A stretch of 64,000 bases of DNA from assembly GCF_001941975.2 (NCBI RefSeq), contig NZ_CP146991.1, forward strand, positions 3,841,001-3,905,000, given 5' to 3'. A model generated the notes under the pieces. It had not been told where the DNA came from. It made no database searches and was given only the letters and a program-made list of their open reading frames with translations. The DNA is from Sporomusa sphaeroides DSM 2875. Lineage in GTDB: Bacteria > Bacillota > Negativicutes > Sporomusales > Sporomusaceae. Position numbers and translations under genes: made by a program. Each line of letters starts with the position of its first letter. Position 1 is the first letter of the stretch. Shown here piece after piece: positions 1 through 64,000 of this stretch.

Positions 1-2
1 GG

Positions 3-1094
3 GTAAAAGGCTATGAGCTGGACAAGGTGCGGGACATTGCCGAACAAATACGGACGGTGATGGCCGCCAATCCCCATACCCGGAATGTAAACCTGAAATG
101 GAGCGAAAAAAGTAAGATTATGCATCTGGATATCGACCAGGATAAAGTCCGGAAGCTGGGAATTACCTCGCAGGCGCTGGCCAGTGCGCTCCAGATGCAG
201 CAGTCGGGGACAGAGATCACCCAATTCAGGGAAACCGACAAAACAGTCAGTATGGTGCTGCGGTTTGCCGCCCGGGACAGAAATGATCCGGCTTATCTAA
301 AAGATTTCAATATTCCGGTCGGCAACGGACAATATGTCCCGCTGGATCAGATCGCCACCATCCGTTTCGAGACGGAGGACGGTTTGATCTACCGGCGTGA
401 TTTGAAGCCGATGATCTGGATACAGGCGGAATTGAATTCCGACGACGTGACCGGGGATGATGTGGCGGAACAGGTTTATAGCAAGCTGGCGGATTTGCGC
501 GCCGGTTTGCCGTTTGGCTACAGCATCGAGTATGACGGCGGCAAAGAAGACAGCATTAGGGCCGCAAAATTCATGTCAGAACCGATACCGGCCATGATCA
601 TTGCGATCATGATTCTCCTAATGATCCAGCTGCAAAACATTCCCAAAATGATTCTGACGCTGCTTACGGCACCGCTGGGCATTATCGGCGTAGCGGTCGG
701 ATTGTTTTTTACCAACAGTCCGATGGGCTTTGTCGTACAACTGGGAATTTTGGCTTTGGCCGGGATTATTATGCGCAATACCATTATATTAATGGACCAG
801 ATTGACCAATTGCTGGAAGCCGGCGAACCTCTCTGGGACGCCATTATCGATGCCACCGTCATCCGGCTACGCCCTATCCTTCTGACTGCGGCAGCAGCGA
901 TTTTAGGGATGCTCCCCCTGGTTTCAAGCATCTTCTGGGGCCCGATGGCTGTCGCCATTGCGGCAGGGCTAATGGGCGCCACTATCTTAACCTTAGTGGT
1001 ACTGCCGGTCATGTATGCCGCCTGGTACAAAGCCCAGCCTACTATGGATAAGAAAAATTCCTTAAATGCCAGTTCTGCCAATCATTCTGTTTGA
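3..1094 (+). CDS. RND-family efflux transporter permease, C-terminal part (5' end outside window)
   Basis: The frame is open from the first base of the window, so this is the last third of a resistance-nodulation-division inner-membrane pump (family length about 1030 residues). The visible part begins in the periplasmic pore/docking region. The segment GGKEDS just before the first visible membrane helix is typical of AcrB-type proteins, and five hydrophobic segments follow in the C-terminal half, with an RNTIILMDQ stretch where AcrB has its conserved TM10 motif. It would exchange protons for drugs or other substrates and needs an outer membrane and adaptor to work fully, which suits a diderm Firmicute. 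Substrate cannot be told from this part. Its adaptor gene, if present, lies upstream of the window. Confidence 0.93.
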   Translation, partial: VKGYELDKVRDIAEQIRTVMAANPHTRNVNLKWSEKSKIMHLDIDQDKVRKLGITSQALASALQMQQSGTEITQFRETDKTVSMVLRFAARDRNDPAYLKDFNIPVGNGQYVPLDQIATIRFETEDGLIYRRDLKPMIWIQAELNSDDVTGDDVAEQVYSKLADLRAGLPFGYSIEYDGGKEDSIRAAKFMSEPIPAMIIAIMILLMIQLQNIPKMILTLLTAPLGIIGVAVGLFFTNSPMGFVVQLGILALAGIIMRNTIILMDQIDQLLEAGEPLWDAIIDATVIRLRPILLTAAAAILGMLPLVSSIFWGPMAVAIAAGLMGATILTLVVLPVMYAAWYKAQPTMDKKNSLNASSANHSV

Positions 1095-1153
1095 TTTGTC
1101 AGGTGTCAGGAAACCTTTGGTCTACTAACTATATTGATAAGGAGTTGATCATT

Positions 1154-1597
1154 ATGGAAGTTCCGTATAAGAAAATTTTAGTTCCGGTGGATGGTTCCAG
1201 CCACGCGCTCAGGGCATTGTCCCATGCAGCGACGCTGGCCCGTTACTTTGCTGCTGAAATCAGCATTCTTTATGTATCGGTGCTATCGCAGCAAGTCCCT
1301 CTGTATGACCAGGTCAAGGGAGCCAAAATCCCGCCCAACGCTTCTACCGATCCCGCAAACTATGCTAAAACAATCCTGGCAGAAGCAAGCAAACAAGTCC
1401 CGGCTGGCATTTACGTTCAAACCCACAACGAGCTTGGCGAACCACGCACTGCCATTACCGACTTCGCCACGCAAAACGGCTATGATATTATCGTCATCGG
1501 CTGCCGGGGCTTAGGCGCGATTTCCGGCTTGCTTCTGGGGAGCGTCAGCACTTACGTTCTCCATCATGCCCCATGCCCGGTTTTGGTTATTAAATAG
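1154..1597 (+). CDS. Universal stress protein, UspA family
   Basis: A 147-residue single-domain cytoplasmic Usp protein. It opens with the usual strand KKILVPVDGS and ends with the nucleotide-binding signature G-x2-G-x9-GS (GCRGLGAISGLLLGS), so it is probably an ATP-binding UspA. I chose ATG 1154 because AAGGAG lies nine bases ahead (1139-1144); a longer reading from TTG 1091 overlaps the RND stop and lacks a ribosome site. It follows the RND gene by about 60 bases and may be co-transcribed. Its role in stress is inferred from the family only. Confidence 0.93.
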   Translation: MEVPYKKILVPVDGSSHALRALSHAATLARYFAAEISILYVSVLSQQVPLYDQVKGAKIPPNASTDPANYAKTILAEASKQVPAGIYVQTHNELGEPRTAITDFATQNGYDIIVIGCRGLGAISGLLLGSVSTYVLHHAPCPVLVIK

Positions 1598-1679
1598 TTA
1601 CTTTCATCCGCACGTTCCGCTACGATTTATAAGGTTTCCCTCAGGTATCTCCGGTACTATTCCCGGAAATATAACATAA

Positions 1680-1730
1680 CAGCGGAAGCAGTCATCCCAA
1701 ACCGGGGCCTGCTTCCGCTGTTTATTGTTC
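1680..1730 (+). terminator. Intrinsic terminator between convergent genes
   Basis: A perfect 12-bp stem (1680-1691 with 1709-1720) and a 17-base loop are followed by a T-rich stretch. It sits between the UspA gene and the convergent pdxA2 gene and would end the UspA transcript. Confidence 0.8.
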
Positions 1731-1776
1731 GCTTTTACATGTTTTAGTGCTGCCAGAGCCGTGAAGTGAGATTCAG

Positions 1777-2796
1777 TCACGCATCGGTTTGTCCGGCTAG
1801 TCCCTGAGCTGCCTTGGCGGCAAATTCGATGGCGGCAGTCATGCTGCCGCTGTCGGCAATCCCTTTGCCGGCGATGTCAAACGCGGTGCCGTGGTCAACC
1901 GAACTCCGGATAAACGGCAGCCCGACAGTCACATTGATACCCGAATCAAAGCCCAGAAGCTTAATGGGAATATGGCCTTGATCGTGGTACATAACGACTA
2001 CGATGTCAAACTCTTTACGCTTTGCCGCCCGGAAGAAAACGGTGTCCGGCGGGATGGGGCCGCTGGCGGCAATGCCCTCCTGCTGCGCCGCTTCCACGGC
2101 GGGAAGAATTTCGTCGATATCCTCACGCCCAAACAGGCCATTTTCACCGGCATGGGCGTTGAAACCGGCTACCGCGATGCGCGGCTTTTCCAGGCCAAGC
2201 AGCCGCAGCGTACGGTCAGCAAGCCGGATGATCCTGAGGACTCGGTCTTTTTTAATCAAATCGGCTGCCTGCCGCATGGAAACATGGGTAGTGACATGGA
2301 TGACCTTAAGGTCGTCACTGGAAAGCATCATGGCATAATCGTTGGTCTGGCTGAGCTCACCTAATATTTCTGTATGGCCCGGGAAGTGATGTCCGCCTTT
2401 GTGCAGCGCCTCTTTGTTGATCGGCGCCGTAACAATGCCAGCCACCTTTTGGTCCAAAGCCTGCCTAATGGCACCTTCAATATACTGGTAAGCCGCATGA
2501 CCGGCACGGCCGTCTACCTGACCAAAGGGCAGGTCGGCCGGTACATTGGCAAAATCAAGTACGTTAATAGTACCGTATTCATACAACCCGTTTTGCGGCT
2601 CAGCAGTGGCATGAATTTTCGCCAGGCTGTTCACAATCCCGGCCGCCATAGCCATTCTCCCGGCATCACCAAACACCAGTGGCCGGCATATCTGGTAGAT
2701 TTGTTGATCTGCCAGTGCCTTGACAATAATTTCCGGACCGCAGCCGGCCGGATCACCCATCGTAATGGCAAGAATCGGAAGCTGTTCTTTACTCAT
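1777..2796 (-). CDS. pdxA2: PdxA2-type 4-phospho-hydroxyacid dehydrogenase (D-threonate/D-erythronate 4-phosphate)
   Basis: A 339-residue PdxA-family enzyme. It shows the N-terminal MGDPAGCGPE turn, the metal-ligand histidines in HVTTHVSM, FNAHAGENG and MYHDQGHIP, and the C-terminal DHGTAFDIAGKG. PdxA proteins oxidise and decarboxylate 4-phosphorylated 3-hydroxy acids with NAD. Its gene follows, seven bases downstream, one for a DUF1537-type kinase. This pairing is the known arrangement for D-threonate or D-erythronate catabolism, in which the kinase makes the 4-phosphate and PdxA2 converts it to dihydroxyacetone phosphate. That makes vitamin B6 synthesis an unlikely role. The ribosome site GAAGGTGA lies in the end of the kinase gene. 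Confidence 0.9.
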   Translation of the reverse strand: MSKEQLPILAITMGDPAGCGPEIIVKALADQQIYQICRPLVFGDAGRMAMAAGIVNSLAKIHATAEPQNGLYEYGTINVLDFANVPADLPFGQVDGRAGHAAYQYIEGAIRQALDQKVAGIVTAPINKEALHKGGHHFPGHTEILGELSQTNDYAMMLSSDDLKVIHVTTHVSMRQAADLIKKDRVLRIIRLADRTLRLLGLEKPRIAVAGFNAHAGENGLFGREDIDEILPAVEAAQQEGIAASGPIPPDTVFFRAAKRKEFDIVVVMYHDQGHIPIKLLGFDSGINVTVGLPFIRSSVDHGTAFDIAGKGIADSGSMTAAIEFAAKAAQGLAGQTDA

Positions 2797-2803
2797 TAGC
2801 CAA

Positions 2804-4087
2804 TCACCTTCTTTGCTCCAGTTTTTTCACTGCTTTTACCAGTGCGTCAGGCGCACCGAATGCTCCGGCTTTAGTAACGACCAATAGTTGTTTCCCCTCC
2901 TGGGTGGTCATGGCACCAAGCGGAATAGCCGGTGTCACTTCTTCCAGAACGCGGATGCCGGTGACACCCAGGGCGTTGCATACAGCCACAGCCGTATCAC
3001 CGCCGGTCAGAACCACTCCGGAAATATCCTGCGCCCGCAATATTTCGGCGCCAATCCAGCCAAGAATCTGGGCCACTTTTTCGCCGACCTGCACCAGGGA
3101 CATACCCAGCTTTTCCCCGGCAGTCTGTGTCTGCTGCACCGTGTCGGCCTTGTAACCGGAGACCAGAACAATGCGCCGGCCTGCGGACAGGGACTGCTGC
3201 ACCTGCTGTAGGGTCGGATGCGGCTGGCCTGCCTGCCAGGACAAATACCCGGCAACTTCCAGTTCAATCATTTCATAGCCGGAAGCCACCAGCTGTTCTA
3301 CCTGACCGCGCGTCACAGAACTTACACTGCCGGCAATAACAAAAGCCGGCTGGCGGGTTTCTGGTTCTGCCGCCCAATGAAACAACTGCGGCAGCACTTC
3401 GGCAAGTCCGGCAGACCCGGACCAGAGGATTTTTTCTGAAAGGCTGGCTGCCGCCTGTGCAACAATAAGAAAGTGCTCGTCCTGCCAGGCATCTGAGCTG
3501 ATAATCCGGCAACCGTCATTCAGATGCCGGCGCAGGGCCTGTACAATACCTTCCTGTCCCTGTGATATATCGGCAAAATCAATATGACCGACCTTGAGGC
3601 CTGTCTGTTTTCGCAATAGTTCGGGCAGCATGGTTTCGTAAACAGGGGTTTTCGGGTCACGGGCAATTTCGGTAGTGGAGAGCGGCGCACCATTGAGCAG
3701 ATAATTGCCCCCCACAGTTATGCGCCCGTTTTTGGGGAAAGCGGGCATAACCAGGGCAAAATCATGCAGGTTCAAGTCAAGAATAGCTTTAATTTCCATG
3801 CCAACATTGCCCCTCAGGGTCGAATCCAGCTTTTTATAGTATTGGCCAAATCCGGCTGCCACCGCTTTTTGGGCGGCTTGCTGTACCCTTGCATAGGCTT
3901 CCGGGGCGGGAACGGCGCGGCTGTTTGTATCAACTACGATAATATCGGCCGTGGCTGTGGCATTGAGCGCCGCATCATTCAGCAGCACCTCCGTATGCAT
4001 ACCCTGCCGGGCGAACTGTACCCCGGTATCGTTGGCACCAGTCAGGTCGTCGGCGATAACGATCATCCCTTTGCTTGTTGCTTTCAA
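2804..4087 (-). CDS. dtnK: Four-carbon acid sugar kinase (DUF1537), D-threonate/D-erythronate kinase type
   Basis: A 427-residue protein of the four-carbon acid sugar kinase family. The N-terminal domain has the diagnostic IADDLTGANDTG motif, followed by KKLDSTLRGN; the C-terminal nucleotide-binding domain has VLTGGDTAVAVC and the glycine-rich end GAFGAPDAL. These enzymes phosphorylate the 4-hydroxyl of D-threonate or D-erythronate. I chose TTG 4087, with GGAGG about eight bases ahead; the next ATG (4066) is too far from it. The gene lies between the RpiR regulator and pdxA2 on the same strand, so it looks like one operon. Which of the four-carbon acids is the substrate cannot be read from sequence, and no dedicated transporter is adjacent. 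Confidence 0.88.
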   Translation of the reverse strand: MKATSKGMIVIADDLTGANDTGVQFARQGMHTEVLLNDAALNATATADIIVVDTNSRAVPAPEAYARVQQAAQKAVAAGFGQYYKKLDSTLRGNVGMEIKAILDLNLHDFALVMPAFPKNGRITVGGNYLLNGAPLSTTEIARDPKTPVYETMLPELLRKQTGLKVGHIDFADISQGQEGIVQALRRHLNDGCRIISSDAWQDEHFLIVAQAAASLSEKILWSGSAGLAEVLPQLFHWAAEPETRQPAFVIAGSVSSVTRGQVEQLVASGYEMIELEVAGYLSWQAGQPHPTLQQVQQSLSAGRRIVLVSGYKADTVQQTQTAGEKLGMSLVQVGEKVAQILGWIGAEILRAQDISGVVLTGGDTAVAVCNALGVTGIRVLEEVTPAIPLGAMTTQEGKQLLVVTKAGAFGAPDALVKAVKKLEQRR

Positions 4088-4120
4088 ATCGCTTCCTCCT
4101 TATTATGATGATATGGCAGT

Positions 4121-4972
4121 TCAGTCAGACTGATTACGATATTGCCGCAGGGCTGTACGCGATTGATTTACTCCCGCGATAGCCGGCTCACCAATTTGCA
4201 GCGCCATCATAACATACAAAATATCAATGACGACAAGCTGAACGATGCGGGAAATCATAGCATCTGAACGCATTTTCGTTTCACAGGTGCAGCTTAATAA
4301 ATACGCATCAACAAGTTGAGTAATGCCGGAGTCGATGGAGCTGGTCAGAGCACAGGTAAAGCAGCCGCGTTTTTGGGCAAGCGCCAGTGTACGGAGTATA
4401 TCTGTTGTCTCGCCTGAGTGGGAAATGGCAAAAAAGACTTCGTCCGGCCGGGCAATTGATGCGGCAATCATCATCAGGTGGGAATCGGAATACCCAATAA
4501 CCCTGCAGCCCAGACGCATAAATTTTTGCCTGGCATCCTGGGCCACTACACCGGAGGCACCCAAGCCAATGACATGAACAACAGCGGCTTGGCGCAACTG
4601 CTGTTCAATAGTTGCCAGCGCCTCTGCCGAAAGCTGCTGCTTCAAGTCAGAAATCCCTTGAGTGGTGGAATCGGCGACCTTACGAATGATGTCAGTTAAC
4701 CCGTCATGGGCCTGCACTTCCTCATAAATCGGCTGTATATCGGTTTCTGCGGCTAACTCCTTAGCCAGGGCAACACGAAACATGGCATAATTTTTATAGC
4801 CCAGCAGCCGGTAAAAGCGTATTACCGTCGCTTCACCCACACCGCATTTAGCGGCAAATTCATTGATTGGCAGGGTCAGGGCTTCCTGCGCATGCGCTTG
4901 CAGGTATTGGACAATTTTATTTTGCGTGGCTGTAAAACGATTATGCTGTAGCCGAATTTTAGAAAATAGCAT
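4121..4972 (-). CDS. RpiR-family transcriptional regulator (HTH + SIS domain)
   Basis: A 283-residue regulator. The N-terminal RpiR helix-turn-helix (about residues 1-75, with FAAKCGVGEATVIRFYRLLG) precedes a SIS sugar-phosphate-binding domain (about 125-250, with HVIGLGASG and FAISHSGETTD). RpiR proteins sense phosphosugars, so a 4-phosphorylated sugar acid from the downstream kinase is a plausible ligand. ATG 4972 follows GAGGTG by eight bases, which fits better than the in-frame TTG 4978. It heads the dtnK-pdxA2 operon, 33 bases upstream of dtnK, and an inverted repeat overlaps its own upstream region. Confidence 0.9.
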   Translation of the reverse strand: MLFSKIRLQHNRFTATQNKIVQYLQAHAQEALTLPINEFAAKCGVGEATVIRFYRLLGYKNYAMFRVALAKELAAETDIQPIYEEVQAHDGLTDIIRKVADSTTQGISDLKQQLSAEALATIEQQLRQAAVVHVIGLGASGVVAQDARQKFMRLGCRVIGYSDSHLMMIAASIARPDEVFFAISHSGETTDILRTLALAQKRGCFTCALTSSIDSGITQLVDAYLLSCTCETKMRSDAMISRIVQLVVIDILYVMMALQIGEPAIAGVNQSRTALRQYRNQSD

Positions 4973-4985
4973 TATCAAACCACCT

Positions 4986-5031
4986 CGGAGATTATATTCA
5001 CTAACCTTACCTTCGGAGATTTTTTTCTCCG
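4986..5031 (-). promoter_or_regulatory. Candidate RpiR operator upstream of its own gene
   Basis: The octamer CGGAGATT occurs twice (4986 and 5014), and the second copy forms a palindrome with TCTCCG at 5026-5031 across a T6 centre. The first copy overlaps the ribosome site of the regulator gene. Autoregulation by the RpiR protein is an inference from position and symmetry. Confidence 0.45.
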
Positions 5032-5121
5032 TTATGGTATTATTCGCTATACTTTCCTGATCGCCTGCTTATTATTACAAAAAATCTTAATCTTGTTGCT
5101 ATATAAAACCAACCTATTGAA

Positions 5122-5163
5122 AAGACCGTGTATTCCCTGCCAGCAGGGCACCTACACGGTCTT
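5122..5163 (-). terminator. Hairpin terminator downstream of the carbamoylase gene
   Basis: An 11-bp stem (5122-5132 with 5153-5163) encloses a second small CCCTG/CAGGG hairpin. It lies downstream of the M20 gene and upstream of the RpiR gene; the tail is only moderately T-rich (TTTTCAA on the minus strand). The rest of 5032-5293 shows nothing else that I can support. Confidence 0.55.
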
Positions 5164-5293
5164 GCTTATCTCTATAAAATTGCGCAAATTCCCAGCCCTA
5201 TAGCTTCTTTTTGACAAAATGAGGCAAGCGCGCGCCGGGCAGGTAAGCGCCAAACAAGGTACGGAGTTTGTCCGTCCAGGCTTGTCGAAAACA

Positions 5294-6547
5294 CTAACCC
5301 AGATTGTCTGTCTCCATGCTTTCGGCCAATTTTCTCACCGCACCCAGCAATATCCGGGCACCGGCGGCAATGTCGTCAATGCTGGCCCATTCGGCCGGAT
5401 TGTGGCTAATGCCGCCTTTGCAGGGGACAAACACCATGCCGGTTGGAGCCATTTCCGCCACATGCATGGCATCATGTCCGGCACCGCTTGGCAGCAGCAT
5501 ATTGGCATAACCATATTCCTCTGCTATATTTTGCAGGAATTCGACTATTTCCCGGGAAATTTCCACAGGCTTTTCGTCAGTAAGCGTAATAATCTCCATA
5601 TCGACACCGCGCCGGGCTTGTACTTCAGCAATGCCTGCCGTCAGTTCCCCCAGCACCTGCCGTTTGCTGGCCGCCGAAATGCCGCGAAGGTCAATGCCCA
5701 GTTCGACCCGTCCGGGAATAACATTCATGACCCCTGGCTCAACCTTTGCCATCCCGGTCGTACCTACCGTGCCGTTATGGCTTTCCTGACCTGCCAGTTT
5801 TTCTACCAGCAAAATAATTTCAGCCGCCGCAGCCAGCGCGTCCTGACGCATATTCATGGGCGTGGCGCCTGAATGATCGGCCTGGCCTGTTACTATTACC
5901 TTCAGGCGGGTAGGGGCGGCAATCCCGGTGACGATGCCAATTTGTTTACCCATGGTTTCCAATACTTTGCCTTGCTCAATATGCAGTTCCAAAAAGACTT
6001 TGATTGCCTGGTCATAACGCGCGTGTCCGATATTCTCAGGTGCAAGCCCCCGCCCGCGCATAGCCTGGGCCAGTGTCACACCCTGCTTGTCGGTATACTG
6101 CTCTAATTGCGCCAAGGACAGTTTGCCGCAAAATGCCTTGCTGCCAAGGGTGGCCATACCAAACCGGCTGGATTCTTCAGCCATGAAAACAACAACTTCA
6201 ATGGGATGCACTGTCTGTTGTCCCGCTTCTTCCAGGCAGCGGACCACCTCAATCGCTGCCAGTACGCCTGCCACCCCGTCATAGTTGCCGCCATTGGGAA
6301 CACTGTCAATATGTGACCCCAGCATAACCACAGGCGCCGCCGGGTTAAGCCCTTCCCGGCGGGCAATGAGATTGCCGAAAGCATCCACTCGGACAGCAAG
6401 CCCGGCCGCTTCCATAAGCTCACGAATATAATTCCTGGCTTCCCAATCTTCATCACTGAACGCCAGGCGCGTAATGCCTCCGCCTGCCTGTGCCCCGATG
6501 GCACTCAGCCTACGGAAGGTTTCTTCAAGCCGCTTCACTGAAATCAT
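5294..6547 (-). CDS. M20-family Zn amidohydrolase: N-carbamoyl-L-amino acid hydrolase / allantoate amidohydrolase type
   Basis: A 417-residue binuclear zinc hydrolase. The metal-ligand motifs are all present: GSHIDSVPNGGNYDG, AEESSRFG, ELHIEQG and SGAGHDAMHVA; the dimerisation domain shows DHSGATPM. These enzymes split off the carbamoyl or ureido group from N-carbamoyl amino acids, allantoate or ureidoglycolate in the cytoplasm; the substrate here cannot be fixed. ATG 6547 follows AAAGGAG by eight or nine bases and overlaps the upstream transporter stop in an ATGA, so the two are translationally coupled. No hydantoinase or allantoinase gene lies nearby, which favours an N-carbamoyl or ureido compound taken up or exported by the neighbour. 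Confidence 0.88.
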   Translation of the reverse strand: MISVKRLEETFRRLSAIGAQAGGGITRLAFSDEDWEARNYIRELMEAAGLAVRVDAFGNLIARREGLNPAAPVVMLGSHIDSVPNGGNYDGVAGVLAAIEVVRCLEEAGQQTVHPIEVVVFMAEESSRFGMATLGSKAFCGKLSLAQLEQYTDKQGVTLAQAMRGRGLAPENIGHARYDQAIKVFLELHIEQGKVLETMGKQIGIVTGIAAPTRLKVIVTGQADHSGATPMNMRQDALAAAAEIILLVEKLAGQESHNGTVGTTGMAKVEPGVMNVIPGRVELGIDLRGISAASKRQVLGELTAGIAEVQARRGVDMEIITLTDEKPVEISREIVEFLQNIAEEYGYANMLLPSGAGHDAMHVAEMAPTGMVFVPCKGGISHNPAEWASIDDIAAGARILLGAVRKLAESMETDNLG

Positions 6548-7518
6548 GCCTGTTTCTCCTTTGCTGTATGTATGAATTCATCTGCTTTAACGGCTTGCCT
6601 GGACCGCTCAAAATTCATAACCCAAATAGCCAGCAGCGTTACTGCACCACCGGCAAGCTGAATGGGCAGCACCCTTTCTCCCAGGACTAAATAGCCGCCA
6701 AGTACCCCGGCAACAGGAACCAGATTAAGATACAGGGTTGTAATGGCAACATCCAAATGTTTTAACGCATACATATACAATAAATAACAGACCACCGAGC
6801 AAAACACTGCCAAAAATAAAATATGCCCCATAGCGGTCAGTGAAAATACCTGCCACTCGTTAACTTCGGTGAGCGACAAGGGCAGCAAGAGTATTGTGCC
6901 TATCACCGTTTGATAGGTGATCATGCACATGCCGGAATACTTATTTTGCAGCGACTTGGCAACAAGAGTATAAAAGGTCCAGGACAACATCGCGCCCAGA
7001 ACAAATAGATTGCCAATGAAATTGGCAGAGTTGAAATCCAGCTGGCCGTTGGCTGTTACCGAAAAATACATGCCGACAATAGCAATGGCTATCCCGACCA
7101 GTTTAAGCACTGAAACCCTGGCGCCGAAAAACAGTATATCCAGGCAAATGGCCAAAATCGGAATAATTGTCACAATCAGCGAGGCATTGACTACAGTTGT
7201 TAACTTTACGCCAATGTTTTCAAAATAAAAGTACAGTGTAATCCCCAGACAGCCTGCCAATACCATCCGCGGAATATCGGCCCTAGCGACTTTGGCACCA
7301 GGCTCAAACCGGTTAAGCAGCCCCACCAGCAGCACCGAGGCGATGGCAAACCGGATAAGAGCCATAGTGACCGGCGGTACTTCGGCCACCGTAATTTTGA
7401 TGCTTACATAAGATACGCCCCAAAATAAAACGGTTATAAGCAGCAGCAGGTTAGCCATAATATATTGATTATCCCGCAAGCTGACCTTTTGCCGTGTCTT
7501 GCTTGTATTTTCCTTCAT
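6544..7518 (-). CDS. DMT-superfamily (EamA) transporter
   Basis: A 324-residue inner-membrane protein with ten predicted hydrophobic segments arranged as two EamA repeats (FWGVSYVSIKI near the start and GGYLVLGE late). EamA proteins usually export amino acids or related metabolites. ATG 7518 has AGGAGGG five bases ahead and is preferred to ATG 7551. The stop overlaps the start of the M20 hydrolase, so transporter and hydrolase probably act on the same compound. It is similar in type to the protein encoded at 8471-9391 but in a separate transcription unit. Confidence 0.87.
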   Translation of the reverse strand: MKENTSKTRQKVSLRDNQYIMANLLLLITVLFWGVSYVSIKITVAEVPPVTMALIRFAIASVLLVGLLNRFEPGAKVARADIPRMVLAGCLGITLYFYFENIGVKLTTVVNASLIVTIIPILAICLDILFFGARVSVLKLVGIAIAIVGMYFSVTANGQLDFNSANFIGNLFVLGAMLSWTFYTLVAKSLQNKYSGMCMITYQTVIGTILLLPLSLTEVNEWQVFSLTAMGHILFLAVFCSVVCYLLYMYALKHLDVAITTLYLNLVPVAGVLGGYLVLGERVLPIQLAGGAVTLLAIWVMNFERSRQAVKADEFIHTAKEKQA

Positions 7519-7642
7519 AATACCCTCCTGATTTTTACTCTGGTACCCCATCTGGCGTCACCGAAAACATGCTTTTAGATAACGCATGAGACCAGCATAC
7601 CAGGCAAAAGCAGCAGGCGTATTGTAAAAAATTGACGTATGG

Positions 7643-8443
7643 CTATTTCAGCCTTTGGTACTTTTCCGGTGTCACGCCGGTATGGCTCTTAAATACCTTA
7701 TGAAAGTGGCTCTGGTCATAAAAACCGGCTTCACAGGCCACCTCCACGATCTGCCGGTTCTGCCGCAGCAGTTTCTTGGCATAATTGATTCTCAGCAGTG
7801 TCTGATAGGTATGGGGCGGTATATTGAATTCTTCCTTAAAAGCACGGATAATGGCAAATTTATTCAGGCCTGATATGGTTTCCAGTTCTTCCAGGGTAAT
7901 CTTTTTCAAATAGTTATTGTGCAAATAGTCCTTGATCATTTTCAGTTTGGGCACTTCGATTATCTTGCGGCAAGTTTCCACCGGCTCCATACTCCCAACC
8001 ACCTGTTCAAACAGGGCCATTACGCCGGCTTCCTTTTCCAGCGGGCTTGCCTGCTGCGCCAAGGGCTCGAGCAAAGCATGCAGGGCACGCTGGGCGGAGA
8101 GTGTCGTCATATCGCTCACCACCGGCCGGTTGAAAACAGCTATGCCTTTACTTGCCAAGAACCGCTGCATCCAGCCTGCCTCAATAAAGAACATTTTGTA
8201 TTGCCACCGGCCTTGACGGTCAGGATTGCAGGAATGTATCAGCCCCGGCGGAATCAGCACCGTGGTCTTGGGGCTAACCTCGGTAACCTTGCCTTCACAC
8301 CAAAAAGAACTCTTGCCATGCTCCACTATCCCCAAAGAGTATTCTTCATGAGAATGCTTTTTATAACAAAGATAACTGGCATCACATAATTTTAATTCAA
8401 AGAATGGCAAATCGGCATCCCGGTAGAAACGAACGCCGTTCAT
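7643..8443 (-). CDS. AraC-family transcriptional regulator
   Basis: A 266-residue regulator with an N-terminal cupin-type sensor (about residues 1-110, with HSHEEYSLGIVEHG and the histidine in PPGLIHSC) and a C-terminal pair of AraC helix-turn-helix motifs (about 165-266, ending in SHFHKVFKSHTGVTPEKYQRL). The architecture matches AraC regulators that sit beside amino-acid exporters. It lies 27 bases downstream of one EamA gene and upstream of another, so it could control either. GGGGTG precedes the ATG. Confidence 0.88.
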   Translation of the reverse strand: MNGVRFYRDADLPFFELKLCDASYLCYKKHSHEEYSLGIVEHGKSSFWCEGKVTEVSPKTTVLIPPGLIHSCNPDRQGRWQYKMFFIEAGWMQRFLASKGIAVFNRPVVSDMTTLSAQRALHALLEPLAQQASPLEKEAGVMALFEQVVGSMEPVETCRKIIEVPKLKMIKDYLHNNYLKKITLEELETISGLNKFAIIRAFKEEFNIPPHTYQTLLRINYAKKLLRQNRQIVEVACEAGFYDQSHFHKVFKSHTGVTPEKYQRLK

Positions 8444-8470
8444 GACAACACCCCCATAATTCAGCTCCGG

Positions 8471-9391
8471 TCAACCCGTCTTACCGCTTGTTTCCTCAGT
8501 CATGACTATTTCCGCGGCAGGCTGCTGAATACTTTGCAGCTGGGTTAACAGCATACCTGCCAGCATCAGACCGCATCCCAGCATTTCCTGAAAACCTAAG
8601 CGCTCCCCCAGCAGAAAGAAGCCGCCAATGACCGCAAAAACGGTTTCCATACTCAGAATAATGGCAGCATGCGACGGCGGCGAATATTTCTGGCCAAGAA
8701 CCTGCAGCGTATAAGCTACCCCGACAGAGACAACACCGCCGTACAGAATAGGAATCAGTGCCCCGGTAAGTCCTTCAACAGCTATTGTTTCAGACCAGAG
8801 TGCAATTCCCAGACTGAGTACACCACAGGTAACAAACTGGTAAAATGACAGCAGCAATACATTAATCCGGTTGGCATAATAACCGATAAGCAGGATATGT
8901 ATGGCCCAGAACAAAGAGCCCACCAGCTGCAGCAGGTCACCATAAGCAATGGAAAAGCTTTCTTTCACGCATAACAGATACAGACCAATAATCGCCAGCA
9001 TTGCGCTAATCCGGGTAGTAAGACTAACATACTGTTTCAGAAACAATCCCAAAATCGGCACCAGCACAATATACAGGCAGGTGATAAAGGCCGCCTTGCC
9101 TGCCGTGGTATAAATCAGGCCAATTTGCTGCAGCGAGGCGGCGGTAAACAGGACTAAGCCCGCAAGAATCCCCGCCCGTACTGCATCCCCGGAATTGCCG
9201 GCAGTAGTTTGCCGCGTTGTATTACGATAGTAAAAGAGCATTGGCAGTAACGAAAGACTGCCCAGCAAGAACCGGACTCCATTGAAGGTAAACGGACCAA
9301 CATGGTCCATGCCTACCCGCTGGGCTACAAAGGCCAGCCCCCAGATGGCGGCCGCCAGGAGCAGCAGCAGGTTTGATTGTAAAGCACCCAT
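8471..9391 (-). CDS. DMT-superfamily (EamA) transporter
   Basis: A 306-residue membrane protein with two EamA repeats and about ten hydrophobic segments. The start WGLAFVAQRVGMDHVGPF and the end motif FFLLGERLGFQEMLGCGL are typical of EamA exporters. AAAAGGAG precedes ATG 9391. It lies four bases after the MATE gene stop and 27 bases before the AraC gene, so MATE, EamA and AraC probably form one transcript. The transported substrate is unknown. Confidence 0.88.
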   Translation of the reverse strand: MGALQSNLLLLLAAAIWGLAFVAQRVGMDHVGPFTFNGVRFLLGSLSLLPMLFYYRNTTRQTTAGNSGDAVRAGILAGLVLFTAASLQQIGLIYTTAGKAAFITCLYIVLVPILGLFLKQYVSLTTRISAMLAIIGLYLLCVKESFSIAYGDLLQLVGSLFWAIHILLIGYYANRINVLLLSFYQFVTCGVLSLGIALWSETIAVEGLTGALIPILYGGVVSVGVAYTLQVLGQKYSPPSHAAIILSMETVFAVIGGFFLLGERLGFQEMLGCGLMLAGMLLTQLQSIQQPAAEIVMTEETSGKTG

Positions 9392-9395
9392 TTTT

Positions 9396-10757
9396 TTACT
9401 CCTTTTCCGCTAGTTTAGTATATTTTTTCTGCAGACGGATTAAGCGTAAGAGCAGCACCACCGCTCCGACAGCCAGGCCGACAATAAACCCAACCCAATA
9501 GCCATAGGCCTGGAGGGGCGAATAGTTTGCCAGAAAATATCCCACCGGCATACCAATAAACCAATACGATATGATAGCCATCAGCAGCGTTATCTTAACA
9601 TCCTTATAGCCGCGCAGGGCTCCCTGAATAGGGGCGGCAATGGCGTCGGAAAGCTGAAAAAAGATGGCATATACGAGGAAATTCCGGACTAACTCCAGTA
9701 CGGCCGGATCTTCGGTGTATAACCTTGCGATTTGGTTATTAAACGCAAATAAACCGGCAGCAAAAATAATTCCGACAAAAACTGCAATTCCTATCCCCAG
9801 ATAACTGTATTGCCTCGCGTCATGATAACGGCGCGCCCCTGCCTCATACCCCACCACAATGGTTAAGGTTATGCCAATACTCAGCGGCACCATATATATT
9901 ACCCCGGCAAAGTTAATGGCTGCCTGATGGGCCGCGATAACTGCCGTACCATATTCACTCATTAATAAAGCCACTACCGAAAAAATCGCGACCTCACAGA
10001 AAATCGACAGTCCGATCGGCAAGCCGACAACTAATAATTCCCGCCAGGCGGTAAATGAAATGCCGGGGAAAGCGGCAAAAATCCGGTAGCCTTTAAACGG
10101 CTCTACATAGCGTACAACACCGATACTGATAATAAGAAGGCACCAGTAAGTCAGGGCAGAACCATAACCTGCGCCTACACCGCCAAGCTGAGGGAAACCG
10201 AATTTCCCAAAAATCAGCAGATAATTCAGCGCAATATTAATCGGTACGGCACACAGGGTGATCAGCATGGTGACCCGGGTATACCCCAGGGAATCAATAA
10301 AATTCCTCAGCACGGCTGCAGCAAATAAAGGAACAATACCAATTGCCAGTGCACACAGGAAGTGAAAGGCAATCCGATGCACAGCCCCTTCTAAATCCAT
10401 GGTATTGAGCAGCGGCAGCAGCACTGCCGAACCCGCGCCGATGACGACCAGCCCCAATATCAGGGCCAAATACAGGCCCTGAATGACGTAAAAAGGCATA
10501 GCCGCTTTCCGTCCGGCACCATGGAGTTGGGCTAAGATGGGAGTAAGCCCGCCCAAAACGCCGCTGATACCCGTAAATACCGGGAGCCACAGATTAGTAC
10601 CGATAGCAACTCCTGCCAAATCATAAGGACTTACCTGGCCGGCCATGATGGTGTCAAAAAAGCCTGTCGCCGTAAGTGAAAGCTGCGCAATAAATATCGG
10701 GAAAAAGATAAAAAGAAATTGCCTTGTCTTGTCCCGCAAAGATCTTGTCTGGTTCAC
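9396..10757 (-). CDS. MATE-family efflux transporter
   Basis: A 453-residue protein with about twelve hydrophobic segments in two homologous halves, of the NorM-like multidrug and toxin extrusion family; the N-terminal half carries DTIMAGQVSPYDLAGVAIG. MATE pumps exchange sodium or protons for cationic drugs and metabolites. The start is GTG 10757, with GAGGTG five bases ahead. It heads the MATE-EamA-AraC group and is divergent from larA. Substrate is not readable from sequence. Confidence 0.9.
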   Translation of the reverse strand: MNQTRSLRDKTRQFLFIFFPIFIAQLSLTATGFFDTIMAGQVSPYDLAGVAIGTNLWLPVFTGISGVLGGLTPILAQLHGAGRKAAMPFYVIQGLYLALILGLVVIGAGSAVLLPLLNTMDLEGAVHRIAFHFLCALAIGIVPLFAAAVLRNFIDSLGYTRVTMLITLCAVPINIALNYLLIFGKFGFPQLGGVGAGYGSALTYWCLLIISIGVVRYVEPFKGYRIFAAFPGISFTAWRELLVVGLPIGLSIFCEVAIFSVVALLMSEYGTAVIAAHQAAINFAGVIYMVPLSIGITLTIVVGYEAGARRYHDARQYSYLGIGIAVFVGIIFAAGLFAFNNQIARLYTEDPAVLELVRNFLVYAIFFQLSDAIAAPIQGALRGYKDVKITLLMAIISYWFIGMPVGYFLANYSPLQAYGYWVGFIVGLAVGAVVLLLRLIRLQKKYTKLAEKE

Positions 10758-10910
10758 GTAGTCACCTCAATAAACAAAGAAAGAAAAGACCTGGCCTGTG
10801 CCAAGCCTTAAGCTTATCAATATAATAGCACCAATCCAACGCCCCGTCCAGTTTCCTCCAGGCCGAAAAACGGCAGTATATAGTTAATTCTAGCAGATCC
10901 CTTATGTTCC

Positions 10911-10939
10911 TTGCAGGAATATTTGCTTCTGCCTAGAAT
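10911..10939 (+). promoter_or_regulatory. Candidate larA promoter
   Basis: TTGCAG (10911-10916), a 17-base spacer and TAGAAT (10934-10939) would start transcription near 10946, about 65 bases ahead of larA. The match is fair, not perfect. Confidence 0.5.
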
Positions 10940-10954
10940 AAAACAATGTTTTCA

Positions 10955-10984
10955 AATGTAATATTTTATGCTTAATTTTACATT
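10955..10984 (+). promoter_or_regulatory. Inverted repeat in the larA leader, NikR-like spacing
   Basis: AATGTAA (10955-10961) and TTACATT (10978-10984) form a perfect inverted repeat separated by exactly 16 bases, the spacing of the classical NikR operator (GTATGA-N16-TCATAC), though the half-sites differ. It lies just downstream of the predicted promoter, where a repressor would block transcription. No regulator gene is adjacent. Confidence 0.4.
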
Positions 10985-11011
10985 ATATATGTTTCATATG
11001 GAGGAGTAAAC

Positions 11012-12307
11012 ATGCTAAAAGATTTTGTTCTCGGCTTGGGTGACAAGGAAGTCTCGATTGCCCTGCCGGAAAAACAGGTTATTCACGTTATCGAGGGGAA
11101 AGCTGTCGAAGCCATTGCCGATGTACCGGCAGCGGTAAAAGCCGCCGTAACTCAGCCCATCGGCTCCCCGCCACTGCCGAAAGTAGTTAAGGCCGGGGAT
11201 AAGGTTGTCATTATTGCCAGTGATATCACCCGCCAATGGATTAGCTATCCGCGCTTTCTGCCCGCACTGCTAAATGAACTGAACCAGGCCGGCATACCTG
11301 ACAGTGATATCAAGCTGGTTGTCAGCCTGGGCTCGCACCGGCGCCACACCGACCAGGAGAATGTCCAGGTCTACGGCGAGGAAACAGTAGGCCGTATTCA
11401 GATTGTTCAAAGCTACGCACCGGCTGCCGAAGATTTTGTTTATACCGGCAAAACCTCACGCGGCGTGGAAACCTATATCAATAAACATGTCGTCAATGCC
11501 GACAAAGTCATTATGACCGGCGGTATTATCTATCACCCCATGGCCGGCTTCGGCGGCGGCCGCAAAGCCATTGTGCCGGGTGTTGCCGGTTATTCCACCA
11601 TTCAGGGCAACCACACCTTCTGCCTGCATGAGGTTATCGGCCAGGGTGTCAACCCTAACTGCATGTCCGGTAAGCTGGAAGGCAACAACATGCATGAAGA
11701 CATGAGCGAAATGGCTGCCATGCTCAAACACACCTTTCTGCTCAACGCCGTCTTCACCCCGACAGGACAATTTGCCCGCTTTGTCGCCGGACATCCTTAT
11801 ACGGCCTGGCTGGAAGGCTGCAAAACAGTGGAGGAAATCTTTGGTGTGCCCATTACCGCCAAAGCCGACCTGGTCATTGCATCTGCCGGCGGCTTCCCCA
11901 AAGATATCAACCTGTATCAGGGGACAAAAACCACCGAAAACGCCATCATGGCTGTCAAGGACGATGGGGTTATCATTGCCCTGTTAGAATGCCGTGATAT
12001 TATGGAACCGCCTGATTTCAGCGGCTGGTTCAACTACGAATCCCTCTATGACCGGGAAATTGCCCTGCGCAAAGCCTTTACCGTTCCCGGCTTCATTGCT
12101 CTTAAAACCGGACTTATGGCCAAAAAAGTGCCGCATATTATTGTTACCCTGCCGCAAAACAAGGAGTTCATGGAAAAGGCCGGCCTAATTGCCGTCACTA
12201 CCCTGGAAGAAGCCATGGCCATCGCTGAACAAAAGCTTAACCGCAAAGACTACACCATTACGGTCATGCCGCATGCTGCCAATACAGTACCGCTGCTGCA
12301 GGGCTAA
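11012..12307 (+). CDS. larA: Nickel-dependent lactate racemase LarA
   Basis: A 431-residue LarA. The residues that hold the nickel-pincer nucleotide and do catalysis in Lactobacillus LarA are all in register: D71 and R74 (DITR), H109 (SLGSHRRHT), H175 and the cofactor-attachment lysine K185 (HPMAGFGGGRK, ten apart), and H201 (GNHT, sixteen further). It should interconvert D- and L-lactate in the cytoplasm. GGAGGAG precedes the ATG. It is convergent with lutC, which together with LutA, LutB and the lactate permease would oxidise one lactate isomer. The maturation genes larB, larC and larE are not in the window, and the active enzyme depends on them. A nickel importer follows within 6 kb. The broader LarA family includes racemases of other 2-hydroxy acids, so lactate rests partly on context. 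Confidence 0.9.
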   Translation: MLKDFVLGLGDKEVSIALPEKQVIHVIEGKAVEAIADVPAAVKAAVTQPIGSPPLPKVVKAGDKVVIIASDITRQWISYPRFLPALLNELNQAGIPDSDIKLVVSLGSHRRHTDQENVQVYGEETVGRIQIVQSYAPAAEDFVYTGKTSRGVETYINKHVVNADKVIMTGGIIYHPMAGFGGGRKAIVPGVAGYSTIQGNHTFCLHEVIGQGVNPNCMSGKLEGNNMHEDMSEMAAMLKHTFLLNAVFTPTGQFARFVAGHPYTAWLEGCKTVEEIFGVPITAKADLVIASAGGFPKDINLYQGTKTTENAIMAVKDDGVIIALLECRDIMEPPDFSGWFNYESLYDREIALRKAFTVPGFIALKTGLMAKKVPHIIVTLPQNKEFMEKAGLIAVTTLEEAMAIAEQKLNRKDYTITVMPHAANTVPLLQG

Positions 12308-12336
12308 TCAAATCCCCTATACTTTCCGTCAAACTC

Positions 12337-12375
12337 AAAAACGCCGGAGCAAACTCAGTCTGCTCCGGCGTTTTT
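12337..12375. terminator. Bidirectional intrinsic terminator between larA and lutC
   Basis: A 15-bp perfect stem (12337-12351 with 12361-12375) with a nine-base loop has A-runs on one side and T-runs on the other, so it can end both convergent transcripts. Confidence 0.9.
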
Positions 12376-12396
12376 TTATTTTCACGGCTTGTTGGC

Positions 12397-13104
12397 TCAG
12401 TCGTCGATAACAACAGCCCACATGCGAAAAGGGCCATGCACCCCGATGGATAAATCCATCTCAATATCAGAGGTCCGGCTGGGACCTGTTATAAAGTCAA
12501 TTGCCGAAGGCAAAGCTCCCTGCCCGCGCCGCTCCAGCAAAATTCTCATTACCGTAGACATGGTGGGAACAATATCCGACCTGTTCATAACCGCAATATG
12601 GGTTGGCGGCAGCAGACTTACCGAGCGTCCGGAGTTTTCCCCGTTAAACAAAGCTACCGTGCCGGTGTAGCCAATGGCGTAATTGACCCAGGTGATGCCA
12701 ACATCGGCTTGTTCTGCCAGTTCGATCAGCTCTCGCCGCGAAGTGTCACGGTTCCAGAAAGCCGTTTTAACACCCAGCCGTGTACTATCGATATATTCGC
12801 GCAGCTTGGCGTGATCCCAGAGAATCGCCGATTTGGCATTCAGTACTTTCAGCCACAATTTTATCTGGTTAGTGGCTTCCGCACCGTTCCGGACAATAGC
12901 CACCCTGCCGGTCAAGGCCTCCAGGTTGCTTTTGAAGAGTGCCAGCGGCTGATCTTCCTCAAACTTTTGCTCCCGCCAAAAAGCAGGCGGTCCGGCTTCC
13001 TGCCGTTCCGGCAGTTCGGCGAGAACCGTTTTACGTCCTAAAGCGTTAGCTACGGTTTGCAAAAACATGTTTTCCTGCGAAAGGTCTTCCTGTATGTCTG
13101 TCAT
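12397..13104 (-). CDS. lutC: Lactate utilisation protein LutC (LUD domain)
   Basis: A 235-residue LUD-domain protein of the LutC/YkgG family. The C-terminal half holds the typical VGITWVNYAIGYTGTVAL and FITGPSRTSDIE segments. LutC is the small subunit of the LutABC iron-sulfur complex that oxidises L-lactate to pyruvate. The gene is last in lutABC, thirteen bases after lutB. Confidence 0.93.
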   Translation of the reverse strand: MTDIQEDLSQENMFLQTVANALGRKTVLAELPERQEAGPPAFWREQKFEEDQPLALFKSNLEALTGRVAIVRNGAEATNQIKLWLKVLNAKSAILWDHAKLREYIDSTRLGVKTAFWNRDTSRRELIELAEQADVGITWVNYAIGYTGTVALFNGENSGRSVSLLPPTHIAVMNRSDIVPTMSTVMRILLERRGQGALPSAIDFITGPSRTSDIEMDLSIGVHGPFRMWAVVIDD

Positions 13105-13117
13105 AAAATCACCTCAC

Positions 13118-14530
13118 CTACTTCTCGCGTTTTTTCCAGCGGTCCCGGAAGGTTTTATCAGCGGCTGCCGGCAGATAGCGTGAGTTGGTCCAATTTGCCA
13201 GGATGGGCAATGCGGCGGTGATATAGCCGTTTTTGACAAGTGGCTTCTGCCCCAGGGAAGCAGCCTTCATGGCGAATTTATAGGTACTGGGCAGTTTGAA
13301 AAACCGTTTCCACATACCAAAGGCAAATTTTTCAACCGCGTCGGTATGACCGGCGCTCACCCGTTTTTGCCGCAGGTTAAACAATAGCTCCTGCAGCGGA
13401 ATCTTGGCCGGACAGGCAAAGGTGCAAGCCGCACACAAGGTAGAGGCATAGGGCAGTTCGCCCCAAAAGACCATATCGTTTTCCAGCAGCGGCGTAATCA
13501 CCGAACCTATGGGACCGCCGTAAACCGAACCATAGGCATGTCCGCCGATCTGGCGGTATACAGGGCAGACGTTAAAGCACGCACCGCAGCGAATACAATG
13601 CAGTGCCGCCCGGTATTCCTCATCTGCCAAAATGCGTGAACGTCCGTTGTCCACTATGACCAGGTGGAACTGTTCACAGCCATCAATATCACCAGGCTGG
13701 CGCGGGCCGTTAATCACCGAAACATAGCTGGTCACTTTCTGCCCGGTGGCGCTGCGCGGCAGCATGGACAAAACGGTTTCCAAATCTTCAAAGGTCGGGA
13801 CAATTCGTTCCATCCCCATAACAGTGATTACGACTTTAGGCAGTGCTGTGCTTAAACGGGCGTTGCCCTCATTGGTAACCAGGGTAATCGAGCCGGTTTC
13901 GGCAACAGCAAAATTACAGCCGGTAATCCCCACATCGGCATTCATAAACTTGTCACGCAAAACTTTGCGGGCAAACCGGGTAAGCGCCGGCGTATCAGGC
14001 TCTACCTTCTCACCGTTTACCCGGGAAAATAGTTCGGCAATCTGGTAACGGTTCTTATGAATGGCAGGCACAATGATGTGGGATGGCGTTTCTCCGGCCA
14101 ACTGCAGAATATATTCCGCCAGATCGCTTTCCACTACCTCCATCCCGGCCGCCTCCAGGGCAGAATTAAGGTGAATTTCCTCCGTAACCATAGATTTGGA
14201 CTTTACAATATGTTTTGCTTCATACTGTTGGCACAGTTTGGCAATAAGCTGCCGGGCCTCTCCGGCGGTGGAGGCAAAGTGAACCTTGCCGCCTGCTTTT
14301 CTTATATTTTGGGTCAGTAATGCCAAATAATAATCAAGGTGGTCCACGGTATGCTCACGGATCAACCGGGTTTGTTCCCGCCACTCTTCCCAATTGGGGA
14401 GCTCGCGGGCTGCCTTGTCCTTGTTGCCGCTTAAGCGATCCACCGCTTTGCGGACAGCCTGACGCATCTGTTCATCCTTTAACGCTTTGGCTGCCCTGTC
14501 GCGAAGGTGCAGCACCGGCCTGTCACTCAT
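13118..14530 (-). CDS. lutB: Lactate utilisation iron-sulfur protein LutB
   Basis: A 470-residue protein with an N-terminal LUD domain (GITGCNFAVAETGSITLVTN) and a C-terminal ferredoxin-like part with CIRCGACFNVCP and CAACTFACP, which would hold two 4Fe-4S clusters. It is the central electron-transfer subunit of LutABC. Its start codon overlaps the lutA stop by four bases (ATGA), so translation is coupled. Length matches the family. Confidence 0.95.
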   Translation of the reverse strand: MSDRPVLHLRDRAAKALKDEQMRQAVRKAVDRLSGNKDKAARELPNWEEWREQTRLIREHTVDHLDYYLALLTQNIRKAGGKVHFASTAGEARQLIAKLCQQYEAKHIVKSKSMVTEEIHLNSALEAAGMEVVESDLAEYILQLAGETPSHIIVPAIHKNRYQIAELFSRVNGEKVEPDTPALTRFARKVLRDKFMNADVGITGCNFAVAETGSITLVTNEGNARLSTALPKVVITVMGMERIVPTFEDLETVLSMLPRSATGQKVTSYVSVINGPRQPGDIDGCEQFHLVIVDNGRSRILADEEYRAALHCIRCGACFNVCPVYRQIGGHAYGSVYGGPIGSVITPLLENDMVFWGELPYASTLCAACTFACPAKIPLQELLFNLRQKRVSAGHTDAVEKFAFGMWKRFFKLPSTYKFAMKAASLGQKPLVKNGYITAALPILANWTNSRYLPAAADKTFRDRWKKREK

Positions 14531-15255
14531 GTTCTCAGCCCCTCATCTAACAATTCAGCAATATGCATAACACGTACATTGGACTTTTGCTTTTTCAGCC
14601 TGCCGTCAATATTCATCAGACAGCTTAAATCCACACCGACAAGGACATCGGCTTTGGTTTCCAGAATGTGTTTGGCTTTTTCATCCACCATGGCTTCCGA
14701 TATTTCCGGCAATTTTATCGAGAAGGTACCGCCAAAGCCACAGCAGGCTTCTTCATGCGGCATAGGCACATAATCTATGTCCTTTATGTTCCGGAGCAAG
14801 GTATGAATATATTGGTCGGTATGTAAAAATCTCCGGGCATGGCAGCTGGAATGATAGGTTACCCGGTGCGGAAAACGCGCCCCCAAATCTTCCTGCTTCA
14901 ATACTTTAACGACAAATTCACTAAACTCATAAATTTTCCCGATTAATTCCTGAGCCTGTCGATACTGTGTTGAATTCTTTTCAAACAAGACCGGATAGTA
15001 TTCCTTGACAGCAGTAATACAGGAACCGGCCGGAGCCACCACATACTCGCTGTGCGCAAAAGCCGCAAGCATGGTCTCGGCTATCGGTTTGGCATAGTCC
15101 CAATAACCGCTGCTTAGCGCCGGTTGGCCACAGCAAGTCTGTTCCGGCGGAAAATCCAGGGTCACCCCGAGTTTTTCCAGAACACGCACCATGGACTCGC
15201 CAACCCGGGGATACATACTGTCACAAATACAGGTAATAAAAATAGATGCTTTCAT
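14527..15255 (-). CDS. lutA: Lactate utilisation protein LutA (CCG-domain Fe-S oxidoreductase)
   Basis: A 242-residue protein with two CCG motifs (TCCGQPALSSGY and ACCGFGGTF), the cysteine-rich repeats that hold an iron-sulfur cluster in LutA, GlpC and HdrB-like proteins. ATG 15255 is chosen because GGGGAGG lies nine bases ahead; the earlier ATG 15276 precedes that site. It is the first gene of lutABC and is divergent from the lactate permease, so the 212-base gap must hold both promoters; I see no clear operator there. Confidence 0.94.
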   Translation of the reverse strand: MKASIFITCICDSMYPRVGESMVRVLEKLGVTLDFPPEQTCCGQPALSSGYWDYAKPIAETMLAAFAHSEYVVAPAGSCITAVKEYYPVLFEKNSTQYRQAQELIGKIYEFSEFVVKVLKQEDLGARFPHRVTYHSSCHARRFLHTDQYIHTLLRNIKDIDYVPMPHEEACCGFGGTFSIKLPEISEAMVDEKAKHILETKADVLVGVDLSCLMNIDGRLKKQKSNVRVMHIAELLDEGLRT

Positions 15256-15467
15256 TCCTTGGAACCTCCCCATCACGTTAGATTATCTATCAGTATATCT
15301 TCCACATTAAAATTCTTAAGTTATCTTCCAATAGTATCTTTTAACAAACCCTGCTATAGTTTGTGCATTTTATCCATCATTATCCTGTTTTTTTTACTCT
15401 GTGGCTGCAAATAATAGCATACATACACCAAAATAATCCTATAGCCTATTAGGGAGGAAATAACCAT

Positions 15468-17099
15468 ATGACTTGGACGCAAGAGTATCTGCCCTTGGGC
15501 AATCTCGCTTTATCGACCCTCGCGGCAGCCATTCCCATTATCGTGATCTTCTACCTGCTGGCCATTCGCCGCGCCCCCGGGCAAATAGCGGGAATCGCGG
15601 CAATGATAACGGCTTTTCTGGTGGCCGTGCTGGTCTATAAGATGCCGTTTACCACCGCGCTTACATCAACCATTATGGGTATCGCTTACGGCATCTTTCC
15701 TATCTTCTGGATTGTAATCACTGCCATATTCATTTACAACATGACGGTAGAAACCGGGAAATTTGACATTATTAAAAATTCCATTGCCACCATAACCGAC
15801 GACCGTCGCCTCCAGGCACTTTTAATTGCCTTTGCTTTCGGCGCTTTCTTAGAAGGTGCGGCCGGTTTCGGCACCCCTGTCGCCATCTCGGCAGGAATGC
15901 TGGTCGGCCTTGGCTTCAATCCGCTGTATGCCGCCGGTCTTTGCCTGATAGCCAACACGGCACCGGTTGCTTTTGGCGGTATCGGCATCCCTATCATTGT
16001 TGCCGGACAGGTTACCGGCATTGATACCATGAAGATAAGCCAGATGGTTGGCCGCCAATTGCCTTTCCTGTCAGCCATTATCCCCATCTGGTTAATCGTG
16101 CTGATGTCAGGCTGGAAGTCTGCTATGGAAGTGCTGCCAGCCTGCCTGATAGCCGGTATTTCTTTTGCTGTTGTACAGTTTTTCTCCTCCAATTACCTCG
16201 GTCCGGAACTGCCCGATATCCTTTCCTCACTGGCGGCCATTCTTTGCCTGACCCTTTTCCTCAAAACCTGGAAACCGGCTACAACCTGGCGTTTTCCCGG
16301 TGAGGAAAAAAGCAGTACTACCGCTGCCACCCGGCCTTCCTATTCTACCGGGGAACTGGTTACCGCCTGGGGACCATTTATCATCCTTACCGTTATGGTT
16401 ATTCTCTGGGGCCTGAAACCGATAAAGGCATTACTGGAAGCACCGACACTCTCAATTTATGTGGCCGGCCTGCACAATGCCGTTATTCAGGTTGCACCGA
16501 TTGCTAAAGTTCCCACCGCCATGGCAGCCGTCTATAAGCTCAACTGGCTGAGTGCGGCGGGAACCGCCTTATTCATTGCCAGTATCCTCTCAGCCCTGCT
16601 GTTGGGAGTGGGGCCCGGTCAATTCTTCCGTATTTTCGGCAAAACCTTCAAGCAATTAACCAAACCCTTAATTACCATTCCCGCCGTGCTGGGTCTCGCC
16701 TATATTATGAACTACTCCGGCATGAGCTCAAGCCTTGGTCTGTTTCTCGCAGGCACAGGTTCATTTTTCCCCTTCTTTTCAGCCTGGCTCGGCTGGCTGG
16801 GAGTATTTCTGACCGGTTCGGACACCTCTGCCAACGCCCTGTTTGGCAACCTGCAGTCGGTAACCGCCCAGCAGGTGGGTGTTGACCCTGTACTGACAGT
16901 AGCTGCCAACTCCTCCGGCGGCGTTACCGGCAAAATGATTTCCCCGCAAAGCATTGCCGTAGCCACCGCCGCTACCGGACTTGTCGGCAAGGAAGGCGAC
17001 CTGTTCAGCTTTACTGTCATGCATTCGCTGGTGCTTGCCGTAATTATCGGTATTATGACCTATCTGCAAGCCTATGTGCTGGCCTGGATGATTCCATAG
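15468..17099 (+). CDS. lldP: L-lactate permease, LctP/LldP family
   Basis: A 543-residue inner-membrane protein with about a dozen or more hydrophobic segments, starting MTWTQEYLPLGNLALSTL and ending in a conserved GVTGKMISPQSIAVATAATG block, both characteristic of the lactate permease family. It imports D- or L-lactate (and sometimes glycolate) with protons. It is divergent from lutABC and completes a lactate import, racemisation and oxidation set. GGGAGGAAATAACC precedes the ATG. Confidence 0.95.
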   Translation: MTWTQEYLPLGNLALSTLAAAIPIIVIFYLLAIRRAPGQIAGIAAMITAFLVAVLVYKMPFTTALTSTIMGIAYGIFPIFWIVITAIFIYNMTVETGKFDIIKNSIATITDDRRLQALLIAFAFGAFLEGAAGFGTPVAISAGMLVGLGFNPLYAAGLCLIANTAPVAFGGIGIPIIVAGQVTGIDTMKISQMVGRQLPFLSAIIPIWLIVLMSGWKSAMEVLPACLIAGISFAVVQFFSSNYLGPELPDILSSLAAILCLTLFLKTWKPATTWRFPGEEKSSTTAATRPSYSTGELVTAWGPFIILTVMVILWGLKPIKALLEAPTLSIYVAGLHNAVIQVAPIAKVPTAMAAVYKLNWLSAAGTALFIASILSALLLGVGPGQFFRIFGKTFKQLTKPLITIPAVLGLAYIMNYSGMSSSLGLFLAGTGSFFPFFSAWLGWLGVFLTGSDTSANALFGNLQSVTAQQVGVDPVLTVAANSSGGVTGKMISPQSIAVATAATGLVGKEGDLFSFTVMHSLVLAVIIGIMTYLQAYVLAWMIP

Positions 17100-17163
17100 C
17101 GCCCCAGCGTCGCAGCGTTGTATGACGGCTGCCCGCGCCGGGCCTTGTATCGGCACACAAAAT

Positions 17164-17217
17164 AAAAGGATGCCTCCGGTAGGTAGCATATAACCTACGG
17201 AGACATCCTTTTTCTAT
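17164..17217. terminator. Terminator between lactate permease and the GNAT gene
   Basis: An imperfect stem of about 16 bp (GGATG...TAGGT with ACCTA...CATCC) is followed by TTTTTC on the plus strand and has an A-run on the other side, serving both convergent genes. Confidence 0.8.
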
Positions 17218-17225
17218 TGTACTGT

Positions 17226-17741
17226 TTAAAGACTTTTATCCATATAAACCGTATCCAGCGGGTCGTTGCCAAGTTCGCGGATAATAAACTGCTGACTTAA
17301 CCAGAAGGGATAACCTCCCGGCAAAAACCGGTGGGTATGCAGACAGATGGCCGTATATCCCACACTGCGGCAATAATCCTCCATGACAGCCAGCAGCCTC
17401 CCGGCAATCCCCTGGCGGCGCAGCGAGCTGTCAATATAACAGCGGGATAATTCCGCCGTCCTGGGCACATCATAACAGCCTTTGACCTTATCAAGCCTGT
17501 CATCATATGGCCTGATGGCAATTGTCCCCACAACCTTCCCGGTTTGGTCAAAAGCGGCAAACATGGCCGTATTGTCTGCCAGCATATAGGCTTCCTCCAT
17601 ATGGGAGAGATCCCAGCGCACGGCTACGTCAGGTATATTGGGGTACACCTCATGCAGCATGGGAATAATAAAAGCCAGTGCGGCTTCCTTATCGTCTGCC
17701 GCTATTTTGCGAATCGTCCAATCCTTATATTTGATCTCCAT
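17226..17741 (-). CDS. GNAT-family N-acetyltransferase
   Basis: A 171-residue single GNAT domain. The acetyl-CoA binding loop appears as SSLRRQGIAGRLL, followed by a conserved IYLHTH-like stretch (AICLHTHRFLPGG). ATG 17741 has AAGGAGAGG ahead; a longer reading would run into nikE. It lies sixteen bases after nikE and is probably the last gene of the nickel operon, but its substrate is unknown and the link to nickel may be accidental. Confidence 0.85.
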   Translation of the reverse strand: MEIKYKDWTIRKIAADDKEAALAFIIPMLHEVYPNIPDVAVRWDLSHMEEAYMLADNTAMFAAFDQTGKVVGTIAIRPYDDRLDKVKGCYDVPRTAELSRCYIDSSLRRQGIAGRLLAVMEDYCRSVGYTAICLHTHRFLPGGYPFWLSQQFIIRELGNDPLDTVYMDKSL

Positions 17742-17757
17742 GCGACCCTCTCCTTTT

Positions 17758-18585
17758 TCAAGTACCTGCATCCATACCACCGGCCCGGCTCACAGGTTCG
17801 GCCGGTAAAACTGCACCCAGCAGCGCCAAAGACACCGGGTGGGTAAGACAATGAATGTCCTCCATCGTCTCCAGCCTTTCCACAACTTCCCCGGCTTGCA
17901 TGACTGCCAGCCGGTCGGCCAGACGGGCAACCGCCGCCAGATCATGAGAAATAAAAACATACGACATACTCAGCTCTTCCCGCAAAGCAGACAATAACTC
18001 GAGGATCTGCGCCTGCACCAATACATCCAGACTGCTGACAGCTTCATCGAGAACGATAAGCTTCGGCCGCAGGGAAATGGCCCTGGCGATGCACACCCGC
18101 TGTAATTGTCCGCCGCTGAACTGATGCGGGAACTTTAAGGCATCCTCAGCCTTAAGACCGACAAGCTCCAGCAGCTCCCCCACTGTCCGTAAAGTCTGAC
18201 GGTAGGTTAAGCCTTCAAAATTTTTCAGCGGTTCGGCAATACTTTCGCCTGCTGTCATCCGGGGATTGACCGAGCTGAAGCAGTCCTGGAAAACCACCTG
18301 CAGGTCGCGGCGCACCGCCCGGATGGCTGCTTTATCCTTACCATAAAGATTAATGCCCTGAAACAGCACTTCCCCGGCTTCCGGTTTCTCAATCCCCAGA
18401 ATAATCCGCCCCAGGGTACTCTTACCTGAACCGCTTTCACCGACAAGACCAAGGCACTCTTTTGCCCCTAAACTAAGCGATACTTCCTTAGTGGCTTGCA
18501 CTCTCCGGCCCTGTTTGAAAATGCCGCCGCCATGAAAATGTTTACTGACTTGCCGCAATTCAAGAAGCGGTTGTATTGCTGACAT
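17758..18585 (-). CDS. nikE: Nickel ABC transporter ATP-binding protein NikE
   Basis: A 275-residue ABC ATPase with Walker A GESGSGKST, signature SGGQLQRV, and the Walker B variant LDEAVSSLD (ordinary members have DEPT/DEAT; E. coli NikE has DEAVS). It pairs with NikD to drive nickel import. The start overlaps the end of nikD by 26 bases, with GGAGGT inside nikD. Confidence 0.92.
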   Translation of the reverse strand: MSAIQPLLELRQVSKHFHGGGIFKQGRRVQATKEVSLSLGAKECLGLVGESGSGKSTLGRIILGIEKPEAGEVLFQGINLYGKDKAAIRAVRRDLQVVFQDCFSSVNPRMTAGESIAEPLKNFEGLTYRQTLRTVGELLELVGLKAEDALKFPHQFSGGQLQRVCIARAISLRPKLIVLDEAVSSLDVLVQAQILELLSALREELSMSYVFISHDLAAVARLADRLAVMQAGEVVERLETMEDIHCLTHPVSLALLGAVLPAEPVSRAGGMDAGT

Positions 18586-19402
18586 TGGCTGACCTCCGTT
18601 TGCGTGCTAAGCTGATGCTGTTGCGTGCATTCAGCAGCGCCTGCGTGTAAGGATGGCGGGGATGGGCAAATAGTTCCTGAACCGCGGCTTGCTCAACAAA
18701 CTGACCGGCCTGCATCACCGCAACTTCATCAGCCAGACGGGCAATCACACCCAGATCATGGGAAATGAGCAAAATACTTGTGCCAAATTCACGCCGCACC
18801 CCGGCCAGCAAATCGAGAATCTGAACCTGCGAGGTAGCGTCCAAAGCGGTTGTCGGCTCGTCGGCAATAATCAGGTCAGGCTGCTGCGCCAGCGCAATGG
18901 CAATAATCACCCGCTGCAGCATACCGCCGCTTAGCTCAAACGGATATTGGCGCAGCAATAAACCGGGCTCCGGCAAGCCTACCTTAGCCATATATTCTAT
19001 CGCAATTGTTCTGGCTTCCCGGGTGTCTGTTTTGCCATGGGACAAAAGTGTTTCAATAAAATGATCACCAATAGTACGGATGGCATCAAAGGCACTCATG
19101 GGATTCTGCATGATGAGTCCGATCCGGTCACCGCGCAGTTCCCGCCACTGGGCGGAAGTCAGACTGTCAAGACTTGTATCGCCCAGCCGGATTTGTCCGC
19201 CTGTCCGCATAATACCAACAGGCAACAGATTTAAAATAGAGAGGCAGGTCATGGTTTTGCCACAACCGCTTTCGCCTACCAGACCAAAAATCTCACCTTT
19301 GGCTATCTGAAAACTAAGCTTCCGGATTAAAGGCAGCAGCTGTTCTTTTTGTCTGATTGCAATTTCCAGCTCTTCTACCGCCAGCAGTGGCTGCTTCGCC
19401 AT
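18560..19402 (-). CDS. nikD: Nickel ABC transporter ATP-binding protein NikD
   Basis: A 280-residue ABC ATPase with Walker A GESGCGKT, signature LSGGMLQRV and Walker B LIIADEPTTALD. It belongs to the peptide/nickel group and lies between nikC and nikE. An 80-base gap with a hairpin separates it from nikC, unlike the tight junctions elsewhere in the operon. Confidence 0.92.
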   Translation of the reverse strand: MAKQPLLAVEELEIAIRQKEQLLPLIRKLSFQIAKGEIFGLVGESGCGKTMTCLSILNLLPVGIMRTGGQIRLGDTSLDSLTSAQWRELRGDRIGLIMQNPMSAFDAIRTIGDHFIETLLSHGKTDTREARTIAIEYMAKVGLPEPGLLLRQYPFELSGGMLQRVIIAIALAQQPDLIIADEPTTALDATSQVQILDLLAGVRREFGTSILLISHDLGVIARLADEVAVMQAGQFVEQAAVQELFAHPRHPYTQALLNARNSISLARKRRSANVSNTTAS

Positions 19403-19421
19403 ACACAGTTCCGCCCTTCTG

Positions 19422-19484
19422 AGTAGCTTGTCAGCCCTAATCCGGTGAAAACTTATTCTACCGTTTTAGAACTGACAAGCTACT
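19422..19484 (-). other. Intercistronic hairpin between nikC and nikD
   Basis: A perfect 13-bp inverted repeat (19422-19434 with 19472-19484) bounds a 37-base loop and includes the nikC stop codon. It has no T-tract, so it is more likely an mRNA processing or stability element than a terminator. Confidence 0.5.
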
Positions 19485-20328
19485 AGCGTTTTCTCTTGGG
19501 ATCGGCCAGATCCCTGAAAGCATCTCCCAGCAGATTAAAGGCCATAACCACACTTAAAATCATCAAACCCGGATACGCCATCAGCGCGGGATAACCCCGT
19601 AAGAAGGGGCGTCCGTCATTGATCATCGCCCCCCACTCCGGCGTAGGCGGCTGAATTCCCAGACCCAGGAAAGACATACCGGCAATGTGCAGGATAACCC
19701 AGCCCACATCCAGGGTTGCCAGCACGACAATTTGCGGCAGGATATTCGGCAAAATATGCCTGGCGATAATGCCCACTCGCCCGGTTCCGGCCACCTTGGC
19801 CGCCAGGACATAGTTTCTTTCCTTCAGGCTAAGCACCATCCCCCGAATCATTCTGGCATACCAGGCCCACTGGGACAACGCCAGCGCCAAAATCACGTTC
19901 GGCAAACCCGGACCCATAACCCCCACCAGGGCCAGCGCCAGAATCAGACTGGGAAAGGCCAAAAATATATCACACAGCCGCATAATAATCGCATCAATCC
20001 GGCCGCCGGCAAAACCGGCTGCCGCGCCTACCACGGTACTGATGGACAGCGTAACCGACATAACGGCAAAAGCCGCTCCCAGGGAAACTCTGGCCCCATA
20101 GATCAGGCGGGACAAAATACAGCGGCCAAGATGGTCTGTCCCCAACAGGTAACTTTCATCAGGCGGCATTAATTTTCTCTCTAAAGCAACATCATTCGGA
20201 TCATGCGGCGCAAAAACCGGCGCAAAAACAGCCAGCAGGATAGTAAACAATATAATCAGCAGCGCGAGTGCCGTCAGGGTGTGCCTGACCTCAAAATTAC
20301 GAAAAAAAGCGGCAGATATTGGCCTCAT
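19483..20328 (-). CDS. nikC: Nickel ABC transporter permease NikC
   Basis: A 281-residue DppC/NikC-type inner-membrane permease with about six hydrophobic segments. The N-terminal HDPNDVALERKLMPP and LLGTDHLGRCILSRLIYGARVS are family marks, and the EAA loop follows FLAFPSLILALA. The start overlaps the nikB stop by one base (TAATG). Confidence 0.93.
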   Translation of the reverse strand: MRPISAAFFRNFEVRHTLTALALLIILFTILLAVFAPVFAPHDPNDVALERKLMPPDESYLLGTDHLGRCILSRLIYGARVSLGAAFAVMSVTLSISTVVGAAAGFAGGRIDAIIMRLCDIFLAFPSLILALALVGVMGPGLPNVILALALSQWAWYARMIRGMVLSLKERNYVLAAKVAGTGRVGIIARHILPNILPQIVVLATLDVGWVILHIAGMSFLGLGIQPPTPEWGAMINDGRPFLRGYPALMAYPGLMILSVVMAFNLLGDAFRDLADPKRKR

Positions 20329-21266
20329 TACGATTCCTCTTTCAGACGGATTCTGGGGTCAAGCCAGGCATAAGCAATATCAACAAGCAGATTGGCAATA
20401 ACAAAAATGAAGGACATCATGAGGACAAAACACTGCACTACCGGATAATCCCGGTTCAGGATAGCCGATACACAAAACCGGCCAATTCCCGGCCAGGCAA
20501 ACACGCTTTCCACAATTACCGAACCGGACAGCAAATGGCCGATGCTCATCCCGAGCGCCGTCACAACAGGCAGCATGGCATTTTTCAGTACATGGCGGCC
20601 AATCACCCAGCTTTCTTTCAATCCTCTTGCCCGGGCATAGAGAACAAACTGCTGGTCGAGATTCTCCAGCATACTGGTCCTAAGCAGTCTGATGTAGGTG
20701 GCAATATAGGCAAAAGACAAGGTTACTGCCGGCAAAATAAAATGCTCCCACGAGCCCCGCCCCAGGGTAGGCAGCAGGTCCAGTTTGAGCGAGAAAAAGT
20801 ACATTAGTAAAAAACCCAGCCAGAAATTGGGGGTGGAGGCGCTGGTAAAGGCCAGCAGGCGGCAAAAATTATCAAACCAGCCGTCTTTATACAATGCCGA
20901 AAAAATGCCCATAGGTATGCTGATTAGCAGGGTAATCAGCAGCGATACACCGGCCAGTTGAGCGGTGGCCGGTACAAGCAGCATCATTTCATCCCACACA
21001 GGCCTATGGGTCGCATAAGACCTGCCAAAATCAAGGGTAAGCGCCTTTACCAGCCACTCCCCATACTGAACCGGCAGCGGCCGGTCAAGGCCGAGTTCAG
21101 CCCTGACCGCCGCTACTGCCGCCTCTGTCGGCGGTATTTGTGATAAGCGCAAATAGGCTTCCGCCGGGTCACCCGGCGTCAGGCGCAGGATAAGAAAAGT
21201 AATCAGCGAAATACCCACAAGCACAGGTATCAGGCTCAGCAGGCGTTTGACAATATACGAGACCAT
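20328..21266 (-). CDS. nikB: Nickel ABC transporter permease NikB
   Basis: A 312-residue DppB/NikB-type permease with about six hydrophobic segments, the N-terminal block RLTPGDPAEAYLRLSQ and the C-terminal VFAWPGIGR. It forms the membrane channel with NikC. GAGGTTAG precedes the ATG; nikA ends 25 bases upstream. Confidence 0.93.
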   Translation of the reverse strand: MVSYIVKRLLSLIPVLVGISLITFLILRLTPGDPAEAYLRLSQIPPTEAAVAAVRAELGLDRPLPVQYGEWLVKALTLDFGRSYATHRPVWDEMMLLVPATAQLAGVSLLITLLISIPMGIFSALYKDGWFDNFCRLLAFTSASTPNFWLGFLLMYFFSLKLDLLPTLGRGSWEHFILPAVTLSFAYIATYIRLLRTSMLENLDQQFVLYARARGLKESWVIGRHVLKNAMLPVVTALGMSIGHLLSGSVIVESVFAWPGIGRFCVSAILNRDYPVVQCFVLMMSFIFVIANLLVDIAYAWLDPRIRLKEES

Positions 21267-21291
21267 GCCGGCTAACCTCTATTCTTAAAAA

Positions 21292-22911
21292 TTATTGAAG
21301 CTCCATTTTATCGAAAGGAATTTCATATTGGCTGCCCATGAAGGTAACACCGGTTATATTTTTAGAGTATACAGCAATATTCGTCAGGTAAGACAGCGGC
21401 AGATACACCGCCTGTTCATGCAGGGTGGTGAGGATTTCCCGGTACAGTTCCTGCCGTTTGGCCTCATCGGTGCTGACAAGCACTGCTGAAGCCTTCCTGT
21501 CAATTTCCGCTTTCATCGGCAGGCCTAACTGTGCCTGATAGTCGGCATGAGCCGGCTCGCGCATCGAACCTACCAAGCTATGCGGATCAGAAGGCGCACC
21601 CCAGGTATCATTGGAAATCAGATTAAAGTTGCCGTCCTTCTGCCGCTGAAAGATGGCGCCCGGCTCCTCGGCAGTCAGCTTAACCTTCATCCCGATTTTC
21701 TTCAGGTCGCCCTGAAGCACTTCGGCAAGGGATTTTTGAATGGCATCAGTACTGGGAAAACAAAACTCCACTTCCAGCACTTGTCCGTCCTTTTCCCGGA
21801 ACTCCTTGCCCGGGACTTCCTGCCAGCCGGCCTCCGCTAAGAGGCTCTTAGCCTTAGCTTCACTATATTCATATGGCTGTAAACCAAGATTGCAATACGG
21901 GAAATTCGCGGCAAGCAAAGTATCGGCCTTATGCTCGGTGCCAAAGAGAACGCCTTTAATAAAAGCCTCTTTATTCACCGCATGCTGAATGGCCTGGCGC
22001 ACCTTAAGCTCCTTGGTCGCGCCTTTATTGGAGTTAACAGCCAAAGCCCGTGTTGCCAGCGGCCCGGACAGCTTGGTTTCATATTTTCCCGAAGCCTGCA
22101 GCTGCTTAAAGGCATCAATGCTGATATTTCCCTTACCGTAAATCAGATTAAGCTCGCCTTTCTCAAACGCAACCACCCTTGATTCACTGTCAGGAATAAT
22201 TTTTACCACCAGCTTATCCACATTCGGCTTAGTTCCCCAGTAATGCGGATTGCGGACAAATACCGCCACTTCGCCCTGCTTATACTCGCTCAGCATCCAG
22301 GGACCTGTGCCAACCGGCTGCTTAATGCCCTCGGCAGTATTGCCGCTCTCCGGAAACTGGGAAGGCGCCAGGAAACGAATGGGGCGGATAAGCGCCAAAT
22401 CCTGCAACACCGGATAATAGGCATCCTTAAGCACCAGCTTGAAGGTACTGTCGTCAATAACCTGTGTTTCCTTGATTTGCCGGACAAAGGCCAGCCAGTC
22501 ATGCCGCTTGCCGTTGGCCAGCACGGCATCAAAATTTTTCTTGACTGCCGCCGCGTTAAACACGGTGCCGTCGGAAAACTTTACGTCCTTGCGCAGCTTG
22601 AATATGTATTCTTTGCCATCAGGCGATACTGTCCAGCTTTCGGCCAGCCAGGGAATAATCTTTCCGTCGCCGGTGTACTGCACCAGGGGTTCATAGACCA
22701 TAGCCTGTGCAAACAGCTCATTCGGACTGTACAGGTGCGGATTCAAAGGACCAACGTCTTTCGCCCAGGAAAAATTCAATACCTTTTCTTTAGACGTCTC
22801 CTTGTTTGTCTGCGAACCACAGCCGGCTGCCAGGCTCACCAGCAGAATCAGGGAAACAACCAGTGCTGCAAACTGTCTGAACTTGTTCGACTGTTTTTTG
22901 GTAGCTGCCAT
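21292..22911 (-). CDS. nikA: Nickel-binding lipoprotein NikA
   Basis: A 539-residue extracytoplasmic solute-binding protein with a lipobox at SLAAGC (lipidated Cys31). The mature protein follows E. coli NikA closely by eye: VGPLNPHLYSPNELFAQ, MVYEPLVQY, WGAPSDPHSLVGSMREPAHA, including the histidine region that contacts nickel in E. coli. It most likely binds nickel as a complex with a small organic chelator. ATG 22911 has GGGAGAGG eight bases ahead; upstream in-frame ATGs lack such a site. It starts nikABCDE. Confidence 0.92.
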   Translation of the reverse strand: MAATKKQSNKFRQFAALVVSLILLVSLAAGCGSQTNKETSKEKVLNFSWAKDVGPLNPHLYSPNELFAQAMVYEPLVQYTGDGKIIPWLAESWTVSPDGKEYIFKLRKDVKFSDGTVFNAAAVKKNFDAVLANGKRHDWLAFVRQIKETQVIDDSTFKLVLKDAYYPVLQDLALIRPIRFLAPSQFPESGNTAEGIKQPVGTGPWMLSEYKQGEVAVFVRNPHYWGTKPNVDKLVVKIIPDSESRVVAFEKGELNLIYGKGNISIDAFKQLQASGKYETKLSGPLATRALAVNSNKGATKELKVRQAIQHAVNKEAFIKGVLFGTEHKADTLLAANFPYCNLGLQPYEYSEAKAKSLLAEAGWQEVPGKEFREKDGQVLEVEFCFPSTDAIQKSLAEVLQGDLKKIGMKVKLTAEEPGAIFQRQKDGNFNLISNDTWGAPSDPHSLVGSMREPAHADYQAQLGLPMKAEIDRKASAVLVSTDEAKRQELYREILTTLHEQAVYLPLSYLTNIAVYSKNITGVTFMGSQYEIPFDKMELQ

Positions 22912-23107
22912 ACTTTTTACCTCTCCCTTACTCTTATACGTCAACATAAGCTTCCTTTTGGCAAATAAAAAGACATGCAAACCAGAGGAGGACTCAATAT
23001 ATGTCCGCCAACGGCTTCATGCCTGTCTGTCGCTATTGGGACTGTCTCCTATGAATAAAGACCTGCGCTGCACTTAGCTTGACAAGAGCCTTCATGACTC
23101 TTACTTC
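22912..23107 (-). promoter_or_regulatory. Long nikA leader with pairing elements
   Basis: The predicted start of transcription leaves about 196 bases ahead of nikA. On the minus strand AGGAG and CTCCT can pair around CAATA/TATTG, while AGACAGGC can pair with GCATGTCT directly before a TTTTTATTT tract, which would make a terminator. The two foldings are partly exclusive, as in an attenuator. I could not match it to a known riboswitch class. Confidence 0.35.
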
Positions 23108-23113
23108 ACAATA

Positions 23114-23142
23114 ATTGTACAATGCTGTCGCTTTTTTGTAAA
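23114..23142 (-). promoter_or_regulatory. Predicted nikA promoter
   Basis: On the minus strand, TTTACA (23137-23142), a 17-base spacer and TACAAT (23114-23119) form a good sigma-70-type promoter. The -10 box overlaps the palindrome ACAAT-A-ATTGT. Confidence 0.6.
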
Positions 23143-23214
23143 TAGTGAAAAAATTATTAATCTCTATAGAAATACCGTGCTGTCAGTAATGAAATTATAT
23201 CCTACAAACAATAG

Positions 23215-23245
23215 AGTCCAGCCGTTTCGTCTAACGGCTCGGACT
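23215..23245. terminator. Hairpin between nikA promoter and MITE
   Basis: AGTCC-AGCCGTT pairs with AACGGCT-C-GGACT (12 bp with one bulge), followed on the plus strand by TATTTTAG. It may be the original terminator of the activator gene, now separated from it by the MITE. Confidence 0.5.
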
Positions 23246-23252
23246 TATTTTA

Positions 23253-23270
23253 GTGGGACAAGGGGACATA
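23253..23270. repeat. Extra partial IS1182-type terminal repeat
   Basis: The sequence GTGGGACAAGGGGACA repeats the outer 16 bases of the adjoining MITE end, in direct orientation. It looks like the trace of an earlier or adjacent insertion. Confidence 0.6.
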
Positions 23271-23466
23271 GTGGGACAAGGGGACAGCAGACTGTGTGAA
23301 AAGTATTTTTCCAATTTGCAGTCCCCCACTTTCCTGTTCAAAAGTGCCTAATTTAGGACAAATTCACTTGAAAAACAAGCAGAGATCCGAAGTTTCCCTC
23401 CACTTTCAGACTGTTTTGGATAAAGATGACGACTTTTCACACAGCCTGACAGGTCCCTTGTCCCAC
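23271..23466. mobile_element. 196-bp MITE with IS1182-type ends
   Basis: The left end (23271-23304) matches the left end of the IS1182-type element at 36762, and the right end (23433-23466) matches that element's right end at 38454, each including its own variant inner part (GGGGACAGCAGACTG on the left; GACCTGTCAGGCTG on the right, read inward). The interior of about 130 bases has no convincing gene. It is therefore a non-autonomous derivative. Its right end directly abuts the stop codon of the corrinoid activator gene (23467-23469). Confidence 0.85.
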
Positions 23467-25305
23467 TCAGTTTTTGGGAAAAGCCAGGTTTTGCAAAAAT
23501 CTGTTTTGAAAGCCTGGCTGGGAAGCCAGTTCCACGTATTCGATCCTGTCGGCTATTGCCGTACAGCGCTTCAGGTTATCGGCAGACAATAGCGCCATTA
23601 CGGCGCCGGTACCTGCGGCGTTGCCGACAGATAGTATCGACTCTTTCTTGATTGCCGGCAGCATACCAATAAGTAATGCACTGTCGATATCAATATAGTT
23701 GCCAAAGGCGCCTGCCAGATAAATGCGGTACTCTGTTTCTGCTTTATTATTTAGCTTTGTCAGCAGAAACTCAATTCCTGTCCGCAAGGAGGACTTGACA
23801 AGCTGAATCTGGCGAATATCTGACTGGGTCACGGCAATGTCCTTGCCGTTCATCGTTTCAGCCCCTGCAACAAGGACAAATTCCCACTCGTTATTACTTT
23901 GCCTGAACCGGCGCTGCAAGCCGGGATGAAGTGCTGCTATCGCCGCTTGATTGAAACGCCCGCTGGTATGCAGAATCCCGGTTTTAATAAATTCCGCTAT
24001 GGCTTTTACCATACCTGAACCGCAAATCCCTGCCGGCTTTCCCTCGCCAATCACGGTGCTTATAACCTGATCCTTTGTTATTTTGACATCACTGATAGCT
24101 CCTGGCGCCGCCCGCATGCCATCACGGATATGCGCTCCCTCAAAAGCCGGACCGGCTGCTGTCGAGCAGGCATACATCGCTTGGCCGTCATGTAAGACCA
24201 TTTCACCGTTTGTCCCTAAATCTACCAGCAGTGTCGGGACGGTGTCAAGATCTTGCCCTGCCGCCAGGACGGCCGCCGTTGTGTCAGAGCCGATAAAACT
24301 CGCAACATTAGGTAATATCAGGACTTTGCCCCAGGCATTTATCCCGATATCAATGTCGTTGGGACAAAGCGGAGCCAAATGGTTAAACAAGGCGGCGTAA
24401 GGTTGTTTCACAAGGGTTGACGGAGATATTCCCTGCAGGAGCTGTGTCATCGTAGTATTGCCTGCTATGGTTACAGCGTAAATATGGCTAGTTTCAATGC
24501 CTGCTTGGCTGCAAAGCTCGTGAATAATGGCATTCATACAGCTTCGGATAAGCTTGGACAGACCCGCTAAGCCTTCCGCCGACTCACAGGCGGCTTGTAT
24601 CCTTGTTATTACATCCGCTCCCCTGGAGGCTTGCGGGTTGTTTTTTGAGCATACGGCCACTACGTTATAGGTGTTTAGATCAACCAAGAGGCCAACAACT
24701 GTTGTTGTGCCTATGTCAAAGGCAACACCAAACAAGGCCGGTGATGTGTCTCCGGCTTCAACGGCTATTACCTCTTCCTGCAGGAGAGTGAGGGTAATCA
24801 GCTCGGGTTTTGCTGCCACTGCCTCCTGCAGGCTTCTAAGGACGGTTATATTGTCACAGCCTCCGGCAGCCGCCCCTGCTGTTGCCAGCGCTTGCCTGAG
24901 CATTGCCTGGAAGGAATAATGCTTACTAAGTGTGGGATACGCCGGTGCCAGCACAATCTTTTTTAACAGCGCTTTAGTAACCTCTACCGGGATTTGGGCT
25001 GCTTGTGCTTTTTGACTCACCTCCAGGCGGGGCAAACAGATGGTTACATCTGCCTGTGGGTAAATTTGGCAGGCTAAATACATATTATTTTCACCTGGCG
25101 GCACCGCATTGCCGTCACGGTCTGCTACCCGGCCCTCAAGGACCTGGACCAGGCAGCGCCCGCACGAACCCCTGCCATTACAGTTGGCTTCTATAAACAG
25201 GCCGCGGTCAAGTAAAGTCCGCATTATGGTGGAAGCTGACGAGCAACTTAGCACACTGTCATTGTCTTTGATCGTTAAAGTAAACGTTTTGGCCGCCTTT
25301 TTCAT
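23467..25305 (-). CDS. RACo-like ASKHA activator of corrinoid proteins with 2Fe-2S domain
   Basis: A 612-residue protein. The N-terminal domain has the plant-type ferredoxin pattern C42-x5-C48-x2-C51-x27-C79. The rest is the ASKHA actin-like ATPase fold seen in reductive activators of corrinoid proteins: FDIGTTTVVGLL, AGNTTMTQLL, LLVDLGTNGEMVL and GICGSGM. It should use ATP and a low-potential electron to return accidentally oxidised Co(II) to Co(I), keeping the corrinoid protein encoded at 33952 active. It lies 41 bases after an MFS gene in one operon. Its stop codon touches a MITE, so the natural C-terminus may have been altered; the frame to that point is intact. Confidence 0.9.
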   Translation of the reverse strand: MKKAAKTFTLTIKDNDSVLSCSSASTIMRTLLDRGLFIEANCNGRGSCGRCLVQVLEGRVADRDGNAVPPGENNMYLACQIYPQADVTICLPRLEVSQKAQAAQIPVEVTKALLKKIVLAPAYPTLSKHYSFQAMLRQALATAGAAAGGCDNITVLRSLQEAVAAKPELITLTLLQEEVIAVEAGDTSPALFGVAFDIGTTTVVGLLVDLNTYNVVAVCSKNNPQASRGADVITRIQAACESAEGLAGLSKLIRSCMNAIIHELCSQAGIETSHIYAVTIAGNTTMTQLLQGISPSTLVKQPYAALFNHLAPLCPNDIDIGINAWGKVLILPNVASFIGSDTTAAVLAAGQDLDTVPTLLVDLGTNGEMVLHDGQAMYACSTAAGPAFEGAHIRDGMRAAPGAISDVKITKDQVISTVIGEGKPAGICGSGMVKAIAEFIKTGILHTSGRFNQAAIAALHPGLQRRFRQSNNEWEFVLVAGAETMNGKDIAVTQSDIRQIQLVKSSLRTGIEFLLTKLNNKAETEYRIYLAGAFGNYIDIDSALLIGMLPAIKKESILSVGNAAGTGAVMALLSADNLKRCTAIADRIEYVELASQPGFQNRFLQNLAFPKN

Positions 25306-25346
25306 TTACATACCTCTTTCTGCAACACTTACTGCCATGTTGCCGG

Positions 25347-26528
25347 CTAAGTCTGCTCTTCTTTGATATTTAACATAACGATAAAGCCGGCAGCCGGACC
25401 CAAGGCCATAATCCACCACACCCAGCTAAAGTTACCTGTCCAGTCAATGACTAACCCGAGAACAAGCGGACTAATTAAAGAGGCAATCTGGTACAGGAAG
25501 TTAGCTATGCCGCTAGCGGTAGCAGCCCATTGAACTCCCGCATAATTGGCAACCATTACATTAAGCATGGGGTTTGCCAGATAAGAGGCAAAAGCAGCGG
25601 AGAAGCTAAGTATATACAGTGCGGTCAGTGAAGTCTCATAGCCGAACCACAGGGTTAACGGAATGGTAAGCGCCAGTGATACCAAAACAATTACCCGCCT
25701 GTTATTTAACCGGTCAGACAAGAAACCGGCCACAATCGGTGACAAAACACCGCCAACTCCATACCACATCATGACTGCACCGGCTTCCTTTACGGTGAAG
25801 CCGATTGATTTAATATAAACATTTGCCCAGGTTGCCACAGCTAACTGCAGCCACATTAAGCAAAACCCGGCCACACAAGTCAGCATCAAATTTTTATGCT
25901 GAAAGATAAAGGTAAAGCCGGCTGTCAATGATCCCTTCTCATTTTCCCTTGGCGCATTCGAACGCATAAATAATGCAACAAACACACCTGCAACAAAGGT
26001 TATTGTTCCCACCGACATAAAGGCGCCTTGCCAGCCAACCATTTGGTTAAGGGTAGGCGCCAAAAAATTTGAAATTAGGATACCGGCTGAAGGAGCCACC
26101 ATAAGCAGGCCAAAAGCTCTGCCGCGTTCTCTTGCCGGAAACCATTCCACCAGTGCTCTGGCGGCCGAAGCGTACACAGCACCGGCTCCCAGACCGGCAA
26201 TGATCCGCAGCACAAAGCCTGCCTCATAATTACCGGTAAATGCCAGGGACGAAGTGGAAACCCCCTCAAGCATCAGACTGACAGCCAGCACCACGCGTAC
26301 ACCAAACTTGTCCGCAATAATGCCAGCCGGAATTTGCGTGACAAGATAACCGATATAAAAAGCACTCATATAAGAGCCTGCCTGAGCCATACTCAGTTTC
26401 AGCACAGGAGCGACGGTTGTTATCAGGGGTGGCCAGGTAAAACGGGTAACGAAGGTGGCACAAAAACAAACAACTACAAGTGCGAGAATTACCCAACGAT
26501 AGGAGCTAAAGCTATTGCCGGTGTTCAT
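25347..26528 (-). CDS. MFS transporter (demethylase cluster)
   Basis: A 393-residue, twelve-helix major facilitator protein. The N-terminal RFTWPPLITTVAPVLKLS and QIPAGIIADKFGVR motifs are near-copies of the one encoded at 29376 (RFSWPPLIPVVGPV, QVPAGILSDRLGPR), so the two are paralogues. It is co-directional with the corrinoid activator and divergent from the methyltransferase operon. Import of the methylated substrate, or export of the demethylated product, is the likely job. Confidence 0.88.
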   Translation of the reverse strand: MNTGNSFSSYRWVILALVVVCFCATFVTRFTWPPLITTVAPVLKLSMAQAGSYMSAFYIGYLVTQIPAGIIADKFGVRVVLAVSLMLEGVSTSSLAFTGNYEAGFVLRIIAGLGAGAVYASAARALVEWFPARERGRAFGLLMVAPSAGILISNFLAPTLNQMVGWQGAFMSVGTITFVAGVFVALFMRSNAPRENEKGSLTAGFTFIFQHKNLMLTCVAGFCLMWLQLAVATWANVYIKSIGFTVKEAGAVMMWYGVGGVLSPIVAGFLSDRLNNRRVIVLVSLALTIPLTLWFGYETSLTALYILSFSAAFASYLANPMLNVMVANYAGVQWAATASGIANFLYQIASLISPLVLGLVIDWTGNFSWVWWIMALGPAAGFIVMLNIKEEQT

Positions 26529-26588
26529 CCTAAACCTCCTAGTAAATAAAGTTATCCTAATTCAATCCTAAGTCGTTGTCGCGCAATT

Positions 26589-26623
26589 CGTCAAATTCTT
26601 AAATTTCAAAAATATTATTCAAA
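26589..26623 (-). promoter_or_regulatory. Promoter element of the MFS-activator operon, shared with the methyltransferase operon
   Basis: Read on the minus strand, these 35 bases match 28 of 35 positions at 27759-27793 on the plus strand and end in the same -35 region (TTGACG here, TTGACC there). A possible -10 box TAGGAT lies 18 bases further. The shared part AAGAATTTGAC is invariant. Confidence 0.6.
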
Positions 26624-26665
26624 TTTTTCATATTACATAAAACTGACAAACCTCTCCATAAAAAT

Positions 26666-26706
26666 AAAACAAGCAATCTAACTAAATATGTTAGATTGCT
26701 TGTTTT
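26666..26706. terminator. Intrinsic terminator downstream of the LysR gene
   Basis: A perfect 17-bp stem (26666-26682 with 26690-26706) with a seven-base loop, A-rich on one side and T-rich on the other. It lies 3' of the LysR gene and ahead of the MFS promoter region. Confidence 0.88.
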
Positions 26707-26782
26707 AGCATCTGAAGTCTTAGCCATTGGATACATATGATTAAATTTCAGTTGAAACTAAACGCTACTGCTGAAGCAATAT

Positions 26783-27676
26783 TTATGATATACACGCAAT
26801 CGATGTAAGCACTTTCAAAAAAAGCGGTATGGCCGGGTTAGAATTTGTGTTTTTCCAAATAACAAGTGTATTGCGAAAAGCATCTTCATCTAATATATCA
26901 ACCACAGAGACTGTTTCAGGTATTGAAATTTTCGGATGCTTGGCTGTAAAGGAAACTCCCATTCCGGCTCCGACTTGCCAGAGTATACTTTCAAAATGAT
27001 TGGACTTAAAAGCAATTTGTGGCGTAAATCCATGCCTTTGGCATAACTGTATAAGCCAGTTCACGCCATCTTGCGGTTCCTCTTGCGAAAGCACCATAAA
27101 AGACTCTTTAGCTAAAACGGACGGTGTAATGGCGGATTCCGCCGCTAAAGGATGGTTGACAGGCAACACAAAGGCTAAAGGCAGCCGGTAAACCAGTTGT
27201 GAGCAAAACTGGCGATATTCTAATTGCTGCCCCAGTTTAGTGATAAAGCCGAAATCCAATTCATTGCGCATCAATAATTCTTCGATCGTTTTTAAGGGAT
27301 ATATTTGAATATCCAATTTAATTTGCGGATAGAGTGTATAGAATTTTTTTAAAACATCAGGCATAAATGGCAGTTGACTGGTAAAACAGCCAATTTTGAG
27401 GATTCCACGCATGCCGAGCTGTACCTGACGGGTATTATTCAAAATCTCATTCGCTTTTTGAATTAGGCTGTCACCTTCTTTAAGTAAATATTTGCCGGCT
27501 GCTGTCAATTCCAACGAGCGATAATGACGAATAAACAGTTTTACCCCGATCGTTTGCTCCAGTTCGGAAATCTGCTTGCTTAAGGACGATTGGGAAATAT
27601 AAAGCCGTTTTGCCGCTTCGGTGATGCTTAGACTTTTAGCTGCAGTGACAAATGCGGTTAAATGCCTAATATCCAT
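26783..27676 (-). CDS. LysR-family transcriptional regulator
   Basis: A 297-residue LysR protein: winged helix-turn-helix at the N-terminus (MDIRHLTAFVTAAKSLSITE, then AAKRLYISQSSLSKQISELE) and a periplasmic-binding-like effector domain. ATG 27676 is used because GGAG lies eight bases ahead; the 21 extra codons upstream lack a ribosome site. It is divergent from the methyltransferase I gene, with a LysR box between them, and probably activates both flanking operons in response to the methylated substrate. Confidence 0.9.
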   Translation of the reverse strand: MDIRHLTAFVTAAKSLSITEAAKRLYISQSSLSKQISELEQTIGVKLFIRHYRSLELTAAGKYLLKEGDSLIQKANEILNNTRQVQLGMRGILKIGCFTSQLPFMPDVLKKFYTLYPQIKLDIQIYPLKTIEELLMRNELDFGFITKLGQQLEYRQFCSQLVYRLPLAFVLPVNHPLAAESAITPSVLAKESFMVLSQEEPQDGVNWLIQLCQRHGFTPQIAFKSNHFESILWQVGAGMGVSFTAKHPKISIPETVSVVDILDEDAFRNTLVIWKNTNSNPAIPLFLKVLTSIACIS

Positions 27677-27750
27677 ATCACTATCTCCAATGCAATGTAT
27701 ATTTACTACAATCATATAACACTGGCATAACATTGGCAAATAAGTTACTG

Positions 27751-27765
27751 ATTCGAAATTGGAAT
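27751..27765 (+). promoter_or_regulatory. LysR box ahead of the methyltransferase operon
   Basis: ATTC-N7-GAAT is a 15-bp inverted repeat of the T-N11-A type. Its centre lies about 66 bases upstream of the predicted transcription start, the usual place of the LysR recognition site. Confidence 0.6.
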
Positions 27766-27787
27766 ATAGTTATTGAATTTTAAGAAT

Positions 27788-27817
27788 TTGACCAATTATT
27801 CATAATTGTCCTAGAAT
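27788..27817 (+). promoter_or_regulatory. Promoter of the methyltransferase I operon
   Basis: TTGACC (27788-27793), 18 bases, then TAGAAT (27812-27817). The -35 box is the end of the 35-base element shared with the divergent MFS-activator operon. Confidence 0.6.
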
Positions 27818-27882
27818 TTAATTGCGATCGCGGCTTCCTCGAAATTGTGAGGTTGATAATTTTGCAAAGGAGTAATGTTGAG

Positions 27883-29247
27883 ATGAACATAGACCTAAAT
27901 GAACTTTTTGAACAGCGGCTGGGCAGATATCAAGCCGCCCTTGCATTGGAACCGGTTGACCGGATTCCCATTGCTATCGGCAGTAATAACTTTGCTGAAT
28001 CGTATACTGCCAGCAATCCGGAAGTCATTTATGATCCCCAAAAATGGCTGCAGAGTGAACTGGATTTTATCCGTGATTTTCCCGAGTTTGACGTATTGCG
28101 AAATAACCGCTTCTGGGCGCCGCTTCATGATACTTTAGGCGCTAAAACCTACAAATTCCCTGGCCGCGATCTGGAATCGCATGTTGCCATTCAATTTTCC
28201 GAAGCGGAATATATGCTGGCAGATGAGTATGGTTTGTTAATTGCCAATCCGGGACAATTCATGCTGGAGAGGTTTTTTCCCAGGATCTTCAGCGAACTGG
28301 ACAAAGGTTCTGCCCGCTCCCATTTTGCCTTTCTTAAAGCCGGGATGGCCCAGAACATGTATGCCGAGATTATGCGCAACAGATCCATTCAATTACAAAA
28401 TCAATGCGGTATGCCTCAACCCATGACAGGAGCTTTCCTGGCTCCGTTTGATGCCCTTGGCGACGTTTTGCGCGGGTTAACCGGAATTCTGCGCGATATC
28501 CGCCGGCAGCCTGACAAGGTATTGGAGGCTTGCGACATATTGGCGCCGATTATGGCCCGGGTTGCCTTATCGACTGCTGACCCGCTGCGCCGGTACCCAA
28601 TATTTGTGCCTACCCATAAGCCGACATTTATGTCACCGAAACAATTTGATACTTTTTACTGGCCTTCTTTCAAGAAAACCATGGAAATGATTATTGCCGC
28701 CGGCTATAAAATCAGGCTGTATATGGAAGGCGATTGGGGCAAGCATTGGCATCATATGCTGGAGCTGCCAAAAGGCTCCGTACTTTGCGACATTGATGAC
28801 CAGGGCGATATTTTTAAGGCCAAAGAGGACTTCGGCCATCATATGTGTATTGCCGGCGGTATTCCCAGCCGGATGTTTATTCTTGGCACGCCTGAAGAAA
28901 TTGATGCCAGAGTCAAACTATTGTGTGAAAAGCTCGGCGGCGGCAGCGGCTATATGATGGGCGGCGGCTGTTATCTTCCGGGAAATGCAAAACCTGCAAA
29001 TGTACGGGCCATGGTTGATGCTGTCATGAAATATGGCTGGTATGACAAAAATATCAAACCCAAGCGGCAGCTGCCATTGCCTGTCAGCAGTGAAATACCG
29101 GGATTAGGCCAGCAGCCGGTGCTTACGCCCTGGGAGGTAAAAAAGGCTGAGCTGGGCGGCATTGCCGGGGATGAAGCTTTGATCCGGAAGCCCTGGGAAA
29201 CCATCGAGGGTATGGCCTTTAACTGGTTATGGAGCTGGGCATTTTAA
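27883..29247 (+). CDS. Uroporphyrinogen decarboxylase-fold methyltransferase I of a corrinoid demethylase system
   Basis: A 454-residue member of the URO-D/MtaA superfamily. A zinc-site pattern like that of MtaA and MtbA is visible late in the protein: H-x-C in HHMCIAGG and a cysteine in MMGGGCYLP. Such enzymes move a methyl group between a substrate and a corrinoid protein. With an activator, methyl-THF transferase and corrinoid gene nearby, it is best read as methyltransferase I acting on a methoxylated (possibly aromatic) compound; the substrate is an inference. ATG 27883 has AAAGGAG ten bases ahead. The corrinoid partner is 4.7 kb downstream, after an MFS, a porin and a chemoreceptor gene. 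Confidence 0.83.
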   Translation: MNIDLNELFEQRLGRYQAALALEPVDRIPIAIGSNNFAESYTASNPEVIYDPQKWLQSELDFIRDFPEFDVLRNNRFWAPLHDTLGAKTYKFPGRDLESHVAIQFSEAEYMLADEYGLLIANPGQFMLERFFPRIFSELDKGSARSHFAFLKAGMAQNMYAEIMRNRSIQLQNQCGMPQPMTGAFLAPFDALGDVLRGLTGILRDIRRQPDKVLEACDILAPIMARVALSTADPLRRYPIFVPTHKPTFMSPKQFDTFYWPSFKKTMEMIIAAGYKIRLYMEGDWGKHWHHMLELPKGSVLCDIDDQGDIFKAKEDFGHHMCIAGGIPSRMFILGTPEEIDARVKLLCEKLGGGSGYMMGGGCYLPGNAKPANVRAMVDAVMKYGWYDKNIKPKRQLPLPVSSEIPGLGQQPVLTPWEVKKAELGGIAGDEALIRKPWETIEGMAFNWLWSWAF

Positions 29248-29268
29248 CGCTGGCACAATTTCATAGTG

Positions 29269-29298
29269 GAGGAATGGATTATTATTCTTTCATTCCTC
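29269..29298 (+). other. Small hairpin after the methyltransferase I gene
   Basis: GAGGAATG pairs with CATTCCTC across 14 bases, just 3' of the gene. There is no T-tract, so partial termination or mRNA stability is as likely as termination. Confidence 0.4.
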
Positions 29299-29375
29299 TG
29301 CCATGATGCCTTAAACATGATAATGGAAATTCATTGTCAGGAATATCGGAATTTTCCAGAAAGCAAGGTGAATAT

Positions 29376-30581
29376 ATGAGTACGACCAATATGCAAGCTG
29401 AATCTTCGTCAGGCAAAAGTTTTCGCTGGATAATCCTGCTGCTGGCATTTGCGAGTTTTATGTTTACTTTTATGTCCCGTTTCAGTTGGCCGCCACTCAT
29501 TCCGGTAGTAGGACCAGTATTTCATTTCACCGCGGCACAGGCCGGCTCTTTTATGACCGCCTTCTATTTCGGCTATATCCTAACCCAAGTGCCGGCAGGC
29601 ATTCTGTCAGACCGCCTCGGGCCTCGCTGGATATTGGCGGGAGGGTTGATACTCCCCGGAGCTATGCTGTTCTTGATGCAATATATGGTCGACTATAATC
29701 AGGGATTCTGGTTACGGTTTGCAATGGGACTTGGCGCCGGTGCGGTTATGTCAGCGGCTTCCCGGGCGCTGACAGAGTGGTTTCCTGCCAACGAGCGGGC
29801 AGTAGCCTGGGGAGTGCTGATGGCCGCGCCATCGTTGGGGCTGCTATTGCCGAATTTTTTGGTGCCGATAATCAACCAGTCGATTGGCTGGCAAGGCGTC
29901 ATGCAGGTTTTTGGCATAGCAAGTATTGTGATCGGGATATTGGTTGCCTGTTTTGTCCGTACTGCTGATAACAGCGTCAAAAGCAGTGGTAATCCGTTTG
30001 GCGGCCTGAAGGTTGTATTTACCACTAAAAACCTGATGATCCTTGCCGCTATGGGATTTAGCCTGATGTGGGCGGAAATTGGCCTGGCTACCTGGGCGAA
30101 CGCCTATTTTAAACAATTAGGCTTTTCAGCCAAAGCCGGCGGCATGATCATGGTTGTATATGGCATCGGGGGCGTTTTAGCACCGCCGTCATCCGCCTTT
30201 TTGGTGAAAAAATTGGGCAACATGCGAAAACTGGTTTTTTGGTCATTTTTAATTCAAATTCCGCTCACGATTATTTTCGGGTACCTGCAATCCTATACAG
30301 TGCTGATGGTAATGGCTTTCCTGCTCGGCTATGTTTCCTATCTTGTCAACTCACCGTTAAATATCCTGGTAACCGATGTCGCCGGCAAAGCCTGGGCGGC
30401 AACAGCCATCGGCTCAACCAACTTTATTTACCAGTTTGCCGCTATGATTTCGCCGATGGTTATCGGCTGGACAATCGATGCTACCGGCAGCTTTTTCTCA
30501 ACCTGGTATATCATTGCAGCAGGTTCGTTGACAGGCTTAATTTTGGTTTCCATGCTCAAGATGGAGGAAAAAGCCATTTAG
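29376..30581 (+). CDS. MFS transporter (demethylase cluster, second copy)
   Basis: A 401-residue, twelve-helix MFS carrier, paralogous to the protein encoded at 25347-26528 on the other strand. ATG 29376 has AAGGTG seven bases ahead. It lies between the methyltransferase I gene and the porin gene, so inner- and outer-membrane passage for one substrate would be encoded next to each other. Confidence 0.88.
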   Translation: MSTTNMQAESSSGKSFRWIILLLAFASFMFTFMSRFSWPPLIPVVGPVFHFTAAQAGSFMTAFYFGYILTQVPAGILSDRLGPRWILAGGLILPGAMLFLMQYMVDYNQGFWLRFAMGLGAGAVMSAASRALTEWFPANERAVAWGVLMAAPSLGLLLPNFLVPIINQSIGWQGVMQVFGIASIVIGILVACFVRTADNSVKSSGNPFGGLKVVFTTKNLMILAAMGFSLMWAEIGLATWANAYFKQLGFSAKAGGMIMVVYGIGGVLAPPSSAFLVKKLGNMRKLVFWSFLIQIPLTIIFGYLQSYTVLMVMAFLLGYVSYLVNSPLNILVTDVAGKAWAATAIGSTNFIYQFAAMISPMVIGWTIDATGSFFSTWYIIAAGSLTGLILVSMLKMEEKAI

Positions 30582-30661
30582 TCTGCGGCTGTGCTGGCGT
30601 AAAGTAAGACAACCCCCTTGGTCATCACAATTTATTTAATTGATTTGAGGAGGAGTACAAC

Positions 30662-32089
30662 ATGAAGAAAACGGCTCAAAAGTGGCTGGCTATCTTACCA
30701 CTGGCATTACTGGGTATTACAATGGCGGGAACTCCCATCATACCTATGCCTGCTTATGCAGCCTCAGAAAAATCCTTTAGCGATGTACCGGCAGGCCATT
30801 GGGCTTACGCTGCCGTGGAAAAGCTTGCACAGGCCGGAATTGTCGATGGTTATGGGGACAACTCGTTCAAAGGGGATAAAACCATCAGCCGCTATGAATT
30901 TGCTTTTATTACAGCCAAGGCTATGGAGAAATTCGATACTGCCGGCGAAAGTAATCAAGAGTTGATTGATCAATTGTCCTCTGAATTCGCGGCTGAGTTA
31001 AACCGCCTTGGCGCCAGAGTCACCAAGGTGGAAACAAAGACAAATACCTGGGTTGGCGGCGAAACCCGTATGCGTATTGTGCAAAATGATTCTAACCGGG
31101 GAGGCAAAAAATTGGGTGGTGCAGACCACTTCGATTTTCGCCAGCGCTTTAAATTTTGGGGTAATGTGAATGACAATATTAGCTGGGCAGGACGTATTGC
31201 GACCAGCACCAGCAACAAATTTGGCGATGCCGAGTCTTCCACCGGTTCTGATGTCAATCTTGATTTAATGACCGTAAGCGCCAAAGACACCTTCGGTTTT
31301 GACAATATTCGTATCGGCCGGTCTGCCCTCGATTTTTATACCAATGGTATTTTTGGCAAAGCCGGCAATGTTGATGGCGTGTATCTTAACAAAAAGTGGG
31401 GAGATGTAAATTTCCGCGGCTGGACCGGGAATATAAAATCCTCTGCCACAAATGATGCTAATCAGCTGACCACAGGCGAAGTCGATTTCAAACTCGCTGA
31501 TAATCTTAATCTGAAAGCCGGTTATTATGCGGCAGATGTTGAAGGCACCAGCACTACGGCGGGGACCGGAACCCTCAACACCAATACGGGCAGGTTTGAT
31601 AGTTCCCAGGGCTGGACTGCGGGAATGAAATACAAGTTTGGAAAATATACGCTTTTAGGAGACTATGTAAGCACAACCCTGGACGGCGCGACCAATTTGC
31701 CCAAGCATCCAAAAGGCTGGGCTGTGCAGGTCAGCAACAGCCAGGGACCAGCCGCTCTATACCCTGCTGTAAATCTTGTTAATCCTGCCAAAGTCGGGAC
31801 AGATGCCTGGATGGTATCCTATCGCAATATTGACGCAGGTACTATTCCCAGCGGTGCAGGCGCATTCGACGTTACAGCCGTAGCCGACCCCACACAGCCA
31901 TATAGTGTCTTTACTCATGGAACTGATAATGAAAAAGTATTATTTTTAGCTTATCAAAATGTAATTGCCAAAAATGTTCTGGTATCACTTGAATATCAAG
32001 ATTTCAAAATTAAAAATAGAGGCTTGACCAATTTACCGTCCGACCGTTTAGACAAAACCTACATGATGAAACTTGAGTTCTTCTATTAA
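30662..32089 (+). CDS. SLH-domain outer-membrane porin
   Basis: A 475-residue exported protein. A signal peptide (hydrophobic core to about residue 33, AYA-A cleavage) leads into one S-layer homology domain (FSDVPAGHWAYAAVEKLAQA, then DGYGDNSF and ISRYEFA), a short coiled coil (about 98-122), and a long beta-rich part ending in an aromatic residue (LEFFY), the signature of outer-membrane barrels. In Negativicutes such proteins anchor the outer membrane to peptidoglycan and form its main pores. Here the gene lies inside a catabolic cluster, so this copy is probably a dedicated channel for the methylated substrate. GAGGAG precedes the ATG. Confidence 0.9.
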   Translation: MKKTAQKWLAILPLALLGITMAGTPIIPMPAYAASEKSFSDVPAGHWAYAAVEKLAQAGIVDGYGDNSFKGDKTISRYEFAFITAKAMEKFDTAGESNQELIDQLSSEFAAELNRLGARVTKVETKTNTWVGGETRMRIVQNDSNRGGKKLGGADHFDFRQRFKFWGNVNDNISWAGRIATSTSNKFGDAESSTGSDVNLDLMTVSAKDTFGFDNIRIGRSALDFYTNGIFGKAGNVDGVYLNKKWGDVNFRGWTGNIKSSATNDANQLTTGEVDFKLADNLNLKAGYYAADVEGTSTTAGTGTLNTNTGRFDSSQGWTAGMKYKFGKYTLLGDYVSTTLDGATNLPKHPKGWAVQVSNSQGPAALYPAVNLVNPAKVGTDAWMVSYRNIDAGTIPSGAGAFDVTAVADPTQPYSVFTHGTDNEKVLFLAYQNVIAKNVLVSLEYQDFKIKNRGLTNLPSDRLDKTYMMKLEFFY

Positions 32090-32197
32090 AAAGGATTATA
32101 GTTTGGCAGGCTTGTAGTAACAAATACACTTACAGGCAATTTCACATAGCCGCCGTAACAGTATATTTTTTACTATGTATTTGGAGGCAATTAACCT

Positions 32198-33019
32198 ATG
32201 AAAAAACTTGATGCAATTGTTCTTTCCGCCCATACCTATCTTCGCATGAATCTATATGACAGTCACGTTGTCATTACCGACAAAGATGCCGTTGTTTTAG
32301 CATTTATTCCGGCACAGACTTACCATATAGATATTAAAGTAGGAGATTTTATGGCCAAGGGTAAGACAACGGCGGCCTGCCTGACTAACCGCCAACGGCA
32401 AGAAGTGATACTCCCCCAGGAACTGTATGGCACTAGATTAAAATTAATTGTCGAACCAATCATCGAAGACGATGGCGAACTATCCGGTACTATCGGTATA
32501 GGAACATCACTCAACCTTCAGGATACATTACACGGCGCTTCCGCATCCATTTCCGCCACAGTCGAAGAAGTAAGTGCTACCGCACAAGAATTAACAGCCA
32601 GCGCTTGCCGTCTGTCAGATGATTTACAAAAAGTTAAAATAAGCAGCCAGTCTGTTATTGCCGAAATCCAAAAAACCAATGATATTCTTCATTTTGTCAA
32701 CGAAGTAGCAGAAAGTTCCAATTTGCTTGGTTTAAACGCTGCTATCGAAGCCGCCAGAGCTGGCAGACAAGGCCGGGGATTCGCTGTAGTTGCTGATGAA
32801 ATTCGTAAGCTGGCTGCCAATAGTGCTCAGTCGGCAAAGGACATTAGAGTAATTCTAAACGAAATTCAACGGGATACGTCAATGATTGTAGAAGCTATTT
32901 CAAGTATTGCCAATGCGGGCGAGCGGCAAGCGGTGTCAACGGAAGAAATTTCTGCTACCATGGAGCAGTTGACAGCAACAGCTGCCGAACTGGAGAAAAT
33001 AGCAACCTTTTCCCCTTAA
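32198..33019 (+). CDS. Soluble methyl-accepting chemotaxis-type protein
   Basis: A 273-residue protein without membrane segments. About 110 N-terminal residues form a small sensor-like region, and the rest is the MCP coiled-coil signalling domain with the conserved hairpin tip [15 protein letters not shown] and [14 protein letters not shown]. It would signal to CheA/CheW from the cytoplasm. It looks short because it lacks a transmembrane receptor part, yet both the start (GGAGGC ahead) and the stop are clean, so I do not read it as truncated. Its place in the demethylase cluster suggests that it senses the substrate or the energy state it produces. Confidence 0.85.
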
Positions 33020-33094
33020 CACAGATGAGTACTCAAAAAGAGAAATACAAGAAAAAAGTGTGCCGATAATACTTGATTGAAGGAGACAAGCTTA

Positions 33095-33898
33095 ATGTTA
33101 ATCATTGGAGAACTTATTAACACCAGCCGCAAAGCAATCCGGGAAGCAGTTGAAACCAGGAATGCGGCTTATATTCAGGAGGTCGCCGTCCAGCAGGAAG
33201 CTGCCGGCGCAAACTATCTTGATGTAAACTGCGGCACTATGGTTGGTCAGGAAATTGAATGTATGGAATGGCTGGTCAATACTATCCAGGCAGTTACCGA
33301 CCTGCCTCTCTGCATTGACAGTCCGGATGAAAATGCCCTGAGAGCCGGTCTAACCCTTGCTAAGACGGTAAACGGCAAACGGATGATTAATTCCACAACT
33401 GCCGAAGAAAAACGCTATAAGGCGGTTTTGCCGCTTGTAAAAGAATTTGACGCTAAAATTGTGGCTCTCTGTATTGAAGACGCCGGTATGCCGGAAACTG
33501 CCGCAGACCGCCTGCGCATCGCCAGCAAACTGATTGATGATATGGAGAAAGAAGGTATTCAGCAGGACGACATCTATATTGATCCTCTGATCAAACCATT
33601 AAGCACCAATGATAAATATGGTAAATCAGTATTGGATGCCATTTATGCCATTAAGAAAAAATACCCGGCAGTACATCTTACCTGTGGTTTAAGCAATATA
33701 TCCTACGGATTTCCTAACCGCGCTGTGCTTAACCGCCTTTTCGTAGTCCAAACCATGACAGTGGGAATGGACGGCTATATATTAAACCCAACAGACAAGG
33801 CCATGATGGGTGTGGTATATGCGGGGCAAGCGTTACTGGGCAATGACAAGTATTGTAAAAATTATCTTAAAGCTCACCGAAAAGGGCTTTACGAATAA
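33095..33898 (+). CDS. Methyltetrahydrofolate:corrinoid methyltransferase (AcsE/MtrH-like)
   Basis: A 267-residue TIM-barrel pterin-binding enzyme. It aligns by eye with AcsE along its whole length: LIIGELIN at the start, CIDSPD, RMINSTTAEE, IYIDPLI and GLSNISYGFPNR, so the acidic and asparagine residues that hold the pterin in AcsE are kept. It would be methyltransferase II, passing the methyl group from the corrinoid protein to tetrahydrofolate for the Wood-Ljungdahl pathway. ATG 33095 follows GAAGGAG. The corrinoid gene is 53 bases downstream. Confidence 0.9.
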   Translation: MLIIGELINTSRKAIREAVETRNAAYIQEVAVQQEAAGANYLDVNCGTMVGQEIECMEWLVNTIQAVTDLPLCIDSPDENALRAGLTLAKTVNGKRMINSTTAEEKRYKAVLPLVKEFDAKIVALCIEDAGMPETAADRLRIASKLIDDMEKEGIQQDDIYIDPLIKPLSTNDKYGKSVLDAIYAIKKKYPAVHLTCGLSNISYGFPNRAVLNRLFVVQTMTVGMDGYILNPTDKAMMGVVYAGQALLGNDKYCKNYLKAHRKGLYE

Positions 33899-33951
33899 CA
33901 CGCCAGACTGTTGCAGGCAATTTATATCAATAGAAATCGGAGGAATGCGTA

Positions 33952-34581
33952 ATGGAAAAAGTGGATTTAGTAAAAGCAGTAACTGAGTTAGAGGAAGATT
34001 TAGTAATTTCAGCAGTAAATGAGCAACTTGCAGCCGGTATATCGGCGGTTGAGATTCTCAAGCAATTACAGGAAGGCATGGAAGGCGTAGGTAAATTGTA
34101 TGAAGCCGGTGATTACTATTTATCAGAACTAATCATGTCTGCGGAAGTGTTCTCCAACGCAGCCGCACTTTTAGGCTCTGCCCTTGCTGCCGACGGGAAT
34201 AATAAAACGATCGGCACCGTCATCCTGGGTACCGTAAAAGACGATATCCACGATATTGGTAAAAATATTGTTTCTACGATTCTGAGCTGCAACGGTTTTA
34301 AGGTAGTGGATATCGGTGTTGATGCTCCGATTGAAACTTTTGTTGAAGCAATAAAAACCAATAAACCTGACGTAGTTGGCATGTTCTGCTTATTAACAAC
34401 TGCGTTTGATGTCATGAAAGAAACAGTGGCTGCGGTGAAAGCTACCGGTACTACTGCAACTGTTCTGGTAGGCGGCGGGCCGGTTGATCTTAATGTCGCC
34501 GAATGGTGCGGCGCTGACGGGTATTGCAAAAATGCCTACGATGCGGTGGAAATGTCTAAAAAGGCTTCCAATATTAATTAA
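33952..34581 (+). CDS. Corrinoid (cobalamin-binding) methyl carrier protein
   Basis: A 209-residue two-domain carrier: an N-terminal helical cap (about 1-85) and a C-terminal B12-binding Rossmann domain with the base-off motif DDIHDIGKN, in which H100 is the lower cobalt ligand. It shuttles the methyl group between methyltransferase I and the folate methyltransferase. GGAGGAATGCGT leads into the ATG. It is the last gene of the cluster; mobile DNA follows within about 100 bases. Confidence 0.93.
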   Translation: MEKVDLVKAVTELEEDLVISAVNEQLAAGISAVEILKQLQEGMEGVGKLYEAGDYYLSELIMSAEVFSNAAALLGSALAADGNNKTIGTVILGTVKDDIHDIGKNIVSTILSCNGFKVVDIGVDAPIETFVEAIKTNKPDVVGMFCLLTTAFDVMKETVAAVKATGTTATVLVGGGPVDLNVAEWCGADGYCKNAYDAVEMSKKASNIN

Positions 34582-34683
34582 AGCCTAAAAAGATTCTAGT
34601 TTGTCATCTATCTATAGTTTCTTATAAATTAGTTTCTCTGATCGAAATCGTGCATCCGTATTTAGGGACAAGGTACCTGTCCC
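34582..34683. other. Short spacer with IS1182-type end fragment, IS110 target flank
   Basis: No gene. At 34665-34683 lies GGGACAAGGTACCTGTCCC, which matches the right end of the IS1182-type element (GGGACAAGGAACCTGTC) at 15 of 16 positions. This fragment is the left flank of the IS110 insertion. Confidence 0.6.
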
Positions 34684-34685
34684 CT

Positions 34686-34944
34686 GTAAGATATAGTACA
34701 GAAGGATTATCCATTTAGGAGGAAAAAACTCCGAACAATCAGTTTTGTGTATAATGGGATGGAAGGATATGAATGTACCTGTCCCAGGGAAGATTTTTTC
34801 TATACCCATAACGTTGACAATTCATCCATTTCCAAAGCATTTACGTTTTAGCTGGTTGGGAGTCTATTCCCGCTTCACGTGCAAGGCTGTGATCTTTGAC
34901 AATGGAATGGATAATCCTTCGACACTATTCTTAGGAGGGGCTTT
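34686..34944 (+). ncRNA. Candidate IS110 bridge RNA in the left end
   Basis: IS110-group elements express a bridge RNA from the non-coding left end that guides target choice. Here 34775-34785 (GTACCTGTCCC) repeats the eleven bases of left target flank that precede the core CT (34673-34683), as expected of a left-target guide. A GGAG/CTCC hairpin (34718-34732) precedes it. I could not identify the right-target or donor guides with confidence, so the assignment is tentative. Confidence 0.45.
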
Positions 34945-36213
34945 ATGGTGATTAACCGGCCTGCTATTGGTATTGATGTTGCTAAAGACTTTTGTGTTTA
35001 TGCTGCGGTTTCGCCCAACGGTACGATCTTATTGAATCCATTTAAAGCCTTAAATACAAAACAGGGGCTTTTTTTCGCTTTAAGGGAAATAAAAAAAGTG
35101 GAAGACGCGTTTGGTAGTAAACCGGCAATTGTCCTAGAATCGACAGGTCACTTCTCTCAACGCATTGTCCACTTTTTTTTGAAACAGGAGCTTGATGTCT
35201 TCCTCATCAATCCCCTTATTTCCCATTCTATCAAAAATTCATCGGTAAGAAAAGTAAAGACTGACCAAGTTGACGCAGTTGATTTAGCTAAATTGTTCTT
35301 TACCCAAGGGTTGCGCAACACCTATATACCCAGCGAGGCATTAGCAAATTTGAAAATATTATCGAGGACTAGGTTTCAATTAGTAGAACAACGTGCTGGT
35401 ATTTTGAATCAACTTATTGCTGCCATTGAGCAAGTTGCCCCGTTGTTCCCCAAAGTCTTCGAGCCTTCCTCCTTGACAGCGCTCACTCTGCTCACTCAGT
35501 TTCCAGCTCCTGCGCAATGGGTAAAGACTTCTAACCATAAGGCGATCCTGCAAATGTTGGAATCCCTGCCGCGACGCGGCAAAGACTATGCTCAAAAAAA
35601 GTTTAACGCTTTATTGGATTGTGCTAAAGATGCTACATTCACGGGTATTGAGCTGTCAGCCAATTTTAGGGTTATACAAATTTACGCTGACAACCTACGG
35701 TTCATGGATACCCAAATTAAAGCCATTGATGATGAAATTAATCAATGGACAGAACAACTCCCTGAAATTGCCTTGCTTAAAAGCATACCAGGTATAGGTG
35801 GAACATTGGCACCCCTTATTGTGGGAGAAATAGGCGATATCATGCGATTTACCAATGCCAAACAGCTTGTAGCTTATTGTGGAATTGATCCAACTGTACG
35901 CCAGTCCGGGAATTTTGTTGGCACCAGAAACAAAGTGACAAAAAGAGGCTCGCCTTTCTTACGAAAAGCATTATACGTTGCCGCAATAACAGCCATTCGC
36001 AAAAATCCTAATGGATCGCTCGTAAATTCAGTCATCCACGAATATTACAAAAAGAAAATTGAGTCCAAACCTAAAAAGCAAGCATTAGGTGCGGTTATGA
36101 ATAAGCTACTACGAATTATTTTTTCTGTCCTAAAAAACAAACAGCCTTTTTGTTTAATTACTTCAGAGCAGCAAGTTGCCTTGTATCAATCTCTCAGAAA
36201 AAAGGCAGCTTAA
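34945..36213 (+). CDS. IS110-family transposase (RuvC-like DEDD plus Tnp C-terminal domain)
   Basis: A 422-residue recombinase. The N-terminal DEDD domain shows IGIDVAKDF, IVLESTGHFS and VKTDQVDAVDLAK; the C-terminal domain shows SIPGIGGTLAPLIVGEIGD, then YCGIDP and TKRGSPFLRKALY with the putative serine nucleophile. All are typical of complete IS110 enzymes, and the frame is intact. TAGGAGGGG lies just ahead of the ATG. Lower GC content than the flanking genes fits recent arrival. Confidence 0.95.
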   Translation: MVINRPAIGIDVAKDFCVYAAVSPNGTILLNPFKALNTKQGLFFALREIKKVEDAFGSKPAIVLESTGHFSQRIVHFFLKQELDVFLINPLISHSIKNSSVRKVKTDQVDAVDLAKLFFTQGLRNTYIPSEALANLKILSRTRFQLVEQRAGILNQLIAAIEQVAPLFPKVFEPSSLTALTLLTQFPAPAQWVKTSNHKAILQMLESLPRRGKDYAQKKFNALLDCAKDATFTGIELSANFRVIQIYADNLRFMDTQIKAIDDEINQWTEQLPEIALLKSIPGIGGTLAPLIVGEIGDIMRFTNAKQLVAYCGIDPTVRQSGNFVGTRNKVTKRGSPFLRKALYVAAITAIRKNPNGSLVNSVIHEYYKKKIESKPKKQALGAVMNKLLRIIFSVLKNKQPFCLITSEQQVALYQSLRKKAA

Positions 36214-36344
36214 TTTCAGTTGGAAATTGAATATTAACAGGCCCTTATTAAATAATGTTCGTATCTTTTGGAGGGTTGTTTGCTATACCCTTTTTCAAGA
36301 CAAGATTTTTTTATTTAGGGATTGACTTCAGTTAGCTGGTCTTT

Positions 36345-36367
36345 GTCCCACTGTCCCCTTGTCCCAC
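36345..36367 (-). repeat. IS1182-type terminal sequence fragment
   Basis: CTGTCCCCTTGTCCCAC is the reverse complement of the outer left end of the neighbouring IS1182-type element (GTGGGACAAGGGGACAG), preceded by another GTCCCA copy. It is an isolated remnant that forms the right flank of the IS110 insertion. Confidence 0.6.
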
Positions 36368-36419
36368 AACAGGATTTTTCCTGGCTGGTTGCATATTTTT
36401 CTTCCTATGGATATAATAT

Positions 36420-36451
36420 AAGAAAAGGACTGACGTGCTCTAACACGTCAG
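36420..36451 (-). terminator. Terminator downstream of the small toxin gene
   Basis: CTGACGTG and CACGTCAG form an 8-bp stem with a six-base loop; on the minus strand TCCTTTTCTT follows. A second hairpin with a GAAA loop on the plus strand (36464-36481) lies between this and the toxin gene. Confidence 0.65.
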
Positions 36452-36501
36452 CCCACAGGTTGTCTAACCGGAAACGGTTAGCCCGATTTGGAGTTATTCA
36501 G

Positions 36502-36537
36502 GAAATAACCGCAAACTTAGCAGGAGGCGGTTATTTC
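36502..36537. other. Hairpin over the toxin stop codon
   Basis: A perfect 11-bp stem (36502-36512 with 36527-36537) spans the last codons and stop of the small gene. It may stabilise its 3' end or be the site of antisense pairing, as in type I systems. Confidence 0.55.
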
Positions 36538-36605
36538 TGCTTTATCATGAGCACAACAAGTGTTGCAAATGCAATCATTAAGTACATTGCCTCAAATGTT
36601 GACAC
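36531..36605 (-). CDS. Small holin-like toxin peptide (type I toxin candidate)
   Basis: A 24-codon gene beginning at GTG 36605 with GGAGG seven bases ahead. The peptide begins MSTFEAMYLMIAFATLVV and ends in MIKQK: one hydrophobic helix with a short basic tail. This is the pattern of the Firmicute putative holin-like toxins, which start MSTFE or MSTYE and insert into the membrane. An extended -10 promoter (TGTTATAAT; forward 36667-36675) lies 60 bases upstream. Structured sequence at and beyond the stop suits an antisense antitoxin RNA from the plus strand, but I cannot prove one. It is flanked by mobile elements. Confidence 0.72.
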   Translation of the reverse strand: MSTFEAMYLMIAFATLVVLMIKQK

Positions 36606-36730
36606 ATTACCACCTCCTTTTACCAAAAGGAAGTGGCTAACCGCTCCTGTACAACCTGTTACGCCAATTATAACATATTCTGCCAGAGCGAACAGGAAAA
36701 TGTTGTCGCTGGCTTTTATCAGTCACCGTG

Positions 36731-36760
36731 CCGCCTTTTTTTATGAGGGCGGCTTTTTTT
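36731..36760. terminator. Terminator at the left edge of the IS1182-type element
   Basis: GCCGCC pairs with GGGCGGC around a T-rich loop and is followed by T8 on the plus strand and by A7 within. The IS1182-type element begins exactly after this T-run. Confidence 0.7.
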
Positions 36761-38455
36761 TGTGGGACAAGGGGACAGCAGACTGTGTGAAAAATCCTCT
36801 CACGCCCTCTAATAAAGTAGCTTAAAATACAAAATGCTAGGCAAATCGTTAACTTTTGGTTGAACTGAATAGCATCTAGCGGGATTTAGGCTAAAGCCGG
36901 AGATTTTCTAGCAGTCAATTTTGCTAATACTTCTTTCGTCCCCAGGATAGATATAACACGCCTAAGGTTATACGATAAAAAAGACAAAGAAAGCTCCCCT
37001 GTGACTGAGCGCTTACGCTTAGTCAGGAAATAATACGCTCCCCATCCTCGTTTAATTGTTCCAAAAACATGTTCAATGATCATTTGCCGTAATCGGTATT
37101 TATCTTTATTTTTCTCAGTCTTTAGATTAATCGTATCTAAAAAGTCTTGGTCTATATGCCGAAAGATACTTCGACCCTTTGCACTTCGAGTACAGCGTTC
37201 TTTTACCGGACAAGAGGAACAGGCTGCATAATTTCGGTATTCGTAACCAATAACGCCTTTTTCCTTACTGGTTCTCTTCTTGGCAAAATATAACTCAATT
37301 CCTCTGGGACACCGATATATATTTTCCTCTGCGTCGTAATGAAACTTATCCGGGTAAAACTCTTTATCTCCGGTCCCGTTCGAATATGTTTGTTTCGCGA
37401 CATACGGAGTGATATGATTTTTTACGCATGTTTTGAGGTCGTCAACCTTGTAATATCCTTTATCTGCTACCACTTCGAGCTCTTTTTTTTCAAGCACCAC
37501 TTGGGCACGCAAGGCCATGTTAGCTAACTCACCCAAATCGTTGGCCTGTGTTGTTACTTTGAAGTCTGCCACTAATTTGTGTTTGGCATCGACTGTGGTC
37601 TGTACATTGTAGCCTACATCTACTGTATTATTGTTATTGGACATAAGTCGAGCATCCGGGTCTGTTGTAGAGACTTCACTGCAGCCTTTTTTATCTATCG
37701 TTTCTTGATAAGCCTGATAGGTTTGTTTTCGATTACGAAGTTCTTGAATTCGCTGTTGTACTTCTTGTACCGACAGCTTACGTTCCTGAGTCTCCGCGTT
37801 ATCCGTTGTCTCTAGTTCTTTCATATAGGTTTCAATTTTTTCATCGATATACCGGATATGACGTTCCAGTTTTTTGGCACTATAATTATTCTTTTTGCTA
37901 TTACAAGCTCGCATTTTAGTCCCATCAATCGCCACTAACTCTTTGCCATATAGGCCCCATTCATCGCACAGGCGTACGAACTGGCGAAACACCTTTTTGA
38001 GGGCGAGTTTATTATTTTTGCGAAAGTCCGCAATGGTTTTATAATCTGGTTTTAGTTTTTGCAATAGCCAGATGACTTCTAGGTTTCGTGCTGCTTCTTG
38101 CTCAAGCCTGCGCGATGAGCGGACCCGGTTTAAATAGCCGTATAAGTATAATTTTAATAAGACTTTTGGGTTATAGGGAGGGCGCCCGAAAGTGGGGCTA
38201 GTCGATCGCTCAAATGCCAGTTCCAACACATCAAGCTGTTCCACGAACGCATCTATAATGCGAACTGGATTATCTTCGTGGACGTAATCGTCGATACTTT
38301 CGGGAAGCAAAATTGTTTGTCCTCTTTCTTCGCCTTTTATATAGCCCATACTCTCACCTTCTCAATCAGTATACAACTATATTTTAACATATTTGTAATT
38401 TCATATAATTTTTAAATGCACTTTTCACACAGTCTGACAGGTTCCTTGTCCCACA
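36761..38455 (-). mobile_element. IS1182-type insertion sequence, 1.7 kb
   Basis: Terminal inverted repeats of about 37 bases bound one transposase gene. Left: TGTGGGACAAGG at 36761, then CAGACTGTGTGAAAA inward; right: the same two blocks reading inward from 38455, with a different middle (AACCTGT against GGACAG). Shared T-runs outside make the exact ends uncertain by a few bases, and I see no clear target duplication. The element is complete and probably active. Confidence 0.85.
36886..38349 (-). CDS. IS1182-family transposase
   Basis: A 487-residue DDE transposase. It starts with the family's N-terminal domain (ILLPESIDDYVHEDNPVRIIDAF and, later, GRPPYNPKVLLKLYLYG), has a long charged linker (about 150-205), and continues with the DDE core (VVADKGYY, a C-x2-C...C zinc-like cluster around CSSCPVKERC, and EHVFGTIKRGWG). 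The frame is intact, with no frameshift. Confidence 0.93.
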   Translation of the reverse strand: MGYIKGEERGQTILLPESIDDYVHEDNPVRIIDAFVEQLDVLELAFERSTSPTFGRPPYNPKVLLKLYLYGYLNRVRSSRRLEQEAARNLEVIWLLQKLKPDYKTIADFRKNNKLALKKVFRQFVRLCDEWGLYGKELVAIDGTKMRACNSKKNNYSAKKLERHIRYIDEKIETYMKELETTDNAETQERKLSVQEVQQRIQELRNRKQTYQAYQETIDKKGCSEVSTTDPDARLMSNNNNTVDVGYNVQTTVDAKHKLVADFKVTTQANDLGELANMALRAQVVLEKKELEVVADKGYYKVDDLKTCVKNHITPYVAKQTYSNGTGDKEFYPDKFHYDAEENIYRCPRGIELYFAKKRTSKEKGVIGYEYRNYAACSSCPVKERCTRSAKGRSIFRHIDQDFLDTINLKTEKNKDKYRLRQMIIEHVFGTIKRGWGAYYFLTKRKRSVTGELSLSFLSYNLRRVISILGTKEVLAKLTARKSPALA

Positions 38456-38463
38456 AAAATTAA

Positions 38464-38508
38464 TTGACAAAAACACCCTGAGATTATATTATTAGTTTGA
38501 ATATCAAA
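38464..38508 (+). promoter_or_regulatory. marR-ATPase promoter with MarR operator
   Basis: TTGACA (38464-38469), 17 bases and TATTAT (38487-38492) are a near-consensus promoter. The palindrome TTTGA-ATA-TCAAA (38496-38508) covers the expected transcription start, where the MarR protein of the same operon could repress. It begins nine bases after the IS1182 end, so the element landed just upstream. Confidence 0.7.
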
Positions 38509-38550
38509 TAATCAGTAATTCTTATAATAAGAACTTAAAGGAGGTTGCAC

Positions 38551-38970
38551 ATGAATTCTGTAGATGAACTGACACATGAGCTGTTTACCTTTTTTGACGG
38601 GTTTTCTTCGTGGGAAAATTCGGTAATAAAGACAAGTGATTTGACGGTTTCCGAAGCCCACGCCATTGAAGTCCTGGGCCGCTATGGGCAGATGAATATG
38701 AAAAGCCTGGCACAGCATCTGGGAGTGACAACCGGAACCACTACCGTCACGGTGGATAGGCTGGAAAAGAAAGAATATGCCCGGCGGCAGTCAGTCAAAG
38801 AAGACCGGCGCGTCCATTTAATTACATTAACCCCCAAAGGCCAGCAGGCATTTGCCGAGCATCATCAGTATCATGCCGACCTGACCGAACAAATTCTCTC
38901 GGTGCTGTCCAACGAAGAGCACGAACAGCTGCTGAGCATACTTAAAAAAATTAACAAGGAGGCGTTTTAG
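38551..38970 (+). CDS. MarR-family transcriptional regulator
   Basis: A 139-residue winged-helix regulator: the MSLAQHLGVT-like helix-turn-helix (KSLAQHLGVTTGTTTVTVDR) is followed by the wing VKEDRRVHLITLTPKG. AAAGGAGG precedes ATG 38551 by six bases. It lies two bases ahead of the P-type ATPase and probably represses the pair until a metal (or metal stress) relieves it. No metal site can be assigned with certainty. Confidence 0.92.
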   Translation: MNSVDELTHELFTFFDGFSSWENSVIKTSDLTVSEAHAIEVLGRYGQMNMKSLAQHLGVTTGTTTVTVDRLEKKEYARRQSVKEDRRVHLITLTPKGQQAFAEHHQYHADLTEQILSVLSNEEHEQLLSILKKINKEAF

Positions 38971-38972
38971 GC

Positions 38973-40904
38973 ATGTCTGCGCAAGAGAGAGCTTTACCTC
39001 AAACTGAGGCCAATGGTCCCCGGCAGGCGACTGACACCTCGCACAGTCATACACACGAGCACGGTGCAGGCGGTCACCTGCGCGATTGTCTGGTAATTGC
39101 CGCCACTTCCCTGCTGTTAATCGGCTATTGGTTTGAATGGCTGCCGTCCATCTGGGGAGTAGACACGGCCCTGTTGGCGGCCCTCATCGGCGGCGTGCCG
39201 ATTGTGGCAACAGCAGTGGTGGCTATTTACCAGCGCGGCGACACCAAAGTAGGGTTGCTGGTAAGTATCGCCATCATCGCCTCCATTGCCATCGGCGAAT
39301 ATTTTGCCGCCGCCGAAGTAGCCCTGATTATGACCATCGGCGAAATGCTGGAACACATTACGCTGGAAAAATCCAATACCGCCTTAAAGAAGCTGGCAGA
39401 ATTAGCCCCCTTAAAAGCCCGGCTCCTGGAAAATGGCAGCGAACGGGAAATTGCCGCCGAATTGGTAAAGATCGGCGACCGGCTGCTGGTAAAACAGGGA
39501 GAAAAAATTCCGGTGGATGGGAAGGTGCTGGCAGGGTACGCGACGGTTGACCAGGCTACGATAACCGGTGAATCCATACCGGTGGAACGCCGTGACGGTG
39601 CCGATGTGTTCGGAGGAACCATTGTAACCATGGGGGCTGTCGAAATGGTGGCCACCAAAGTCGGACAGGATACGGCACTGGGACATATCATTAAAATGGT
39701 GAAAGAAGCCCAGGCCAGCAAAGCCCCCAGCGCCCGGATCATTGACCGCTGGGCAAACTGGTTTGTGCCGTTAAGTCTGGCAATTGCCGTTTTGGTCTAC
39801 CTGGTGACAGGCGATATTGTCCGGGGTGTAACCATTTTGATTGTTTTCTGCCCCTGTGCCATGCTGCTCAGCACACCTACCGCAGTAGCAGCCGCCATTG
39901 GCGCAGCCGCCCGCCGCGGCATTTTGATCAAAGGCGGCGAAAGCTTAGAGAAGCTGGGAACCATCGATACCGTCTTATTGGATAAAACCGGCACCATTAC
40001 AGTAGGCAAACCGTCGGTGAAAGACCTTTGCTGCTATAACGGCTGGCAAAAAAACGACCTGCTGGCCATTGCCGCCGGCATTGAAAAACGCTCCGAGCAT
40101 CATTTGGCCAAAGCCATCATCCAGGCGGCGGAAAAAGAAAATATCCCGCTGGCGGAACCGTCCTGCTGGGAACCGGCCATCGGGCAGGGCATCATTGCCG
40201 AAGCAGACGGCAGGCACTTTTTGCTGGGAAACCAATTGCTAATGAAAAACAAACAGGTGCCGCTCACGCCGGAGCAGCAGGCCTACTGCCTTGAGCACCA
40301 GCAAGCCGGCGGCACGGCGGTTATCGTCGCAGCCGACGGAGCGGTTGCCGGAATTATCATTATTCATGATCCGCTGCGGGAAGGCGCCAAAGCCACTATT
40401 GCGGCCTTAAGCCGTGAAAACATCGGCAACATAGTGCTGTTGACAGGCGATGCCGCGGTGGTAGGCAACGCCATTGGCACCCAGGTGAATATCCCCACTG
40501 TCCATGGTGATTTGCTGCCGGCCGATAAGGCGAAATATATTGAAGCCTATCAGGCCGCCGGCGGTAAGGTAGCTATGATCGGGGACGGCATTAACGATGC
40601 GCCCGCCCTGGCCAAAGCCGATATCGGCATTGCCATGGGCTACTCGGGAACCGATATTGCCGTCGAGGCGGCAGATATTGTCTTACTGTCCGACGATCTG
40701 AACAAAGTGCCTGAGACCATCCGGAAAGGCCGCAAAGCTATCCGCACCATCTGGCAAAACATCATCGTGGCCAATGCCATCAATCTGGCTGCTATCATTT
40801 TTGCTGCCTTCGGTCTATTAGGCCCGGTATTGGCTGCCATTGTACACAATGTTGGCTCCATCTTAGTTGTGCTCAATTCCGCCCGACTGCTGCGGCAGAA
40901 ATAA
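38973..40904 (+). CDS. Heavy-metal translocating P1B-type ATPase
   Basis: A 643-residue cation pump. The membrane metal site is FCPCAML (CPC), the phosphorylation site DKTGTIT and the hinge GDGINDAPALAKADIGIAMG. The last helix reads HNVGSILVVLNSARLL, unlike the aspartate-glycine motif of the common Zn/Cd pumps. The N-terminus lacks an HMA domain with CxxC and has a histidine cluster (HSHTHEHGAGGH) instead. It is therefore an exporter of Zn, Cd, Co or a similar ion; the ion is not determined. Confidence 0.93.
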   Translation: MSAQERALPQTEANGPRQATDTSHSHTHEHGAGGHLRDCLVIAATSLLLIGYWFEWLPSIWGVDTALLAALIGGVPIVATAVVAIYQRGDTKVGLLVSIAIIASIAIGEYFAAAEVALIMTIGEMLEHITLEKSNTALKKLAELAPLKARLLENGSEREIAAELVKIGDRLLVKQGEKIPVDGKVLAGYATVDQATITGESIPVERRDGADVFGGTIVTMGAVEMVATKVGQDTALGHIIKMVKEAQASKAPSARIIDRWANWFVPLSLAIAVLVYLVTGDIVRGVTILIVFCPCAMLLSTPTAVAAAIGAAARRGILIKGGESLEKLGTIDTVLLDKTGTITVGKPSVKDLCCYNGWQKNDLLAIAAGIEKRSEHHLAKAIIQAAEKENIPLAEPSCWEPAIGQGIIAEADGRHFLLGNQLLMKNKQVPLTPEQQAYCLEHQQAGGTAVIVAADGAVAGIIIIHDPLREGAKATIAALSRENIGNIVLLTGDAAVVGNAIGTQVNIPTVHGDLLPADKAKYIEAYQAAGGKVAMIGDGINDAPALAKADIGIAMGYSGTDIAVEAADIVLLSDDLNKVPETIRKGRKAIRTIWQNIIVANAINLAAIIFAAFGLLGPVLAAIVHNVGSILVVLNSARLLRQK

Positions 40905-40918
40905 ATTTGAAACAACCA

Positions 40919-40966
40919 AAGAATAAGCTTCAGATGGAGTTAAACCTTCACCTGAAGCTTATTCTT
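40919..40966. terminator. Bidirectional terminator
   Basis: A 15-bp perfect stem (40919-40933 with 40952-40966) separates the ATPase gene from the convergent small HMA-like gene. Confidence 0.85.
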
Positions 40967-40994
40967 ACTTTATTTATATGGTTCAAACAGTACC

Positions 40995-41216
40995 TTATCC
41001 ATGATGATCCTGGGCAACTGCCTCCAGTTCAAAACCGTGGGTTTTAATAAGATTGGCAATAGAATCCTCGGTATGCTTGTGATGATTAAATGATACGAAA
41101 AGTACGTCTTTAGCAACTTTAACATCCTGAACGGTTTCCATCGCCAGCAGCGAAGTTTGCATGGCATCAACATTTCCCTGCTTGGTAATAGTAAATTGAG
41201 CGCTTACCTGACACAT
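40995..41216 (-). CDS. Small HMA-like (ferredoxin-fold) protein without CxxC
   Basis: A 73-residue protein whose pattern of strands and helices (AQFTITKQ, then VQDVKVAKDVLFVSF, HTEDSIANLIKTHGFELEAV) resembles heavy-metal-associated domains, but the CxxC metal motif is missing; several histidines (NHHKH in the middle, QDHHG at the end) could bind metal instead. ATG 41216 has AAAGGAGG seven bases ahead. It is convergent with the P-type ATPase gene, which itself lacks an HMA domain, so it may be a separate metal carrier or regulator for the pump. The fold assignment is by eye. Confidence 0.6.
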   Translation of the reverse strand: MCQVSAQFTITKQGNVDAMQTSLLAMETVQDVKVAKDVLFVSFNHHKHTEDSIANLIKTHGFELEAVAQDHHG

Positions 41217-41240
41217 ATAAACACCTCCTTTCCAATTAGA

Positions 41241-41300
41241 ATTAAAAAATAATAAACCACGATAAAACCCAGCCGTTCTTAGCTGTGTTAACCGTGGTTT
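41241..41300 (-). terminator. Hairpin plus T-run in the leader of the HMA-like gene
   Basis: On the minus strand AAACCACG and CGTGGTTT enclose a smaller CAGC/GCTG hairpin and are followed by a T-rich run, just 25 bases before the ATG. It looks like an attenuator of the small gene, though it could end a transcript from further upstream. The remaining 41301-41663 contains only a dispersed repeat (41501) that I can name. Confidence 0.5.
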
Positions 41301-41500
41301 CAAACCAACAATACTATTTTTAGTTTTTATGAGGTGAAAGAAAACTGCTACAGTATTCATTACTGTATTTGTTCATATTATAACGTACTTTTCCTCATTA
41401 TACAATATGCCATTTAACCAATATTCACAAAATTTCCTTCGAAAATTACAACCGATGATCAATTCCCCGAGCCCCGGACGGAAAAGCAAAGTCAACCTTC

Positions 41501-41528
41501 CCTGGCGCCAGCGTCACCTGCCGGGTGG
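41501..41528. repeat. 28-base dispersed repeat, copy 1
   Basis: These 28 bases recur identically at 52787-52814 in the same orientation. The unit contains the palindromes CTGGCGCCAG and CACC-TGCCG-GGTG. This copy lies in non-coding sequence. Confidence 0.7.
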
Positions 41529-41663
41529 TTATAGTCCAGACTTAAACCAGTAAAACAGGGTTGCGGGATAGCTTTACCAAGCTTTCACACAACCCCTTGT
41601 ATAGTTGCCGATAACAATTATTAAGATTACCGGGTCCTTGCCTTTACAGCAAGACTGTTTTAT

Positions 41664-42515
41664 TTATTCGGCCAGAAGCTTTTCCAGCTCTGCAATCTCT
41701 TTTTCATCCATTTTGTAGGTATGCTCAGTATCCACCGGGAATTGGCCTTCCCGTACCTCCATTGTGTATTCTCGGAACGCATTTGTCAGAGTTTCGCCAA
41801 TATTGGCATATTTCTTAACAAACTTCGGGGTAAAATTGTCATAGAAACCGACCATATCGGCGTATATCAGCAATTGCCCATGGGTAAAGGAGCCTGCGCC
41901 TATGCCGAGAATGGGAATTCCCGCCTGTTCCGCAATGGCTTTGCCAACGGCTGTGGGCACTCCTTCCACCAAAATACTGCAGGCGCCCGCCTCTTCAATA
42001 AGCTTGGCCTGCCGGATCAGACTCATTGCCGCCTGTGCCGTTTTTCCCTGCGCTTTGTAACCGCCGATCTGGCCCATAAATTGCGGTGTAAGACCGATAT
42101 GCCCCATGACAAGTATGCCGGCCCCGCTTATAGCCTGAATGCGGTTTAAAATCTGCGCGCCGCCTCCCTCCAGCTTAACGCAGTCCGAGGCGGCCTCCTT
42201 AATAAATCTGCCGGCATTTTCGATGGCTGACACATCGGAAGCCTGGTAAGACATATACGGCATATCACCGATAATGAAGGTATTGGGAGCACCCCGGCGA
42301 ACGGCCTGGCAATGACGGATCATGTCATCCATGGTTACCGGAAAAGTAGTGTCATAGCCCAGGGAAACCATCCCCAGAGAATCCCCGACAAGAATCATAT
42401 CCACGCCCGCTTTTTCCTGCATCTTGGCAGTGAGGTAATCATAAGCGGTCAGATAAACAATTTTTTCCCCTTTGCTGACCATGTTTTGAAAGTCCAGAAT
42501 GGTTTTTTTAGCCAA
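41664..42515 (-). CDS. panB: PanB-family hydroxymethyltransferase in a sigma-54 TTT regulon
   Basis: A 283-residue ketopantoate hydroxymethyltransferase homologue. The magnesium ligands (VGDSLGM and IGDMPYMSY) and the catalytic glutamate (VEGVP) are kept, followed by GIGAG. PanB interconverts 2-oxoisovalerate plus methylene-THF and ketopantoate. I take TTG 42515, with AAAGGAAG seven bases ahead, since ATG 42533 is itself part of that ribosome site and has none of its own; the shorter form also lines up with Bacillus PanB. It is not beside panC or panD but follows a TctC gene in a transporter operon, so it may work in a degradative direction. Confidence 0.85.
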   Translation of the reverse strand: MAKKTILDFQNMVSKGEKIVYLTAYDYLTAKMQEKAGVDMILVGDSLGMVSLGYDTTFPVTMDDMIRHCQAVRRGAPNTFIIGDMPYMSYQASDVSAIENAGRFIKEAASDCVKLEGGGAQILNRIQAISGAGILVMGHIGLTPQFMGQIGGYKAQGKTAQAAMSLIRQAKLIEEAGACSILVEGVPTAVGKAIAEQAGIPILGIGAGSFTHGQLLIYADMVGFYDNFTPKFVKKYANIGETLTNAFREYTMEVREGQFPVDTEHTYKMDEKEIAELEKLLAE

Positions 42516-42567
42516 TTTGTTTCTTCCTTTCATTGTTTATTAACAGCCTACAGATAGAAAATCCTTA

Positions 42568-43560
42568 TTACTGGGCGGCTATCTCTTTAAGGATGTCGGC
42601 ATATTTTTGGTTTTCCCCGGCCAAAAATGTTTTATATTCTTCCGGCTCCAGGAAATGCTCGGTTAAACCGTTTTTCGCCAAATAGTCTTTTTTCCACTGT
42701 TCGGTCTGAGTTGCTTTTCTAAAGGTTTCCACCCAGAATTTCACCGCTTCCGGCGACATATCGGGAGGTCCTGCTATACCACGGAACTGTTGGAATACAA
42801 CATCTTTATAGCCAAGTTCCCCAAAGGTGGGAGTATCCTTAAACACACCATCCAGTCTCTTTACGCCGAAGCCGCCTAATGTGGCTACTTTGCCGGCGGC
42901 TATCTGGGCATTGCATTCATTGGGATTAAATATGCCGGCTTTTATGTGGCCGCCCAGCATGGCACTCATGACTTCCCCGGAGCTGTTGAAGGGAACATAT
43001 TTAAACTTAGCCCCTGTGTACTTGTTAAGCAGCCCGACACACAACTCATCTTCAGTGCCTTTTCCCGAACCGCCTATAGTGATTTCATCGGGAGCAGCTT
43101 TTGCCGCGGCAAGCATTTCTGCAAAGTTTTTGTAATTATCTGACAAAATTCCGAGCAAGTATTCGTCCAGTGCAAGGTTTGCTATGGGCGTCAGCTTATC
43201 ATAGCTTACAGCTGTTTTATTCATCAGATTGGAGGTCATTTGTCCGGAAACGTAAGCAGTAATTACATGACTATCCCCCTTTTTGGAAAAGGTATACGCA
43301 TCACCTACCGCACCGGCACCACCCGGTTTGTTTACAATCATCACCGCTTCGTTAGCAAACTTGTTCTTCTGGATAATCTCCGCCAGGGTACGGGCAAAAA
43401 GGTCGCTGCCGCCACCGGGGGCATACGGGACAATAAATTCCGCGTTTTTACTAAGCGCAAACGCTGCCTGCTTGTCCGGAGCCTTTTCCTGCGAGCCGCA
43501 ACCTGCCACCAAACCAGCCAACATAAGACAAGCCACTACTACTGCCAACCACTTTTTCAT
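42568..43560 (-). CDS. tctC: TctC/Bug-family solute-binding lipoprotein
   Basis: A 330-residue tripartite tricarboxylate transporter receptor. The lipobox is LVAGC (Cys21), followed by the family blocks FIVPYAPGGGSD, VMIVNKPGGAGAVG and KYVPFNSSGE. It would deliver a carboxylate to the membrane pair TctA/TctB encoded at 47934-49904. Gene order is split: tctC is on one side of the activator gene, tctBA on the other. GAGGAGG precedes the ATG. Confidence 0.93.
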   Translation of the reverse strand: MKKWLAVVVACLMLAGLVAGCGSQEKAPDKQAAFALSKNAEFIVPYAPGGGSDLFARTLAEIIQKNKFANEAVMIVNKPGGAGAVGDAYTFSKKGDSHVITAYVSGQMTSNLMNKTAVSYDKLTPIANLALDEYLLGILSDNYKNFAEMLAAAKAAPDEITIGGSGKGTEDELCVGLLNKYTGAKFKYVPFNSSGEVMSAMLGGHIKAGIFNPNECNAQIAAGKVATLGGFGVKRLDGVFKDTPTFGELGYKDVVFQQFRGIAGPPDMSPEAVKFWVETFRKATQTEQWKKDYLAKNGLTEHFLEPEEYKTFLAGENQKYADILKEIAAQ

Positions 43561-43598
43561 GTCAATCCTCCTCTGTAATATTTATAAAGCAGACTTAG

Positions 43599-43628
43599 CT
43601 TCAGGCGGGGTTTGAACCCCGGCTGAAG
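43599..43628 (-). other. Intercistronic hairpin ahead of tctC
   Basis: CTTCAG-GC-GGGGTT and ACCCC-GG-CTGAAG form an imperfect stem in the 133-base gap between the unrecognised gene and tctC. It may set different mRNA levels for the two halves of the operon. Confidence 0.4.
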
Positions 43629-43693
43629 GTTAGTCGCCCTTATCCACAGACGCAAGTCGTCGGATAAAACAGGCTTCCAAGAAAACCAATGTC

Positions 43694-44320
43694 CTAACGC
43701 TTTGCAATTTCTGTGATTAGCTTTGCCGCACGGTCTGTATTAAATATACCACACATACAGGGCTTAAATAATTCATCTGCCGCCGCCTGAGCCGTTATTT
43801 TTCCTTTTTTCACTTTTTCAATCATTTCAATAATAAAATTTGCCGATACCATAGCATGACCGCACATAGTTGCAATTTCCAGTATTTCCTGCGGGGGCAG
43901 TTTCTCTCTTTTTCCCCATCTTCCCAGAGAATGTTCCACGGTATGGGGTTTAAGACCTGTTTTCGAGCAGCATTCCCCCACCTCGTCCACTAAGCCGGAA
44001 ATCACGATGGAGAGCCCCAAATCCGCTTGCTTCAAATCTTCAATCATGTCAATTACTGCATCTTTATTATTAAAGGTTGCGGTAACAACAGCACGGTCTT
44101 CCACATTATTGAGCATATTTTCCCGGCTGAGCTGGTGATATTCATTGCCTTTTCTGCAATCGCCCAAAGTCACGCAGTCATTTTTCAAACATAATTCCAA
44201 AAATTTTCTGAGTTTGGGTCCTGATTCCTCGTGATTAATATCCTTGCTGGGCATACAGAGAAACACCCAGTCTCCCTGCAAACTCTCTCTGCTTCCTACC
44301 CGGTGAAGTGTGTGTGTCAT
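43694..44320 (-). CDS. Unrecognised conserved-looking protein, cysteine-rich
   Basis: A 208-residue protein that I do not recognise. It has no signal peptide or membrane segment. Ten cysteines are scattered through it, including LCLKND-C-V, GDC, GECC near the middle and KPCMCG near the C-terminus, enough for an iron-sulfur cluster or metal site. A stretch VTATFNNKDAVIDMIEDL and VISGLVDEVGE suggests an alpha/beta domain. The gene lies two bases after the ferredoxin-like gene, with GGGAGGA inside that gene's end, so the two products are probably made together and may form one enzyme. Confidence 0.8.
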   Translation of the reverse strand: MTHTLHRVGSRESLQGDWVFLCMPSKDINHEESGPKLRKFLELCLKNDCVTLGDCRKGNEYHQLSRENMLNNVEDRAVVTATFNNKDAVIDMIEDLKQADLGLSIVISGLVDEVGECCSKTGLKPHTVEHSLGRWGKREKLPPQEILEIATMCGHAMVSANFIIEMIEKVKKGKITAQAAADELFKPCMCGIFNTDRAAKLITEIAKR

Positions 44321-44322
44321 GA

Positions 44323-45045
44323 CTATTCCTCCCTCACTAGCGGCCTGCCGAGACCAATATTTACTTTACCGTTTGGCGACATCCACATTCCATCCTCTTC
44401 AACAATTTTTACATGAGGAATAACGCCATCGCCGGTAACCTTGGAGCAAATATCCAGACTGAACACTGTATCAAGGGCCGGCGCCACTTCTTTAAGAATT
44501 TGCAAAATTACGGGCGCTTTCTCTTCCCTCACCCCAAATTCAATAATGGCGGAAAGCACTTTTTCATTTAACAGTTCGTCCTTAAACTTTCCGGTAGCCG
44601 TATCGGACATCATACTGGTAATCGGGTTTTCTTTTTCAAATTCAACATTTTCTTTGGCAACAGCCATTGCAATTTTTTCCACATCATACATACGGGTGGC
44701 AACACCCGGGCGGCCCAGTTCGATAGCAATTCCGATCCAGCCCTTTTTAAACCGCCCTGTAACCTCGTTGGTCTTCATTTCCTCGGTGCCGCGGCCGGAT
44801 ATCTGGGACTCCTCGGCAATGGTGAGTACATCGCTCATAATGCTCCGGATGGTCCGTGGCCATGTTAATTCCTGCTGATAAAGAGAATCTGTCGGACAAA
44901 CCCTTAAACGCTGGCACACCCCACATTCCACGCACTCATCAAAGTCAATCAGCACTTGCTTTGCTGCGTCTCTCACAATAGCCGAAACAGGACATTTGGT
45001 TATGCATAAACCACAGTTGACACATGTTTCTTTGTTAATTTCCAT
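44323..45045 (-). CDS. Ferredoxin-like protein with unrecognised C-terminal domain
   Basis: A 240-residue protein. The first 55 residues are a two-cluster ferredoxin: CVNCGLCITKCP and CVECGVCQRLRVCP, the second with one extra residue before the last cysteine. The remaining 180 residues show no family I know; GRPGVATRMYDVEKIAMAVA and FSLDICSKVTGDGVIPH may be strand-helix units, and the end repeats a GLGRP motif (NIGLGRPLV). It is the first gene behind a perfect sigma-54 promoter and probably carries electrons for a redox step in the pathway. AAGGAGGAG precedes the ATG. Confidence 0.85.
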   Translation of the reverse strand: MEINKETCVNCGLCITKCPVSAIVRDAAKQVLIDFDECVECGVCQRLRVCPTDSLYQQELTWPRTIRSIMSDVLTIAEESQISGRGTEEMKTNEVTGRFKKGWIGIAIELGRPGVATRMYDVEKIAMAVAKENVEFEKENPITSMMSDTATGKFKDELLNEKVLSAIIEFGVREEKAPVILQILKEVAPALDTVFSLDICSKVTGDGVIPHVKIVEEDGMWMSPNGKVNIGLGRPLVREE

Positions 45046-45225
45046 TGTAACAACTCCTCCTTAAAAAAATTTATGACCACATGCTCTGCAACAACTTTAC
45101 CCGGAATGGCTCGCCTCCTTTAGTAAAAAGTAACGTATGCAGCTTACTGGCCTGTTTTTTCCGCATTAAGACCGATTTCACCCTACGGTAGTCATCATCA
45201 GTCCGCAGACTCAATAGCATTGGAT

Positions 45226-45242
45226 TGCAAAATCCGTGCCAA
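45226..45242 (-). promoter_or_regulatory. Sigma-54 promoter of the ferredoxin-like/tctC/panB operon
   Basis: Read on the minus strand, TTGGCACG-GATT-TTGCA matches the RpoN consensus at every fixed position (GG and GC ten bases apart). Transcription should start near 45214, about 170 bases ahead of the ferredoxin-like gene. Confidence 0.9.
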
Positions 45243-45249
45243 TAGTAAA

Positions 45250-45299
45250 AATATAAACATAAGACGCCGGGTAATGGCCCGGCGTCTTATGTTTATATT
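45250..45299. terminator. 22-bp hairpin between the activator gene and the sigma-54 promoter
   Basis: A perfect 22-bp stem with a six-base loop lies 3' of the activator gene and seven bases upstream of the -24 box. It is probably a terminator that protects the sigma-54 promoter from read-through. Confidence 0.8.
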
Positions 45300-45357
45300 G
45301 ATTTAATTTACAAAATTGTCTTAATAAACTGATTATGCAGCCTGCTGTTTTGCAACC

Positions 45358-45374
45358 TTTTGTTCTATTTGTTC
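45358..45374 (-). promoter_or_regulatory. Candidate activator sites (TTTGTTC repeats)
   Basis: TTTGTTC occurs at 45359-45365 and 45368-45374, about 130 bases upstream of the sigma-54 promoter on the minus strand. The same heptamer occurs upstream of the tctB sigma-54 promoter (47428-47434 and, reversed, 47673-47679). Such repeats could bind the PrpR-like protein. Confidence 0.35.
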
Positions 45375-45380
45375 ACCATG

Positions 45381-47294
45381 TTACATTTCCTTTAACCACC
45401 GCCATAATGTCGTCCTGCTGATGCCAAGTTTGGCTGCAGCTTTAGCGTAATGATAATTTACATCCTGAAGCACTTCGAGCAGGATGGCTTTATCCAGTTT
45501 TTGCTTAGATTTAGCGGTATACAGTGATGGTTCACTGCTTTTTGCCGCGTTTACCTCCAGGCCGGCAGCCAAAGCATCTTTTTCCGGGTTAAAGGCGGAC
45601 AAAACATCCTCTTTGGTGATCGTGTCACTGTAGGCAATTACCGCCAGGCGCTCTGCAATATTCATCAGTTCCCGGACATTGCCCGGCCAGGAATACCGGT
45701 CCAGCAATAGTTGCGCAGCCGGCTCAATTGTCTTATCAGGCTTGCCAAAACGCGAGCAGTAGGAGTGCAAAAAATATTCAAACAGCTGCAGTACATCCCC
45801 CGTCCGTTCCCGCAAGGGCGGAACATGCAGTTCCAAGACATCCAGCCGATAGTAAAGATCCGGGCGAAAGGCCTTTTCCCGGATCATTTCCCCCAAATCC
45901 CGGTTGGTCGCCGCTATGACCCGTACGTCTATCGGAATGATCTTACGATCGCCCAGGCGCATGATCTCCCGTTCCTGCAATACCCGCAGCAGGCGCCCCT
46001 GCATTTTAATCGAAATTTCCGATATCTCATCAAGAAAGATTGTTCCTTTATGGGCCAGTTCAAATAAGCCTGCCTTACCTTCTTTGGCGGCTCCCGTAAA
46101 GGCTCCGCCGACATAGCCAAAAAGCTCGCTTTCCAGCAGATTCTCCGGCAAAGCCGCGCAATTAAAGGCTACAAACGGACCGGCCGCTCTGTCACTGGCA
46201 CTATGGATGCTTTGAGAAAACATTTCCTTACCGGCTCCGGTTTCGCCGACAATAAGCACATTAGAGTCAACAGCGCTGTATTCTTTGGCTATCTCAATCG
46301 CGCGCCCAATAGCCCTGCTTTTGCCAAAAATATTAGAAAAGGAAAATTTGGCACTGTGCCCCTGAGGATAAATTTTCCGTCTGATTTTTCCTTCCAGTTC
46401 CTGAATGCTGGAAACCGGCTGGAAGGTGGCAATGGCTCCCACAACCTGTCCTTTTACGGCAATGGGCGCATTATTAATGATTACCTGCCTGTCCCCCAAG
46501 GTTTTAATTTCGCCCACTTCGGCTACTCCTGTCGCCAGAACCCTGCCCAGGCGCAATTCCGGCAAAACCTTATCTGCCGGTTTACCTTCCATTTTACCCT
46601 CCAGCCCGGTTATTTCCGTTGCGGACGCATTGATTAAATTAATATTGCCCTGTTCATTTACAGCCACTACACCCTCAATGGCATAATCAAGAATGGTACG
46701 AAATCTTTCGCTTCGCTCCTGTTCCTGCTTTTTGACAAAATAGGTCCGTTTGGCCTCAATCAAAGCCTGATAAATGGCTTCCCGCCCGGTTTTTATGAAA
46801 ACAGTTTTCAGCCCAATTTGTTCGGCAATACGGGTTGACACAACCCCGCCACAGACTATAGTAATGCCGCCATTTTTAATGGCGGTTAAACTTTTTCGCG
46901 CAGCTTCCTCATTATCCACAATACTGGTGACAATTTCAATCCCGGTGATCTCGTTGATGCTGCGGGCGCCATACACCATGTCTTCTGTGCCGACAATAGC
47001 CACCCGCTGCGATTTATACCGGGTCTGGCATTCCAAAACCGCACGGATAACATCATAGCCGCTGACAGGCAAACGAATCACCGGAATATCCTCCATAACC
47101 CGTTCTGCCATAGAGGCAGTCATCCCCCGGGCGACAACAACATCGGTTTTGAGCTTCTTATAATCAATCCGCCGCGGTACCCCGTCAATAGCCAAAAGCT
47201 CAATTGTCCAGTTACAATCGTTTTGCTGGGTAAAAACCTCCTGAATGTCCTCAAAAATATCTGAGTACGGAACCATAAAAGTGATTTTAGCCAT
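45381..47294 (-). CDS. Sigma-54-dependent activator with PrpR-N sensor and PAS domain
   Basis: A 637-residue enhancer-binding protein. Order: PrpR-type N-terminal sensor (about 1-190), PAS domain (about 195-310), AAA+ domain (about 325-560) with Walker A GETGAGKE, the sigma-54 contact loop GAFTGA and arginine-rich sensor FRPDLYYRL, and a Fis-type helix-turn-helix at the end (AAAKLGISRTTLWRWL). PrpR-N domains bind small carboxylate-type effectors in related activators. The gene lies between two operons with sigma-54 promoters and so is their probable regulator. GAGGTGAAAA precedes the ATG. Confidence 0.93.
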   Translation of the reverse strand: MAKITFMVPYSDIFEDIQEVFTQQNDCNWTIELLAIDGVPRRIDYKKLKTDVVVARGMTASMAERVMEDIPVIRLPVSGYDVIRAVLECQTRYKSQRVAIVGTEDMVYGARSINEITGIEIVTSIVDNEEAARKSLTAIKNGGITIVCGGVVSTRIAEQIGLKTVFIKTGREAIYQALIEAKRTYFVKKQEQERSERFRTILDYAIEGVVAVNEQGNINLINASATEITGLEGKMEGKPADKVLPELRLGRVLATGVAEVGEIKTLGDRQVIINNAPIAVKGQVVGAIATFQPVSSIQELEGKIRRKIYPQGHSAKFSFSNIFGKSRAIGRAIEIAKEYSAVDSNVLIVGETGAGKEMFSQSIHSASDRAAGPFVAFNCAALPENLLESELFGYVGGAFTGAAKEGKAGLFELAHKGTIFLDEISEISIKMQGRLLRVLQEREIMRLGDRKIIPIDVRVIAATNRDLGEMIREKAFRPDLYYRLDVLELHVPPLRERTGDVLQLFEYFLHSYCSRFGKPDKTIEPAAQLLLDRYSWPGNVRELMNIAERLAVIAYSDTITKEDVLSAFNPEKDALAAGLEVNAAKSSEPSLYTAKSKQKLDKAILLEVLQDVNYHYAKAAAKLGISRTTLWRWLKEM

Positions 47295-47742
47295 TTTTCA
47301 CCTCATTAAGTTGCGCCTTAACACACACCCAGTAGGAATTTGACATAAAGCATCAAACTCTAATAATAATTGCCAAAAAAATCTGTTCTGTTGTTGCTAA
47401 ACAACCACCGGGACGTAAGTTACAGCATTTGTTCCATTCATTTTTGCATTTGCCAGAATCTCCGGAATAATTTTATAATTCGGTAAAAAAACTGCAAATC
47501 CTTGTCGATATTTTTGGGGAGCGCTTTGCTGCAGCCGGCGAATGGCTCTGAATTTGGAATAGATAATTGACAGGAACTATGCCTCCAAGGCAGTTTATTT
47601 CGTTGTTACTGCTTTTTTAATTTGCAACAAATAAAACAATACGTTCCATTGAAACACAGAAAAATCCCTTTTGAACAAATACTACCCGGACATTAGTTGT
47701 AAAAAAGTCAGTAATTTCACACTTTTCCTTTTTATTCTGAAT
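47295..47742. other. Long control region ahead of tctB
   Basis: No gene. It contains inverted and repeated short elements (TTTGTTC at 47428, GAACAAA at 47673, GTTCCATT at 47431 and 47643, TTGTT-GCTA-AACAA at 47391) that are likely binding sites for the activator. No terminator-like structure is evident. Confidence 0.4.
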
Positions 47743-47759
47743 TCGGCATAGTTTATGCA
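47743..47759 (+). promoter_or_regulatory. Sigma-54 promoter of the tctBA-pdxA operon
   Basis: TCGGCATA-GTTT-ATGCA keeps GG and GC ten bases apart and departs from the consensus at two positions. Transcription would start near 47770, leaving a 160-base leader before tctB. Confidence 0.7.
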
Positions 47760-47933
47760 TAAGTAATGAGTATCACTCTATTTAATACATGCCTATACAC
47801 AGGGTACTATCCTGAAATCTAAGAACCAGGCACCGGTATAGGCTGAGTATCCCACATCAGCATACTGAGGAGGTGAGTATTCAAAATATTCATCCATATC
47901 AAAAAACATTATTTATGAGGAGGAGAGAGGGTT

Positions 47934-48377
47934 ATGAAAATTGCGCTTAATGCCGATCGGGTAATTGCAATTCTTTGCGGTCTTGTCGGAGGATTCTGGG
48001 CATATTCCGGCTGGTTTAATTATGGCTTTTGGGTAAATAAAGGTCCCGGCCCGGGGTTTATCCCGGTGATTGTCGGTATAGTAACGTGCATTCTCGCTGC
48101 TGTACAAACACAAAATTATGACAAAGAAGCAGAACCGGTAGATGTAAAAGCAATTCTGCCGATTGCCGCCATGATTGCTTTTACGATATCTGTCAGTATA
48201 ATCGGATTTTTGCCTACCGTATTTTTGTTTTTGGTCCTCTGGCTGATCACCCAGGGTTCCTATTCCCGTACTTTTTCCGTTTCTCTTGCCGCGATAGCGA
48301 CCGGACTCATCTGGGGAATCTTTGAATACTGGCTGCAAGTGCCCTTTCCCGGCGGCCTGATAAAATCATTATTGTAG
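47934..48377 (+). CDS. tctB: Tripartite tricarboxylate transporter small membrane protein TctB
   Basis: A 147-residue protein with four hydrophobic segments; the N-terminal WVNKGPGPGFIP after the first helix is the TctB mark. It partners TctA in sodium- or proton-driven carboxylate import. GGAGGAGAG precedes the ATG. tctA begins fifteen bases after its stop. Confidence 0.92.
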   Translation: MKIALNADRVIAILCGLVGGFWAYSGWFNYGFWVNKGPGPGFIPVIVGIVTCILAAVQTQNYDKEAEPVDVKAILPIAAMIAFTISVSIIGFLPTVFLFLVLWLITQGSYSRTFSVSLAAIATGLIWGIFEYWLQVPFPGGLIKSLL

Positions 48378-48392
48378 AAAGGAGCTTACACT

Positions 48393-49904
48393 ATGGAAGA
48401 AATATTCTCTCATTTGTTGAACGGCTTTGGGCTCGCATTGACGGAAAAGAATTTGATGGCCGCACTGGCCGGCGCCGTTATGGGCATGTTTGTCGGAGCT
48501 TTGCCCGGTATCGGTTCGGTTATGGGCGTAGCCCTGCTCCTGCCGCTGACTTTCAAAATGGATCCAACCACAGCAATTATTATGCTGGCCGCTTTATACT
48601 ATTCAACCATGTTTGCCGGCTCCTTCACAGCCATCTTAATCAACATCCCGGGCGATCCTCCGGCAGTAATGACCACCATGGACGGCTATCAGCTGACATT
48701 GAGGGGCAAAGCCGGCAAAGCACTGGCGGTGTCTAACTGGTCTTCTTTTGTCGCCGGGTTTATCGGTGTTGTCATCCTTACCTTTATGGGTCCCCTGCTT
48801 GCCAATGTGGGGCTGGCTTTTGGACCGGCCGAAATGACGTCGGTTATATTGCTGGCAATTATGGCCATTGCCTGGCTGCTGGGCGACAATCCCCGCAAAG
48901 GGCTGCTTTCCACCTGCCTGGGAATTCTGCTGGCAACAGTAGGGCTGGACCTGGCTGTTGCTATGCCCCGTTTTTCCTTCGGTGTAAATGAACTCTTAAG
49001 CGGTATTGATTTTATCCCCCTGGTTATCGGCCTCTTGGGAGTAAACGAAATTGTGACCATGGCGCTGAACAAAACCGGTTACCAATTTAAAACAACAGAA
49101 AAACTGTCTTTACGAAGCAATTATCTCAACTGGCAGGAAATCAAGCAAATTTTCCGGCCAACCATGGTTAGCAGCTTTATGGGGACTTTTGTCGGCTGTA
49201 TTCCGGGCGCAGGCACAACAACCGCCTCGTTTTTAGCCTACGTTTTGGAAAAACGTACCGGCAAAAATAAGGAAAACATGGGCAAGGGCGCGCTGGAAGG
49301 TGTCGCCGCTCCGGAAGCGGCTAATAATGCGGCAGCGGCAGGCGCTTTTGCGCCCTTGCTGTCTTTGGGAATTCCCAGTTCGGGAACAGCGGCCATATTG
49401 CTGGGCGGCCTAATGATGTGGGGCATTACGCCGGGACCGCTGCTCTTTACCGACCACCCCGATCTTGCCTGGGGCCTGATTGCCTCCATGTACACCGGCA
49501 ACGTTGTCTGTATGATTATCGCAGCCCTCAGCATTCCTTTAATGGTCCACGCCTTGCGCATCCCTCCCGCCATACTGACCCCGATCATCATTGTAATCTG
49601 TATTGTGTCCGCGTACTCTGTCAACAATAGTCTTTTTGACATTTGGATAATGATTGCCATCGGCATTGTCGGCTACTTCTTTAACCGTTACAAATATCCG
49701 GTAGCTCCGTTTTTGATGGCTTTCATCCTGACTCCCCGGCTGGAAACATCGCTGCGTCAGGCTTTTGATATCTCTAACGGCAATGCCATGATTTTTATTG
49801 ACAAGCCCATTTCACTGGCATTTTTAACTGCCATTCTGCTCTTCTTCGTTGTGCCGCCATGCATTAAATTTGGTAGAACCTGCTTTGCTAAAAAGGACCT
49901 GTAG
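48393..49904 (+). CDS. tctA: Tripartite tricarboxylate transporter large membrane protein TctA
   Basis: A 503-residue protein with about a dozen hydrophobic segments. The two glycine-rich family loops are present: GALPGIGSVMGVALLLPLTF near the start and CIPGAGTTTASFLAY in the middle, plus AGAFAPLLSLGIPSSGTAA. It is the permease of the TctABC system; the receptor TctC is encoded 5 kb away across the regulator. Substrate unknown. Confidence 0.95.
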   Translation: MEEIFSHLLNGFGLALTEKNLMAALAGAVMGMFVGALPGIGSVMGVALLLPLTFKMDPTTAIIMLAALYYSTMFAGSFTAILINIPGDPPAVMTTMDGYQLTLRGKAGKALAVSNWSSFVAGFIGVVILTFMGPLLANVGLAFGPAEMTSVILLAIMAIAWLLGDNPRKGLLSTCLGILLATVGLDLAVAMPRFSFGVNELLSGIDFIPLVIGLLGVNEIVTMALNKTGYQFKTTEKLSLRSNYLNWQEIKQIFRPTMVSSFMGTFVGCIPGAGTTTASFLAYVLEKRTGKNKENMGKGALEGVAAPEAANNAAAAGAFAPLLSLGIPSSGTAAILLGGLMMWGITPGPLLFTDHPDLAWGLIASMYTGNVVCMIIAALSIPLMVHALRIPPAILTPIIIVICIVSAYSVNNSLFDIWIMIAIGIVGYFFNRYKYPVAPFLMAFILTPRLETSLRQAFDISNGNAMIFIDKPISLAFLTAILLFFVVPPCIKFGRTCFAKKDL

Positions 49905-49972
49905 ATTACAGACATTAAACAATGTACCATACTGAAATCCGGCTAAACAGCCGGGATGGTTAAACAGCAACA

Positions 49973-50021
49973 AAACAACAGGGACTGGCATCCAGGCATG
50001 GGATCTCAGTTCCTGTTGTTT
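49973..50021 (+). other. Hairpin between tctA and the pdxA homologue
   Basis: AAACAACAGG and CCTGTTGTTT form a 10-bp stem; a small CCGGCT/AGCCGG hairpin lies just before (49939-49954). There is no T-run, so an mRNA stability element is likelier than a terminator. Confidence 0.45.
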
Positions 50022-50061
50022 AACAAATAGTTAACTCTATAAAATGAGGAGGAATACCGTC

Positions 50062-51045
50062 ATGAAACCACTGCTAGGTATTTTACTGGGTGACGCAACA
50101 GGCATCGGGCCGGAACTTGTTGCCAAGTTATGCAGCACTGCTAAACTGCGGATGTATTGCCGGCCAGTCTTGATTGGCGATCTGCGGGTGCTGGAAATGG
50201 GAAAAAAGATTGCAAAAACAGACTTTCCGGTTGTTGTAATTGATGATATCTCTCAGGCCAGTTGGGACAACGGCCTTCCTGTATTAGACCAGAGAAACCT
50301 TGATCCTGCTACTATAACATTAGGGAAAATTGACAAACTTTCCGGAAAAATCACCGGTGACATGTTGGTTACGGCAATAAACCTGCTTCGCCGGGATGCT
50401 CTTGACGGCTTTGTTTATGCACCGCTAAATAAGGCAGCACTGCAATACGGGGGCTATGATTTTGAGGATGAACAGCAACTATTTGCCCATTATCTGGACT
50501 GGCATGGCCCGAGCAGTGAGATGAATGTCTTAAAAAACCTTTGGACATCACGGGTCACAAGCCATATCCCTTTGGAGCAGGTATGTGCCAGTCTAACTAC
50601 TGACACCATTTTGACAGCCATCCGTCTGGCCCATCAAACCCTGCAAAAAGCAGGCTTTCAGGACCCGCGCATTGCTGTTGCCGCCGTAAATCCGCATGCC
50701 GGCGAGGATGGGCTGTGCGGGCGCCAGGAGATTGACATCATCGCCCCTGCCCTCCGGCTTGCCCGGGCGGAAGGCATAAACGTCATGGGCCCCTATCCGT
50801 CAGATACCATTTTCATTAACGCGTTTAAAGGACATTATAATGCCGTAGTTACCATGTTCCACGACCAGGGGCAGATTGCGCTAAAGCTGCTGGGCTTCCA
50901 GTTTGGCGTGACGGTTGCCGCCGGTTTACCGTATGCCATCACGACCCCGGCTCACGGCACTGCCTTTGATATCGCCGGCTTTGGGCTCGCCAATCCGAGT
51001 GCGACCGAGCAGGCCGTGTTGATTGCTGCCAGACTGGCCGGGTAG
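50062..51045 (+). CDS. pdxA: PdxA-family hydroxyacid dehydrogenase (second copy)
   Basis: A 327-residue PdxA homologue. The metal histidines lie in RVTSHIPL, VNPHAGEDG and FHDQGQIALKLLGF, and the C-terminus reads AHGTAFDIAGFG. It differs from the copy at 1777 and lacks a kinase partner. ATG 50062 has GAGGAGGAA ahead. In this operon it likely oxidises, and may decarboxylate, an acid brought in by TctABC or a product of it; vitamin B6 synthesis is less likely given the surroundings. Some PdxA relatives act on diol acids (as TphB does), so an unphosphorylated substrate is possible. Confidence 0.85.
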   Translation: MKPLLGILLGDATGIGPELVAKLCSTAKLRMYCRPVLIGDLRVLEMGKKIAKTDFPVVVIDDISQASWDNGLPVLDQRNLDPATITLGKIDKLSGKITGDMLVTAINLLRRDALDGFVYAPLNKAALQYGGYDFEDEQQLFAHYLDWHGPSSEMNVLKNLWTSRVTSHIPLEQVCASLTTDTILTAIRLAHQTLQKAGFQDPRIAVAAVNPHAGEDGLCGRQEIDIIAPALRLARAEGINVMGPYPSDTIFINAFKGHYNAVVTMFHDQGQIALKLLGFQFGVTVAAGLPYAITTPAHGTAFDIAGFGLANPSATEQAVLIAARLAG

Positions 51046-51089
51046 GCAAGGTGCGCTGGTATTGTTAAGAGAGAGGAACAGTATAAATT

Positions 51090-52781
51090 ATGAACATGGG
51101 CTTAAAAATTAAAACCATTGCTTTTTTCCTGCTGGTCGTCCTGATCAATGCCATTGGCTTGGGAATTACCGGCTATCAAATCAATCAGGTTACACAGGAG
51201 TTGAAAGAAAGTCAGGAGAATTCCCTGCCAATGCTGCTGACAACCAGTAAGGTTGCGTTTAATATCGCTACCCAGGCTGCCGAGGTCCGCGGTTTTATCG
51301 CGGCAGGAACCCAGGAAATGCTCTTTAACTACCAACGGCTGAGTATTGAGAACACAAAACTGGAAGAAGACCTGCTGGCAAATGCCAAAACAGAGGAAGA
51401 CCAGCAACTGGTTGCTGAATTGAAAGCATTGAACGAACTCTTTGACCGCATTGCCGGCGAGAAAGTCATTCCTTTACGGCAGCTCAATAAAGAGGCCGAA
51501 GCCATACAGGTAATGGAAGCCGACTTAACACCGGTTACCGTTGCCCTGTTAAACAAGACCGGTGAATACATCAATTTCAGGGAACAACATATTCACACGG
51601 CTTTCAATACCATGATAAAAACCATCCAAACCACCCAGACCATAGCTCTTGCCCTTAGCTTTTTATCGGTTATTCTCGGTATCCTGATCGGCTTTCTCAG
51701 CGCCCGGGCCATTACCCGGCCGCTGACTGCCCTGGTTGATACAGCCCGGAATATTGCCGACGGCAACCTGCAGCAACAGGTACAAGTCAACCGTCAGGAT
51801 GAAATCGGCGAATTGCAAAAAGCGTTCGGAACCATGGTTTCCCACCTGCGGGCTGTGGTTTCAACCGTACAGGAAAATGCCAGACAGGTGGCTGCTGCTT
51901 CCTCAGAACTTACTGCCAATGCCGGGCAATCGGCTGAAGCCGTCAATCAGGTCGCCGCCGCTATTACAAATGTGGCCTGTGGTGCTGAACAACAGCTCAA
52001 CGCCATCAATGAAACGACAGCCGTTGTCGAACAGATGTCGGCAGGTATTCAGCAAATCGCCGCCAGTGCCAATGCCGTATCCGCCAGTTCGGAACAAACC
52101 GCCGGCGCTGCCCTGGAAGGCCAAAAAGCCATTGATACCGCTATTGAACAAATGAACTCCATCAAAGTTACGGTGGAGCGGTCGGCCCGGGTGGTAGCCA
52201 AACTCGGCGACCACTCCCAGGAAATCGGTCAAATCGTTGCCACAATTTCCTCCATCGCCGGCCAAACTAATCTGCTGGCCTTAAATGCGGCCATCGAAGC
52301 GGCCCGGGCCGGTGAACAGGGACGAGGCTTCGCCGTTGTTGCCGAAGAAGTGCGGAAACTGGCCGAACAATCACAGGAAGCCGCCAAACACATTGCCGCA
52401 TTGATCAGTGAAATTCAGGCAGATACCAACCAGGCTGTCGTTGCCATGGAATCCGGCAACCAGGAAGTCAATGTCGGCACAGAAGTCATTGGCACAGCCG
52501 GCAGGAATTTTCATGAAATCACTACCGGTATCCACGGTATGTCGGCACAAATCCGGGAAATTTCCGCGGCTGTTCAGGAGATGGCCGGCGGCAGCGGGCA
52601 AATCGTCAGCTCGGTCCGCACCATCGACAGGATCAGCCAGGATACCTCCGGCCACACCCAGACTGTTTCGGCCGCTATCCAACAGCAGTCTGCCTCTATG
52701 GAAGAAATCGCCGCTTCCAGCGGCTTCCTGGCAAAAATGTCGCAAGAATTACAAAACTCTATTCAGCGCTTCCGGTTGTAA
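51090..52781 (+). CDS. Transmembrane methyl-accepting chemotaxis protein
   Basis: A 563-residue chemoreceptor: transmembrane helix 1 (about 6-28), a helical ligand domain outside the membrane (about 29-185), transmembrane helix 2 (about 187-210), HAMP (about 211-265) and the signalling coiled coil with tip [15 protein letters not shown] and [14 protein letters not shown]. It follows the pdxA homologue by 44 bases and may sense the substrate of the TctABC regulon, but a weak ribosome site and its own spacing leave it possibly independent. Confidence 0.9.
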
Positions 52782-53388
52782 AACAGCCTGGCGCCAGCGT
52801 CACCTGCCGGGTGGCTATGTGTGCCAGCAAGGCATTGCTATGGGTTACGGCAATGAGGCCGATGTTTCGCCTGGCAACTTCCTGCAGCAGAAAGCTCCAT
52901 ATTTGACTTTGGGTAATCAGATCCAGCATGGTGCTGATTTCATCGGCAATGAGAAATTGCGTCCGTTTCCCCAAGGCCCTGGCAATGCAAAACCGCTGCA
53001 TTTCTCCCCCGGACAATTCCCCGGGAAAACGGTCAAACCACGCCCGCTCGATACCCAGACCATCAATAACCCTTTCCTCAAGCTCATCCCCTTCGGCAAG
53101 AGTTTCCTTCATGCGCAGCCGGGGATTTACCGATTTTTCCGGATGCTGCCAGATCATCTGCACCGGACAATAGCCTTTTATTCGGTGAATGTCCTGGCCG
53201 TCCAGCAGGACCTGACCGCACTGCGGCTTTATATAGCCCGCCAAAATCTGGCATAATGTCGTTTTGCCAAAACCGCTGGGAGCCACAATACCCACCCGCT
53301 CATGATTTCCCACCGTGAGCCGGAAGTTTGCCAAAATAGTTGTATTCTTTTTATACCCGAAAGCTATATCTTTTGCTTCTAACAGCAC
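52759..53388 (-). CDS. ABC transporter ATP-binding protein, short NikE/OppF type
   Basis: A 209-residue ATPase with Walker [11 protein letters not shown], signature LSGGEMQRF, Walker [12 protein letters not shown] and H-loop THSN. It is about 60 residues shorter than usual OppF or NikE proteins and lacks their C-terminal extension. GTG 53388 is chosen because AGGAGGG lies six bases ahead, right after the upstream gene's stop. The last codons run through a 28-base dispersed repeat and overlap the end of the convergent chemoreceptor gene by 23 bases. Confidence 0.88.
52787..52814. repeat. 28-base dispersed repeat, copy 2
   Basis: Identical to 41501-41528. Here it lies within the last codons of the ABC ATPase gene (encoding TRQVTLAPG) just after the chemoreceptor stop. 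See the first copy for its palindromes. Confidence 0.7.
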
Positions 53389-53399
53389 GCGTCTCCCTC

Positions 53400-54335
53400 C
53401 TACTTTGCATGAATGCAGCGGACTGTGCCGCAGCGCAGCAGCCGCTGCGGGATCTCGCCCACACATTCCGGCGTGAACTGCGAACACCTGGGACCAAAGG
53501 GACAACCCTCTGGCATGGCTTTCACATAAGGCTGATTACCGGGAAAGGGCTGGAAACCGTTTTGGGGCAAAGCCCGCCAGAGTGCTTTCGTATAAGGATG
53601 ACGCAGGGCATCCTCGGATTGAAAATCCGTTACCAGCGCTTCCTCCAGCGTGGTGCCGGCATAAAAAACAGCGATTCTGTCGGCAACTTCCAAAGCTAAT
53701 TCAATATCATGGGTAATTAAGAGCACGCCGTTGCCCTTATCGGCAAATTCACGAAAATGCCGCATGGCATTTTTGGCTGCTGCCAGATGAAGACCTGGCG
53801 TCGGTTCATCGGCAATAATCAGCCTGGGGTTTTCCATCATCGCCGTGGAAAGCAGAACCCGCCGCGCCATACCGCCTGACAGTTCAAAAGGATAAAGTTC
53901 CCCGGTATTTGCCGGCAGCTTGTAAAAAGCAAACAGCTCTTCCTGTCTTTTGCGGACAGCTTCCTCCTGCCGCTCCCGCCGCACCTGCGCGCCCACCTTC
54001 TCCAGCGGGTCGAGATAGTTTACACTTTGCGGAACCAGCACGACTTTTTTGCCGCGCAGTTCCCGGATGCGGGCTGCGTCCACTAACTCACCGTCAACAG
54101 CAATATTACCCACAGCCGTACAATTAGCCGGCAAAATTCCTAATATCGCATGGGCCAACAGGCTTTTCCCCGAACCGCTGGACCCTACCACGGCCACAAT
54201 TTCTCCCTCATGCACTGAGACATTCAAGTTGTGAATGACCTGTAAATCAATTTGCCTGAGCCCCTGCTCATATTGCGTAAAAGCAATAGAAAGGTTGTTT
54301 ATTTCCAGAATGTGTTTATCATTGCTGCAAGTCAC
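53400..54335 (-). CDS. ABC transporter ATP-binding protein, DppD/NikD type
   Basis: A 311-residue ATPase with Walker A GSSGSGKSLL, signature LSGGMARRV, Walker B LIIADEPTPGL and a full C-terminal oligopeptide/nickel domain with GCPFGPRCSQF, a cysteine-bearing motif of the group. GTG 54335 follows AAGGAGG. It is the second ATPase of the importer encoded at 52759-57924. Confidence 0.9.
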   Translation of the reverse strand: MTCSNDKHILEINNLSIAFTQYEQGLRQIDLQVIHNLNVSVHEGEIVAVVGSSGSGKSLLAHAILGILPANCTAVGNIAVDGELVDAARIRELRGKKVVLVPQSVNYLDPLEKVGAQVRRERQEEAVRKRQEELFAFYKLPANTGELYPFELSGGMARRVLLSTAMMENPRLIIADEPTPGLHLAAAKNAMRHFREFADKGNGVLLITHDIELALEVADRIAVFYAGTTLEEALVTDFQSEDALRHPYTKALWRALPQNGFQPFPGNQPYVKAMPEGCPFGPRCSQFTPECVGEIPQRLLRCGTVRCIHAK

Positions 54336-54347
54336 AGTGCTACCTCC

Positions 54348-55214
54348 TTAATCCTGGGCACTATGGGGATCTATCAGCTTGCGCATATTCCCGCCCAGTA
54401 AGTCAAACAGCAGAACCGTTAGTAAGAGTGCCAAGCCGGGGAAAAGAGCCAGCCACCACATGCCCAGCGATAAATACTGCATGCTTTCCGACAGAATCAT
54501 GCCAATACCCGGCTGCTCCGGCGGCAGGCCAAAGCCCAAAAAGGTAATGGCCGCTTCATGCAGGATGGCATGGGGAAAAAGCAGTACCAAACCAACTAAA
54601 AATTGCGGAAAAATATGAGGAACCATATGCTTTATCGCAATACTAACTTTACTCTGACCCAGCTTACCGGCAATTTTGATATAATTGGCTTCTTTCAATT
54701 GCAGAATTTCCCCCCGGATTACCCGGGTCAATACCGGCCAGTGGCTTATGGCCACAGCAACAATAACGCCAAAAGTGCCTCTGCCGAGCGCGTAAGAGAT
54801 AAGAATAAGCAGCAGCAGATGGGGAATACCCATAATTAAGTCGATAAACCAGGTAATGACGGCATCCACCTTTTTCCCTAAAGTAGCAGCAGCCGTTCCC
54901 AGAATAACGGCAATCAGGGCACTGACCACCGAAGCCAGCAGTCCGATGAAAATACTGATGGACATGCCTTTCAGGGTGCGGGCAAGCATATCCCGGCCCA
55001 GCCAGTCGGTGCCAAAGGGATGAGCTATATTCGGCAATATATTTTTCTGGGTGAAATTCGTCGTTATCGCCGCCTCGCCTGCCAGAGTGCCGATAATCGC
55101 AATAGCCAGCAAAAAAACAACGGCAGAAGTCAAGTATATAATGGTCAGACGGCGTTGGTTGAAACGTTTTGGCGTGTGTTTCTGTAAAACGGTAACGGCG
55201 ATTGTATTATCCAT
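54348..55214 (-). CDS. ABC transporter permease, DppC/NikC type
   Basis: A 288-residue permease with six hydrophobic segments, PFGTDWLGRDMLARTLKG near the start and a FTFLGFGLPPEQP-like block (AITFLGFGLPPEQPGIG) near the end. The start overlaps the stop of the partner permease by eight bases, with GGGGGAA inside it. Confidence 0.92.
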   Translation of the reverse strand: MDNTIAVTVLQKHTPKRFNQRRLTIIYLTSAVVFLLAIAIIGTLAGEAAITTNFTQKNILPNIAHPFGTDWLGRDMLARTLKGMSISIFIGLLASVVSALIAVILGTAAATLGKKVDAVITWFIDLIMGIPHLLLLILISYALGRGTFGVIVAVAISHWPVLTRVIRGEILQLKEANYIKIAGKLGQSKVSIAIKHMVPHIFPQFLVGLVLLFPHAILHEAAITFLGFGLPPEQPGIGMILSESMQYLSLGMWWLALFPGLALLLTVLLFDLLGGNMRKLIDPHSAQD

Positions 55215-56214
55215 GCATATTCCCCCGCCTTATTCTGGGATCAATGAAACCGTATAAGAGATTGGCAATCAAATTGCCTGTAAACACCAGGGCGGCACTA
55301 ATCACCGCAATGCTTAACAGCAAAGGAGCATCGCCGCTTAAGCCGGCGGCAACTGCTGCCTGCCCCAGGCCGGGATAGGAAAAAACCTGCTCCACCAGGA
55401 CAGAACCGCCGAAAATCTCACTAATAGAAGCAAATTGCAAGGTTATGGCAGGCAGCATAATATTGCGAAGCGCATGATGCCTGATGATGGAAAATCTGGT
55501 TTTCCCCCGTGCCCGGGCAAACAGAATATAATCTTCCACCATAATATCAATCATCTTTTCCCGGGTGTGAAGTGCAATGTTGGCAACTCCGATCACACTC
55601 AGCGTCAACGCCGGCAGCACCAAATGCTTTATGCTGTCAAGAATGGTCACCTCCGAGGCCTTCATCCCAATCGGCACACTCAGGCCGATGGGAAAGAGCT
55701 GCAGCCAAACGGAAAAAACCATCAGCAATACCAGCGCCAGCCAAAAGGTCGGAGTGCTAGCAATAAGCAGGGAATACCCTTTAATCAAATTATCGATCCA
55801 GGTACCACGATACAAACCGGCAATAATGCCAAGGATAAATCCCAAAATACCCGAAAAGAACCACGCTGTAAGCATGAGCAGCAGCGAGTTCATGAACTTA
55901 ACCCCAATGACCTCGTCAACAGGCTGGCGGTAAACTAAGGATAATCCCATATCTCCCCGGACAAAATCTGAAAACCAGTTCCAATACCGTTCCGCCGGTG
56001 GTGTGTTCAAACCAAAATAGGCTTCCAGCCTGGCTAAACTTTCCGCATTCATATTTACCATGCCAACTTCACCCACATATGCCCGGACCGGGTCTACCGG
56101 CGATGTTGAAACCAGGATGAAAGAAAGTATGCTCACGGCGATTAACAGGGAAATCACTTTAATCAGGCTTTTCCCCACATATTTCAAAATGCTGTAACAG
56201 GCTTGTGAATCCAT
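55207..56214 (-). CDS. ABC transporter permease, DppB/NikB type
   Basis: A 335-residue permease with six hydrophobic segments; STSPVDPVRAYVG near the start and VEQVFSYPGLGQAAV near the end are family marks. It lies 96 bases after the solute-binding protein gene. Confidence 0.92.
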   Translation of the reverse strand: MDSQACYSILKYVGKSLIKVISLLIAVSILSFILVSTSPVDPVRAYVGEVGMVNMNAESLARLEAYFGLNTPPAERYWNWFSDFVRGDMGLSLVYRQPVDEVIGVKFMNSLLLMLTAWFFSGILGFILGIIAGLYRGTWIDNLIKGYSLLIASTPTFWLALVLLMVFSVWLQLFPIGLSVPIGMKASEVTILDSIKHLVLPALTLSVIGVANIALHTREKMIDIMVEDYILFARARGKTRFSIIRHHALRNIMLPAITLQFASISEIFGGSVLVEQVFSYPGLGQAAVAAGLSGDAPLLLSIAVISAALVFTGNLIANLLYGFIDPRIRRGNMHG

Positions 56215-56310
56215 AAAAATACCTCGTTTAAAATAATAATTCTATGGCACAGAGGACAAGCAAGCACTTGCACTCTATGCCATAGAGAGGAACGGCATCA
56301 GAGCTTTACA

Positions 56311-57924
56311 CTAATTCCAATACCATTGATCCACGTTGTTGGCAATTGTCCAGCCATATCCATGGGGATGAATTTTCTTGTCAATCACATTCAGATTTTC
56401 TTTGGCAAAATAAATATGTTTGATTTCCGCAAGCCATACCCAGGGGGAATCGGCTGCCGGAGTAACACCGCTCACGCCGTCCCATTGAGCTTTTTTCCAG
56501 TATTGGTACGAGTCCTCCACCGAGGTGGCAGCTAAAGCAGCCTCAATATGCTTGTCCACCGCGCTATTGGAATACGAAGCATAGTTCTTGCCTGTATAAT
56601 AATGACTCTTGATACCGGCAGGGGAATGCAAGCCGGCCCCAAATACATGCGGGGTTTCATAAGCCATGGTAGCAATTTTGTCCCAGCCTGAACCTACCGG
56701 ATTTACTTTAATGCCCACTTCTTTCAGCATTTCTTTCACCGCCATGGCAATACCGGTCCGGGCAGAATTAGAAGCGATATAGAGCAGGTCAAATTCTGCC
56801 TTTAGTCCCTGCTTTTCATAGATACCGTCGGCATTTAACCGCCAGCCGTCGGCTTCTAGAATGGATTTTGCTTTGGCCGGGTCATAGGTTGTCTTCATGG
56901 CCTCATTTTCCCATGGCTCATCCACGCTGTCGCTATAAGCAACAGAGCCATAGCCGTATAAAACATTTTTCACCAAAGCCTCCCGGTCAACGGCGCGGGC
57001 TATCGCCTGACGGATAGCAAGGTTGGCGGTAACATCATTGCCGGCAGGCAGAGTTTCTCCATTTTTCCTGGCGGCTATCTTATTGCCTGCCGGAACACAG
57101 GGAAGATTGATGCCGCGAATATCCACAGAATCGAAAGCCAGAATTTTATAGCCATTAATCGGGTTAACCGTGTAAGAAGGAGCTGTATAGGCCACATCCA
57201 CCTGACCGCCTTTCGCGGCGGCATACGCTGCGGCTTCTGACATGAAGACAATGGTGACTTGCTTCATTTTCGCTTTTTCACCATAATAATTGGGATTGGC
57301 CTCCATAATGACTTGCTGGCCTTTATCCCACTGTTTTAATATATACCGGCCGGAACCAATGGGATTTTTGCCATAGGTTGCGGCATTATAGGCATGCTCG
57401 GGCACAATGCCGACTACAGCGGCAATATACGCAAAAGCGGAATAAGGGGTATTCAAATGAAATACTGCGGTAGTATCATCAACAGCTTCCACCGACTTTA
57501 ACATGGACAAATCGGTATCTGTCGCCTGCTTCATGGCCTGGTTATAGGTAAAGGCAACATCTTTGGCGGTAAGCGGCTTGCCGTCAGTAAATTTTACATC
57601 AGGACGAATTTTAAAGGTCCAGGTAAGTCCATCAGGGGAAATCGTGTACTCTTTGGCCAGGTCATAGCCAATGGTGATATCATCCTTGGTGATCAATAAG
57701 GTGCTTTGAAATAAAGGATCATGTGTATGTTCACCGGCAGCCCACCCCATAATCGGATCAAAGCCGGCGGCAGGTTCTGATTCGGTATCCATGGCAATAA
57801 TAACGCTGCCAACGCCGGACATGCCGGCATTGGCATTCTTTTCACCGGTTTTACCGCCACACCCGGCCAAAGCAACTAGGGAAATCACCATCATGCACAA
57901 TGCGGCAAACAGTTTTTTCTTCAT
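56311..57924 (-). CDS. Solute-binding lipoprotein of a nickel/peptide-type ABC importer
   Basis: A 537-residue family-5 solute-binding protein with lipobox ALAGC (Cys22). Mature blocks such as DPIMGWAAGEHTHDPLFQ, VKFTDGKPLTAKDVAFTYNQ and NPIGSGRYILKQW are typical. A histidine-rich HTHDP and C-terminal HPHGYGW may bear on metal-chelate binding. Neighbouring CbiMQO and other metal genes favour a metal-chelate (nickel or cobalt) over peptides, but this is not proved. GAGGAGAGG precedes the ATG. Confidence 0.87.
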   Translation of the reverse strand: MKKKLFAALCMMVISLVALAGCGGKTGEKNANAGMSGVGSVIIAMDTESEPAAGFDPIMGWAAGEHTHDPLFQSTLLITKDDITIGYDLAKEYTISPDGLTWTFKIRPDVKFTDGKPLTAKDVAFTYNQAMKQATDTDLSMLKSVEAVDDTTAVFHLNTPYSAFAYIAAVVGIVPEHAYNAATYGKNPIGSGRYILKQWDKGQQVIMEANPNYYGEKAKMKQVTIVFMSEAAAYAAAKGGQVDVAYTAPSYTVNPINGYKILAFDSVDIRGINLPCVPAGNKIAARKNGETLPAGNDVTANLAIRQAIARAVDREALVKNVLYGYGSVAYSDSVDEPWENEAMKTTYDPAKAKSILEADGWRLNADGIYEKQGLKAEFDLLYIASNSARTGIAMAVKEMLKEVGIKVNPVGSGWDKIATMAYETPHVFGAGLHSPAGIKSHYYTGKNYASYSNSAVDKHIEAALAATSVEDSYQYWKKAQWDGVSGVTPAADSPWVWLAEIKHIYFAKENLNVIDKKIHPHGYGWTIANNVDQWYWN

Positions 57925-58133
57925 GTTTCCTCTCCTCGCATACTATTTTTATTGGCTTTTTCCAAACTACATAACGGGCTTAAAAGCAGTATCTCCTCCC
58001 TGTCAAATTCTTGTGTTTGCGCCACCGTCAGGAAAAACAAAAAACCATGAAGAAACGTCTCCTCATGAGACAATTCTTCATGGTTTTCAAACCATGCTAT
58101 GTATACCCGGGCAGCCATGGACAATAACTTCAC
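57921..58133 (-). other. Possible leader reading frame ahead of the solute-binding protein
   Basis: A 70-codon frame (GTG 58133, with ATG 58118 inside) runs through the leader hairpin and ends with its TGA overlapping the ATG of the next gene (ATGA). No good ribosome site precedes it and its composition is odd, so it may not be translated. If it is, its translation would disrupt the terminator. Confidence 0.25.
58030..58087 (-). terminator. Intrinsic terminator in the solute-binding protein leader
   Basis: A 14-bp stem (58041-58054 with 58074-58087), with inner GTCTC/GAGAC pairing, is followed on the minus strand by a TTGTTTTTCC tract. It lies between the predicted promoter and the start codon, about 120 bases before it, and so is a conditional terminator. 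Confidence 0.75.
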
Positions 58134-58204
58134 TAACCCTCTGTAGCAACCAGCTATCCGGCTTTACAAAAGGACGGATGATTTCTATCATCAATTATGT
58201 TTTC

Positions 58205-58233
58205 ATTTTACAGAAAAATCTTGCAATCGTCAA
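58205..58233 (-). promoter_or_regulatory. Predicted promoter of the ABC importer operon
   Basis: On the minus strand TTGACG (58228-58233), 17 bases, TAAAAT (58205-58210). The leader to the solute-binding protein is about 270 bases. Confidence 0.65.
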
Positions 58234-58261
58234 TCAGTTTTCGTGAATTTTTTATCATTTA

Positions 58262-58607
58262 CTTTCATGGCGTACAACCGTCCGCCTGTCCTCTTAGCTG
58301 TCAAACAGGGGGTAAACCAAAGAAATTATAAATAATTACAGCTACTTTAGCAGGAATAATTTGAGCCACAACGAATAACCTCATTAGTGAAAATATTCGC
58401 GCAATGTATCCATGAGGATACAATACATAGGTTCTGAAGAATCGGTATGCCGGATCATTTTTCATCAAATTCATACCATTGAAATAAGACTACGAAAGTC
58501 TCATCCCAACAACGATGCGTGGGGATTCTTCGTAGTCTTTTTTTGTTGGTAACCGTAACCACCCTGATTGGGTAATCTATCATATTTATTTTAAGGAGTG
58601 ATTAGAC
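58262..58607 (+). other. cbiM leader region
   Basis: No gene. It holds a TGTATCC/GGATACA hairpin (58416-58433) and, further on, an intrinsic terminator (58486-58545). I looked for cobalamin-riboswitch boxes and the NiCo-riboswitch core and found neither. Confidence 0.5.
58486..58545 (+). terminator. Intrinsic terminator in the cbiM leader
   Basis: An 11-bp stem (58486-58496 with 58529-58539), extended inside by ATCCC/GGGAT, is followed by T7. It lies 60 bases ahead of cbiM, so it either ends an upstream transcript or attenuates cbiMQO. Confidence 0.8.
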
Positions 58608-59648
58608 ATGCATATGGCAGACGCATTAATTTCCCCGGTCGTTGGCGGGGCTATGTGGGCAGCTACCGCCGGCTTGGCTACTTATGCTGCCAAAAAAGTA
58701 CAGCAGGATATTGATGATCGCAAAATTCCCTTGATGGGAGTATTGGGCGCTTTCGTTTTTGCTGCCCAAATGATTAATTTTACCATACCCGCGACAGGCT
58801 CCAGCGGCCATTTGGGCGGCGGCCTCCTGTTGGCTATCTTGTTAGGCCCTTACGCCGCTTTCTTAACCATCGCTTCTGTTCTAACCATTCAGGCTCTGTT
58901 TTTTGCCGACGGCGGCCTCTTAGCGCTTGGCTGTAATATTTTCAACCTCGGCTTTTTCCCTTGCTTTATTGCCTACCCGTTTATCTACAAACCGCTTGCC
59001 GGCAAACAGCTTACGCAAGGCCGATTATGTCTGGCCGCTGTCTTAGCTGCCGTCATTAGCCTCCAGTTGGGCGCTTTCAGCGTGGTTCTGGATACCGTAT
59101 TTTCCGGCATTTCCAATTTACCCTTCAGCGCTTTTGTCATCCTTATGCAGCCTATTCACCTGGCCATCGGCCTTGTGGAAGGTCTGGTTACCGCAGCAGT
59201 AATCCTCTTTGTCGCCAAAGAAGCTCCGGAAATTCTCACAAAAACGGCCCAAGGCCAACGCCTGGGCAATATTGCCGTCAAACCGGTTCTCGTCACATTG
59301 CTGATTGCTGCCATGATTACCGGCGGGGCTTTATCCTGGTTTGCCTCCAACTCCCCTGACGGATTGGAGTGGTCAATTGCCAGTGTCACAGGTACGGATG
59401 AATTAGAAGCACCTGACGGAATTCACGGCATCCTTGCCGGGCTACAGGAAAAAATCGCCTTCCTCCCTGACTACAACTTCAAACAAGAAGAACAGCCTGT
59501 CGCCACTGAAGCCAACGCACACGAGACTCCTGCCTGGCCTTCTGTAGACACCGGCACTTCAGTAGCCGGAATTGCCGGTTCTCTCCTTACTTTGATTTTT
59601 GCTTTCGCCATTGGCAAAGGCCTGCAGCGTTTTGCCAAACAACCCTAA
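58608..59648 (+). CDS. cbiM: CbiM: cobalt/nickel ECF transporter substrate-binding component
   Basis: A 346-residue membrane protein with about eight hydrophobic segments. The N-terminal MHMADAL places Met-His at the very start, which holds the metal in CbiM and NikM. The helices hold GHLGGGLLLAI and LGCNIFNLGF. The C-terminal part contains SPDGLEWS, the CbiN/NikN-like PDGLE motif fused to CbiM, and ends in one more helix. It is the substrate component of an energy-coupling factor importer for cobalt or nickel. AAGGAGTG precedes the ATG. The absence of a separate cbiN fits the fusion. Confidence 0.92.
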   Translation: MHMADALISPVVGGAMWAATAGLATYAAKKVQQDIDDRKIPLMGVLGAFVFAAQMINFTIPATGSSGHLGGGLLLAILLGPYAAFLTIASVLTIQALFFADGGLLALGCNIFNLGFFPCFIAYPFIYKPLAGKQLTQGRLCLAAVLAAVISLQLGAFSVVLDTVFSGISNLPFSAFVILMQPIHLAIGLVEGLVTAAVILFVAKEAPEILTKTAQGQRLGNIAVKPVLVTLLIAAMITGGALSWFASNSPDGLEWSIASVTGTDELEAPDGIHGILAGLQEKIAFLPDYNFKQEEQPVATEANAHETPAWPSVDTGTSVAGIAGSLLTLIFAFAIGKGLQRFAKQP

Positions 59649-59665
59649 CCCATGAAGGATGTTTT

Positions 59666-60472
59666 ATGATTAAAATCGAAGCCAACTGGATAGATTTACG
59701 GTATCTTGACACACTTGCCATGAAAAGTACGCCTGTTCATCGCCTCAATCCCATTGTTAAACTAATTGCCACACTTGTTTTTATTATTACGGTTACTTCC
59801 TTTCCTAAATACGAAATCAGCGGCCTTCTGCCCTTTTTCCTGTTTCCGGCAGTTCTTGTTTCGCTTGGCGGCCTGCCGCTCTTGCCGCTATGTAAACGTT
59901 TGCTGTTAGTGGCTCCCTTTATCATATTCATAGGTATTTTCAACCCACTGCTTGACCATACACCGGTCAGCAAGCTCGGCTCTTTCGTACTAACAGGCGG
60001 CTGGCTGTCGTTTGCCTCTATCACCATCCGTCTGTACTTAACCGTAACTGCCGCCCTTATTCTGGTGGCAACCACCGGCATGAATGCCTTGGGATTGGCA
60101 CTTGCCAGAATTGGCATTCCCAGAATTATAGTTGTTCAAATCCTATTCATGTACCGTTATCTGCATGTTTTGCTTGAAGAATTTGTCCGCAGTATTCAGG
60201 CTTACAGCTTGCGTTCCTTGCACGGAGACGGAATCCGGTTCCAGGCTTGGGGGTCGCTCCTGGGTCAGCTTCTGCTTCGCTCTATTGACCGGGCCAACCG
60301 TATTTATCAGTCCATGCTGTGCCGGGGCTTCGACGGCGAAGTGCGCCTTATGCACAGTGCCGCTTTACATGCAGCCGATATTCTCTATCTTGCCTTTTGG
60401 ATAGTCTTCTGCCTCAGCGCCCGCAGTTTCAACATACCACAGCTTTTGGGCAAACTACTTATGGGGGTCTGA
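59666..60472 (+). CDS. cbiQ: CbiQ: ECF transporter transmembrane component
   Basis: A 268-residue EcfT-type protein with four or five hydrophobic segments. It starts DTLAMKSTPVHRLNPIVKL and carries the coupling helices with SIQAYSLRSL and RANRIYQSMLCRGFDG, the Ala-Arg-Gly-type motif that contacts the ATPase. GAAGGATG precedes the ATG. cbiO begins three bases after its stop. Confidence 0.92.
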   Translation: MIKIEANWIDLRYLDTLAMKSTPVHRLNPIVKLIATLVFIITVTSFPKYEISGLLPFFLFPAVLVSLGGLPLLPLCKRLLLVAPFIIFIGIFNPLLDHTPVSKLGSFVLTGGWLSFASITIRLYLTVTAALILVATTGMNALGLALARIGIPRIIVVQILFMYRYLHVLLEEFVRSIQAYSLRSLHGDGIRFQAWGSLLGQLLLRSIDRANRIYQSMLCRGFDGEVRLMHSAALHAADILYLAFWIVFCLSARSFNIPQLLGKLLMGV

Positions 60473-60474
60473 CA

Positions 60475-61224
60475 TTGAGCCATCATATCGTCGAACTAAA
60501 AGATGTAACCTATACCTATCCTGACCAGACCCAGGCGCTTCGCGGCCTGTCTGTCCGCATCACCCATGGTGAATCTGTTGCCATTGTCGGTGCAAACGGT
60601 TCAGGGAAAACCACCCTGCTGTCACATTTAATTGGTGTACTCTTTCCTACCTCAGGCTCAATTAATATTGGCGGTTACCCTGTGACTAAACAAACCTTAC
60701 CCCATATCCGCCGTTCAGTCGGTATGGTCTTTCAAAATTCCGATGACCAATTGTTCATGCCCACTGTCTATGACGATGTTGCTTTTGGCCCGCTAAACCT
60801 GAAACTGCCGCCAGACGAGGTGGATTCCCGGGTAACAACGGCCTTGAATACCGTAGGAGCACTGCATTTGAAAGATCGTACCCCTTACCGGCTGTCTGGC
60901 GGACAAAAAAGGTCTGTCGCCATTGCTGCCGTCCTGGCGATGCACCCCTCCATCCTAGTCATGGACGAACCTACCGCCGGCCTTGACCCGCTGGCCCGCC
61001 GCCAATTAATTAACCTGCTCAAAACCTTCGAACATACAAAAATAATTGCCACCCACGACCTTGACCTGGTGCTGGATCTGTGCGTCCGTACCATAGTCAT
61101 AAGTGCCGGTACAGTGCTCGCTGACGGTGCTACGCTGGACATCTTCCACAACCAGGAACTCCTTGACCAGGCACATTTAGAAAAACCCTTCCGTATGCAA
61201 GGCTGCCCTGTCTGCAATTGTTGA
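60475..61224 (+). CDS. cbiO: CbiO: ECF transporter ATPase
   Basis: A 249-residue ABC ATPase: Walker A GANGSGKTT, Q-loop FQNSDDQLF (typical of ECF ATPases), signature LSGGQKRSV, Walker B LVMDEPTAGLD and H-loop ATHD. The start is TTG 60475, with GGGGGT seven bases ahead; a longer reading would lie inside cbiQ. The C-terminus ends in CPVCNC, a cysteine cluster that may bind metal. Confidence 0.92.
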   Translation: MSHHIVELKDVTYTYPDQTQALRGLSVRITHGESVAIVGANGSGKTTLLSHLIGVLFPTSGSINIGGYPVTKQTLPHIRRSVGMVFQNSDDQLFMPTVYDDVAFGPLNLKLPPDEVDSRVTTALNTVGALHLKDRTPYRLSGGQKRSVAIAAVLAMHPSILVMDEPTAGLDPLARRQLINLLKTFEHTKIIATHDLDLVLDLCVRTIVISAGTVLADGATLDIFHNQELLDQAHLEKPFRMQGCPVCNC

Positions 61225-61238
61225 GTAAGCAAAATGTA

Positions 61239-61269
61239 CATTATGTAACTCATGACGAGTTACATAATG
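61239..61269. other. 13-bp palindrome downstream of cbiO
   Basis: CATTATGTAACTC and its exact complement surround ATGAC. It is not followed by a T-run, so it could be a protein-binding site for the downstream operon, or a weak terminator. Confidence 0.45.
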
Positions 61270-61452
61270 AGAGCAGCCGTTAATTTGTCACAAAATAACA
61301 AAAAATGAAAATATATCTTTACAGAACTCCTTGAAAATGCTAAGATTTAAAAGTGAAGATGGATTGTGAAAATCCGCAAATAATGACAGATGTCATATCT
61401 TCCCGGTAATTACGTAGAGCAGAGCAATACCTAACAACATAGCAGAAGAATG

Positions 61453-61504
61453 TGGTATGAAACCATGCGGGATAAGTATGTCCCGGGTTTCATACCATTT
61501 TTTT
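61453..61504 (+). terminator. Intrinsic terminator in the methyltransferase-FmdE leader
   Basis: A 12-bp stem (61453-61464 with 61486-61497), with inner CGGGA/TCCCG, is followed by T7. It lies about 105 bases before the methyltransferase ATG. Sequence 61270-61452 before it holds small hairpins (GGATT/AATCC, ATGAC/GTCAT) but no riboswitch I recognise; a sensing leader is possible. Confidence 0.8.
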
Positions 61505-61610
61505 GCCCTGACGGAAAACCTTGTTTAGTATCGGAGAAAAATTATGGAGAAATAGTTAAGGAACACACGTTTGTTATTTCACGAACATGTGTATCAGAGG
61601 AAGGTGAACG

Positions 61611-62438
61611 ATGAATATTGATTATTTTGCTGAAGCCTGGAAAAAGGATCTGTCCGAATTGGCCGCGACTCAAGAGTTCTGGAATATGCGGGCCGACGAG
61701 TTTAATCAGCATGGCAGGTCTGAGGACGGAAACCGGAGCCAACAGGTTATTGAATTTTTGGCAGACCGAAACGTCTTGACTGCAAATGCGGAAATTCTGG
61801 ACATCGGTTGTGGCCCTGGCAGGTATACCCTGGAGTTTGCCAAAAGGGCCAAACAGGTAACCGGGCTGGACATTTCCCCGAATATGCTGAAACATGCCAC
61901 TGAGAACGCCCGGCAGCAAGCGGTGGCTAATGTGCGCTTCGAACTGTCTCCCTGGGAAACGCTCACCCTGAAGGAGCACGGCTGGGAGACCAAATATGAT
62001 TTGGTATTTGCCTCCATGTGTCCTGGAATCAGCAGCAGCGACAGCCTGCTGAAAATGTGCCGGGCCAGTAAGGGAGCCTGCTTTTTAAGCAGTTTTGTCG
62101 AACGGGAGGATGAATTAAGAGACAGGCTGTACCAGGCGGTGTATGGCCAAGAGCCGGCTAACCGCTGGGGTAAGACGATATACTATGCCTTTAATCTGCT
62201 ATGGCTGTCAGGCTATTATCCGGAAGTAACCTATCATGACAACGAGTTTGAACATGCCTGGCCGCTGACTAAAGCTGTCGAGCTCTACAGCCACCAGTTA
62301 AAACACATGCACAAGGCAACCCAGACAGTCGAGGGGATCGATGAGAAAATTACCGAATACTTGGACAGCCTGGCGGTTGATGGCATTGTCACGGAAAAAG
62401 TACGGTCCAAGACTGCCTGGTTATACTGGAGATTATAA
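61611..62438 (+). CDS. Class I SAM-dependent methyltransferase
   Basis: A 275-residue protein. SAM motif I is ILDIGCGPGRYTLEF, followed by VTGLDISPNML (acidic residue for the ribose) and YDLVFASMCP. It starts with a helical N-terminal part and ends in a helical C-terminal part. Its substrate is unknown. GAGGAAGGTGA precedes the ATG. The FmdE gene follows after 25 bases and a solute-binding protein gene after that; in this setting it might make or modify a metal-binding small molecule, which is an inference only. Confidence 0.88.
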   Translation: MNIDYFAEAWKKDLSELAATQEFWNMRADEFNQHGRSEDGNRSQQVIEFLADRNVLTANAEILDIGCGPGRYTLEFAKRAKQVTGLDISPNMLKHATENARQQAVANVRFELSPWETLTLKEHGWETKYDLVFASMCPGISSSDSLLKMCRASKGACFLSSFVEREDELRDRLYQAVYGQEPANRWGKTIYYAFNLLWLSGYYPEVTYHDNEFEHAWPLTKAVELYSHQLKHMHKATQTVEGIDEKITEYLDSLAVDGIVTEKVRSKTAWLYWRL

Positions 62439-62463
62439 AAATTACCATAAGGGAGAGGATTTT

Positions 62464-62988
62464 GTGAACAGACAGGAATGGGAAAAATGCGTGAAATTTC
62501 ACGGGCATGAGTGTCCGGGGCTGGCGATAGGCTTCAAAGCCTGCGAAGCCGCCAGGGAAAAATTAGGCATTGTGTTTTCAGAGGATGAAGAAGTGGTGTG
62601 CGTTACCGAAAATGATGCTTGTGGTGTTGATGCCATTCAGGTAATCACAGGCTGCACCATGGGCAAGGGGAATCTTTTATACCGCAGCACCGGCAAACAG
62701 GCGTACAGCTTTTACAACCGTTCTACCGGCGAAAGTGTCCGGCTGGTATTAAAACCGTTTGGGGGTGATATGGACCGGGAGAAACGCCAGGCCTATTTGC
62801 TGGCGGCACCGGCCGGCGAAATTTTTGAATTCAAAACCCCAAAATATGCAGTGCCGGAAAAAGCCCGGTTGTTTAGTACTATATTTTGTGAAGAATGCAA
62901 CGAAGGCTCACCGGAACACAAAATCAGGCTGCAGGCAGGAAAAAAGGTTTGCCAGGATTGTTTTGCCGAGTACAACCGGGGATGGTAA
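62464..62988 (+). CDS. FmdE-family protein with C-terminal zinc ribbon
   Basis: A 174-residue protein. The FmdE domain carries the HGHECPGLAIGF motif near the start and ENDACGVDAIQVITGCTMG, with cysteines and a histidine probably holding a metal. The C-terminal region CEECNEG...CQDC is a four-cysteine zinc-ribbon motif (about 147-168). FmdE was named from a molybdenum formylmethanofuran dehydrogenase operon; its function is not settled. GTG 62464 has GGGAGAGG just ahead; the longer upstream reading lies inside the methyltransferase gene. Confidence 0.88.
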   Translation: MNRQEWEKCVKFHGHECPGLAIGFKACEAAREKLGIVFSEDEEVVCVTENDACGVDAIQVITGCTMGKGNLLYRSTGKQAYSFYNRSTGESVRLVLKPFGGDMDREKRQAYLLAAPAGEIFEFKTPKYAVPEKARLFSTIFCEECNEGSPEHKIRLQAGKKVCQDCFAEYNRGW

Positions 62989-63043
62989 AGGATAACAATC
63001 CCGCATTTAGTGAAGCTAAGTGCAAAAGGAGATGTAACGTATC

Positions 63044-64000
63044 TTGAAAAGCTGGTTGCATAAAGCAGTTGTACTGGCAATAGCCCTTTTCGGGATGATG
63101 CTGGCAGGCGGCTGCGGCGCCGGTGAAAATAACAGCGCCGCAGCAGATACCAATAAACCGCTGGTCATTAATCTGAGCGGCGGCGACTCCGGCCTCCCCT
63201 CGCCTTATAGCCACTACCCCCGGGGACCGGGTACATTTAAAATGAGCCTGATTTTTGACAGTCTGCTGGAGCGGGGGGAACAAGGGTATATTCCCTGGCT
63301 GGCGGAAAAATGGGAGTTATCGCCGGATGGCAAGGTATATACTTTCACGCTGCGTCAAGGGGTCAAATGGCATGACGGCAGACCCCTGACCGCACAGGAT
63401 GTCAAATTTACCTTAGAATATTTTGCAAAACATATTCCGGTCAGCAATGACTTGGAGATTGACGGCAAAACAATTGTAGAATCGGCGGAAGTGATAAATG
63501 ATCATACAATAAAAATTGCCGTGACCAAGCCCAATGCCACGATCCTGGGCCGGCTGGGAACTGTCAGAATTATCCCCAGGCATGTCTGGGAAAAAGTCGA
63601 TGATCCGAAAAAGTTTACCGCTCCGGCAGCAACCATTGGCTGTGGACCGTATGTCCTGAAAGAGTACCATAAAGAGCAGGGAGCCTACAAATTTGAGGCG
63701 TTTGCCGGGTATTGGGGCCCCAAACCGCAAGTGCAGGTACTGCAGTTTATTCCTGTCAGCGACAGTATGCTGGCCTTTAATAAAGGCGAAATCGATCTGA
63801 CTGCCGTGACTGCGGACTTGCTGGCAAGGTATGAAAATAATAAAGAATATGTCATTAAGCAAAACCCGGCGTTTTGGGGGTACCGGCTGCTCTTTAATAT
63901 GGAAAAGCGCCCGGAGCTGAAAGATAAGCAGGTGCGGCAAGCCTTTGCCTATGCGATTAACCGCCAGGAGCTGGTCGATAAAGTTGCGCGGGGAGCGGCG
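63044..64000 (+). CDS. Solute-binding lipoprotein of a nickel/peptide-type ABC importer (3' end outside window)
   Basis: The first 319 codons of a family-5 solute-binding protein. TTG 63044 follows AAAAGGAG by about 12 bases. The signal peptide ends in a lipobox LAGGC (Cys24). Then come blocks typical of the family: LIFDSLLERG, WLAEKWELSPDGKVYTFTL, VKWHDGRPLTAQDVKFTLEY and GCGPYVLKEY. It follows FmdE in one operon, whose permeases and ATPases must lie beyond the window. A metal-chelate is the likely cargo given the surroundings; peptides are not excluded. Confidence 0.9.
   Translation, partial: MKSWLHKAVVLAIALFGMMLAGGCGAGENNSAAADTNKPLVINLSGGDSGLPSPYSHYPRGPGTFKMSLIFDSLLERGEQGYIPWLAEKWELSPDGKVYTFTLRQGVKWHDGRPLTAQDVKFTLEYFAKHIPVSNDLEIDGKTIVESAEVINDHTIKIAVTKPNATILGRLGTVRIIPRHVWEKVDDPKKFTAPAATIGCGPYVLKEYHKEQGAYKFEAFAGYWGPKPQVQVLQFIPVSDSMLAFNKGEIDLTAVTADLLARYENNKEYVIKQNPAFWGYRLLFNMEKRPELKDKQVRQAFAYAINRQELVDKVARGAA

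Follow-up and report, generated by a model that had tools for sequence, protein, structure and literature searches.

An IS110 element in a dispersed palindrome

The window (the whole stretch of DNA that was analysed, 64,000 nucleotides of the 5.0-Mb Sporomusa genome) carries an IS110 element at positions 34685-36342, its right core dinucleotide CT included; this and all features below lie on the plus strand unless stated otherwise. The element is present in two identical copies, and its ends are conserved in relatives. It encodes a 422-residue transposase (34945-36213) in which the DEDD RuvC and Transposase_20 domains both score above the Pfam cut-offs (PF01548, E = 5.6e-29; PF02371, E = 5.8e-26), assigning it to the IS110 family (IS110 group). 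By sequence, the protein is homologous to the structurally solved recombinases of IS621 (8wt6, E = 1.2e-18) and ISCro4 (9t56, E = 5.1e-19), with the motifs IGID, E(S/A)T, KTDxVDA and SG common to all three. Upstream of the gene lies a non-coding leader of 260 bases (34685-34944). About 19 further IS110 transposases are encoded in the same genome at 26-29% identity, and short decayed left-end and right-end remnants of related IS110 elements are found at L005:1501-1575 and L007:1497-1565. Two minus-strand loci adjoin the element in the window: a DDE transposase gene (DUF772 and DDE_Tnp_1_6; 36886-38349) and a type I toxin-antitoxin-like locus that matches BsrG in Rfam (36430-36658; 58.4 bits, E = 4.6e-11). 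The latter apparently encodes a short, hydrophobic peptide that starts at a GTG codon, and three similar copies of it (85-86%) occur in the genome (L003, L004 and L006).

The second copy of the element (L002) is 100% identical to that in the window. Identity of the two runs from GGGACAAGG to TTGTCCCACT, beyond which the sequence differs, and the copies therefore have in common both a left flank and a right flank (TTGTCCCACT). Each copy divides a palindrome into a left part (34665-34684; GGGACAAGGTACCTGTCC followed by the target core CC) and a right part (36343-36351; TTGTCCCAC), which together complete the uninserted sequence. The target is thus the dispersed palindrome GGGACAAGG-NACCTGTCCCC-TTGTCCC, found uninserted as GGGACAAGG[GTA]ACCTGTCCCCTTGTCCC and written around its core as ACCTGTCC-CC-TTGTCC; allowing up to two mismatches, its left part is found dispersed at 28 sites of the genome. 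Because two of these copies flank a RAYT-type Y1 transposase gene in opposite orientation (L156:1080-1936), we identify the palindrome as a REP. A genus-wide search for orthologous uninserted loci returned REP-wide matches only, and the empty site was consequently read from paralogous REPs.

Ends of the element and core dinucleotides

Comparison of both copies with uninserted paralogous REPs fixes the ends: no base is gained or lost, and there is no target-site duplication. Joining the flanks restores the REP only when the left end is read as ...GTCC-CC|TGTAAG and the right end as ...GGT-CT|TTGTCCC. The left core dinucleotide is accordingly CC (34683-34684) and derives from the target, a register given by the uninserted REP copies together with the left ends in other genera. 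The preliminary description had placed a CT core on the left, one base off this register; such a core would require an uninserted CTGTCCCCTTTGTCCC, which is absent from the genome at three or fewer mismatches, whereas CC yields the common REP. At the other end the right core dinucleotide, CT (36341-36342), is the donor core, and nearly all right ends that were found carry AGCTGGTCT or AGCTGGACT. The homologous elements of other genera have CT at both ends, on the left immediately ahead of (T/A)GTAWRAT, whereas this element and most copies in the genus have CT at the right end but CC as the target and left core.

A predicted bridge RNA in the leader

The sequence GTACCTGTCCC occurs exactly in the left flank (34673-34683) and again inside the leader (34775-34785), as had been described; no other site in the window matches it with one or fewer mismatches. 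For a prespecified 11-mer and a leader of about 260 bases, the probability of a chance match is about 6e-5, and this match is not due to chance. On the basis of the match and of the covariation across genomes presented below, we assign GUACCUGUCC (34775-34784) as the left target guide, followed by the core-binding bases CA (34785-34786).

The two copies might instead represent a single IS-bearing REP that was copied as a unit, by REP/RAYT mobilisation or by gene conversion. Both share the whole REP and a rare GGTACC variant of it, their outer flanks diverge exactly at the REP edges, and RAYT genes flanked by the targeted REP are present in the genome. The rare T variant, however, is the one that the 10-base guide prefers (T is found at 4 of the 28 sites, and two insertions would both fall on T by chance in about 1.6% of cases). 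Moreover, an insert of 1.7 kb far exceeds the known size of REP and REPIN units. Copying as a unit is therefore improbable, and the two copies are likely to be independent insertions.

The leader is predicted to form a bridge RNA (34701-34920) whose two ends pair in a 14-bp stem (34701-34714 with 34907-34920), and it folds better than all 200 of 200 shuffled sequences (z = -4.06). When ten sequences are aligned, the 14-bp stem is kept in 97.8% of cells, and the stem together with the helices of the target and donor loops in 97.9%, compared to 42-63% when the helices are slid. Variation in the 14-bp stem includes G-U, A-U and G-C pairs and one two-sided change; over all helices, two-sided changes amount to two pairs, a small number because the ten sequences are close. 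A search of Rfam gave no bridge RNA match. The target-binding loop (34771-34823) is closed by GAAT/ATTC (34771-34774 with 34820-34823) and contains an inner GGG/CCC hairpin (34787-34789 with 34805-34807). The putative right target guide, which had gone unidentified in the preliminary description, is AUAACGU (34808-34814), followed by the core-binding bases UG (34815-34816); its position is assigned from register-specific covariation among 12 guide classes. In this copy the guide is weak: only three of its internal positions pair with the right flank, a G-T wobble among them. It fits TTGTCCC poorly and the REP variant TCGTCCC, which is present in the genome, slightly better. We also considered GACAA (34816-34820) as the right guide and rejected it, since its conservation extends to elements whose right flanks differ.

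In the donor loop, the left donor guide UUAGCUGGU (34848-34856) is an exact 9-base match to the right end of the element (36332-36340), just before the right core, and it is invariant in the genus. A candidate right donor guide, AUCUUUGAC (34892-34900), would pair discontiguously with GTAAGAT (34686-34692) as AUCUU(UG)AC; the same 9-to-7 discontiguous pattern has been reported in IS621 (PMC11208160). Because the donor guides are invariant among relatives, they carry no covariation signal to read.

Covariation of guides and targets

The element has relatives in further genomes of the genus and in Pelosinus, in a single genome from another family of the order, and in eleven genomes from other parts of the phylum. 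Left flanks in the genus read CCGTCC or CTGTCC before the core, and the leader carries a matching guide. At the variable position, guides with U are found at both T and C targets and guides with C at C targets only, although the numbers are small; a G-U wobble with the bottom strand would open C targets to the U-guides. Beyond the genus, relatives have different leader guides and correspondingly different sites, in the predicted register only.

We quantified the left covariation by comparing guide and target over the 6-8 bases before the core in 13 genomes, the register having been chosen from the conserved core-binding dinucleotide before any sliding. Guide and target agree on average at 4.7 of 6 bases, compared to 3.1 for shuffled labels, and 3 of 100,000 label shuffles are as high; at 7 and 8 bases none of 100,000 is. 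On the right, the match among the 12 guide classes is 2.0 of 4, compared to 1.0 when shuffled, with about 1 in 50,000 label shuffles as high; neither set of shuffles corrects fully for phylogeny. Sliding the register by 1-3 bases abolishes the left signal, and the right signal is likewise seen in register only. The tables were assembled by hand from sequence, and the left sequences were rechecked by script. The reading of the internal match as a left target guide is thus supported, left flanks tracking left guides in register at about 32 sites in at least 13 genomes. Copies with the same internal sequence and unrelated left flanks, which the preliminary description had named as evidence against a guide, were looked for across about 32 insertion sites and were mostly not found. 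The exceptions are L126, in which guide and flank do not match, L059 and L079, in which the match is displaced by one base, L083, in which a changed guide stands at the old target, and two weak copies in G112.

The Sporomusa malonica copy (L058) was considered as a counter-example and rejected: its unrelated left flank is the 3' end of a later-inserted group II intron, before which stands ACAACCACCGTCCC, the REP again. This intron, which carries a reverse-transcriptase gene (L058:864-2740), lies exactly at the REP/IS110 left junction. The exceptional leader at L083:1508-1582 is conserved and has a wholly different left guide (GATCGAGTAG-CC), yet it is found in the usual CCCGTCC target; either the guide changed after insertion or the element moved in trans. 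L083 also has TCGAGTAG in common with group II intron 3' ends in reverse-complement orientation. Elsewhere, an IS110 leader in G027 (L074, about 1670-1720) is broken near the transposase gene start by a reversed group II intron 3' end, and L131 (minus strand, about 1500-1800) holds a miniature IS110 derivative that lacks a transposase and in which about 200 bases contain both a right end and a target loop with the guide GTAACCGTCCC.

These data bear on the idea that the internal GTACCTGTCCC is a captured REP fragment or a chance match, and that the transposase reads REP hairpins by protein alone. The target is indeed a hairpin-forming palindrome, most sites in the genus end in GTCC, and all sites are C-rich. 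This account is nevertheless highly improbable: relatives outside the genus pair other guides with other targets, in register only, the guide sits at a conserved position in the loop, and the right side covaries as well. In-register covariation on both sides points to an IS621-type bridge RNA in this IS110 element. We observe the matches, the ends, the target repeats, the guide-target covariation and the conserved RNA fold directly, and it is very probable from these sequences that the element is an IS110-family insertion sequence choosing its sites by means of a leader-encoded bridge RNA.

Predicted circle junction and proposed strand exchange

The preliminary description had predicted a promoter created by joining the ends, with TTGACT and TAAGAT at a spacing of N16. 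Both hexamers are present, the putative -35 at 36322-36327, within a TTGACTT that is conserved in right ends, and the putative -10 at 34687-34692. From the uninserted target copies, however, the circle junction follows as GGT-CT-TGTAAG, which makes the spacer N17 (TTGACT-N17-TAAGAT). The predicted junction is thus GGTCTTGTAAG, and GGTCTGTAAG would belong to another register. Joined ends of the G112 relatives give TTGACT-N17-TATAAT.

We infer transcription, RNA-protein assembly and strand exchange as follows. The bridge RNA, encoded in the 5' leader, would probably be transcribed from the promoter formed by the joined ends of the excised circle. The DEDD/serine transposase would then exchange strands just 3' of a dinucleotide that differs between target (CC) and donor (CT), which would leave CC at the left end and CT at the right end. 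Top-strand cleavage in IS621 falls just 3' of the core (PMC11208158), and a cut of this type would give products with CC on the left and CT on the right, as observed in both copies and in most copies in the genus. The core-binding bases are CA on the left and UG on the right, and the second base of the target core is as a result paired by neither target guide. Moreover, the second core base of IS621 is an almost invariant T that is read by the protein (PMC11208158), which makes a CC target core a real departure.

Placing the exchange point one base to the right would give a target core of CT and a donor core of TT. A T is shared, so the DNA products are identical under either reading and do not by themselves tell the two apart. 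Relatives with CT at both left and right cores, in which the junction spacer is also 17, indicate that the donor core is CT, and the right-target register is best with a CC core; the shifted exchange point is therefore rather unlikely. We favor, with moderate confidence, a branch of IS110 in which recombination routinely joins a donor core of CT to a target core of CC, the second core position being unpaired by the bridge RNA. If this is correct, the near-invariant second T of IS621 is contradicted, the sequence rule for bridge recombinases is relaxed and more targets are open to them; the ends would also be a natural marker of the strand-exchange site, permanently recording which strand was exchanged where.

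Comparison with known systems

The element is a bridge-RNA system of a known kind, and the point for specialists is a target core (CC) unlike the donor core (CT). Searches of the literature gave no description of the REP target, the guide or the core mismatch of this IS110 branch. For an uncharacterised branch, the guide, the natural target, the donor guides and the expression switch have thus been read, or in part predicted, from sequence alone, together with an independent test by covariation.

IS621 (Durrant 2024, PMC11208160; Hiraizumi 2024, PMC11208158) is similar in its IS110 transposase domains and its REP target and, as predicted for the present element, in a junction promoter and a leader-encoded RNA that has a donor loop and a target loop with a hairpin between its left and right guides. 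The present transposase, however, is about 95 residues longer (422 residues compared to the 328-residue chain of 8wt6), the left guide matches 10-11 bases, the core-binding bases are CA/UG, the REP is a different one, the target core reads CC where IS621 has CT, and the predicted bridge RNA is closed by a 14-bp end-to-end stem. A core that is CT in the target as well as at either end is typical of IS621, and other first-position cores are tolerated in published work; we do not treat such a core as obligatory for the family. The ISEc21 seekRNA system (Siddiquee 2024, PMC11187229) also belongs to the IS110 group, with an upstream non-coding region, no target duplication, a circle-formed promoter, and a bottom-strand match located 5' of the top-strand match. 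Its target is an IS3 transposase gene, unlike the dispersed REPs of the present element. Other REP-targeting insertion sequences (Tobes and Pareja 2006, PMC1525189; ISPpu9, PMC8450116) likewise insert into repetitive extragenic palindromes; this element differs from them in its host lineage and in that a covarying guide specifying the REP has been identified. The association of IS110 elements with REPs, known from E. coli and Pseudomonas, thus recurs in acetogenic Negativicutes.

Follow-up and report, generated by a model that had tools for sequence, protein, structure and literature searches.

A widespread two-gene pair beside an acid importer of Sporomusa sphaeroides: a candidate ferredoxin-linked iron-sulfur enzyme of an undescribed family

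The DNA analysed here (the window) is a 64-kb stretch of the Sporomusa sphaeroides DSM 2875 genome. On its minus strand an activator gene is followed by a terminator-like stem, a sigma-54 element, a 240-aa gene, a 208-aa gene, TctC and PanB. The genes for TctB, TctA and a PdxA-family protein form an operon that is divergent to that of the pair. The products of the 240-aa and 208-aa genes are referred to as the large and the small subunit. The features of the locus are:

41664..42533, minus strand: PanB paralogue (ketopantoate hydroxymethyltransferase family; Pfam, NCBIfam, tree)
42568..43560, minus strand: TctC solute-binding protein (PF03401, E 5.3e-26)
43694..44320, minus strand: small subunit, 208 aa, nine cysteines (ORF; without a known family)
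43751..43759, minus strand: C188-M189-C190 of the small subunit (cysteines in 89/89 and, with one gap, 88/88)
43856..43867, minus strand: M152-C153-G154-H155 of the small subunit (invariant, 89-row alignment)
44323..45045, minus strand: large (ferredoxin) subunit, 240 aa (ORF; relatives)
44443..44745, minus strand: ACT/ferredoxin-like alpha+beta domain, large-subunit residues 101-201 (predicted model)
44752..44796, minus strand: large-subunit residues 84-98, GRGTEEMKTNEVTGR (invariant G84, R85, G86, E89 and K91)
44878..45045, minus strand: 2[4Fe-4S] ferredoxin domain, large-subunit residues 1-56 (Pfam Fer4 families)
45226..45241, minus strand: perfect sigma-54 -24/-12 element TGGCACGGATTTTGCA (TGGCAC-N5-TTGCA)
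45251..45298, no strand assigned: terminator-like hairpin of 20 bp between the activator gene and the promoter (20 pairs counted)
45381..47294, minus strand: sigma-54-dependent activator (PrpR_N, PAS, AAA+ and Fis-type HTH; Pfam)
47934..48377, plus strand: TctB, divergent operon (PF07331)
48393..49904, plus strand: TctA (PF01970)
50044..51045, plus strand: PdxA-family dehydrogenase (PF04166)

The sequence-only reading had placed the two genes two bases apart and first behind a perfect sigma-54 promoter, near TctC and PanB, and the coordinates, the exact motif and the gene order bear this out. The element is the sole exact match in the 64-kb window, where 0.15 are expected and 15 of 100 shuffles contain at least one. 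Because the terminator-like stem splits this promoter from the activator gene, the pair probably heads its own transcription unit. The activator is nearest to PrdR/PrpR in NCBIfam, under the cut-offs. Elsewhere in the window (1777-4087, minus strand) a second PdxA-family gene lies beside a 427-aa ORF that appears by eye to be a DUF1537-type four-carbon acid kinase. Two ORFs that look transposase-like by eye (34945-36213, plus strand; 36886-38349, minus strand) lie a few kb off the operon. Together with the patchy occurrence of the pair in the genus, these ORFs hint that the region around the operon is mobile.

The large subunit begins with a ferredoxin module. Residues 1-56 match Fer4_21 (E 3.9e-9, 36.9 bits against a cut-off of 35), and it is this part alone that combines two CxxCxxCxxxC-type motifs with a Fer4 score above cut-off, as a 2[4Fe-4S] ferredoxin should. 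The cysteines C8, C11, C14, C18 and C38, C41, C44, C50 are kept in 95 to 97 of 97 relatives. Pfam and NCBIfam returned Fer4-type and other ferredoxin-bearing models on the N-terminal part only, and the 184 residues beyond residue 56 had no credible match in either collection. When 97 C-terminal parts (residues 58-240) were compared with Pfam-A at E up to 0.1, 14 families were matched by one member each (best 0.0025). The C-terminal profile gave chance-level matches to PDB sequences (best 0.0071). The earlier description of a ferredoxin module followed by about 180 residues of no known family was accurate.

The small subunit of the window has no match in Pfam, NCBIfam or the PDB sequences. Compared with Pfam, 89 small subunits gave scattered weak matches, the best being 0.0045 among the 25 of 36 families listed; with NCBIfam the matches were likewise scattered and weak (best 0.003 among the 25 of 26 families listed). 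Their profile matched PDB sequences at chance level. Neither window protein matched the IlvD/EDD domains (ILVD_EDD_N/C) or the Fe-S L-serine dehydratase, IspG and IspH domains of Pfam at E up to 1. A profile comparison of the two subunits gave no support for a common origin (probability 1.2). The proposal of an unrecognised family stands, as neither C-terminal part matched a described family in the Pfam, NCBIfam or PDB profile searches.

The 208-aa protein contains nine cysteines (22, 44, 49, 55, 117, 118, 153, 188 and 190) and not the ten first counted. In the 89-row alignment the only cysteines without variation are C153, C188 and C190, and H155 is invariant too. C118 is kept in 76/89, C117 in 57/89 and the four other cysteines in at most 20/89, while H3, H6 and H126 are almost invariant. 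The invariance of C153, H155, C188 and C190, set against the four cysteines kept in so few relatives, points to a catalytic site, and these residues are the predicted metal site of the small subunit. A joint metal site had been drawn from repeated GRPGVA and GLGRPLV segments and the CC/CMC motifs. Both segments are present inside conserved blocks, but what they hold is glycine and arginine and no ligand for a metal, and no evidence for an internal repeat emerged. The two cysteines of CMC (188-190) are both invariant, whereas CC (117-118) is only conserved in part. The site in that form is not supported; C153, H155, C188 and C190 are the candidate ligands.

The single-chain models have a mean pLDDT of 89.9 (large subunit) and 94.2 (small subunit). 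Large-subunit residues 97-203 superpose on the ACT domain of aspartokinase 2hmf (Z 6.9, 80 residues, rmsd 3.0; VIA-align), the ferredoxin domain superposes with Z up to 7.9, and the N-terminal half of the small subunit has a PII-like/ferredoxin-like fold (Z about 5, VIA-align). These middling matches (Z 5 to 8, VIA-align) are to common folds and indicate no function. Foldseek returned no match for either model at E up to 0.001, and the absence of a family from the lists excludes nothing. The least confident blocks of the large subunit, 81-90 (confidence 61) and 231-240, carry the strongly conserved G84, R85, G86 and E89 and G231-G233. Residues 1-10 are the least confident block of the small subunit, yet T2, H3 and H6 are strongly conserved. 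This coincidence of conservation and low confidence is as expected of loops that become ordered by the partner subunit.

Of 119 large-subunit ORFs, 103 have the small-subunit gene as their downstream neighbour, in most cases with an overlap or a gap of a few bases. The remaining 16 are without an adjacent small-subunit ORF under a mechanical ORF choice; at least three of them lie at a sequence end and two are short fragments. In five further stretches a small-subunit gene follows all seven large-subunit matches, always in a separate frame. Three long frames (424, 631 and 350 aa) around small-subunit matches were considered as subunit fusions and rejected, the large subunit being in another reading frame. 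At one locus (L056:4873-9342) the pair occurs three times in a row, the copies having diverged from one another. Of 112 collected pairs, six that had identical sequence ends were removed, and the tree and the counts are based on the remaining 106 distinct pairs. Their distance matrices give a mirror r of 0.80 against a shuffle maximum of 0.12 (500 shuffles), and by this measure the two partners coevolve. At the level of sequence, the genes form a widespread pair that, beyond its ferredoxin domain, gave no credible match in Pfam, NCBIfam or the PDB sequences.

A search with the small subunit was positive in 26 of the 398 genomes sampled from the host's phylum and in 14 of 60 host relatives, including 2 of the 9 genus genomes (host counted). 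Positive genomes also occur in the phylum of a Dethiosulfatarculus locus (25/247), the phylum of a Dehalococcoides-labelled locus (7/201) and the class of an Acetobacteraceae-labelled locus (4/337, two marginal). The copy number reaches nine matches in one genome, one being a fragment. A large-subunit scan of genome contigs yielded 59 loci with titles from Bacillota, Synergistales, Desulfobacterales, Chloroflexi, Gemmatimonadota, Methylomirabilota, Terriglobia and others, and the gene had no match in plasmid records. The closest pair, 90% identical and from the same genus (L168), is in an operon of identical make-up, PanB and PdxA included.

Within 8 kb of the 106 distinct pairs the neighbours include TctA (48), TRAP DctM (15), HIBDH (16), FNOR (16), Zn-ADH (15), AFOR (14), PanB (13), CODH-like proteins (12) and PdxA (11); the counts are approximate, as they rest on a mechanical ORF choice, single-linkage clusters and Pfam on one representative per scanned cluster. 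Of the co-occurrence with PanB and TctC that the sequence-only reading had proposed as a check, that with PanB is real without being general (13/106 within 8 kb), and TctC accompanies 48/106. The smallest gene runs consist of an importer and the pair alone (for example L058, L115, L118 and L127). Because of these gene sets the suggestion that the pair is the committed enzyme of the pathway is plausible, and it is retained as a candidate role.

The neighbours were also mapped on a quickly built tree of the concatenated subunits, and their changes were compared with 200 shuffles. PdxA, HIBDH, Zn-ADH, CODH-like, FNOR, TctA, the sigma-54 activator, GntR and ALDH follow the tree, with 0/200 shuffles as low in each case; for TctA there are 19 changes against 34.9 in the shuffles. 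PanB (10 changes against 12.4, 4/200 shuffles as low) and the amidohydrolase (1/200) follow it weakly. AFOR and DctM do not follow it (26/200 and 36/200). As most neighbours track the pair phylogeny, the subfamilies look substrate-specific with exchangeable helpers, and the weak tracking of PanB and lack of tracking of AFOR and DctM suggest that partners are swapped freely.

At certain loci the pair is accompanied by enzymes of the 3-HIBDH family, for which 2-hydroxymethylglutarate dehydrogenase is the top match in the PDB, and by amidohydrolases. Because of these neighbours, a possible relationship to the 6-hydroxynicotinate reductase of Eubacterium barkeri was considered, an enzyme that is mentioned in the accessible portion of PMC3511419. 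In the alphaproteobacterial sample the pair occurs as separate genes with no fused protein. One amidohydrolase neighbour is of the Xaa-Pro dipeptidase type, and enamidase is not among the matches listed. In two loci (L053:2621-5573 and L126) a 496-aa ORF with CoA-binding and CoA-ligase domains is followed by a second ORF of 496 aa, and an M42 peptidase and an amidohydrolase stand immediately before the pair. No relevant publication came up in literature searches on the pair, its operon, pantoate fermentation or the action of PanB on 4-hydroxy-2-oxobutanoate.

In one part of the pair tree a CooF/HydN-like ferredoxin, a CODH-like protein of 422-526 aa and FNOR are found beside the pair. Five loci of host relatives (L169:3741-8357, L173, L174, L178 and L179) have the short CODH-like protein, FNOR and the pair in one gene run; a CooF-like ferredoxin is usual in these runs and an NlpA-type lipoprotein gene lies upstream in three of the five. 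Two other CODH-like proteins (L055:5246-6739, 497 aa; L069:5020-6690, 556 aa) have just 5 and 7 cysteines, which seems insufficient for the customary set of clusters. The accessible portions of two papers describe mini-CooS, a short divergent Ni-CODH-like protein from Thermosinus (PMC8776680), and CODH/CooF/FNOR gene clusters (PMC6344411), and in these portions the pair is not mentioned. A literature search for mini-CooS found PMC8776680 alone. The short CODH-like proteins beside the pair may be mini-CooS.

The host genome encodes seven PanBs, window copy included, five IlvD/EDD genes and two acetyl-CoA synthase (CdhC) genes. The window PanB scores 311.5 bits against the NCBIfam panB equivalog cut-off of 207.55 and has the Pantoate_transf domain. 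The seven are at L163:11858-12691, L163:12706-13569, L164:9893-10744, L165, L166, L167 and window positions 41664-42533. Two that are 78% identical to the window copy follow IlvD/EDD genes, one directly and one after a more distant PanB. At one site two PanBs stand in tandem behind an IlvD/EDD gene and are followed by a gene for a LarA-type racemase. In a tree of 20 PanB rows (midpoint root for drawing only), a branch with support 97 has on one side all pair-linked PanBs, the two IlvD/EDD-linked copies and one further host copy, and three other host copies lie across it. Most of the host PanB paralogues look catabolic.

IlvD/EDD enzymes convert dihydroxy acids to 2-oxo-3-deoxy acids, and PanB is able to use 4-hydroxy-2-oxobutanoate. 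Since IlvD/EDD genes precede the 78% identical PanBs, and IlvD/EDD enzymes make 2-oxo acids, the pair probably delivers a 2-oxo acid of the same type by different chemistry. PanB would then free the hydroxymethyl group of the 2-oxo acid as methylene-THF.

Our best explanation, to which we assign a probability of about 0.5, is that the two subunits form one iron-sulfur enzyme, linked to ferredoxin and from an undescribed family, which acts first on an imported hydroxy-acid and feeds a 2-oxo acid to PanB. A small hydroxy-carboxylate would be imported by TctABC and the pair would perform the first chemical step. The 2[4Fe-4S] domain of the large subunit would swap electrons with ferredoxin and its ACT-like domain would pack on the alpha+beta domain of like fold in the small subunit, in which C153, H155, C188 and C190 would bind the catalytic metal. 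The likeliest form of this metal would be an iron-sulfur cluster bound by three cysteines, with one coordination position left open. The product would be a 2-oxo acid with a hydroxymethyl group, which PanB would take off as methylene-tetrahydrofolate for the Wood-Ljungdahl pathway of the acetyl-CoA-synthase-bearing host. The small hydroxy-acid class of substrate is suggested by the TctA and DctM importers, PanB, PdxA, HIBDH and Zn-ADH near the pairs. A redox role is suggested by the near-complete retention of the eight ferredoxin cysteines together with the CooF/HydN-type ferredoxin, FNOR, CODH-like and AFOR genes nearby. That the subunits form a complex, that electrons are transferred, the type of cluster, the substrate and the direction of the reaction are all inferred.

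A weak point of this explanation is that a dehydratase would account for the place before PanB without electron transfer. As the main rival, the pair would be a redox-neutral iron-sulfur hydroxy-acid dehydratase in the stead of IlvD/EDD, converting an imported 2,3-dihydroxy acid to a 2-oxo acid for PanB, and the ferredoxin domain would just keep the cluster reduced. The gene runs that two close host PanB paralogues (78% identity) share with preceding IlvD/EDD genes fit this proposal, and a module as small as an importer and the pair suits a one-step entry to central metabolism. Dehydratases with a site-differentiated [4Fe-4S] cluster usually bind it through three cysteines, the number that is invariant here. 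However, a dehydratase has no need for eight near-invariant ferredoxin cysteines or for recurring redox genes, and the window proteins match no dehydratase family. We consider the dehydratase rather unlikely. That two additional [4Fe-4S] clusters are conserved almost completely, and that redox genes lie nearby, tips us towards the ferredoxin-linked oxidoreductase, at roughly even odds.

The wide variation of partners, with no single constant enzyme, would also fit an accessory electron carrier, or an activating or assembly factor, that serves changing enzymes (PanB, PdxA, AFOR, CODH-like) without a substrate of its own. This is improbable, as the smallest modules have no partner enzyme in the run, and as the presence of up to nine matches per genome and of subfamilies that track the importer type (the 19 against 34.9 changes of TctA, 0/200) suggests substrate specificity. 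Pantothenate or coenzyme A supply, with PanB, PdxA and the pair as biosynthetic enzymes, would accord with a PanB above the NCBIfam equivalog cut-off but is very improbable given six further PanBs in the host, an activator and importer that imply catabolic induction, and no PanC or PanD among the eight operon proteins scanned.

The ferredoxin-linked reading can be taken further, and we do so tentatively. The pair may represent a new class of ferredoxin-dependent enzyme with a cluster held by C153/C188/C190 and H155 between the alpha+beta domains of its two subunits. In anaerobes of many phyla it may have multiplied, up to about nine copies per genome, as the enzyme by which imported hydroxy-acids generally enter metabolism. 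In acetogens the one-carbon units would pass through catabolic PanB to the Wood-Ljungdahl pathway, and in other lineages the pair would be coupled to CODH-like/CooF/FNOR systems.

A two-subunit metal enzyme family that is multi-copy in many genomes would on this account be absent from Pfam and NCBIfam. Since the pair heads acid-uptake operons, predicting the diet of these anaerobes requires knowledge of its reaction. Its association with PanB suggests that hydroxymethyl groups of acids enter one-carbon metabolism by a route not yet recognised, and the CODH-like link offers a lead on the role of CODH-like proteins.

Several known systems resemble parts of the pair. Large-subunit residues 1-56, with their two cysteine sets, are like the bacterial 2[4Fe-4S] ferredoxins (Pfam Fer4; FwdF, PorD, RnfB and DPD types), but in the pair this domain is fused to 184 undescribed residues and the small-subunit gene is nearly always next to it. 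The superposition of residues 97-203 on the ACT domains of aspartokinase reflects a common fold and points to no ligand site or sequence relation. IlvD/EDD hydroxy-acid dehydratases precede host PanBs 78% identical to that of the window and thus occupy the place of the pair, but they are one chain of 576 aa and not two of 240 and 208 aa, and there is no sequence match. IspG/IspH and the Fe-S serine dehydratases bind their cluster through three cysteines and leave one site open. The pattern of C153/C188/C190 may be likened to theirs by analogy only, as the window protein has no Pfam match to them. The window operon is without any gene of the mini-CooS and CODH/CooF/FNOR clusters, as these appear in the accessible portions of PMC8776680 and PMC6344411, whereas many other members of the pair family have a short CODH-like protein (422-526 aa), a CooF-like ferredoxin and FNOR beside them.
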